From: an uncultured Methylococcaceae bacterium | GTDB lineage: Bacteria > Pseudomonadota > Gammaproteobacteria > Methylococcales > Methylomonadaceae | Reading direction: 5' to 3' | Length of the DNA: 33,382 nt | NCBI GenBank assembly: GCA_903859415.1 | Contig: CAIOMN010000246.1 | Location: 1 to 33,382 of the forward strand | Shown here: in pieces, positions 1-33,382 of the stretch | Layout of the letters: each line of letters begins with the position of its first letter | Numbering within the stretch: the stretch's first letter is position 1 | Program-made: the position numbers and the translations under genes | Notes under the pieces: model-generated | The model's input: only the letters and a program-made list of their open reading frames with translations | Database searches by the model: none | Told to the model about the DNA's origin: nothing

Positions 1-182
1 ATTGCATCTTCTATCTGTTTCTTATGGTTGTCGCGTATCAACCAAAACGGTTCATTTTCCTCGTAAACCTTTTCAGGAATAGCCGCCCATAATTCGGCAA
101 TACAATCGCTATAAAAGTATTTAGGCGATTCAGTAAAAAGGCTCGTTAAATAATCAAAATGGGAATAAGGTTTGTTATCCAT
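1..182 (-). CDS. hypothetical protein, N-terminal part (cut by window edge)
   Basis: An open frame of 60 codons starts at ATG 182-180 and runs off the left edge. The protein begins MDNKPYSHFDYLTSLF and is acidic and aromatic-rich, with no domain I recognise. Its ATG shares one base with the TGA stop of the integrase upstream (TGATG), so the two are probably translated together, and the gene is most likely cargo or an accessory gene of the integrated element. Function unknown. Confidence 0.6.
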   Translation of the reverse strand, partial: MDNKPYSHFDYLTSLFTESPKYFYSDCIAELWAAIPEKVYEENEPFWLIRDNHKKQIEDA

Positions 183-1240
183 CACAAGCCCCCAAAAATC
201 TTTTCATTCATCGATGCAACAACATTGCTTACGTGCCCATCACTAAGGTGACTGTAGCGTTTCGACATGCTTAATGTTTTATGTCCCAATATTTCGGCTA
301 TTTCGGCCATTGATGCCCCATTCATAGCTAAATATGACGCGCAACTGTGCCGTAAATCGTGCCATTTAAAATTCGTTATCTCTGCAGCTTTAAGAGCATT
401 TGCAAACGCTTTCCTTAAATCAATCGGCTGTTGTGGGTAGCGTGTACTTGGGAATAGTAAAGGGGTATCAATTCTTCTAATCTTGGCATGTTCTTGAAGT
501 ATTGATAATGCAAGGCCCGACAATGGAACGCGCCGCGTGTCTCCGTTCTTTGTTTTATATAGGATTAGATAGCCGTCTTTTAGGCTTACATCTGACCATT
601 TCAATTCCATTAACTCGGCTTGTCTCATACCTGTAGACAAGGCCAATATGACGCAAGGGTAAAGCAATTGGTTTGGTGATTCTTTACAGGCTTTAAGTAA
701 TCGTTCCCGCTCATCGTCTGATAAGAACCGAACGCGGCCACGGGGTAATTCAGGGCTTTTTACTTTTTTAACAGGATTGTCACTTAGCCATCCCCACTCG
801 TTAATTGCAATGGTAAAAACGTGTTGTAAGTTTTTTATATATTTATCTATGGTGGCCGCGCTTTGGGTCATTGCGTTTTTATGTGTGCTAATAGTTGCGG
901 GTGTTATGTCCGCAAGTAAGCAATAACCAATTTTACTAGACCACCAATCAAGCCGGCTTTTACGTTCAACTTGTTCTTTTTGGCTGTATATCTTGTCTTT
1001 ATTGTTGGGTAGATATTCAGAACAATAACGGTTTATCATTTCTGATAAGGTGTGTTTTTTCGCTTCGGCGGTTTTAAAGTGTCTTCCTTCTCTTATTGCG
1101 CTTTCAGTGTCCTGAATCCATTTGTTAGCGTCAGTCTTACGTTTAAAGGTTGCGGCTTGCGCTGGATAACCTTTTAAACGAACCTCAGCCGTATAGCGTG
1201 CCGTGCCGTCTGCTGCTGTGCGAATTTTAATGCGTGCCAT
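182..1240 (-). CDS. tyrosine-family site-specific integrase
   Basis: Phage/island-type tyrosine recombinase of 352 residues that catalyses strand exchange between att sites. The N-terminal part (about 1-60) looks like an arm-binding/AP2-like domain, followed by a SAM-like core-binding domain (about 60-160) and the catalytic domain. Visible catalytic residues are R206 in GMRQAE, H294 and R297 in HDLRH, H320 in LGHK, and the nucleophile Y329 in RYSHL. The first ATG in the frame is at 1267, but I chose the ATG at 1240 because a GGGGGT ribosome-binding site precedes it and the extra nine residues are uncharacteristic. The gene reads away from the tRNA-Lys fragment at 1524-1571, its probable attachment site. 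Its TGA overlaps the ATG of the next gene. The catalytic set is complete, so the enzyme is probably active. Confidence 0.93.
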   Translation of the reverse strand: MARIKIRTAADGTARYTAEVRLKGYPAQAATFKRKTDANKWIQDTESAIREGRHFKTAEAKKHTLSEMINRYCSEYLPNNKDKIYSQKEQVERKSRLDWWSSKIGYCLLADITPATISTHKNAMTQSAATIDKYIKNLQHVFTIAINEWGWLSDNPVKKVKSPELPRGRVRFLSDDERERLLKACKESPNQLLYPCVILALSTGMRQAELMELKWSDVSLKDGYLILYKTKNGDTRRVPLSGLALSILQEHAKIRRIDTPLLFPSTRYPQQPIDLRKAFANALKAAEITNFKWHDLRHSCASYLAMNGASMAEIAEILGHKTLSMSKRYSHLSDGHVSNVVASMNEKIFGGL

Positions 1241-1324
1241 GATTACCCCCGAAAGAATAACCAGCATTGATGATATAATTTTTATTAGCCATTTGCTTAA
1301 CCCGTCTGTTAAGTGAATCGGTCA

Positions 1325-1356
1325 GGCCTCGTTGGTGGTGGTACACCTTCGGGGCC
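1325..1356 (-). promoter_or_regulatory. hairpin in the integrase leader
   Basis: An outer stem pairs 1325-1331 with 1350-1356 (seven pairs, one G-U) and encloses a second stem, 1337-1340 with 1344-1347. It lies between the proposed integrase promoter and the start codon, so it would be in the 5' leader of the mRNA. No U-tract follows. It could be an attenuator or a protein-binding site; its role is inferred only from position. Confidence 0.4.
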
Positions 1357-1375
1357 GCTTTGTTTCTAGGGTTTC

Positions 1376-1408
1376 ATTATAACACTTTGTCCCAATTCTG
1401 TCCCAATT
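1376..1408 (-). promoter_or_regulatory. integrase promoter with direct-repeat operator
   Basis: On the minus strand there is a perfect -10 TATAAT (1376-1381) and, 17 bases upstream, a -35 GGGACA (1399-1404; 4 of 6 matches to TTGACA). A ten-base direct repeat AATTGGGACA occurs twice with an 11-base period (1388-1397 and 1399-1408), covering the spacer and the -35. Spacing of about one helical turn suggests side-by-side binding by a repressor, an excisionase or the integrase itself. Confidence 0.55.
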
Positions 1409-1523
1409 GACTATAAAATAGGGTAGTAAATGGCAAAAATTGATAACAACACAAAAAAGTTAACTAGTTGAATTGTTTATTATTACTTGTTAGCGTGTTT
1501 TGTGTATTGTTGAGTTATACTCA

Positions 1524-1571
1524 CTTTTAATGCGATGGTCGCGCGTTCGAATCGCGCACGACCCACCACCA
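1524..1571 (+). other. 3' fragment of tRNA-Lys(UUU): integration (att) site
   Basis: The sequence from the anticodon loop to the end of a tRNA is present: loop CTTTTAA (1524-1530, anticodon TTT), 3' anticodon stem, five-base variable loop, T arm (stem 1541-1545/1553-1557, loop TTCGAAT), acceptor 3' strand ACGACCC (1558-1564), discriminator A, CCA, and a second CCA. This matches the 3' part of bacterial tRNA-Lys. The 5' half (GGGTCGT acceptor strand and D arm) is absent and the upstream anticodon stem is mispaired, so it is not a functional tRNA gene. Together with the adjacent integrase it is best read as an attachment site, with the full tRNA at the far left end of the element, outside the window. 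Confidence 0.85.
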
Positions 1572-1583
1572 AATTCAGAGAAT

Positions 1584-1618
1584 AAAGCAGTTAGCTTAAT
1601 AAAGCGACTGCTTTTTTT
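1584..1618 (+). terminator. rho-independent terminator after the tRNA-Lys 3' end
   Basis: Stem AAAGCAGT (1584-1591) pairs with ACTGCTTT (1607-1614) and leads into seven T residues. It lies 13 bases after the tRNA 3' end, as expected for the original tRNA-Lys terminator, and supports reading the DNA to the right as the native downstream flank. Confidence 0.7.
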
Positions 1619-1647
1619 ATGTCTGAAAGAAAATTGTTGCAGGTCAA

Positions 1648-1773
1648 ATGACTGAGTTAAACTTACAATCCCCCAGCTAGAGCAATATCTCTCAAAAGAC
1701 GCTTGGATTTTAAAAGGGCAGGTAGATGCCTATGATTTTAAAGTCTATATCTTATTTTTCAAAATCAGATGGT
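1648..1773 (+). pseudogene. remnant of a type I restriction methylase (HsdM) N-terminus
   Basis: An ATG at 1648 opens a frame that stops after ten codons. One frame over, from about 1679, the translation LEQYLSKDAWILKGQVDAYD followed by FKVYILFFKISDG closely follows the N-terminal helical segment of HsdM/N-6 methylases, where a form such as LRGSIDAGDYKQYIFPLLFFKRLSD is typical. Several residues and frames are lost and nothing of the SAM-binding domain (NPPF) follows. This is a decayed fragment, probably left by an earlier island at the same tRNA. Confidence 0.6.
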
Positions 1774-1842
1774 TTTCATGGGTCGGTTCTCTATCAGAGG
1801 GCTCACTGACAGAATTATTAGTAACGCAAGTACCCGTTGGGC

Positions 1843-1878
1843 AAAAAAAAGCCCCTACCCAGCATTCAAGGTAGAGGC
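1843..1878 (-). terminator. rho-independent terminator (minus strand)
   Basis: On the minus strand GCCTCTACC (1870-1878) pairs with GGTAGGGGC (1851-1859) with one G-U pair, and an uninterrupted run of eight T (1843-1850) follows. No minus-strand protein gene lies directly upstream, so it probably ends the small RNA proposed above. Confidence 0.7.
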
Positions 1879-1993
1879 CAAGTGAGCGAGCAGTTAAAGC
1901 TGCTAACCAGGAGAGGTACTGCAAAAAAGCAATTACAGAAGATTGCTGTTTTTCCTTTGAACTTCTTAAAAGGAAGCTATCTCTGAATACTTG
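1843..1993 (-). ncRNA. candidate structured small RNA of about 150 nt
   Basis: The minus strand has a plausible promoter (2000-2027), no usable ORF, four successive hairpins and a terminal U-tract. The stems are 1952-1958/1969-1975, 1928-1933/1942-1947, 1889-1893/1900-1904 and 1851-1859/1870-1878, the last followed by eight U. The arrangement suits an independent small RNA. No known RNA family was recognised. The alternative is a cluster of unrelated terminators, since the second hairpin is also flanked by T/A runs on both sides. Confidence 0.4.
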
Positions 1994-1999
1994 AGTTAA

Positions 2000-2027
2000 A
2001 TAATAGGTTATTTGTAAAATCTTACAA
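2000..2027 (-). promoter_or_regulatory. putative sigma70 promoter for the small RNA
   Basis: On the minus strand a -35 TTGTAA (2022-2027, 4 of 6) and a -10 TATTAT (2000-2005, 5 of 6) are separated by 16 bases. This would start a transcript near 1993. Confidence 0.4.
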
Positions 2028-2101
2028 TCCTATTTTTTATAGATGCATTGCTTCTAAAATGGAAATAATTATTGTATCCCAATTTTAATCGTAGGACTTT
2101 A

Positions 2102-2245
2102 ATGACATTAGCCAAACTATCCGGGTTTGGTCGATATGAATTACGTGATAAAACGAGTCGTTCGGGTAGGAATCCAAAAACTGGTGAAGAGATCACTATC
2201 ACATCGATAAAATTAGCGGATGGTTACATTGAAATCTTATTTTGA
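2102..2245 (+). pseudogene. truncated ihfA-like (HU/IHF family) gene
   Basis: A 47-codon frame contains [13 protein letters not shown] followed by [14 protein letters not shown]. This is the beta-arm region of IHF-alpha, where the family reads KLSGFGNFDLRDK and [13 protein letters not shown]. The N-terminal dimerisation helices (about 45 residues) are missing, and after ITIT the sequence departs from the family and stops early ([10 protein letters not shown]). The remaining piece could not form an IHF dimer. I regard it as the 3'-middle fragment of a displaced ihfA/HU-like gene, not a functional small protein. Confidence 0.7.
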
Positions 2246-2326
2246 AGTTGAGTCTGTGTATAAGCGCACAAGTGTTTATTATTGAAATATAAAAAACTCA
2301 ATTTAATAATTTATAAAGGACTCAAA

Positions 2327-2551
2327 ATGAGCAGAGTAAGATGGTCGGTCGTAGTTCCTGAGTCAACTGATAAAGCGCTACGAACCTATTTGGCGGGAAC
2401 AGGTATGAAAAAGGGTGATATATCCCATTTTGTTGACGAAGCAGTTCAGTTATATCTTTTTGAATTGGTAACCAATAAAGTAAAAGCTCGTAATCAGCAA
2501 TTCGATCAAGCCGAAATTCTTTCCGCCATTGAAGAAGCCGTTGCTCATTAA
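2327..2551 (+). CDS. ribbon-helix-helix antitoxin-like protein
   Basis: A 74-residue protein starting MSRVRWSVVVPESTDKALR. A short beta strand, then two helices (about 12-45), is the layout of a ribbon-helix-helix DNA-binding domain such as those of the XACb0070/CopG-like antitoxins; the C-terminal part is acidic and helical, as is usual for the toxin-binding tail. The frame can be read upstream to 2282, but the ATG at 2327 has an AAAGGA site seven bases ahead and begins the conserved RHH strand. A PIN-domain toxin remnant starts six bases after the stop, so this was the antitoxin of a two-gene module and would repress their shared promoter. The toxin is broken, so the protein is now an orphan antitoxin. 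Confidence 0.8.
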   Translation: MSRVRWSVVVPESTDKALRTYLAGTGMKKGDISHFVDEAVQLYLFELVTNKVKARNQQFDQAEILSAIEEAVAH

Positions 2552-2557
2552 GTTAGA

Positions 2558-2864
2558 GTGAAAGTTGTCTTAGACACTGGTATTTTGATTGCTGCACTAA
2601 TTACTGTTGATACGCCACCGGATAAAATTTATCAGGCTTGGAAAAAGAAACGATTTGAATTGTTTACATCGGAATGGCAATTAGAAGAGTTCCGTCGAGT
2701 GAGTCGTTATCCAAGATGATAACCCGATTTTAGCGATTGCTTTAGAGAGTAAAGCTAATTTTCTTGTTACCGACGATAAACGAGATCTGTTGTCAATGGA
2801 GAATATTCAGATGACTCCGATTATAAGTGCTGCCAATTTTTGGACAATATTAGAAGGGAGTTAA
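2558..2864 (+). pseudogene. PIN-domain toxin with internal deletion
   Basis: From GTG 2558 the frame reads VKVVLDTGILIAALI and continues to SEWQLEEFRRVSRYPR before a TGA at 2717. Two bases along, another frame supplies DDNPILAIALESKANFLVTD followed by DKRDLL and ends at TAA 2862. Joined, these are the start and end of a PIN-family ribonuclease toxin: the first conserved Asp (LDTG) and the late VTDD acidic motif are present, while roughly 35-40 residues between them, with middle acidic residues, are missing. A deletion with frame shift has inactivated the toxin. It follows the intact RHH antitoxin at six bases, the usual antitoxin-first order. Confidence 0.8.
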
Positions 2865-2929
2865 TAATGACTTCAACAGTGTTAAAAAGCTCGAACAGCC
2901 CAGACTAGAAAGGTTTTGAACCAGACTAC

Positions 2930-2954
2930 ACGGCTTTTGTTTGTTAAAAGCCGT
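2930..2954. terminator. palindromic hairpin, possible bidirectional terminator
   Basis: ACGGCTTTT (2930-2938) pairs perfectly with AAAAGCCGT (2946-2954) around a seven-base loop. It lies 65 bases after the toxin remnant. The U-tract is short on both strands, so it may be a weak terminator. Confidence 0.5.
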
Positions 2955-2983
2955 TTGCCAGAGTCCAATTGCTCTATTAGTGC

Positions 2984-3079
2984 TTAGATATCTTGGTCAG
3001 CGGTTATTTTTTTGAGAAAATTGTAGGCATAAAAAATAACTATACAAAAAAGACCTACTAATAAAACTTCATCAATCAT
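2984..3079 (-). CDS. possible 31-residue membrane peptide
   Basis: A short frame from ATG 3079 encodes MIDEVLLVGLFCIVIFYAYN followed by FLKKITADQDI: a single hydrophobic segment (about 4-22), then positive and acidic residues, the shape of a bitopic small membrane protein. A GGGAG sequence precedes the ATG, though at about 12 bases. No homologue is recognised. It could be a small stress or type I toxin-like peptide, or a chance frame in an AT-rich gap. Confidence 0.3.
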   Translation of the reverse strand: MIDEVLLVGLFCIVIFYAYNFLKKITADQDI

Positions 3080-3241
3080 TTGTGCTTTACTCCCAATTGG
3101 AATGGATAGTGACCTTTTAAACCACTACTTATTATTTTTGAACATTGCTTGCGAAAGTATTAAAGCATTTGATATGCCACAATCTATAGGCTTTTATTTA
3201 CAATAGGTTATAAGATTATTGGTGGTAATGATTACTTAAAA

Positions 3242-3282
3242 GGTTGAAATAAACCAATTGACATGGTTGAAATAAACCAATT
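3242..3282 (+). repeat. tandem 18-bp direct repeat, 23-bp period
   Basis: GGTTGAAATAAACCAATT occurs at 3242-3259 and again, identically, at 3265-3282, with five bases between. Each copy contains a small inverted repeat GGTT/AACC. It may be a recent duplication inside a gene remnant or a binding-site pair. Confidence 0.7.
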
Positions 3283-3325
3283 ACCTGAGTCAGAAAAGCA
3301 GGAGGTTTTAGGTAACTCGCAATAA
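3263..3325 (+). pseudogene. possible antitoxin remnant (DUF2281-like)
   Basis: A 20-codon frame reads MVEINQLPESEKQEVLGNSQ. The pattern LPES..QEVL is like the start of DUF2281/VapB-type antitoxins, where it is followed by a helix around DFIEFL. That helix is missing here and the frame stops. The upstream repeat copy duplicates its first codons. Very short, so tentative. Confidence 0.3.
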
Positions 3326-3364
3326 ATAAAATAGTTAAATTAAACACAAGTTGTTAAAAAAATA

Positions 3365-3419
3365 GGAGTGCAATAGCTTCAGCTATTGCCTGTAAAAACA
3401 GCTAAAGCTATTTTACTCC
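3365..3419. repeat. nested palindrome, REP/MITE-like
   Basis: An inner perfect palindrome GCAATAGCT (3370-3378) with AGCTATTGC (3381-3389) lies inside terminal inverted repeats GGAGT (3365-3369) and ACTCC (3415-3419); a third related arm, AGCTAAAGCTATTTT, occupies 3400-3414. Such compact elements are often dispersed in genomes. The rest of the gap 3420-3634 shows only AT-rich sequence with a TATAAT at 3568-3573 that may serve the following gene. Confidence 0.5.
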
Positions 3420-3634
3420 CATATAAACGGGGTTTTATTATTGCGCCTTACCTTACCCTTGTATCAGCTTGGACAATACCTGTCAGAATTAAATCCAATG
3501 AGGTAAGTTAAAAGTTATCTTTGATTTTAAGTGTAATAAAATTGTCAGATTCAACTTGTATTAAGCATATAATAAGGCTTTCACGGTGATAGCCAGCCGA
3601 TCTTAATTATTATAATCAATATAGCGTTTTTCGC

Positions 3635-4039
3635 ATGTTTTCGATATTTCGTAAACTTTTATTTATTGTTCTTACAATGCTGCAATTTGTTGCACCGTTA
3701 GTTCATGGGCATGCGAATCAGCCAGTTTCAAATCAGGGCTTACATGTTCCTGGTCTTGAGTTTTACAGTACTGAACATAATAGCTTAAATACTCAAGTTA
3801 AGGGTTTAACAAATAATATCGATTTAGAGGGAATGGTTGTCGCTGTTGATCTGGGTGTTAAGCGAAATTCTACTATATTCTTAGACCTTCCAGAGTACGA
3901 TTACTATCTACACCAACAAAGTTTTATATTTCCTTGTTGTATTTCTCGATATGATGTTAATTTTTCTCCGCAACCAAGGCGGGTTAACTATAAAGTATTA
4001 ATTTCACCACATTTCCCGCGTGCGCCTCCAATTTATTAA
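3635..4039 (+). CDS. small secreted protein of unknown function ahead of an RND efflux operon
   Basis: A 134-residue protein with an N-terminal signal peptide (basic MFSIFRK, hydrophobic LLFIVLTMLQFVAPLV, likely cleavage near HGHA). The mature part is about 105 residues and contains a Cys pair (FPCC), several His and many Tyr/Pro residues. I do not recognise a family. It lies 115 bases upstream of the outer-membrane component of a heavy-metal efflux system and in the same direction, so a periplasmic metal-related role (binding or sensing) is a reasonable guess from context and the CC/His content. The 115-base gap holds no clear terminator, so co-transcription is possible. Confidence 0.65.
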   Translation: MFSIFRKLLFIVLTMLQFVAPLVHGHANQPVSNQGLHVPGLEFYSTEHNSLNTQVKGLTNNIDLEGMVVAVDLGVKRNSTIFLDLPEYDYYLHQQSFIFPCCISRYDVNFSPQPRRVNYKVLISPHFPRAPPIY

Positions 4040-4154
4040 GCTCTTTTGTTTTTTTAGTGTTTTGTAAGAAATGTCGAAGTGTTTTTTCAAAACTTTCCTG
4101 ATTTATGAGCATATACAATTAATATCGCGATTAAACTCGCATTGAGCTTATTTT

Positions 4155-5465
4155 ATGTTTTTCTTGTGCGTTATCAGAAAGCGTTTTGCCCATTCAGCCA
4201 TTAAGGGAGTTACTTTCTTATTGGCTATTATGCAGTTGCTGCCTCAAGTCGCTTACAGTGACGACAAAGTCTTGTTTGGAGATCATTTGAAACCCGTGGT
4301 CGATCATCTGGATTCTGTTGTTATCGATAGAGCATTAACTTTGCCAAAACTCATTGATTTAACAATGGAAAAATATCCAGATGTTTCTTGGCTTAATGCT
4401 CTAGAGGATGAAGCAAAGGCTCTTGCCGCACGGAGTGAGAGTTGGACTGCGGGAGCGTCACAGGCTATCTTTGGTTATCAGACTATTTCTACCTTTAGAC
4501 TTAATTACGGAACCGCCAATATTGAGGTTCCCTTATGGAATCTAGGGCAGCGTGATGCCCAGCATGAATTAGCTAATCATGCAGAGACGAGTGCTGAATT
4601 ACAAGCGGTTAATGTCAAATTACGTGTTGCTGGTTTAGTTAGAGGTGCTTTGTGGGGTATGTCTCTGGCAAAGATTCGCTATGAGCAGACCCAAATAGAG
4701 CTGGATGTGTATGGGAAATTATTAGCGAATATCAAACGTCGGGTCGAGTCTGGCGATTTACCGCGGACTGATGAGTTGTTAGCGCAGACTGAGCTTTTGC
4801 AAAAGCGTTCTGCGTTTACTCTTGCAGAAGCTGAATTAATGCATGCTCGTAAGCGTTATAGTTCGATCACTCAAACAACCAAAGTGCCCAGCAGTTTTGA
4901 TGAAAAGCTAGTTCCGTTAAAGGAAATTGGACAAAATCATCCTGCGATGATTGCCATTAATAGCCAGATTGATCGTAAACTAGCGGAGATCAAAGCTGTT
5001 AAAGCGATTGGATCAGGTCAAACGAATGTCATTGCTGGAATATTAAGTGATGAGGGAACTGATTATCGCAGTAATAAAGCGGAGTTTTTTAATGTTGGCG
5101 TCAGTATTCCTTTTGGCGGGAGTGCACATACGCAACCGCATATTGCAGCGATTAATGTTGAGTTAAACAAATTAATTTCCGAACGGGAACAATTGTATCG
5201 TGATTTAGAGCAAGCCCATCATGAAGCAGAGCATAATTTGGAAGTCAATAGAGTCGAACTGGATAATGCCAATGAACAGAAAAAAGTGTCTGAAGCGTTA
5301 CTAAAAATGACTCAGTTAGCCTTTTCTGTGGGTGAAATTAGCTTGATGGATTTGTTAAAAATTCAATCCAGGACAGAGCAAGCCATTTTAAATGCGAAAG
5401 AGCGTGCAGTGATGCTACAAAGAGATGAAGCTCTTTATAATCAATCAGTAGGAGTTATGCCATGA
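4155..5465 (+). CDS. TolC-family outer-membrane efflux protein (CzcC/CusC-like)
   Basis: A 436-residue outer-membrane factor that forms the exit duct of a tripartite metal efflux pump. It has an N-terminal signal sequence (basic RKRFAH, hydrophobic VTFLLAIMQLLPQVAYS, cleavage near S-DD) and two long alpha-helical, coiled-coil-like halves (about 60-230 and 260-430) with the loss-of-direction signature of OEP repeats. Length is normal for CzcC. Its stop overlaps the start of the fusion-protein gene by four bases (ATGA), making co-translation likely. Which metal is exported cannot be read from this subunit. Confidence 0.88.
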   Translation: MFFLCVIRKRFAHSAIKGVTFLLAIMQLLPQVAYSDDKVLFGDHLKPVVDHLDSVVIDRALTLPKLIDLTMEKYPDVSWLNALEDEAKALAARSESWTAGASQAIFGYQTISTFRLNYGTANIEVPLWNLGQRDAQHELANHAETSAELQAVNVKLRVAGLVRGALWGMSLAKIRYEQTQIELDVYGKLLANIKRRVESGDLPRTDELLAQTELLQKRSAFTLAEAELMHARKRYSSITQTTKVPSSFDEKLVPLKEIGQNHPAMIAINSQIDRKLAEIKAVKAIGSGQTNVIAGILSDEGTDYRSNKAEFFNVGVSIPFGGSAHTQPHIAAINVELNKLISEREQLYRDLEQAHHEAEHNLEVNRVELDNANEQKKVSEALLKMTQLAFSVGEISLMDLLKIQSRTEQAILNAKERAVMLQRDEALYNQSVGVMP

Positions 5466-6571
5466 AGTCTCATAAATTTGTACTGTTGTTAAAAGCCATA
5501 GGACTTTCTTTTATATTTTGCTCGAACGTTTATGCTGAAAATACTATACAGCTCTCTGAAGAACATTTAAACAGCTTAGGGATAGTGCTGGGTAAGTTTG
5601 AAGTCGCTAAACAACTTCCTGTATTAAATGCACCTGCCAAGGTAGTGATTCCTGCGGCTTACGAATATCTTGTTAGTGCCTCTCAAGCCGGTCTAATAAT
5701 AAAACTGAATGCGGCGGTAGGTGATTATGTTAAAAAAGGACAAGTGTTAGCACAGCTCAATAGCCCCAGTTTATTATCTATGCAGCGCCTTTATCTTAAG
5801 GCGTTAACGGATTTGCAATTAAATTTGTTTTCTTATCAGCGGGATAAGAAACTATGGGATGAGGGCGTGATTGCAGAACGGCGTTGGCAAGAAACGAGTA
5901 GCCAATATAATGCCTTTGTTTATGAAACGAATGAGTTAAAACAACTGCTTGAAATTTCTGGAATGACCGTCAGTGAAATTGATCGTTTGGGTAAAACGCG
6001 ACAGTTAACCAGTCAGCTAAGTTTGCATGCACCTATTTCGGGTGTTGTTATAGAACGCCTAGGTGTCGTGGGCTCGCGGGTAGATATCTTGGCACCCCTC
6101 TACAGAGTGGCTAATCTGGATGAACTTTGGCTAGAGATCGATGTTCCTCACGAACGTCTGGGTAGAATTACCGTGGGTGATCAAGTGTTGATTGATAATA
6201 CCCCGATTAGTGCAGAAATAAAGTTAGTTGGACAAAGTGTTAATCCAGAGAATCAAACCATTCAGGTTCGGGCAAAGATAATCGGTAAGCAATCGACCGT
6301 TAGAACCGGTCAAACCATTAATACTCAAATTATTGAACGCATTGAAACCCAGGCTTTTAAAGTGCCTAATACGGCTATTGCCCAACATGAAGGGAACGCC
6401 TTTATTTTTGTGCGGAATCAGGATGGATTTAAAGTGAGTCCTATAACGGTAATTGGGCAACAAACTGATGAATCTATTGTTAAAGGAGACTTTGTTGGTA
6501 ATGAAGCTATTGCTATTAAAGGTGCTGTTGCGCTGAAAGCCCAGTGGTTAGGCTTAGGGGAACCTGAATAA
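5462..6571 (+). CDS. RND efflux periplasmic adaptor (CzcB/HlyD family)
   Basis: A 369-residue membrane-fusion protein linking the inner-membrane pump to the outer-membrane duct. A signal peptide (about 1-25, ending VYAEN) is followed by a barrel-sandwich lipoyl-like half (LVSASQAGLIIKLNAAVGDY and KKGQVLAQL, about 72-105), an alpha-helical hairpin (about 110-175), the second lipoyl half (LHAPISGVVIERL, about 190-205), a beta barrel and a membrane-proximal domain. No His-rich or Met-rich N-terminal metal-binding extension of the CzcB or CusB type is seen. It overlaps its neighbours by four bases (5') and one base (3', TAATG), so the three pump genes form a tight operon. Confidence 0.9.
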   Translation: MKSHKFVLLLKAIGLSFIFCSNVYAENTIQLSEEHLNSLGIVLGKFEVAKQLPVLNAPAKVVIPAAYEYLVSASQAGLIIKLNAAVGDYVKKGQVLAQLNSPSLLSMQRLYLKALTDLQLNLFSYQRDKKLWDEGVIAERRWQETSSQYNAFVYETNELKQLLEISGMTVSEIDRLGKTRQLTSQLSLHAPISGVVIERLGVVGSRVDILAPLYRVANLDELWLEIDVPHERLGRITVGDQVLIDNTPISAEIKLVGQSVNPENQTIQVRAKIIGKQSTVRTGQTINTQIIERIETQAFKVPNTAIAQHEGNAFIFVRNQDGFKVSPITVIGQQTDESIVKGDFVGNEAIAIKGAVALKAQWLGLGEPE

Positions 6572-9500
6572 TGGGTAGCGTCATTCGCTTCGCGTTAAGT
6601 CAGCGACTTCTTATGATGATAGTCGTACTGCTTTTATCAGGTGGTGGCTATTTAGCCTTTAAAAACATTCCCATTGACGCTTTTCCTGAAGTATCGCCCA
6701 CACAGGTAAAAATTATTGTTAAAGCCCCAGGTATGACACCCGAAGAAGTAGAAGCCAGGATCACTGCCCGTATAGAGGTCGAGTTATTAGGTATTCCCCA
6801 TCAAACTATGTTACGTTCGATTGCCAAATATGCACTCACCGATATTACCGTTGATTTTACTGAAGGCACGGATATCTATTGGGCAAGACAACAAGTCGCT
6901 GAGCGTTTAAATGCGATGTGGGGTAATTTACCGAAGGGTGTTGAAGGCGGCATAGCCCCGATGACAACCCCTTTAGGTGAAATGTTTATGTTCGCCGTAG
7001 AGGGGGGCGATTTAAGCTTAATGGAACGGCGGGATTTACTGGATTGGGTGATTCGCCCCGCACTTCGGACTGTGCCAGGCGTTGCTGATGTCAACTCTTT
7101 AGGCGGCTTAGTAAGGAGTTTTGAAGTTGTGCCAGATAATACAAGATTATCAGCTAGAGGTATCAGTATTGAAAAATTGATGGCTACGCTCGAAAGAAAC
7201 AATAGTAATGATGGCGCAGGTCGAATGAAAGACGGTGAAGAAGCCTTGATTGTTAGGGCAGAAGGCCGAATTAAAACATTAGAGGATGTTAGTACCATAG
7301 TCGTCGATTATAAAAATGGGATTCCTATTACGGTCGGTGATGTTTCAACGGTAAAAATCGGTGCATTAACCCGTTATGGTGCAGTAAGTAAAAATGGTGA
7401 GGGTGAGGCGGTTACGGGCTTGGTACTCAGCTTAAGGGGGGCGAATGCCAGGCAAACCATTGTCGGCATTGAGAAGAAACTCGCTCAAATCAGTGTCGGT
7501 TTTCCTCCCGGTGTTGAAGCTCACGTCTTTTATAATCGAGGCGATCTCGTCGATAAAGCAGTCAATACCGTTTTACATGCTTTACTGGAAGCGATTGCTT
7601 TAGTAGTAGTGTTACTGATTTTATTTTTAGGTAATTTACGCGCTGCTTTGGTGGTTGCGTTGGTTTTACCTTTAGCGGCGTTATTTACTTTTATATTGAT
7701 GCATGCTATGGGGATGTCGGCTAATCTGATGAGTTTAGGAGGCTTAGCCATTGCTATTGGTATGTTGGTTGATGCGGCGGTGGTGGTGGTTGAAAACCTG
7801 ATTACACATTTGGCTCATGTCGAGAAAGCTAAACGCCTACCTCGTTTACATGTGATTTATCGTGCAACCCGTGAAGTCGCTGGCCCAGTGGCTTCAGGTA
7901 TTATAATCATTATTATTGTATTTTTACCCTTACTCACCTTGCAGGGGTTAGAAGGTAAGTTATTTACCCCAGTTGCATTGACTATCGTTTTTGCACTCAG
8001 TGGCTCATTAATATTGTCATTGACCGTTATTCCGGTGATCGCCTCTTATTTGTTAAAACAAGTGTCTCATGAAGAGCCCTGGTTACCTCGACAGTTACAA
8101 AAAGCTTATCAACCCACTTTGTTATGGTGTTTAGGCAATTATAATAAAGTCTTTGCCGCTGCGGGTATTTTACTGGTCATTACGATTGTTGTTTTTACCC
8201 GGATTGGTAGTACCTTTATGCCTACGATGGATGAAGGCGATATTATTGTACAGTTGGAAAAACTGCCGTCCATTACTTTAGAACAATCGGTGGTCTTGGA
8301 TGGACAAGTGCAAAAGAATCTGCTCAAACATATTCCAGAAATAAAAACAGTGGTTTCTCGCGTGGGTGCTGACGAGTTGGGTCTCGATCCAATGGGGTTA
8401 AATGAAACTGATACTTTTTTGGTGCTTAAGCCTAAAGAAGAATGGCGTATGCACAGCAAGGAAGCGCTTATTGAAGACATTCGTAAGGTGATGGCCGAAA
8501 CACCGGGCATTGCTTTTGGCTTTACTCAGCCTATTGAAATGCGGGTTTCAGAAATGTTGACAGGAACGCGAGGCGATGTAGCCGTTAAGTTATTTGGTAC
8601 TGATTTAGCGATCTTAAATGAAAAAGCGAAGGAAATTACTGAGGTTTTAAAGCATATCAATGGATCAGCAGATGTGTTCTCTAAACAAAATAATGGTATG
8701 CAGTTTTTACAATTGACCATTGATAAGTTAGCGGCAGGACGACTAGGGTTAGACAGTGACAGTATTGAGACTTTATTACGCGCTCAGATTGAAGGGTTAA
8801 ACTTAGGTATTGTTCAAGAAGGCATTAAGCGTACGCCGCTTATTTTACGTGGCACCAGTAATACCGCTAATTTTGAAAACTTACAGATAACTTTACCTAG
8901 TGGCAGGCATGTACCTGTCACAGAAATTGCTGAAATAAAAAAAGTTGAGGGTGTGGTTTCAGTGGGAAGAGAGCGCGGTCAACGCTTTGTAGTGATTCGT
9001 AGTAATGTACAGGATCGTGATTTGGTGGGTTTTGTCGATGAAGCGCGTCAGGCGGTTGCTAACAACGTTAAGTTGCCAGTGGGTTATACCGTTGAATTTG
9101 GTGGACAGTTTGAAAACCAGCAACGGGCTGCAGCAACGTTATCGTTGGTTGTGCCGGTTTCTTTAGGCTTGATCTTTCTATTATTATTTTCAACGTTCAG
9201 GTCTGTGCGTCAGGCGGTGTTAGTATTATCCAATATTCCCTTGGCAATGGTCGGCGGTGTTTTTGCTTTGTGGCTTTCTGGAGAATACTTGTCTGTACCG
9301 GCTTCCGTGGGTTTTATTGCATTGCTGGGTATAGCGGTTCTAAACGGAGTGGTGATGGTTAGTTATTTTAATCAGCTTAAAGCAACGGGTATGGCTTTAG
9401 AAACAGTAGTCACACTAGGATCATCCCGGCGCTTAAGGCCGGTTTTGATGACCGCCAGTATTGCCGCCTTTGGTTTAATTCCGCTGTTATTTGCAACGGG

Positions 9501-9633
9501 GCCAGGTTCTGAAATTCAACGTCCTTTAGCGGTCGTGGTGATTGGTGGGTTAGTCTCTTCGACCTTTTTAACATTATTTTTATTGCCGATTTTATTTAAG
9601 TTATTTGGCATAGCCAAGGAGATTGAGTCATGA
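6571..9633 (+). CDS. heavy-metal efflux RND transporter (CzcA/CusA family)
   Basis: A 1020-residue proton-driven inner-membrane pump, with the usual arrangement of one N-terminal transmembrane helix, a large periplasmic loop, a helix bundle, then a second copy. FPEVSPTQVKI near residue 37 and LPLAALFTFI are family signatures. In helix 4 (about 391-410) the sequence is GGLAIAIGMLVDAAVVVVEN: one Asp and one Glu of the proton relay, but not the extra Asp of zinc/cobalt/cadmium CzcA (DFG..VDGAV). That resembles HME subclasses linked to monovalent or undefined substrates. However, the CusA Met triad is only partly matched: a Met is present in SEMLTGTR, while the LTM position aligns with LN. Substrate therefore remains open. 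Confidence 0.92.
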   Translation: MGSVIRFALSQRLLMMIVVLLLSGGGYLAFKNIPIDAFPEVSPTQVKIIVKAPGMTPEEVEARITARIEVELLGIPHQTMLRSIAKYALTDITVDFTEGTDIYWARQQVAERLNAMWGNLPKGVEGGIAPMTTPLGEMFMFAVEGGDLSLMERRDLLDWVIRPALRTVPGVADVNSLGGLVRSFEVVPDNTRLSARGISIEKLMATLERNNSNDGAGRMKDGEEALIVRAEGRIKTLEDVSTIVVDYKNGIPITVGDVSTVKIGALTRYGAVSKNGEGEAVTGLVLSLRGANARQTIVGIEKKLAQISVGFPPGVEAHVFYNRGDLVDKAVNTVLHALLEAIALVVVLLILFLGNLRAALVVALVLPLAALFTFILMHAMGMSANLMSLGGLAIAIGMLVDAAVVVVENLITHLAHVEKAKRLPRLHVIYRATREVAGPVASGIIIIIIVFLPLLTLQGLEGKLFTPVALTIVFALSGSLILSLTVIPVIASYLLKQVSHEEPWLPRQLQKAYQPTLLWCLGNYNKVFAAAGILLVITIVVFTRIGSTFMPTMDEGDIIVQLEKLPSITLEQSVVLDGQVQKNLLKHIPEIKTVVSRVGADELGLDPMGLNETDTFLVLKPKEEWRMHSKEALIEDIRKVMAETPGIAFGFTQPIEMRVSEMLTGTRGDVAVKLFGTDLAILNEKAKEITEVLKHINGSADVFSKQNNGMQFLQLTIDKLAAGRLGLDSDSIETLLRAQIEGLNLGIVQEGIKRTPLILRGTSNTANFENLQITLPSGRHVPVTEIAEIKKVEGVVSVGRERGQRFVVIRSNVQDRDLVGFVDEARQAVANNVKLPVGYTVEFGGQFENQQRAAATLSLVVPVSLGLIFLLLFSTFRSVRQAVLVLSNIPLAMVGGVFALWLSGEYLSVPASVGFIALLGIAVLNGVVMVSYFNQLKATGMALETVVTLGSSRRLRPVLMTASIAAFGLIPLLFATGPGSEIQRPLAVVVIGGLVSSTFLTLFLLPILFKLFGIAKEIES

Positions 9634-9935
9634 ATTGTACAGAGTATTTAGTGACACTCAATATTCCACCCAGTCTCGAAGAAATGATGGTCGATAGCCT
9701 ATTGTTATTAGAAACCGAACATGGTTTTAGTAGCTCTAATGTCAATTCGCATCATCATGCTAATAAAGGTCTGTCATTAGCAGAACAGGTAACAGGACGG
9801 CAAAAGCGTATTCGCTTTCAGTTGTACGTGTCAGTAGAGGCTTTACCAGCGTTGTTAGTGCAATTACGTGAAGAGTTTTCGGGTGCAGGCATTCAATATT
9901 GGGTTTTACCAGTGATTGAAAGTGGTGTTATTTGA
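9630..9935 (+). CDS. DUF3240 family protein
   Basis: A 101-residue soluble protein that overlaps the pump gene by four bases (ATGA). The sequence MNCTEYLVTLNIPPSLEEMM and the late strand pattern match the DUF3240 family, a small ferredoxin-like/PII-like fold commonly encoded at the end of RND metal-efflux operons. A run SHHHAN (about 40-45) and Cys3 are possible metal ligands. A role in metal sensing or trafficking, or in control of the pump, is an inference from context; no function is established for the family that I can name. Confidence 0.8.
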   Translation: MNCTEYLVTLNIPPSLEEMMVDSLLLLETEHGFSSSNVNSHHHANKGLSLAEQVTGRQKRIRFQLYVSVEALPALLVQLREEFSGAGIQYWVLPVIESGVI

Positions 9936-9951
9936 ATGTGCTTGATGTTTT

Positions 9952-9976
9952 AAAAAGTAACACACGGTCTGTGTTT
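9952..9976 (-). terminator. terminator between convergent operons
   Basis: AACACA (9959-9964) pairs with TGTGTT (9970-9975) around a five-base loop. On the minus strand the stem is followed by AC and five T, so it most likely ends the GH57 operon; on the plus strand it is followed by AAAT and would be weak. Confidence 0.5.
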
Positions 9977-9983
9977 AAATAAA

Positions 9984-10478
9984 CTAAATTGGGTGTAATG
10001 AATTGTTAGCAGTGTCAATAGTGAAGGCACGGCCAAAACCTACGACGTAACGGCCACTGATTGGCTGTAGTGCAAATAAATGGAAATCAGATAAAGTGCG
10101 CAATAAGCCGACTACATTTCCAAATTTATCTTGCAGGGCGTTTAACTGTTCGTTGTAAAGGCTATCGCCACGTTCAATTTTTTTTGCTCGACAATTTAAT
10201 ATTGCTCGTTCTCTGGCAAACAGATTAGGTGATTCTGCTTCTGATTTAATAAACAGCAACGATGCCTGAGGGTTGTTGAGTAAGTTAATGGTATGGCTGG
10301 TCAATTTACTTACAAAGATATAGAAAGCCCCATCTGGGCTTCGAACAAACGGTGTATAACTAATGTCAGGTATGCCATTAAGTGAGGCTGTGGACAACAT
10401 AAGTGTTTTGGGTGAGGCAATCAGATCCTGGTAATTTAATGCCAGAGCTTCAAGTTCTATGCGAGTCAATTCAGTCAT
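9984..10478 (-). CDS. HugZ-like pyridoxamine 5'-phosphate oxidase-fold protein
   Basis: A 164-residue split-barrel FMN/heme-binding-fold protein. The motif TLMLSTASLNGIPDISYTPF (about 26-45) followed by a beta-strand pattern ending RYVVGFGRAF is typical of the HugZ/heme-utilisation and PNPOx-like group. It lacks the C-terminal HugZ extension seen in heme-degrading enzymes, so it could be a flavin- or heme-binding protein of other function. I chose the ATG at 10478, which overlaps the stop of the upstream GH57 gene in ATGACTGA, over the ATG at 10511, which would overlap it by 41 bases. There is no clear ribosome-binding site, consistent with translational coupling. Confidence 0.8.
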   Translation of the reverse strand: MTELTRIELEALALNYQDLIASPKTLMLSTASLNGIPDISYTPFVRSPDGAFYIFVSKLTSHTINLLNNPQASLLFIKSEAESPNLFARERAILNCRAKKIERGDSLYNEQLNALQDKFGNVVGLLRTLSDFHLFALQPISGRYVVGFGRAFTIDTANNSLHPI

Positions 10479-12075
10479 GGTATTTGTTTGGATTGTAATC
10501 TTTAAAGTCAATATCTGGAAAAATATTGTCCATCATTTCTAGTGCCGTTAAATAACGTTCATTGATTCGGTTTTTACGGATACTGTCCTGTAAATAATTA
10601 AAACGGGCCAGGTGATCGGTGATGCGTTTGTTGGCATACTCGGTTGTCGTGCCTGATTTCATGATAAAAGGCCAGTCAGAAGCCTGAGCTAATAAGAGAG
10701 ATCTTGCCGCTTGATTTAAAGTACGAATTTGTAAGGGTGTTAATGTGACGCGTTGCAGATCCATTGCCAGTTTTTCCATATCTGTTTCAGCTTGGTGTAA
10801 AAAAGGGTAGATCCAATCGTTAGTTTCATTAATCCAGTAGCTGAAATAACCCTGATCACCCCAAGTTGATGCAGAGGGGGTGGCGACCTGATGAGTGGTT
10901 TGTTGTGATAAATAATCACTGCAACTGAGTGTTTGCACGGTGTTTCCAGGTTCACTCGCCAGTCTTAAAACGTGTTCTAACCAATGTGGGCCTTCGAACC
11001 ACCAATGTCCAAACAGCTCGGCATCATAAGGTGCAATAATAAGAGGTGGCCTATCTATGGACCTATTGAGAGACTCAATTTGTGACTGCCGTTTTGAAAT
11101 AAAATCCTGTGCATGTTGTTTAGCTTTTGCTAATGCATTTTCAGGGCTATAGAGTTCTTTCGGTAAATCTTTTCCGGTAACGCGATAATATTTTATACCC
11201 GTATTGATACGAATCTCACCGTCGAGAATATAGGGGGCAATATAATCAAAATCCAGATCAAAGCCGATATCTTTATAGTATTCACGATAATCATAATCAC
11301 CTGGATAACCTTCCTGAGAACTCCAGACTTGTCGGGATGACTCTGGGTCACGTCCGAAAGCCATGACACCATTGCCGCAATCTAAAGGTGCATAAACACC
11401 ATTCAGGGGTGTTTGAGTAGCATCCATAATGCCGTGACTATCGACAAAAAAGTATTTAAGTCCTGCTTCAGCTAAAAAGTGTTCAACTCCAGGATAATAA
11501 GCACATTCAGGCAGCCAAATACCTTTTGGAGAAAAGCCTAAATGGCTTTTAAACGTGTTCACGCCAATATTGATTTGATTACGGACGGCTGTTTCGCTGA
11601 TACTCAGTAACGGTAAAAAACCATGTGTTGCGGCACAAGTTATCAGTTCAAGTGTTCCTAGCACATAGTGCTTTTTGAAAGCACTGATTATATCGCCACC
11701 ATACTGATTTTGATAAACGTTCAGGGTGTTTTGAAAGAATCCCAGGTAAAACTGCGCCAGCTTTTGAAGTTCAGCTTCATTTTGGGTGCGTAGCGTTTCT
11801 TTCTCTGCCAGTTCTATTAATTTATGCAGGTATTTTAGATAGCGTGCCTGTAACAAATCATCCCTGAGCATGGTTATCAGGGGGGGTGATAATGACAAGG
11901 TAAAACGATAAGCAATGTCATCCTTTTGCAAACGATCCAGAACACCAATTAATGGAATATAGCATTCAGTTATCGCCTCAAATAACCAGTTCTCCTCAAA
12001 AAAACTTTCGTACTCTGGATGCCGGACATACGGCAGATGAGCATGGAGAATAAGACTAAGAAATCCCGTTTTCAT
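10471..12075 (-). CDS. GH57 family 1,4-alpha-glucan branching enzyme-like protein (DUF1957)
   Basis: A 534-residue glycoside hydrolase family 57 protein. The five GH57 regions are visible: HAHLPYVRHPE (11-21), SLSPPLITML (61-70), GIWLPECAY (185-193, nucleophile E190), APYDAELFGHWWFEGPHWLE (348-367, acid/base D351) and WGDQGYFSYWIN near 406. The arrangement and a helical C-terminal domain match the thermococcal TK1436-type branching enzymes, which make alpha-1,6 branches in glycogen-like glucans in the cytoplasm. Length is normal. The next gene upstream (six bases away) encodes a DUF4912 protein, a frequent partner. That catalytic residues are complete is seen; branching activity, as opposed to amylase or transferase activity, is inferred from family. 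Confidence 0.9.
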   Translation of the reverse strand: MKTGFLSLILHAHLPYVRHPEYESFFEENWLFEAITECYIPLIGVLDRLQKDDIAYRFTLSLSPPLITMLRDDLLQARYLKYLHKLIELAEKETLRTQNEAELQKLAQFYLGFFQNTLNVYQNQYGGDIISAFKKHYVLGTLELITCAATHGFLPLLSISETAVRNQINIGVNTFKSHLGFSPKGIWLPECAYYPGVEHFLAEAGLKYFFVDSHGIMDATQTPLNGVYAPLDCGNGVMAFGRDPESSRQVWSSQEGYPGDYDYREYYKDIGFDLDFDYIAPYILDGEIRINTGIKYYRVTGKDLPKELYSPENALAKAKQHAQDFISKRQSQIESLNRSIDRPPLIIAPYDAELFGHWWFEGPHWLEHVLRLASEPGNTVQTLSCSDYLSQQTTHQVATPSASTWGDQGYFSYWINETNDWIYPFLHQAETDMEKLAMDLQRVTLTPLQIRTLNQAARSLLLAQASDWPFIMKSGTTTEYANKRITDHLARFNYLQDSIRKNRINERYLTALEMMDNIFPDIDFKDYNPNKYHD

Positions 12076-12081
12076 AGATGA

Positions 12082-12747
12082 TTAATTAAATCGTTGACCA
12101 GAACTACTTTTAGTCAACAAAGGGACGTTCTCTTGATGATTATTAACGAAATCATTGTGGGACAAAAGCAGTGTAGAGCCATCTTGTTTGTCAAGTAGGG
12201 CCGTTTTTCCAAAAGTAAATGCAGTGATATTGGATCTAGCGAAAGGGATGAGGTTATTATTTTCTTCGCGTTTGCCTAACGAAGCACAATAGGAATTATG
12301 TTGATAGATGACGGGCAACGGGATACTTTGTTGAAATTTTGTGTTATCAACAATCACATCTTGCCATTCGGATGTTTTATTTTGTTCAGCATCTGGTGGA
12401 GATGTGGAATAAATTCTTAATGTAAGCTCTTGAGGGGGGCGATCATTTTTTTCCATAGGGATGCTGTTGTCCTTATTTGGATTCCAGTAAGCATAAATAT
12501 GATTAGGGTCAACGGGTAATAACATTAGTTGTGTCTGGTTGTTGGACATTTTAGGCGCGAAGTTAAGACTAATGGTTTCGCTAATATCAAGCATTTCCTG
12601 TGGTGAAATATTCTTATTATAAATAGTGTTATTAGTTTTAACGGGTAACAATGGTGAAAAGTCGCGATTGATCTCCTGGCTGATTTCAAGTATTTCTGCG
12701 GTAGAAATTGTTATTTGAGGATCAAAGTTTGAAAGAGAAAATTTCAT
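12082..12747 (-). CDS. DUF4912 domain protein with duplicated N-terminal motif
   Basis: A 221-residue protein. The C-terminal half (from about 73, LMLLPVDPNHIYAYWNPN) matches the DUF4912 start, a beta-rich domain usually found near GH57 branching enzymes and thought to take part in polysaccharide metabolism. The N-terminal 70 residues hold two copies of a helix motif 33 residues apart: ISTAEILEISQEINRDFSPL (14-33) and ISPQEMLDISETISLNFAP (47-65). It is first in a probable three-gene operon with the GH57 protein and the HugZ-like protein. No catalytic motif is seen; it may be a carbohydrate-binding or scaffolding partner. Confidence 0.75.
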   Translation of the reverse strand: MKFSLSNFDPQITISTAEILEISQEINRDFSPLLPVKTNNTIYNKNISPQEMLDISETISLNFAPKMSNNQTQLMLLPVDPNHIYAYWNPNKDNSIPMEKNDRPPQELTLRIYSTSPPDAEQNKTSEWQDVIVDNTKFQQSIPLPVIYQHNSYCASLGKREENNNLIPFARSNITAFTFGKTALLDKQDGSTLLLSHNDFVNNHQENVPLLTKSSSGQRFN

Positions 12748-12937
12748 TACCTACCTTATTAAGCCTTTATTTAACTATCCCAAGATTGATCCGGTCACCC
12801 CATCAACAAATGCTGTTTTTATTTGTCCTATATGAATGATTAAACTAAGTTAATTAGTGGTAAGTATACGTGGTAAATCGGGCGCTATCATCCAATTTTT
12901 ATAAAAAGCGCTAAACTTTGTCGATTGCTTAACGTAA

Positions 12938-12966
12938 TTGAGTTATCGTATTCTGTTTTGTAATAC
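12938..12966 (+). promoter_or_regulatory. possible nadC promoter
   Basis: TTGAGT (12938-12943) and TAATAC (12961-12966) are separated by 17 bases, giving a start near 12973 and a leader of about 34 bases before ATG 13007. The -10 is a moderate match. The rest of the 259-base divergent gap shows no other clear signal. Confidence 0.3.
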
Positions 12967-13006
12967 TAAACTAATACGCTCTTTTAATTATTTACTCGGT
13001 ACACTT

Positions 13007-13837
13007 ATGACAGCCCAGTTAAACAGGCAAGATATAAAAGCTTTTCTTAAAGAAGATATTGGTAGTGGAGATGTCACTGCAGCTATTATTCCTGAAGCAG
13101 CTCAGGCCACGGCTGAAGTGCTTACACGTGAAGACATGATAATGTGTGGTCAAGCCTGGTTTAACGCGGTTCTGCAAGAACTGGATGCCGAAGTCACAAT
13201 TAATTGGTTAGTCTGTGAGGGGGCTGTAGTAAAAAAAGATACAAAGTTATGCAGTGTGAGTGGATCCGCACGAGCTTTATTGACAGGTGAGCGGACGGCA
13301 CTTAACTTATTGCAATTATTATCGGCGACAGCAACTCTTGCTAAGGATTATGCTGATGCCGTGGCCGGAACCGGTTGCAAAGTTTTAGATACCCGAAAAA
13401 CTATTCCAGGGTTAAGAAACGCACAAAAATATGCCGTTGTTTGTGGTGGTTGTTATAACCATCGCATTGGTTTGTATGATGGTGTTTTAATCAAAGAAAA
13501 TCATATTATAGCCGCCGGATCAATCACCCAAGCTATTAAAGCTGCGAGAAAATTGACAACGATTAGCGTCGAGGTTGAGGTAGAAACGCTGGCTGAACTC
13601 AAAGAGGCGATTGAGGCTAGGCCAGACCGGATAATGTTGGATAATTTTAGTATTGAAGAGTTGCGAGCCGCTGTTGCTTTAAATGCCGGAGTTATAGATT
13701 TGGAGGCATCGGGTAATATTAGCCTCCAAAATATTCGGGCGTATGCAGAAACGGGTGTTGATTACATTTCTATCGGAGCCTTGACTAAAAATATTAAAGC
13801 GATTGACTTATCTATGCGTATAAATGTGACGAGTTAA
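13007..13837 (+). CDS. nadC: nicotinate-nucleotide pyrophosphorylase (carboxylating), quinolinate phosphoribosyltransferase
   Basis: A 276-residue enzyme that converts quinolinate and PRPP into nicotinate mononucleotide, CO2 and diphosphate in de novo NAD synthesis. Conserved segments include KEDIGSGDVT (about 13-22), GERTALNLLQ (about 89-98), DTRKTIPGLR (about 123-132), KYAVVCGGCYNHR (about 136-148, quinolinate-binding Arg/His), DGVLIKENHI and the C-terminal LEASGNI and SIGALT phosphate-binding turns. The frame extends upstream to 12938, but ATG 13007 gives the usual NadC start (MTAQLNRQDI) and fits the proposed promoter; the ribosome-binding site is weak. A flavin reductase gene follows after 18 bases. 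Confidence 0.95.
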   Translation: MTAQLNRQDIKAFLKEDIGSGDVTAAIIPEAAQATAEVLTREDMIMCGQAWFNAVLQELDAEVTINWLVCEGAVVKKDTKLCSVSGSARALLTGERTALNLLQLLSATATLAKDYADAVAGTGCKVLDTRKTIPGLRNAQKYAVVCGGCYNHRIGLYDGVLIKENHIIAAGSITQAIKAARKLTTISVEVEVETLAELKEAIEARPDRIMLDNFSIEELRAAVALNAGVIDLEASGNISLQNIRAYAETGVDYISIGALTKNIKAIDLSMRINVTS

Positions 13838-13855
13838 TAAAACTGGGGGATTATT

Positions 13856-14332
13856 ATGATTGAAAACATTGATGATTTAGTAAAACAAATAAGCCATGGC
13901 GTCTATATAATAGGCGTTACAGATGGTATTCATCAAAACGCCTTTACTGCAGCTTGGGTTATGCAAGCCTCTTTTAAGCCACCGTTATTAGCGTTAAGTA
14001 TTAATCCTGAGCATTATTCCTATCAATTATTACTTAAGGGCGGGGTTTGTACGATTAATGTGCTGGCGCAGAATCAATATGCTATTGCTGAACATTTCGG
14101 ACATTCAGCCAAGGATAAAATGGTGGGTTTTAAATGGCAAACCGATAAAACGGGAGCACCCATCCTATCAGAATCCCAAGCTTATTTTGATTGTCAAGTA
14201 AGTCATTATACCGACGCGGGGGATCATAGAATAGTGCTCTGTAACGTTGTCTCAGCAGGAATACTGAATCAAGGTAAGCCCTTGTTATACAACCAGACTT
14301 GTGACATGGATGGTAGTAGTGGGTTATATTAG
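13856..14332 (+). CDS. flavin reductase family protein
   Basis: A 158-residue FMN-binding split-barrel protein of the flavin reductase-like group. The start MIENIDDLVKQISHGVYIIG, the NAFTAAWVMQASFKPPLLAL segment (about 27-46) and DAGDHRIVLCNVVSAG (about 122-137), with the conserved Gly-Asp-His, are characteristic. Such proteins reduce free flavin with NAD(P)H for partner oxygenases. It has a GGGGGA ribosome-binding site and follows nadC by 18 bases, so it is likely co-transcribed. The partner is not visible here. Confidence 0.87.
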   Translation: MIENIDDLVKQISHGVYIIGVTDGIHQNAFTAAWVMQASFKPPLLALSINPEHYSYQLLLKGGVCTINVLAQNQYAIAEHFGHSAKDKMVGFKWQTDKTGAPILSESQAYFDCQVSHYTDAGDHRIVLCNVVSAGILNQGKPLLYNQTCDMDGSSGLY

Positions 14333-14345
14333 TGACTTGCCGTAA

Positions 14346-14708
14346 TTAATGCTTGGATTTATGGTTTCGATCTAAAATGTTGTCAATACCGATGGGTACT
14401 AGGCACAACATCATCACTAGTAAAATAGTATGAGTAAGCGGCTGACCGTAGCTTGTCGATTCAATACAATACACAGCAAGTCCAGCGGTTAATAGATAAA
14501 GCAAATTAATGCTTTTCTTTCTGACCAATTGATTTTGAAGAAAAAATACGCTCATCCCAGCAAAGAGAAGAACCAGTAGAGCTGCCATGAAAGTAATATA
14601 ACTTGTATGCATTTGAAACTTCTTCATAAATATAAGATTAAAAAAGTCTGCATCCGGCAAATTGTTTGTCCTGCTTGTTTTGTTGAGCTCAATATATGAT
14701 TTTTTCAT
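14346..14708 (-). CDS. small integral membrane protein, unknown function
   Basis: Up to 120 residues with three hydrophobic segments: TFMAALLVLLFAGMSVFFL, INLLYLLTAGLAVYCI and ILLVMMLCLVPIGI. The first 32 residues before the first segment are polar and poorly preceded by a ribosome-binding site. The ATG at 14612 (MHTSYITF), with GAAGAAG ahead, is an equally plausible start and would give 88 residues. No family recognised. It is convergent with the flavin reductase and stands apart from the sulfur cluster upstream by 178 bases without an evident terminator. Confidence 0.6.
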   Translation of the reverse strand: MKKSYIELNKTSRTNNLPDADFFNLIFMKKFQMHTSYITFMAALLVLLFAGMSVFFLQNQLVRKKSINLLYLLTAGLAVYCIESTSYGQPLTHTILLVMMLCLVPIGIDNILDRNHKSKH

Positions 14709-14886
14709 TGGGCTGTAATATACTTAAGCAGGAATTGAGCCATTTTTAATGTATAGCAATATCAATTAGTTATATTTTTGTGGGGTGCTCGATGTGTTTA
14801 TGAATGGTGCACTAGGTTGTTATTGATGCCCAATGTCGGTGCATTTTGAGGGGTAGGATATGACTCAGTGATTAATCCAGCTTACC

Positions 14887-15306
14887 TCATGGTTTTCTGT
14901 GCAACTTGTTGAATAACAAAAAACCGATAAATAGAGCGGCGGCAAATACATAACTGCCAGATAATCCTGATGTTAAACCCACCAGTGCGGGACCAGGGCA
15001 TAATCCCGATAAGCCCCAGCCTATACCAAATAGTGATGAGCCAAAGATTAGTTTTACGTCAATCTTTTTTGGAGTGGCCTGTTTAATAGCGTTAGCAGAT
15101 TGGATATGCTTTGTACTTTTTCGAATTAACCATTGTAATAAGCCTAATGTTAATAAGGCGCCTGCCATTACTAAGGCAAGGCTTGGATCCCAATTTCCAG
15201 TAACATCTAAAAAGCTTAATACCTTAACCGGGTTTATCATTTGAGAAATTATTAAGCCTAATCCAAAGGTTAGACCACTTGCGAAAGCAGAAATATTTAA
15301 GTTCAT
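14887..15306 (-). CDS. YeeE/YedE-type transporter half (DUF6691 family)
   Basis: A 139-residue membrane protein with about four hydrophobic segments. The motif GIGWGLSGLCPGPALVGLTS (about 98-117) with its single Cys is the signature of the YeeE/YedE sulfur-transport superfamily, second-half type. It follows its sister gene by nine bases. The pair resembles the two-gene PmpA/PmpB arrangement and the halves of thiosulfate importer TsuA, in which Cys residues line the path of the sulfur compound. Last gene of the sulfur-uptake run. Substrate (thiosulfate or other reduced sulfur) is inferred. Confidence 0.85.
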   Translation of the reverse strand: MNLNISAFASGLTFGLGLIISQMINPVKVLSFLDVTGNWDPSLALVMAGALLTLGLLQWLIRKSTKHIQSANAIKQATPKKIDVKLIFGSSLFGIGWGLSGLCPGPALVGLTSGLSGSYVFAAALFIGFLLFNKLHRKP

Positions 15307-15315
15307 TGATGCCCC

Positions 15316-15732
15316 CTAAAAGATATGACGGACTAGATAGACTGTGATGCCAGCCGCTGCCATAAACGTTAGTGTTGCAACAATTGAGCGAGGTGAAAGC
15401 CGAGCGTTACCACATATACCGTGCCCACTGGTACAGCCACCACCTAGTTGGGTGCCATAACCTACTAATAATCCAGCAACGGCAAGTACAATTAATGGTG
15501 TGTTAATCTGGATTGAAATGTCTCCAACTAGCAATCGCCAGAGAGGGGCGCTGATTACGAGGCCTATTATAAACGATAAGCGCCAATAACTATCTTGCTG
15601 CCAGGGTTTTATAAGACCTGCTGCAATGCCCGAAATACCAGCATTTCGGTTATTGAAAAATAATAGGATTGCAGAGGCTAAGCCGATAAATATGCCACCA
15701 CTGAATGCTGTTGCAACTGTTAAAAGGGTCAT
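15316..15732 (-). CDS. YeeE/YedE-type transporter half
   Basis: A 138-residue membrane protein with four to five hydrophobic segments. GYGTQLGGGCTSGHGICG (about 91-108) is the diagnostic YeeE/YedE motif with two Cys residues that may relay the sulfur substrate. It pairs with the DUF6691 gene downstream to make one full transporter. It lies 70 bases after the CysB-like regulator and shares its direction, which suggests control by sulfur status. Confidence 0.88.
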   Translation of the reverse strand: MTLLTVATAFSGGIFIGLASAILLFFNNRNAGISGIAAGLIKPWQQDSYWRLSFIIGLVISAPLWRLLVGDISIQINTPLIVLAVAGLLVGYGTQLGGGCTSGHGICGNARLSPRSIVATLTFMAAAGITVYLVRHIF

Positions 15733-15802
15733 CTTTAAATATCCTTAATCGTTAAAAACGAATAACTCATCTTACTTATAATTTAAAGCAAGAGAACTGT
15801 TT

Positions 15803-16702
15803 TTAATAACTCGTTTCTTTTGCCGCTAATAGCAATTCATCAATAAAATGTTGGCTATACAGGGGCAGATAGTTATGTTTTAAATAAGCTATTTTGGTAC
15901 TTGAGCTGGGAATAAGGTGAGACAAGTCACGTGCAACTAAATCCCAATCTGCCAAAGGGTCATAGGCCATTCTTGCAATAAGACCCACACCTAAACCTAA
16001 GCGGACATACGTTTTAATGACGTCTGTGTCTGCCGCTGCTAGAATAATATCGAGTTCAAGTCCTTTGTTCGTAAAAGCGATTTCAATATTAGAACGGCCT
16101 GTGTAGCCAAAGCTATAAGTTAAAATAGGGAATTCTGAGATTCGCTCTAGAGTGATTTCTCCATCACTTAGGGGATGTTGTTGTGGCACAACTAAGGCAT
16201 GATGCCATTCATAGCAGGTTTCAAGAACAAGATCGTGGACCTGATCAACGCGCTCAGTACAAATTGCAATATCGGCTTTTCGAGAGTGTAGTTGGTCAAT
16301 CAATTGTTCTGGTGACGCTTGCACCATATAAATACTGACCCCAGGGTATTTTTGTCTAAAGCGGCTAATTGGTTTAGGTAAAAAATATTTGGCTTGGGTA
16401 TGTGTGGTCGCAATATGTAAGGTTCCCTTATTGCTATCAAGAAAGTCGGCTGCAATATGTTGGATATTTGATTTAGCCCGGTTGATAATAGCGACTTCAT
16501 CCATGATTCTGAGACCTAATGAGGTCATGCCAATCAGCTTTTTTCCTTGCCTTTCAAATAAAGGAGAGCCTAATTCGGTTTCAAAAAGTTGTAGTTGACG
16601 GCTAACTGCCGATTGCACGATGTGCATTTTCTCGGCAGCTTTTGAGAGATTTAAATTTGTTTCTTGAAGAACGCGTAGTAATTCAATTTGGCTTAAATTC
16701 AT
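15803..16702 (-). CDS. CysB/Cbl-like LysR-family regulator of sulfur assimilation
   Basis: A 299-residue LysR regulator. An N-terminal winged helix-turn-helix (about 1-60, LSKAAEKMHIVQSAVSRQLQ) is followed by the inducer-binding domain, starting with TTHTQAKYFLPKPI, close to the CysB/Cbl segment TTHTQARY. Positions corresponding to Thr/Gln sulfate/acetylserine contacts are kept (TTHTQ about 99-103). Length is slightly shorter than CysB, as in many non-enteric homologues. It is encoded within the run it probably controls, 128 bases after cysA. CysB activates sulfate and thiosulfate uptake genes under sulfur limitation with N-acetylserine as inducer; whether that inducer is used here is inferred. 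Confidence 0.9.
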   Translation of the reverse strand: MNLSQIELLRVLQETNLNLSKAAEKMHIVQSAVSRQLQLFETELGSPLFERQGKKLIGMTSLGLRIMDEVAIINRAKSNIQHIAADFLDSNKGTLHIATTHTQAKYFLPKPISRFRQKYPGVSIYMVQASPEQLIDQLHSRKADIAICTERVDQVHDLVLETCYEWHHALVVPQQHPLSDGEITLERISEFPILTYSFGYTGRSNIEIAFTNKGLELDIILAAADTDVIKTYVRLGLGVGLIARMAYDPLADWDLVARDLSHLIPSSSTKIAYLKHNYLPLYSQHFIDELLLAAKETSY

Positions 16703-16830
16703 AATTTGGGGAGTCCTTATCTATTAGTCCTTACAAAACAAACATGAATGATATGAATTAATCAAAAAAGAAAGCTTCTACGATTAAGATCTTATCCTTA
16801 TCCATTCACGTGTTTATTTTTGATAAAGGG

Positions 16831-17874
16831 TTAATGAAACCAGTGTGCTTGGCGTATCTTCAGTTTAACTTTATCACCTTTGGACAATTCCAACTGTTTG
16901 AATTGTTCATTCGGCATTTCTGCAAAAACCGGCGCATCTGAACCATTTGATTCATTTTTTACGAGTTCAATGCGTATGAGTGCACCTAAGTGTTGCCAGT
17001 CCTTCAAAGTAGCTGGTGCGGTATGATGATTATCTGTTTTTTCAATGATAATATCATGTGGACGTACATGTGCAATTTTACCTTGTTGGCTAGGTTGCAA
17101 TAGTCCAGCCGTTTGCAGCCATTCATTATCATGTTCATCTAAATCAAAAATATTTGTTTGACCGATAAATTTTGATACAAATGCATTAGCAGGGTGATCA
17201 TAAATATCACTGGGTGAACCTTGCTGCTCGATGCGTCCGTGATTAAGAACGACCACTTGACTAGCTACTTCCATCGCTTCTTCCTGGTCATGAGTTACAA
17301 AAATACTGGTTACATGCAGTTCATGATGGAGATTTCTTAACCACTGACGCAAATCTTTACGAACGCTTGCATCCAGTGCACCAAAGGGTTCATCCAATAA
17401 TAACACTGAGGGCTCTACAGCGAGTGCCCTGGCCAAGGCGATACGTTGACGTTGACCGCCTGATAATTGGTCTGGGTAGCGATTGTGTAGCCAGTCTAGT
17501 TGTACCAACTCAAGTAAAGAATGTACTTTTTTGGAGATATCTTCGTTGCTGGGGCGATCACGACGAGGCTTAACTCTTAAGCCAAAAGCAACGTTTTCAA
17601 AGACAGTCATGTGGCGGAAAAGGGCATAATGCTGGAATACGAAGCCGATACCGCGTTGACTAACCGTTTGATCTGTTTTGTCTTGCCCGTTAATTAATAC
17701 CCGTCCTTTGTCAGTATGTTCAAGGCCAGCTATTATTCGTAATAATGTTGTTTTACCACAACCTGAGGGGCCTAGTAAAGCGACAAGTTCGCCTTCTGGA
17801 ACTTCCAGATTAATATGATTTAGCGCGGCAAAAGTACCAAAATTCTTGCTAATATCAGATAGTAAAATACTCAT
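16831..17874 (-). CDS. cysA: sulfate/thiosulfate ABC transporter ATP-binding protein
   Basis: A 347-residue ATPase that powers sulfate import. Walker [10 protein letters not shown] (35-43), Q-loop in FVFQHYALF (about 78-86), signature LSGGQ (137-141), Walker B LLLDEP (158-163) and H-loop [10 protein letters not shown] (about 197-206) are all intact. The C-terminal third is a TOBE-type regulatory domain (about 240-347) as in CysA. Its start at [13 protein letters not shown] is typical. The gene follows cysW by 97 bases, somewhat more than elsewhere in the operon, with no obvious terminator between. Confidence 0.96.
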
Positions 17875-17971
17875 AGTAAAATCTCAAAAATAAAATCGGT
17901 TTAGTTATTAATCAAAGGGCTAAGATAGGCATGTTTATCAATAATCAGATTATCGATTGTTTGGGTATTAT

Positions 17972-18835
17972 TTATCGATTAGCCTGCTTCCATTCCAGTG
18001 TAGTTTTTAAAATTAATGTCACGATAGCCAGTGCAGCCAGGATAGACGCGCTGGCAAAAGCACTAACGACATCATAGTCGTTATAACTGACTTCAACATG
18101 CAAGGGAAGTGTATTCGTCATGCCTCTAATATGACCTGATACCACAGAAACGGCACCAAATTCGCCCATGGCTCTGGCATTACATAGTAAAACGCCATAG
18201 AGTAACGCCCATTTTATGTTGGGCAGAGTAACAGAGAAAAACATTTTCCAACCGCCAGCACCTAATGATAAAGCGGCTTCTTCTTCTTGATTACCCATTT
18301 CTTGCATCAAAGGAATCAATTGTCTTGCTACAAAAGGGAAGGTAATAAATAGCGTGGCTAGAATAATACCCGGTGCAGCAAAGATAATTTTTATATCATG
18401 CTCCACTAACCAGTTACCAAACCAGCCTTCTGCACCGAATAAAAGTACAAAAATAAAGCCAGAGATTACTGGAGACACAGAGAAGGGAATGTCAATTAAG
18501 GTAGTCAGAAAACTTTTTCCTTTAAATTCAAACCGTGTTATGGCCCAAGCGGCAATGATTCCAAATAGGGTATTTAATGGTACGGTGATAATGGCTACTA
18601 GTAGCGTTAATCTAATAGCCGAGAGAGTGTCAGCATTACTGAGTGCAGACCAATAGGCTTGCAAGCCTTTAGAGAAAGCTTGAAATATAACTAAACCTAA
18701 TGGTACGCAGATAAATAAGCTGATAAAACTTATGGCTATAGCGGTTAAGCCCCATCTAACCCAAGTAGGGTCTTGCAATGCCCGTTGTTGGGTTACGACT
18801 TTATCTTTGTTTAAAGGTTGAGTAATGGTATTCAT
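17972..18835 (-). CDS. cysW: sulfate ABC transporter permease
   Basis: A 287-residue inner-membrane permease with six predicted transmembrane segments. The EAA loop, with EEEAALSLGAGGWKMFFSVT (about 182-201), which docks onto CysA, is clear, and NARAMGEFGAVSVVSGHIRG (about 222-241) is a strong CysW signature. It forms the translocation channel with CysT. The gene begins 11 bases after the cysT stop. Confidence 0.95.
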   Translation of the reverse strand: MNTITQPLNKDKVVTQQRALQDPTWVRWGLTAIAISFISLFICVPLGLVIFQAFSKGLQAYWSALSNADTLSAIRLTLLVAIITVPLNTLFGIIAAWAITRFEFKGKSFLTTLIDIPFSVSPVISGFIFVLLFGAEGWFGNWLVEHDIKIIFAAPGIILATLFITFPFVARQLIPLMQEMGNQEEEAALSLGAGGWKMFFSVTLPNIKWALLYGVLLCNARAMGEFGAVSVVSGHIRGMTNTLPLHVEVSYNDYDVVSAFASASILAALAIVTLILKTTLEWKQANR

Positions 18836-18846
18836 ATGCTAGTGCC

Positions 18847-19674
18847 TTATAGTTGTCCAGAGCGCTTACGCACCCATAGCTGTAGCAAGTTAATCAGGAA
18901 AAGCAGCACAAACGAAATAACCAGCATGGTCAAAGCAATCGCTGTGGCCCCTTCAATATCATATTGTTCTAGTTTAATCACAATTAAAAGCGGCACAATT
19001 TCTGAAACATAAGGGATGTTGCCTGCAATGAAAATAACAGAACCATACTCTCCAACCCCACGTGCAAAAGATAGGGCAAAGCCGGTCAGTAACGCAGGAA
19101 AAATGTTAGGAAAAATGATTTTTGTAAAAATCTGTAAGCGTGTGGCACCTAAGCTGGAACCGGCTTCTTCCATACTGGTTTCAAACTCAAGCAATACAGG
19201 CTCTACCGTGCGAACTACAAAAGGGATGCTGATAAAAATAAGGGCAATAACAATCCCCAAGGGTTTAAATGCCACTTGTAAGCCAAATAAATCAGACAAT
19301 AGTTTACCAAGAAATCCACTTGGTTGAAAAATAGTGGCTAGCACAATACCCGCGACGGCTGTTGGTAAGGCAAAGGGTAGATCGATTAATGCGTGAAATA
19401 TATTCTTGCCAAAAAAAGAGTATCTGACCAAGACCCATGCGGTAATAAATCCAAAAACGCTGGCAACCGATGCAGCGATGAGTGCCGCGATAAAGCTGAC
19501 ACGAAACGAGGATAGCACTCGTTTGCTGGTAATGATATGTACATAATCATCCCAACTTAGCTTAAAACTTTCAAATACCAAGGTGCTCAGCGGGATCAAA
19601 ACGACCAGCCCCAAATATAGAAGGGTAAACCCGATGGTCGGACCAAAACCCGGCATAACACTTTTTCGTGACAT
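18847..19674 (-). CDS. cysT: sulfate ABC transporter permease
   Basis: A 275-residue permease (also called CysU) with six transmembrane segments. DLPFALPTAVAGIVLATIF (about 101-119), the EAA loop EEAGSSLGATRLQIFTKIIF and FARGVGEYGSVIFIAGNIPY are diagnostic. The frame extends upstream to 19773, but the ATG at 19674 (MSRKSVMPGFG) has a GGAGA site nine bases before it and matches family starts, so I use it. Partner of CysW; sulfate-binding protein is encoded 118 bases upstream. Confidence 0.95.
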   Translation of the reverse strand: MSRKSVMPGFGPTIGFTLLYLGLVVLIPLSTLVFESFKLSWDDYVHIITSKRVLSSFRVSFIAALIAASVASVFGFITAWVLVRYSFFGKNIFHALIDLPFALPTAVAGIVLATIFQPSGFLGKLLSDLFGLQVAFKPLGIVIALIFISIPFVVRTVEPVLLEFETSMEEAGSSLGATRLQIFTKIIFPNIFPALLTGFALSFARGVGEYGSVIFIAGNIPYVSEIVPLLIVIKLEQYDIEGATAIALTMLVISFVLLFLINLLQLWVRKRSGQL

Positions 19675-19792
19675 GTTTTTAATTCTCCATACTTTGTTTC
19701 TTAAACAATAACTTTGTGCCCCTATCACTTCAGTATAAAGGGCGGAAAGAACAGCCTGTCCGTTTCCGCCCAATAGGGTAATAAAAAGCTAG

Positions 19793-20803
19793 TTATTTGC
19801 CAGCGCCATAGATTTGGTCAAAGAGGCCATCGTCAGCAAAGAATTTGTTTTGCGCGACATTCCAGCCACCAAACTCATCAATTTTGAATAATTGTAGTGG
19901 TTGGAATTGTTTTGCATACTTAGCAGCAATTTCTGGGTCAGTAGGACGATAATAATTTTTACCGATCAGTTCTTGGCCTTCTTTGCTGTATAAATGTTTG
20001 AGGTATTCAGTTGCTACGTCAGTTGTACCATGTTTACGTGCAACATCTTCAACAACAGCGACCGGTGGTTCAGTCAAGATGCTTAAAGAAGGTGTTACGA
20101 GTTCAAACTTATCCGCGCCAAATTCCTTTAGAACCATGTAAGCTTCGTTTTCCCAGGTAATCAATACGTCTCCAATCTCACGTTCTACGAAACTGGTGGT
20201 TGCTCCGCGAGCGCCAGTATCAAGTACGGCTGCGTTTTTGTATAACTGGGTAACAAAAGTTTTAGCAGCCGCTTCTTCGTTGTTGTTATGTTTAAGTGCA
20301 TAACCCCAGGCTGCTAAAAAGTTCCAGCGTGCGCCGCCCGATGTTTTAGGATTAGGTGTCACGATGCTGATGCCTGATTTTACGATATCGTTCCAGTCTT
20401 TAATGCCTTTAGGGTTACCTTTACGTACTAAAAATACGATAGTAGAGGTATAAGGTGAGCTATTGTTAGGTAATAATGATTGCCAGTCTTCTGGAATCAA
20501 TTTACGTTTTTGGTAAAGTTGATCTACGTCATAAGCAAGAGCCAAGGTGACGACATCCGCTTCTAAGCCTTCTAGAACTGACCGGGCTTGTTTTCCTGAT
20601 CCTGCGTGTGATTGGTTTATGGTTACGTCATCACCCGTTTTTTCTTTCCAGTATTTCGCAAATACCGGGTTGTATTCTTGATACAGCTCACGAGTTGGAT
20701 CGTAAGAGACATTAAGCAGTTTTACTTCAGCTGCTTGAATATTACTGGTTGCAAGAATCGATAACGAGGCAGCAAACAGAAGCTTATAGAAATTATTTTT
20801 CAT
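19793..20803 (-). CDS. periplasmic sulfate-binding protein
   Basis: A 336-residue solute-binding protein (Sbp/CysP group) that captures sulfate in the periplasm and delivers it to CysTW. Signal peptide about 1-24 ([18 protein letters not shown]). The ligand-site segments [55 protein letters not shown] and LITWENEA are the family's conserved blocks. The Sbp/CysP split (sulfate or thiosulfate preference) cannot be made confidently here, so no symbol is given. It follows the porin gene by 23 bases. Confidence 0.93.
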
Positions 20804-20826
20804 CTTTAAAACTCATTGGTTAGTTG

Positions 20827-22485
20827 TTAAAACGCTAATTGAAAACGACTTGAGAAGATTTGTTCGGATGGGCGGTTTTGTACATGAGCCGCATCTTTCC
20901 CAGCGCCACCATTAAATAATATCTGTTCATAATCCAATCGGATAAGTGCATTTTTGTTCAAGAACCAGTTAGCACCAAAGGTTGCCGCAGTGGCTTTACT
21001 TACAGATTTAGAGGGGTCAAGAATTTTGAAAGTATCGCTATCGACGGTTAATTCACTCCAGCGCCCTGCAAGTTGTAATGCACCCCAGCTACCTTTGAGC
21101 GGGTCAAAATTACGCATTGGCTTGATACCTGTAAAGGTATTGTCTTCTCCTGTGACGACATAAGAAACTTGAAATTGAGCTGCTTTATTCGTTTGAGAGA
21201 TGTTGTTGTATTTACTGTTAGCTGCAAGTGAGCCGCCATTTAAGGTTTGGGTTGATTCTACATATTCGCCCATTAAACCAAAGGGGCCAGCGTACCAATA
21301 TGCTTGAGGGTAAATACGATGAGATGCACCATTTGATGTAACAGTTCCAACGCTTGCTCCACCAGGTTTGAGTGTCGAGCCGTAATCAATAAGCTGTGAT
21401 TGGCCCAATAGCGTTCTTTGAGCGTTAATAGCCTGGTGATTGGGGTCAGAGTATGAGCCAGCGATACCTAGGCCCAGACCTTCTAACCATGAATAGCCAG
21501 TGTGTTGAAAAGGCTGAGCAAAAATACGGCCATCGAATTCTTTATCACTAGCAAACGAGGATGATGTGCTGTTATTAGGTGGAACACCATTACCATAAGA
21601 ATTACCTGAGTCGCCTGTACCATCTGAGATGCCCACTTGGTAAGTAAAGGCATTTTTAGAATCGATTGGGCCAGTTGCTCTTTCTGCTTTATAGCCGGGA
21701 GTTCCGAATGCACCATGTATTTGTATACCGGCATCACGGTTAGGCGCCAAGTTGGATGCAAAGCTGCGTTCTAAGAACACTGTATCAGCGTCGCCTTGTA
21801 GGCGCTCAAGACTGATTGAAGGTTTAAATTTACCGACTAATAAACTAGCTGCTGGATGATAGTTGTAGTCTAAGTAGGCGTCGGGTAATAGGTTGGCTGT
21901 ATTACTTGTTTGTGCGAAATCAGCCATGATTTTGAAATAGAGATCACTATAGACATAGCCATCTAAAATAATACGACCCTGTCTCAGGAAAACAGAATCT
22001 GGGCCTGCAGGTGCATAGTATCCAGAAGATCCAGAGCCGGTCCATACAGCAGCATTACTGCCCAGAAATGTACGGTAATCCGTTTGTAAGGTGCCGCCGA
22101 TTCTCAATTGATGTTTTTTGTCTGTAGATGTCACCCTAAAGCCATCAGCGCCAGCTTCAAAGTTAGGTATTTTGCTTAAAGCGCCGGTAGTGACCTCGTC
22201 TTGTACTTCCAGTTTGCGCTCTAAAGTATTGACCTTACGATTTAATTTTTCAACTTCTGGAGAGGGTGCTGCTGGAGCGGCTAGCGCAAGGGGTTTAGAT
22301 GATAAAAGACCAGCCTGATCAAGTTTTTCTAAGCGACGTTCTAATTGATCCATTTTCGCTAAACGAGTTTCTAGTTCTCGGATGCGTTTTTCCAGTGCCT
22401 GGGTATCTGCTGCTTGAGCACTAGACATTCCTAGTAAAATAAGATTAATGACGCTTGCTAGTGCAGTGCGCTGAAGTGGTTTCAT
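20827..22485 (-). CDS. OprP/OprO-like anion-type porin with coiled-coil N-terminus
   Basis: A 552-residue outer-membrane protein. Signal peptide about 1-25, then a charged heptad-like segment with EKRIRELETRLAKMDQLERR (about 32-51), which should form a trimeric coiled coil, a second such segment near 80-95, and a beta barrel of the phosphate-selective porin O/P family ending in FSSRFQLAF, with the terminal Phe required for barrel assembly. It sits between yezD and the sulfate-binding protein, so the anion passed is probably sulfate. A clear AAAAGAGGA site precedes the ATG. Substrate is inferred from the operon. Confidence 0.85.
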   Translation of the reverse strand: MKPLQRTALASVINLILLGMSSAQAADTQALEKRIRELETRLAKMDQLERRLEKLDQAGLLSSKPLALAAPAAPSPEVEKLNRKVNTLERKLEVQDEVTTGALSKIPNFEAGADGFRVTSTDKKHQLRIGGTLQTDYRTFLGSNAAVWTGSGSSGYYAPAGPDSVFLRQGRIILDGYVYSDLYFKIMADFAQTSNTANLLPDAYLDYNYHPAASLLVGKFKPSISLERLQGDADTVFLERSFASNLAPNRDAGIQIHGAFGTPGYKAERATGPIDSKNAFTYQVGISDGTGDSGNSYGNGVPPNNSTSSSFASDKEFDGRIFAQPFQHTGYSWLEGLGLGIAGSYSDPNHQAINAQRTLLGQSQLIDYGSTLKPGGASVGTVTSNGASHRIYPQAYWYAGPFGLMGEYVESTQTLNGGSLAANSKYNNISQTNKAAQFQVSYVVTGEDNTFTGIKPMRNFDPLKGSWGALQLAGRWSELTVDSDTFKILDPSKSVSKATAATFGANWFLNKNALIRLDYEQILFNGGAGKDAAHVQNRPSEQIFSSRFQLAF

Positions 22486-22586
22486 ATTATGGGTCCTCTT
22501 TTAGCTAAAACTTCCGGTCAACCGGTCAGGAGGCTAGTGATTTTCTAAATGTTTTTTCACCGTTGGTACGGTAGAGAGAATGTTAT

Positions 22587-22757
22587 TTATTTGGCATCAA
22601 AACGGATTTTTTCTTTACGCTCTATTTGTACAACTTTGCCATCGTGGATAATAATCTCAACCGATCCAAAACGAATGCCTTGTAAAATAGAGGTGATTTG
22701 ATTGATAATTTCAACTTTTACTGGTGACTGAATGTTTTTGTTGGACTCTAAAGTCAT
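22587..22757 (-). CDS. YezD family protein (DUF2292)
   Basis: A 56-residue protein: short polar N-terminus, a helix (about 13-27, VEIINQITSILQGI), then the family core GSVEIIIHDGKVVQIERKEK (about 31-50), characteristic of YezD/DUF2292. Such small proteins are encoded near sulfate-uptake and cysteine-synthesis genes in many bacteria; their function is not established. A GAGG site lies eight bases before ATG 22757. It is the first gene of the sulfur-uptake run, and the promoter with tandem repeats lies just upstream. Confidence 0.85.
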   Translation of the reverse strand: MTLESNKNIQSPVKVEIINQITSILQGIRFGSVEIIIHDGKVVQIERKEKIRFDAK

Positions 22758-22830
22758 TTGCGTGCCTCTACCACATATTGCTGATGAAAATAAATGAGTT
22801 GTTCGTGCTCATTTTTAAATATTGGAATAC

Positions 22831-22859
22831 ACTATAGCAGTGAATATTTAGAATATTTA
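22831..22859 (-). promoter_or_regulatory. putative activator-dependent promoter of the sulfur operon
   Basis: On the minus strand a -10 TATAGT (22831-22836) has only a poor -35 (TAAATA, 22854-22859), as expected for an activator-dependent promoter. A nine-base unit TAAATATTC is repeated twice in tandem (22842-22859) over the -35 region. An inverted repeat AAATGAG (22792-22798) and CTCATTT (22808-22814) lies in the leader. A CysB-type regulator could bind here; that is inference. Confidence 0.4.
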
Positions 22860-22942
22860 ATGATGTATTTTCATATGTATATCAGTTTTTGCGATAAATG
22901 CTGTTCTGATATTTGAATTTAGGTGGTTTCTTTACAAAAAAA

Positions 22943-22970
22943 AGCCTCGCCTGATTTTTCAGGCGAGGCT
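22943..22970. terminator. strong bidirectional terminator after dapB
   Basis: A perfect 12-bp stem, AGCCTCGCCTGA (22943-22954) with TCAGGCGAGGCT (22959-22970), a TTTT loop, and runs of A on the left and T on the right, making it a terminator on both strands. It lies 23 bases after the dapB stop and insulates the heat-shock cluster from the sulfur operon promoter. Confidence 0.92.
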
Positions 22971-22993
22971 TTTTTATTGGAATTTAAAGTAGC

Positions 22994-23800
<807 letters not shown>

Positions 23801-24928
23801 TTAACCTGTTAGTTTATCAAAAAAGCTTTTTACGCCATCAATCCAGGTATGCTCTTGAGGGCTGTGTTGTTTACCTCCGCTCGATAAAGATTCACTAAGC
23901 TTTTCAATCAGCGCTTTTTGTTCTTTAGTCAGCTGTACTGGGGTTTCAACTTTCACTTTACAGAGTAAATCTCCTACAGGGCCTCCTCGAACTTGTTTAA
24001 CCCCTTTACCACGTAATCTAAATGATTTTCCAGTTTGAGTTTCTGCTGGTATGGTCAGTTTTACTTCGCCATTTAAAGTGGGAACTTGTATCGCATCACC
24101 CAAACAGGCTGTCGCAAAGCTAATGGGTACTTCACAGTACAAGTTGGCGCCATCACGTGTGAAAATAGCGTGCTCTTTCACACGCACTTCGATGTAAAGA
24201 TCACCCGATGGGCCGCCTCGTTCACCAGCTTCTCCTTCTCCGCTTAAGCGAATTCGATCGCCAGTATCAACGCCCGCAGGAATCTTGGCTGATAGTGTTT
24301 TTGTCTCTTGAATACGACCATCACCATGGCATACACCACAAGGGTCTTTAATTTGTTTGCCGGTACCTCGACAGGTAGGACAGGTTTGCTGTACAGAAAA
24401 GAAACCTTGCTGCATCCGAACCTGACCATGACCATGACAGGTGGTACAGATAATTGGGGTTGAGCCTTTTTTTGCACCAGACCCTTTGCATTCTCCGCAA
24501 CTTACTAAAACAGGGATACGGATTTTGGTCTCTGTACCGGCAACGGCTTCTTCAAGCGTTAGGTCGAGGTTATAGCGTAAATCAGAGCCCCGTTGAGAAG
24601 TGCTGCGTTGTCTACCGCCACCACCAAAAATATCGCCAAAGACATCACCAAAAACATCGCTAAAGCCTTCTGCACCTGGACGACCTCCCATTGAAGGGTC
24701 AATCCCAGCATGGCCAAATTGGTCATAAGCTGAGCGTTTCTTGGGATCAGACAAGACTTCATAAGCTTCTTTAATTTGCTTAAATTTTACTTCTGCAGCT
24801 TCTGGATTGTCAGCGTTTCTATCGGGATGAAATTTCATCGCCAAGCTACGATAGCTCTTCTTGATCTCTGCATCGCTGGCGTTTTTATCAACGTTGAGTA
24901 GTTTGTAAAAATCTTCTTTTGTTGCCAT
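23801..24928 (-). CDS. dnaJ: co-chaperone DnaJ
   Basis: A 375-residue Hsp40 that delivers unfolded proteins to DnaK and stimulates its ATPase. J domain about 1-70 with HPD at 34-36; Gly/Phe-rich linker about 75-112; zinc-finger region with four CxxCxGxG-type motifs ([32 protein letters not shown]) about 143-210; C-terminal substrate-binding and dimerisation domains. All essential residues are present. It is 229 bases downstream of dnaK, a gap holding strong hairpins, and its ribosome-binding site lies in a hairpin. Confidence 0.98.
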
Positions 24929-24939
24929 GTTTCAATCCG

Positions 24940-24959
24940 CTCCTGTTGATCTTCAGGAG
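24940..24959 (-). promoter_or_regulatory. hairpin hiding the dnaJ ribosome-binding site (possible RNA thermometer)
   Basis: In the mRNA, CUCCUG (24959-24954) can pair perfectly with CAGGAG (24945-24940) around an eight-base loop. The second arm contains the AGGAG Shine-Dalgarno sequence, 11 bases before the dnaJ ATG. A six-pair stem of this size could melt on heating and expose the site. The function is inferred; the complementarity is seen directly. Confidence 0.45.
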
Positions 24960-25037
24960 ATTAAGCATTGCTGCAAGGTTATTAGAAACCGCACACGAAC
25001 TAAGCGCGGAATGTCTTTAAACTGTAATCTATATTAG

Positions 25038-25104
25038 AGCTTCTTGCTAAGAAGCTTAATGCAGTAAGCAGGTTAGAGCAATAATTTTAAGCTCTAACCT
25101 GCTT
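25038..25104 (-). promoter_or_regulatory. pair of stable hairpins in the dnaK-dnaJ gap
   Basis: A perfect 14-bp stem (25066-25079 with 25091-25104, 11-base loop) comes first in the mRNA, followed by an 8-bp stem (25038-25045 with 25049-25056, 3-base loop). Neither is followed by a U-tract on the minus strand, so these look like mRNA stabilisers, processing sites or partial attenuators that set the DnaK:DnaJ ratio. The remaining bases of the 229-base gap show no ORF. Confidence 0.6.
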
Positions 25105-25157
25105 CTTAATTTTAATTGATTATAAAAATCAATCAGAATACATATCGTTAATTTGAT

Positions 25158-27080
25158 TTAGTCTTTCTTAACTTCTTCAAATTCGGCATCAACTGCATCA
25201 TCTGAAGCATGTGTTGAAGATGCATTTTCAGCATGATGCGCTTCACCACCTTCAGCGCCTGCTTTTTGAGCATAAGCACGTTCAGCTAATTTACCAGCTA
25301 ATTCAGTTAACGCAGTGGTTTTAGCTTCAATTTCTTCTTTATCATCACCTTTGATTGCTGCTTTTAAGGCTTCTATGCCACTTTCAATGCTGGCTTTTTC
25401 TTCAGCATCTACTTGATCAGCGAATTCTTTCAATGATTTTTCAGTGGCGTGAATCATGCCATCCGCATGGTTACGCGCATGCACTAATTCAGTTAATTTA
25501 CGATCTTCGTCAGCATGTGCTTCAGCATCTTTAATCATACGATCAACTTCTTCATCTGATAAACCACTTGAGGCTTTAATAACAATCGATTGTTTTTTGC
25601 CGGTTGCTTTATCTTTAGCTGATACGTTTAAAATACCGTTTGCATCGATGTCAAAAGAGACTTCAATTTGTGGCACACCCCGTGAAGCAGGTGGTATGTC
25701 AGCCAAATCAAAACGACCTAAGGATTTATTCGCTGCCGCTTTCTCGCGTTCACCTTGTAACACATGGATGGTTACTGCCGTTTGGTTGTCATCAGCAGTA
25801 GAGAATACTTGTGCTGCATTGGTTGGGATTGTGGTATTTTTCTCAATTAACTTGGTCATAATACCACCCATTGTTTCGATACCTAGAGACAATGGAATAA
25901 CGTCTAATAATAAGACGTCTTTAACGTCACCTGCCAATACGCCCGCTTGAATCGCCGCACCCAAGGCAACCGCTTCATCAGGGTTAACGTCTTTACGGGG
26001 TTCTTGACCAAAGATGTCTTTTACCATCTCTTGGACTTTTGGCATACGGGTTTGACCACCGACCAAAATAACGTCGTTAATTTCAGAGGCTTTAACACCT
26101 GCATCTTTAAGCGCCATTTCACAAGGGCCTTTAGTACGGTTGATTAACTCTTCCACTAAAGATTCTAATTTTGCACGCGTTAATTTAACATTTAAATGTT
26201 TTGGGCCAGTAGCATCTGCTGTGATGTACGGTAAGTTAACATCAGTTTGCTGACTTGAAGACAATTCAATTTTCGCTTTTTCTGCCGCTTCTTTTAAGCG
26301 TTGCAAAGCTAAAGGATCATTGTGAACATCAACACCACTGTCTTTTTTAAATTCAGCGGCTAGGAATTCAATGATTCTTGAATCGAAATCTTCACCGCCC
26401 AAGAAAGTGTCGCCATTAGTTGATAACACTTCAAATTGATGTTCGCCATCAATTTCAGCAATTTCAATGATAGAAATATCAAATGTACCGCCACCTAAGT
26501 CATAAACAGCAATTTTAGTGTCGCCTTTAGGTTTGTCCATACCAAAAGCCAAGGCTGATGCCGTAGGTTCGTTGATGATACGTCTAACTTCTAAGCCAGC
26601 AATACGCCCCGCGTCTTTAGTCGCTTGACGTTGTGAGTCATTAAAATAAGCAGGCACAGTAATTACTGCTTCGGTGACGGTTTCACCTAAATAGGCTTCA
26701 GCATCTTTCTTTAATTTCATTAAAACGCGTGCCGAAATTTCAGGTGCTGCCATTTTTTTACCATGGACTTCTACCCAAGCATCACCGTTTTCAGCTTCTA
26801 CGATGTTGTAAGGCACCATCTTAATATCTTTTTGTACTGCGTCATCTTTAAAACGACGACCGATTAAACGTTTAATTGCAAACAGGGTGTTTTTAGGGTT
26901 AGTAACGGCTTGACGTTTTGCAGATTGACCTACCAACACTTCGTCGTCATTACTAAAAGCAATAATAGAAGGGGTTGTACGTGCGCCTTCACTGTTTTCA
27001 ATTACCTTTGCAACACCGTTTTCTAATACCGCCACACACGAGTTTGTTGTTCCTAAATCTATGCCAATTATTTTAGCCAT
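25158..27080 (-). CDS. dnaK: molecular chaperone DnaK (Hsp70)
   Basis: A 640-residue ATP-driven chaperone. The ATPase domain (about 1-383) begins [11 protein letters not shown] and contains [12 protein letters not shown]; the linker [19 protein letters not shown] leads into the beta-sandwich substrate domain, then a helical lid (about 510-605) and a disordered tail ending in EFEEVKKD, as in gammaproteobacterial DnaK. A GGAG site precedes ATG 27080. It has its own sigma32-type promoter overlapping the end of grpE as well as read-through from the hrcA promoter. Confidence 0.99.
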
Positions 27081-27130
27081 TGAATGCTCCAGACTGAATT
27101 TGTATAAAAAAATGTAAAAGTTGTTTCCGA

Positions 27131-27157
27131 TATAGGGGCTGTTTTATGGTATTCAAG
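27131..27157 (-). promoter_or_regulatory. sigma32 (RpoH)-type heat-shock promoter for dnaK
   Basis: On the minus strand CTTGAA (27152-27157) is followed after 13 bases by CCCCTATA (27131-27138), close to the sigma32 consensus CTTGAA-N13-17-CCCCATNT. The -35 element contains the grpE stop codon. It would give a dnaK leader of about 44 bases. Confidence 0.7.
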
Positions 27158-27767
27158 CCTGAGTATTATCTTCGGAGGGTTTTTCTGACGCTTTTGCTAC
27201 GACAACCATCGCGGGTCGGAGTAAGCGCCCATTAAGCGTATAACCTTTTTGAAATACATTAATAACAGTATTAGGTTCTGCATCTTCGACGGCTTGCATT
27301 AGCATTGCTTGATGTTGTTCAGCGTTAAACGGCTGTCCCAATGGATCAACAGCTACGATATTAAATTTTGCAAAAAGGGCTTCAAATTGTTTGATGGTGA
27401 GCTCGCTGCCTTCACGGAATTTCTTAACGTCTTCACTCTCTCCAGTTGCAGCTTGTAAGCCAAGCACGACGCTATCAAATACCGGTAATAGTTCTTTGCC
27501 AAAACTGGTTAAGGCAAATTTATGAGCATCTTCCAGGTCTTTTTGAGTTCTTCTTTTTAGATTTTCCATTTCTGCCTGGACACGTACCGCTTTATCCCAA
27601 GTTTCATGGTTTTTTTGTTTGGCTTCTTCTAATTCTTTTTTAAGCTCTTCGATGGTATATTCATGCTCAGCCAATTCAGTATGTGGCTGCTCTTCGTTAA
27701 CAATCTCCGAAGCAATTTCTGTTTCAGCAGAAATTACTTCGTCAGGTATTTCCTGATCAATACTCAT
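27153..27767 (-). CDS. grpE: nucleotide exchange factor GrpE
   Basis: A 204-residue dimeric factor that releases ADP from DnaK. An acidic disordered N-terminus (about 1-35) leads to a long coiled coil (about 36-90, with EELKKELEEAKQKNHETWDK), then the helical bundle and C-terminal beta wing, with LRPAMVVVAK (about 181-190) near the end. Length is normal. It follows hrcA by 66 bases and precedes dnaK; its stop lies inside the dnaK promoter. Confidence 0.96.
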   Translation of the reverse strand: MSIDQEIPDEVISAETEIASEIVNEEQPHTELAEHEYTIEELKKELEEAKQKNHETWDKAVRVQAEMENLKRRTQKDLEDAHKFALTSFGKELLPVFDSVVLGLQAATGESEDVKKFREGSELTIKQFEALFAKFNIVAVDPLGQPFNAEQHQAMLMQAVEDAEPNTVINVFQKGYTLNGRLLRPAMVVVAKASEKPSEDNTQA

Positions 27768-27833
27768 ATTTTACGGTTCCTTAAATAGAATGGTAGTCAC
27801 GTGCCCAAGGACACAAATAAATGTTGCTACCTA

Positions 27834-28889
27834 TCATGGGGCCGATGTTTTTGGATTCAAGGCGGCGCCTAATAATTTTGCTGTGACATCAACAAAGGGG
27901 ATTATTTTTTCATAGGCCATGCGTGTAGGTCCTATGACACCTAAGACGCCGACGACTTCATCATTAACAGAGTAAGAAGACGTGACTAAGCTACATTGGT
28001 CAAAAGCTTGGTAGCCTGATTCTTGACCGATAAATATTTGTACGCCCTCTGCTTGCATGGATTGATCTAATAGATGAATTACATCCTGCTTTTGGCTAAA
28101 GGCTTCGAAAAGATTTTTTAAGTGATTTCGATCCGCCAGTTCCGAAAAGCCCATTAGATTAGTTTCACCGGTTAAGACAAAGTCATCGGTTTTTTGACTG
28201 GCATCAAAGGTTAATTGCGCCATTTTAATGGCATCTAACATGGCTTGATTCGTTCGTTCCTGGTCATCTTGTAACTCTTTTAAAATGGCGGCACGAACAG
28301 CGACTAAACTTTGACCACAATAAACAGAATTAAGGTAGTTAGCGGATTGTTGTAATTCAGTGACACTAAAAACTTTATCAGTATGAATCACCTTGTTATG
28401 AACTTCTTGTTCATTGGTCACAAAAATAACCAGCACGCGGTTATGAGACAAGGGTAAAAATTCAATATGCCGTAAACACACGAGTTCTCTTTTGGGCAGC
28501 GTTACTACACCGGCCATGCGGGTAAGATCGGCCATTAACTTGGAGGCCACACCAATCATGTGACTGGTGTCTTCAGTTTCTGATAGCCCTTGATAAAGTC
28601 GGTTAATCTCTTTTGAATCTAAGGGTTTAACGGTTAGCAAGCTATCAACAAATAAACGGTAGCCACTGACGGTAGGGATACGACCCGCTGACGTATGCGG
28701 GGAGTGGATTAAACCCAAGTCTTCAAGATCAGCCATTACATTACGAATAGTCGCTGGGCTTAATTTAAGATCTGAATCTTTTGAAAGTATTCTAGAACCG
28801 ACGGGTTGACCTTCACTGATATAGCGTTCGACCAGTGTTTTTAATAATTGCAATGATCGGTCATTTAAATCTCGCTTATTAACACTCAC
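27834..28889 (-). CDS. hrcA: heat-inducible transcription repressor HrcA
   Basis: A 351-residue repressor that binds CIRCE and is kept active by GroEL. An N-terminal winged helix (LNDRSLQLLKTLVERYISEG, then LSPATIRNVMADLEDLGLI and SPHTSAGRIPT, about 5-75) is followed by a GAF-like domain ending VIGPTRMAYEKIIPFVD, the HrcA signature. I chose GTG 28889 (AGAGG five bases ahead) over GTG 28895, which would overlap its own ribosome-binding site. A CIRCE element lies directly upstream, so the gene represses itself. Confidence 0.96.
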   Translation of the reverse strand: MSVNKRDLNDRSLQLLKTLVERYISEGQPVGSRILSKDSDLKLSPATIRNVMADLEDLGLIHSPHTSAGRIPTVSGYRLFVDSLLTVKPLDSKEINRLYQGLSETEDTSHMIGVASKLMADLTRMAGVVTLPKRELVCLRHIEFLPLSHNRVLVIFVTNEQEVHNKVIHTDKVFSVTELQQSANYLNSVYCGQSLVAVRAAILKELQDDQERTNQAMLDAIKMAQLTFDASQKTDDFVLTGETNLMGFSELADRNHLKNLFEAFSQKQDVIHLLDQSMQAEGVQIFIGQESGYQAFDQCSLVTSSYSVNDEVVGVLGVIGPTRMAYEKIIPFVDVTAKLLGAALNPKTSAP

Positions 28890-28915
28890 AAACACCTCTT
28901 AAATTTAGACCTGAA

Positions 28916-28942
28916 TTAGCACTCAACTTATGCGAGTGCCAA
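28916..28942 (-). promoter_or_regulatory. CIRCE operator
   Basis: Inverted repeat TTAGCACTC (28916-28924), nine-base spacer, GAGTGCCAA (28934-28942). It matches the consensus TTAGCACTC-N9-GAGTGCTAA except for one base. It covers the predicted transcription start of hrcA, 27 bases from the start codon, where bound HrcA would block transcription. Confidence 0.95.
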
Positions 28943-28948
28943 TATTGC

Positions 28949-28977
28949 AAAATAACAGCTCATTATGAGGTTGTCAA
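28949..28977 (-). promoter_or_regulatory. sigma70-type promoter of hrcA-grpE-dnaK-dnaJ-dapB
   Basis: Minus-strand -35 TTGACA (28972-28977, perfect) and -10 TATTTT (28949-28954), 17 bases apart; the CIRCE operator lies immediately downstream, so this is the HrcA-controlled promoter. Confidence 0.75.
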
Positions 28978-29045
28978 TAAAGTAGTACGCTGTATTGTAT
29001 AGCAATTGGGTCAATCTGCTTTTGATTAAAATGTTTAACGGTTGA

Positions 29046-29798
29046 TTAGAAGCGAAACATAATCAATGCTTGGGGCAAGCTTTCATTAAAGGTTGATAAG
29101 CCAAATTTGTGATGCCAATACTGATATTCCGAGCCTACTAAAAATTGATTTTTGTAGCCCATAAAAGCGCCCACATCTAATAAAAGTTGGGGCTGAAAAA
29201 GAATCGTGTCGCTGGGTCCAGACCCACCCGCTCCTATGTAATCCATAAAGCCCCGAAATCTGAATAATGTATTTCCTATACTAAAAGGCAGTTCCCATAC
29301 CGGCGTTATTTGAAAAGTTGTTTGGGGTCTTTGTTCATTCTTATATGCTAAAACATCAATTTGTAGGAATTGAAAAATAGACCAATTTGATTGAATAGTT
29401 ATGCCAGCTAAGTAAGCACGAAAAGGACGAGACGGTTGTGACCCTGCATTAAAGCCTAAAGTGAGGCCGATATCTTTGATAGCACTAATAGGGGATGATT
29501 GCCCCGTTATTTTACTGGCACTAAAATATGAATAGGCTTCTCCATAAGCTTCCCAAGAAACGGGATCCAGCTTGTTTTCGTGATTTATGGTGTCGATAAA
29601 GAAGAAGTTCTGACCATACTTCCAGCCATCACTATGTTCTAGGGTAATGATGTCTCTGCTTCTTGAGCCTAATAGATATCCAGAGCCATGCAGATATTGA
29701 ATATTGTTGCTCATCCATTCAAATGCTTGAGAGGGTGAGCTGATTAGACCTAATAAAAGCAAAGAATATTTGATATGTTTCTGGATGTTAGTGATCAT
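29046..29798 (-). CDS. Tsx/OmpK-like nucleoside-channel outer-membrane protein
   Basis: A 250-residue outer-membrane beta-barrel protein. Signal peptide about 1-25 (IKYSLLLLGLISSPSQA), then WMSNNIQYLHGSGYLLGSRS and alternating aromatic strands ending in LIMFRF, as in the Tsx/OmpK family of nucleoside-specific channels. Length is close to the family's. Divergent orientation is not used: it lies on the same strand as the heat-shock cluster but 100 bases upstream of its promoter. Nucleoside specificity is family knowledge only. Confidence 0.8.
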   Translation of the reverse strand: MITNIQKHIKYSLLLLGLISSPSQAFEWMSNNIQYLHGSGYLLGSRSRDIITLEHSDGWKYGQNFFFIDTINHENKLDPVSWEAYGEAYSYFSASKITGQSSPISAIKDIGLTLGFNAGSQPSRPFRAYLAGITIQSNWSIFQFLQIDVLAYKNEQRPQTTFQITPVWELPFSIGNTLFRFRGFMDYIGAGGSGPSDTILFQPQLLLDVGAFMGYKNQFLVGSEYQYWHHKFGLSTFNESLPQALIMFRF

Positions 29799-29901
29799 AG
29801 CTCTTTTATTAGGGACATAACTGATAAAGATAAGCGCATTTTATGGCGAGCGTAATAGGTAGGAAATTTGCTGTTAAGACTCAAATTTCTAAAATCACTT
29901 G

Positions 29902-30552
29902 CTATCCTACTATTAGAATTTCTTTGATAGCTTCTTTTACAGTATTTGAGACATCGCTGCTTAACGATTTGTTTTTTAATGCGAGCTTAAGATCGGTGGC
30001 TTTTTCTGAGTCTTCTTCGCGCAGTAAATAATTTTCAAGGGTTCCCAAGGCTGTGAAACAAACGGCTTCAGACTCATCTTCTAAGGCATTAAGGAGTGCA
30101 TCGAGGGTTGGTTCTTTAGGTTTATAAATGATACCCAAGCTACGTGCAGCGGCATTGCGCACACCGGAGTCCTGATCCGTTGTCAGCAATTGAGTCAGTA
30201 ATGTTTCGGAAGCCTGGTTTGGATAGGCGCCTAAATATTGGATGGCGGCTACCCGTTCGTCCTTTTGTGGGCTGTTAATGAGGTCAAGAGCCTTAGTATA
30301 CAGTGCTGCGTTTTCTTGTATTTCAGCGTCTACCATTCCCTGAGTTGTCATAGTGTTGTTATCGTTTTCGGTTGGCAAAGCCGAAAAGACTTTAAAAGCA
30401 GGAGTAATCGTTTGTTGCTGCTGATGACTCTGTGTTTGAGTCACTTTAGTCGTCTGTAAAACGGGAAGTTCTATCGTTCTATTTATCAGAATGATACTGG
30501 TAATAGCTGTAACTAGAAATAACGCAGCAAGCAATTTTTTGGAAATAATCAT
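29902..30552 (-). CDS. HEAT-repeat protein with N-terminal membrane anchor
   Basis: A 216-residue protein with an N-terminal hydrophobic segment (about 6-23, KLLAALFLVTAITSIILI), a Gln/Thr-rich linker (about 35-60) and then three to four HEAT/PBS-lyase-like helical repeats (about 95-200), e.g. ERVAAIQYLGAYPNQASETL, SGVRNAAARSLGIIYKPKEP and EAVCFTALGTLENYLLREED. Such repeats mediate protein-protein contacts in the periplasm or at the membrane. No partner is evident. It lies 75 bases downstream of the nucleotidyltransferase gene on the same strand and could be co-transcribed with that cluster. Confidence 0.8.
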   Translation of the reverse strand: MIISKKLLAALFLVTAITSIILINRTIELPVLQTTKVTQTQSHQQQQTITPAFKVFSALPTENDNNTMTTQGMVDAEIQENAALYTKALDLINSPQKDERVAAIQYLGAYPNQASETLLTQLLTTDQDSGVRNAAARSLGIIYKPKEPTLDALLNALEDESEAVCFTALGTLENYLLREEDSEKATDLKLALKNKSLSSDVSNTVKEAIKEILIVG

Positions 30553-30627
30553 GGACGTTTTATCAGATACATTAAAAGATGATTATGGAGTTATAACGCT
30601 AACACGTTTTATGTCACAACTTGGCGA

Positions 30628-31821
30628 TCAGTATGACCAGCCTTTTAATACCGCTCTAATCTTAGTCGGAAAATATCCCGGATTAGTAATAGCCATATAA
30701 AATAAATAAGGCAGACGTCTCGGTAAATGACTCAGCCACTCCAAACAAGTGAACAGTCGACGCCAATCCGGTTGTATCGCAGCCTTTTCAAGCAACCAGA
30801 GTTGTAGTGCTTCATGTGGCGAACGGGGTAGATTATCCGGATAGGTTGTTTTAAACCAGTGCTCTGCTTGTGCCCAGTATTCGGCAAGAATAGCCCGGCG
30901 CTTTGGACGTAGTCTGTTAAGCAGATGGGAGATGTCTAACGAGGTCGCTTCGTGCTGGCTTATCGCAGCAAATTCCAGAAGTTGACGAAGATCAAGCACA
31001 CGCTTAAACCGTTGTCTGTCACTTATTTGGCAATGCAGCATATTATGCAACAATCGGGTGGACACATCAGGAATAAGAGCAATGGGACCTGCGTTAAAGC
31101 TAAAAGACATAGTCATTAGTTGTTGGCGCAGCAGAGCATCATCGCCTTGATGTACCTGAATACGGCGGTGTAGTTCAATTTTGACCGGTAAACTAGGATG
31201 CAACAAGGGAGAGCCGTGATGAGATTGTCGACCGAGACGGTGACAGCGATGGCGACGATAACTTGGCAGTATCCATGGGAATATCAGTAGGAAGCTTTTA
31301 TTAGGCACTTGATAGCCCAAAGAGGTAACCGCCGATGTGGCAGCCTCCATGCATTGATCAGGCACCAGTAGATCAAGATCGCCTATGATTCGATCCTCTG
31401 CACCCGGATATTGCCCTGAGGTCAGGGCAATCGCCCCTTTCAATAACACCGGTTGAATACCGATGCGGTTAAGGGCCTCGGTGATAATGATCAGTTGTTC
31501 TCTCAATGTTTGATTCCGTTCACGGTTGAGGCTTTGTAGGGTGTGTAAATAGCCTTGCACCTCATCGGGCAGCAGGTCAAACAAACCCTTGCGTTGCAGG
31601 GCACCAGCCAGTGAAGGCGTTACCAAACAAGAACCGGCCAACCAGCACAGTCCATGCCAATCCACCGTCTCAGCAGCAAGCCGTTCCGGTAAATCGATCG
31701 CGTAAGTGTCACCTACGGCCAGACATTCGCATAACAAGGATAAATTTGCCGCACGCCGCTGGTTCGATATTGAGCGAGTATGCCAGAACTGACGAATACC
31801 TGACAGAGTAGTAAGACTCAT
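30628..31821 (-). CDS. nucleotidyltransferase family protein (NTP_transf_5-like)
   Basis: A 397-residue protein with a central nucleotidyltransferase fold: VLLKGAIAL (125-133), then RIIGDLDLLVP (144-154) with the metal-binding D148 and D150, and LPVKIELHRRI further on supplying a third acidic residue. This is the pattern of the uncharacterised NTP_transf_5 family, found with PqqD and HPr-kinase-like genes and in some lasso-peptide clusters, where such enzymes may nucleotidylate a peptide or a glycan. Flanking regions are helical. It overlaps the upstream kinase gene by four bases (ATGA). Substrate unknown. Confidence 0.85.
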   Translation of the reverse strand: MSLTTLSGIRQFWHTRSISNQRRAANLSLLCECLAVGDTYAIDLPERLAAETVDWHGLCWLAGSCLVTPSLAGALQRKGLFDLLPDEVQGYLHTLQSLNRERNQTLREQLIIITEALNRIGIQPVLLKGAIALTSGQYPGAEDRIIGDLDLLVPDQCMEAATSAVTSLGYQVPNKSFLLIFPWILPSYRRHRCHRLGRQSHHGSPLLHPSLPVKIELHRRIQVHQGDDALLRQQLMTMSFSFNAGPIALIPDVSTRLLHNMLHCQISDRQRFKRVLDLRQLLEFAAISQHEATSLDISHLLNRLRPKRRAILAEYWAQAEHWFKTTYPDNLPRSPHEALQLWLLEKAAIQPDWRRLFTCLEWLSHLPRRLPYLFYMAITNPGYFPTKIRAVLKGWSY

Positions 31822-32987
31822 AATAGAGTTTCCGTTGATGATAGATGATCGACCTGTTGCTGAACTAAGGCCAGCGCACTGTCAAGATCAGGATAATTTA
31901 AAGCATAAGCAGGAACTGAGCTAACCCAGTTTGCCAGGGCGTCGAGCTTGGCTTGTGTCAGGTTACGAATAACCGCCTCGGCCTCAATGATGTATTGAAA
32001 GGCTTCTTCTGGACTCAGTGCTTTGCAGTGCGGCACACTGCCCGGCTGATAACAGGGAAATAACAGCAACCCCAAGGGAATAGAGCCACTATTACTGTTA
32101 CCCAGCGGTGGCAAATAGCGCACGGTCTGACCATAACGAACAAGACATTCTGTACTGCCTAGATCAGGCCGATAAGGCGTGACTATCGGCCAACTCCCGC
32201 TCTTAAGACAAATAGGGGTGCGAAGCCCTAACAGCTTGCCCGTCATAGTGACGGGCACCACATCATCACTCAATAGACCATAGCCTTGGGCATTAAGCGC
32301 GGTCGCCAAGGTCGTTTTACCCGACCCTCCGGGTGCAATCAGCAATAGCCCGCGGTCATCAGTCAATCTAAGACCCGCGCCATGAATCACTAACAGACGC
32401 TCTTCTGCCTGACAAGCCAGATCAATCAGGGTATGCAGCACATTGGTCAGTGCATTTTCAAGCCCCTGACCCGTTGCTTCAGGTTGCTCATTAATACTAA
32501 GCACCCACTGAATAGCATTACCCGTTAACACAAGGTGATGCGCCAAGCGCTCAGTGTCTATAACCAGCACCGAACTTAACAAAATAGTAAGTCGCTGGGT
32601 CAGTTGCGCATCCTCAACAAACAAACCAAAACACAGATCGGCCAACTTGACTGTTATCGTCATTGACCGAACTGTATCAGGAAACGCTGGCACGACAACC
32701 CAATCACGCACTTTTGCAAAGGACGTCTCGGGTTGCTCAAGACTGGCTTTTACCAAGCCGTTTTGCTGCCAGTGTAAAAGCAGAGCCTCGACGTGGCTGC
32801 TGGCGACTTCTTTAGACAGGCCATAATCAACTATCAGCTTTTGTATTAAAGGCCGCACGTCAACCTCATCATCACTAACTTGATACAGTTGCCACAACTC
32901 AGATGCACTGGCATTAAGCAGATGCACGCTGCCACCCCCCTGCTGAGCCAGTACTAAACCGATACCAAGTTTTGCCTGTAAGATCAT
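31818..32987 (-). CDS. PqqD-like domain fused to an HPr-kinase-like domain
   Basis: A 389-residue fusion. The N-terminal 85 residues, with VHLLNASASELWQLY (21-35) and a winged-helix pattern, match PqqD, the peptide-recognition (RRE) domain of RiPP pathways. The C-terminal half is an HPr kinase/phosphorylase-type ATPase: Walker A PGGSGKTT (219-226) and the acidic SDDVVPV (240-246), without the HPr-recognising C-terminal region. In paeninodin-type lasso-peptide pathways related kinases phosphorylate the peptide. The fusion suggests it recognises a leader peptide and modifies it. A 67-residue candidate substrate is encoded 22 bases upstream, the NTase gene overlaps the 3' end. Local G+C is visibly higher than in the heat-shock genes. 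Confidence 0.85.
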   Translation of the reverse strand: MILQAKLGIGLVLAQQGGGSVHLLNASASELWQLYQVSDDEVDVRPLIQKLIVDYGLSKEVASSHVEALLLHWQQNGLVKASLEQPETSFAKVRDWVVVPAFPDTVRSMTITVKLADLCFGLFVEDAQLTQRLTILLSSVLVIDTERLAHHLVLTGNAIQWVLSINEQPEATGQGLENALTNVLHTLIDLACQAEERLLVIHGAGLRLTDDRGLLLIAPGGSGKTTLATALNAQGYGLLSDDVVPVTMTGKLLGLRTPICLKSGSWPIVTPYRPDLGSTECLVRYGQTVRYLPPLGNSNSGSIPLGLLLFPCYQPGSVPHCKALSPEEAFQYIIEAEAVIRNLTQAKLDALANWVSSVPAYALNYPDLDSALALVQQQVDHLSSTETLL

Positions 32988-33009
32988 CTCACGTTTTATA
33001 AGTCCTTAT

Positions 33010-33213
33010 TTAAAAACCAGTAGGCGGACCTGATAGAGAGTCTGCTGAGGATGCTGAGGATGCTGAGGCACGCTTTGATAGCATCAACGTTAACATCACT
33101 GGCGGCGTCCAAAGTGCCAGTTTAGAGATATCACGGCGCTCCTTATCAATTACTTCAGGGCTTTCTTGGTTTGTGGTTGATTCAGTATTGGCTGTGGTAG
33201 GTTCAGTTTTCAT
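33010..33213 (-). CDS. 67-residue precursor-like peptide
   Basis: A small protein with a polar Thr/Glu-rich N-terminus (1-26), a twin-arginine-like ERRDISK (25-31), a hydrophobic stretch LALWTPPVMLTLML (32-45), KRASA (47-51), then a Ser/Ala-rich tail SSASSADSLSGPPTGF. The pattern W-x-P-P-V followed by hydrophobic residues and an Ala-x-Ala end recalls short peptides encoded next to PqqD, HPr-kinase and nucleotidyltransferase genes. The leader-plus-tail layout and position 22 bases before the PqqD-kinase fusion make it the likely substrate. The tail is encoded partly by a 9-bp tandem repeat. The Ala-x-Ala could instead be a signal-peptidase site of an exported protein. Confidence 0.7.
   Translation of the reverse strand: MKTEPTTANTESTTNQESPEVIDKERRDISKLALWTPPVMLTLMLSKRASASSASSADSLSGPPTGF
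33045..33068 (-). repeat. 9-bp in-frame tandem repeat in the precursor-like gene
   Basis: CTGAGGATG occurs at 33045-33053 and 33054-33062 and a partial third copy (CTGAGG) at 33063-33068. It encodes the repeated Ser-Ser-Ala of the C-terminal tail and is a slippage site that can change tail length by whole codons. Confidence 0.75.
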
Positions 33214-33262
33214 TAATAGTCTCTCAAATCAAGTTGTTAAACAATGTAATTGTTTTATCTTA

Positions 33263-33382
33263 TTAATGGGCTAAAACCGTCCAGACATAGCTTTGAGCAG
33301 GTGCATTGAGCGTCACTGGATAGCCTTTAGCGGTCCAGGCAGGATCGGTAGGATTAATAACTTTGCCGGTGGCTACCTCAAG
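33263..33382 (-). CDS. C-terminal end of a protein cut by the window edge
   Basis: A 39-codon open frame enters from the right edge and stops at TAA 33263. The visible end, with PTDPAWTAKGYPVTLNAPAQ and SYVWTVLAH, looks like the last strands of a C-terminal beta-sandwich domain such as those closing glycoside hydrolases (APAQSYVWTV), but there is too little to assign a family. It lies 49 bases upstream of the precursor-like gene on the same strand. Confidence 0.5.
   Translation of the reverse strand, partial: LEVATGKVINPTDPAWTAKGYPVTLNAPAQSYVWTVLAH

Follow-up and report, generated by a model that had tools for sequence, protein, structure and literature searches.

A conserved 67-residue leader peptide beside a PqqD-HprK-type kinase fusion and a nucleotidyltransferase: a candidate peptide-tailoring operon in an uncultured Methylococcaceae bacterium

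Tat signal peptides may be served by dedicated chaperones, for example TorD and DmsD, in which a binding protein holds export until maturation. A PqqD-type chaperone is paired with an HprK-related kinase in the HPr-rel-A system of NCBIfam (TIGR04352 and TIGR04353), and nothing on the substrate of this system was found in the open literature, subscription papers being mostly outside the scope of the search. For the phosphorylated lasso peptides (paeninodin, pseudomycoidin and BsfA/BsfK/BsfB1), an HprK-type peptide kinase, a nucleotidyltransferase, an RRE and a YxxP leader have been described. One study reports that the HprK-like BsfK phosphorylates Ser3 of the core, with its RRE partner enhancing the reaction, that Tyr(-17), Pro(-14) and Leu(-12) of lasso leaders serve in RRE binding, and that BsfA phosphorylation was unaffected when Y(-17)A or L(-12)A was introduced singly (PMC10368454). 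In pseudomycoidin, according to a review, hexoses are added to the phosphate by the nucleotidyltransferase. The DUF2063/DUF2282 RRE systems are described as having RRE-linked precursors with Sec-dependent export signals and no specific RRE motif (PMC12710340). The word ‘kinase’ is absent from the main text of the RRE surveys examined.

The locus analysed here resembles each of these systems in part. As in the HPr-rel-A system, a PqqD domain and an HprK-related kinase are present and both NCBIfam models match partly; the locus differs in that the two are fused, the scores fall below both cut-offs and the proposed substrate is a minimal 67-residue peptide. Judged from its sequence, the locus is a distant, fused variant of the HPr-rel-A system and does not stand isolated. 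The first-pass annotation had suggested a distinct modification route; its precursor and enzymes were upheld. With the phosphorylated lasso peptides the locus shares the two enzyme types and the RRE, and perhaps a YxxP-type leader, but no B2 protease or cyclase is seen in the window, the leader is of the RR...AxA form and the tails of several members are very short. The export signal proposed on its precursor recalls the DUF2063/DUF2282 systems, although here the leader is Tat-like, a YxxP-type motif is embedded and a kinase is present. The leader is like a Tat signal peptide in its RR, hydrophobic stretch and basic residue before AxA, while the proposed chaperone differs from TorD and DmsD in being an RRE fused to a kinase, for a peptide that matches no Tat profile.

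The window, meaning the whole stretch of DNA analysed, is a complete contig of 33,382 bases. Open reading frame analysis placed three genes head to tail on its minus strand: the peptide gene (33010..33213), a 389-aa PqqD-HPr-kinase fusion (31818..32987) and a 397-aa NTP_transf_5 nucleotidyltransferase (30628..31821). The peptide and kinase genes are separated by 22 bases, and those of the kinase and nucleotidyltransferase overlap by 4. This arrangement had been read from the DNA alone in the first-pass annotation, and its coordinates were borne out by the open reading frames and its families by Pfam (PqqD and NTP_transf_5), as was a G+C content higher than that of the neighbours (0.488 for the trio, compared with 0.404 over contig bases 1–30627). 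Read in the direction of transcription, the minus strand holds a cut upstream gene and then genes for the peptide, the kinase fusion, the NTP_transf_5 protein and a HEAT-repeat protein. The peptide gene lies 169 bases from the contig end, and of the upstream gene only the last 39 codons and stop are present (33263..33382, minus strand). This fragment is identical at 21 of 37 residues to a 406-aa, itself cut, protein of locus L038, and a second relative is the 1085-aa L039 protein with FG-GAP repeats. The HEAT-repeat gene (29902..30552, minus strand; identified by a HEAT family match in the window) encodes an N-terminal hydrophobic segment and is a probable operon member: a HEAT-repeat gene (HEAT_2 match) also lies 3' of the nucleotidyltransferase in genome G008 (locus L038), and a protein likened to it by its similar start only follows the nucleotidyltransferase in G028 (L041). 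The whole arrangement is present a second time in the genome itself; this copy, located on contig C68, encodes a peptide of divergent sequence that ends in SVRADQGGSF and whose tail is only DQGGSF.

The 67-residue peptide is a real gene, as established by the reading frame call, its relatives and selection. A peptide profile run against 311 genomes of the order gave matches in 13 at E <= 0.01, the weakest one doubtful, and the pattern RR...[WY]TPPxMxxLxxSxRASAxS is common to the close relatives, which lie beside relatives of the kinase. The peptide gene is 21-22 bases upstream of the kinase in G117 and G129, and 8 bases upstream in G008, taking the aligned position L038:1453 as the kinase start. 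From the RR onward, the peptides of the window and of G008 differ with dN 0.315 and dS 2.07, the latter near saturation, and those of G129 (first copy) and G123 with dN 0.155 and dS 0.531. Before the RR, the same G129–G123 pair gives dN 0.567 and dS 0.556; the N-terminal stretch therefore drifts and the rest is held, and the peptide is under purifying selection from RR onward. A second peptide copy in G129, whose adjoining kinase was found only as fragments in the open reading frame search, has three synonymous and no other changes over this part. A chance reading frame is ruled out by the recurrence in relatives and by the selection. The earlier tie between a precursor-like peptide and an RRE-kinase and nucleotidyltransferase was sustained by conservation in place and by selection, and both the operon and the link of the peptide to it as substrate are well supported.

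Alignments and a residue check define the conserved leader signature as residues 26–51 (33061..33138, minus strand), consisting of RR, a hydrophobic stretch with W35-TPP-VMLTLML, a basic KR and A49-S-A51. The tail past AxA, residues 52–67 (SSASSADSLSGPPTGF; 33013..33060, minus strand), is the candidate mature peptide, and S52/S53 within it are the predicted phospho-acceptors.

The kinase fusion was characterized by its reading frame, Pfam, NCBIfam, alignment and a structural model. Its PqqD/RRE domain, residues 11–79 (32751..32957, minus strand), matches PF05402 with 32.2 bits, over the gathering cut-off of 23.4, and in a PDB profile search the best match was TbiB1 (5v1u), with TfuB1 also found, both lasso B1 proteins. 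The HprK-type kinase domain, residues 192–376 (31860..32414, minus strand), was assigned from a partial TIGR04352 match, the alignment and Foldseek. The kinase half of the original family label was carried by fold and residues and by no profile over its cut-off: Hpr_kinase_C (PF07475) reached only 15.8 bits against a cut-off of 33.3, and TIGR04352 (HprK_rel_A) 81.2 bits over residues 192–376 against 200. On the PqqD part, TIGR04353 (PqqD_rel_X) gave 23.3 bits against 35. The catalytic residues H202, K224, T225, D241 and D242 are present, and their equivalents were important in the lasso kinase BsfK (PMC10368454); the residue six before the Lys is Ala in the window kinase and Gly in BsfK. Across 18 aligned kinases H202, G221, G223, K224, T226, L227 and D241 are invariant. 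In the AlphaFold model (mean pLDDT 79.5, with the PqqD domain poorly modelled) the best Foldseek matches were PEPCK (E 1.4e-7) and HprK (3tqf, E 1.8e-4), at low TM-scores of about 0.2–0.4 on the query, and the model points to an HprK/PEPCK-type fold for the kinase domain.

The NTP_transf_5 family (PF14907) matches the 397-aa protein with 97.9 bits, over its cut-off of 31.2. Its LKG (127–129) and GDLD (147–150) motifs are kept as LKG and GDxD among eight aligned nucleotidyltransferases, with K128, G129, G147, D148 and D150 invariant. From these residues, kinase and nucleotidyltransferase both look competent. In L039 no nucleotidyltransferase adjoins the peptide and kinase. Of 12 further class-level kinases beside leader peptides, 11 retain the His, GK[ST] and D[DE]; the kinase-like domain of L174 has lost all three, and its leader is still close to that of the window. 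A 55-row kinase tree, midpoint-rooted and with long branches that meet, groups the window kinase with those of G008, G129, G117 and G156 and places six Firmicute kinases in one separate clade, of which only the cluster of L108 was checked as lasso. Five of 60 kinases (L122, L174, L177, L178 and L179) were lost from the tree for want of a P-loop by pattern; a later alignment found GKS in L177–L179 and none in L174.

Similar gene sets recur in distant bacteria. A strict set comprised 12 distinct kinases of 300–450 aa with a kinase HMM score >= 150, and omitted L048 (731 aa) and L041 (cut). In ten of the 12 a leader peptide was detected by profile, upstream in nine and downstream in tandem in L131, which is co-occurrence and not independent detection because most of those ten peptides had entered the profile. 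L047 has a leader-like reading frame downstream, found by the first loose pattern only, and L042 has no leader frame, its kinase starting 398 bases from the contig end. The suggested search for recurring small frames of the WxPPV...AxA kind beside such kinases was therefore positive.

In a wider pattern search on the same strand within 1.6 kb upstream, a distance for which many loci have too little upstream DNA, a Tat-like leader frame preceded the kinase in 39 of 69 testable loci scoring >= 60. The pattern was matched in 34 of 244 control windows (14%) and in two of 20 kinase loci scoring below 60. The one-sided Fisher p of 4e-12 for the loci scoring >= 60 against controls overstates the difference, as many of the loci are closely related, particularly those of sphingomonads. 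The choice of pattern was made with data already in view: it took the place of a first one that was too permissive, with 107 near and 133 far matches. By eye, three of the 39 matches (L094, L107 and L119) are not leaders, while control matches were counted without such inspection; the window peptide is itself missed by the pattern, as is the real peptide of L132. The kinases had been reduced to 91 loci by dropping scores <= 40 (among them L055/L128, L069 and L115), duplicates identical over their final 60 residues (L044 was merged with L043) and L057, which is part of L130; of the 91, L016 and L072 had too little sequence for the test. The 20 low-scoring loci include Firmicute kinases as well as L127, L132 and L136, and their two matches are L124, not a leader, and L127, where kinase fragments adjoin a true peptide. 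The leader frame of many sphingomonad loci is a protein with a RRALMLGAASASAIVSIRPALAQT-type start, and that of two Planctomycetota loci a cystine-rich peptide. G178 encodes six small peptides in tandem whose leaders are almost the same and whose tails mostly differ (GS, RPS, RPS, GAGSAID, TSAFG and TSLTC). Separately, ten distant plasmid-borne records of relatives turned up.

A class-wide search with a wider alignment (A4) matched 30 of 369 genomes, the own genome included. A kinase relative is close by at the best place of 11 of the 29 other genomes (L139–L144, L146, L147, L150, L152 and L158), and in G411 it lies at another place (L184) than the best leader match. Five small leader frames (L168, L169, L170, L172 and L173) had no kinase in the surrounding DNA examined. 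The remaining 13 best places are other things, seven of which (L154, L156, L157, L160, L165, L166 and L167) we take to be ordinary Tat substrates. This drift of the leader profile into Tat substrates is itself evidence for a Tat-like nature of the leader.

We read the conserved middle of the peptide as a leader of twin-arginine-like type in which a YxxP-type motif is embedded. R26 R27, the hydrophobic LALWTPPVMLTLML and A49-S-A51 are Tat features, while RR is followed by DIS and not by xFL. Over 15 aligned substrates the RR is invariant, and AxA-like ends follow in most. Tat profiles (TIGR01409, Pfam) gave no family on the window peptide at E up to 10, a range in which HMMER filters drop most weak matches, and the TIGR01409 cut-off was passed by L048 alone of ten substrates tried. 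TatC is encoded in the genome (231.5 bits). A motif table was compiled by hand for 40 substrates, with long tails trimmed to about 9–15 letters and one row (G123) beside a kinase fragment only; it omits substrates of sphingomonads and of the 300-residue kinases, in which AxA is harder to place, as well as others such as L113 and L133. In 32 of the 40, [YWF]xxP occurs 14–19 residues before the end of AxA, at 16–17 in 25 of those 32, and a Ser lies within four residues after AxA in 33, where about a quarter would be expected from the Ser frequency further down the tails; p-values from this table are not to be taken at face value because the substrates in it are kin and the AxA positions were assigned by eye. 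The other seven lack Ser at those positions, and the two G541 tails contain no Ser anywhere. Of four own-genome Tat-profile proteins, judged by eye and too few for a firm control, one has [YWF]xxP and one a Ser no more than four residues from AxA. In the window the motif is W35-T-P-P38-V-M, with Trp for Tyr and Met for Leu, and W35 to A51 spans 17 residues on the assumed cleavage site. Tails past AxA number 1–7 residues in some relatives, and 1–3 in G178, G027 and G541.

The interpretation favoured here, at somewhat less than an even chance, is a peptide-tailoring operon in which residues 26–51 would be both a leader read by PqqD and a twin-arginine-type export signal. The data support the operon, the repeated finding of the peptide next to the kinase, the conservation of the leader and the intactness of the catalytic residues; the binding, the site, the kind of modification and the export we infer. 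The PqqD domain would bind the leader at WTPPVM, within its hydrophobic part, and the Ser past AxA (S52/S53) would thereby be brought to the HprK-type kinase and phosphorylated. The NTP_transf_5 protein may then extend this phosphate by a nucleotidyl or sugar moiety. The product would leave via Tat, and signal peptidase cleavage at RASA would set free a short tail carrying the modification; the peptides may in this way receive a chemical tag within the cell, ahead of export. This would account for neither a dedicated protease nor a dedicated transporter being seen. TatC in the genome, the BsfK precedent, the enzyme types shared with the L108 lasso cluster and the tandem precursors of G178 speak for this reading. 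Counting against it are the missing Tat profile match of the window peptide, the substrates with no Ser close to AxA, the L174 leader beside a kinase-like domain that has lost its catalytic residues, the L039 locus with no adjoining nucleotidyltransferase, the five leader frames with no kinase in the surrounding DNA, and the BsfA phosphorylation that withstood single leader changes.

An unlikely but better-surviving alternative is that RR...AxA serves only as a RiPP-like leader bound by PqqD, with kinase and nucleotidyltransferase modifying the tail, perhaps at its end, and an unlinked protease and transporter completing maturation. The YxxP-type motif with its lasso-like spacing, the lasso B1 protein as best PDB relative, the missing Tat profile match and the prolines inside the hydrophobic stretch agree with this; the invariant RR and frequent AxA-like ends, the recovery of Tat-like substrates by the leader profile and tails of one to three residues, which leave little core, speak against it. 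Less probable again is that the enzymes have a different target, for example the large upstream protein or a glycan, with the peptide as regulator or chaperone tag. A large FG-GAP-type or related protein does precede the peptide in L038 and L039 and, as a fragment, here, and L127 has a 1146-aa frame of like C-terminus in the same place, but the upstream gene differs in the second own locus, G117, G281 and G178 while the leader peptide stays.

A lasso cluster was rejected mainly because no B2 protease exceeded the cut-off in the genome, in keeping with the original remark that no lasso protease or cyclase was in sight: Transglut_core3 gave one match over its 280 contigs (21.6 bits, under the cut-off of 26), and the selected flanking genes of relatives that were scanned contained neither Asn_synthase nor Transglut_core3. 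L108 is a real lasso cluster, with NTP_transf_5, Asn_synthase, Transglut_core3, an ABC transporter, a kinase and a WxxPVV precursor; it has the same kinase and nucleotidyltransferase types as the window, in which its protease and cyclase are not seen. Despite these shared enzymes and the nearby contig end, which leaves a gap in the argument, lasso genes lying past that end or elsewhere in the genome are very improbable given the searches above, the short tails and the separate Firmicute kinase clade that includes L108.

Beyond the peptide-tailoring operon, a more tentative reading, which we hold possible without thinking it probable, is a widespread modify-before-export checkpoint. RRE domains would read twin-arginine signals, the Ser at the future mature N-terminus would be phosphorylated and capped, and Tat export would be gated or marked. 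The 67-residue peptide would then be a minimal substrate, with whole proteins and cystine-rich peptides handled elsewhere. In the open literature no description was found of RRE-read Tat signals as such a checkpoint. If the proposed tailoring and export are right, RRE-guided peptide modification and Tat export, usually kept apart, would be joined; the HprK-related kinase A family gains a candidate substrate class with a predicted site.

At a locus of genome G178 (L131, 8602-9970), six small peptide genes are arranged in tandem. Upstream of them lie the gene for a PqqD-HprK fusion and another that is putatively of the NTP_transf_5 type. The twin-arginine-like leaders of these peptides are near-identical, and the tails that follow the AxA are very short and mostly unlike each other. 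Planctomycete leader peptides with cystine-rich tails are encoded at L119 (5391-6061) and L109 (3273-3542); the two peptides scanned, that of L109 and one from L119, matched knottin-like Pfam models weakly, below the cut-off. The 115-aa leader peptide of L133 (7501-7848) ends in a C-terminus of the IPVLSVWSLG... type, which we take to be reminiscent of IPTL-CTERM sorting tails. At L129 of G156 (2503-2721), the WTPPAMLMLMRSKRASA segment is preceded by a quite different N-terminus lacking the RR, and the gene may be chimeric or an assembly artefact.

At the second peptide and kinase locus of the source genome (L044, 2660-4263) and in G012 (L043, 482-2715), the peptide is preceded by a Tat-like protein of 442-462 residues, with a thioredoxin-family protein (scanned in G012) encoded farther upstream. 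The leader profile additionally matched an RR-leader protein containing numerous GGGWFNR/GGGWHNR repeats (L164, 1408-2028), with no kinase found within ~1.5 kb on either side.

A leader peptide with YTPPAMLSLMLADKAAAQS adjoins a 610-aa PqqD-kinase-like protein (L174, 2714-4785) that lacks the catalytic His, the P-loop Lys and the Asp pair. The kinase of G129 at L039 is followed by no NTP_transf_5 gene, and a subtilase-family gene (11238-13421) lies directly beyond it on the opposite strand. The second peptide copy of G129 is intact (L127, 9069-9664), the adjoining kinase being found as fragments only, and this peptide may be served in trans.
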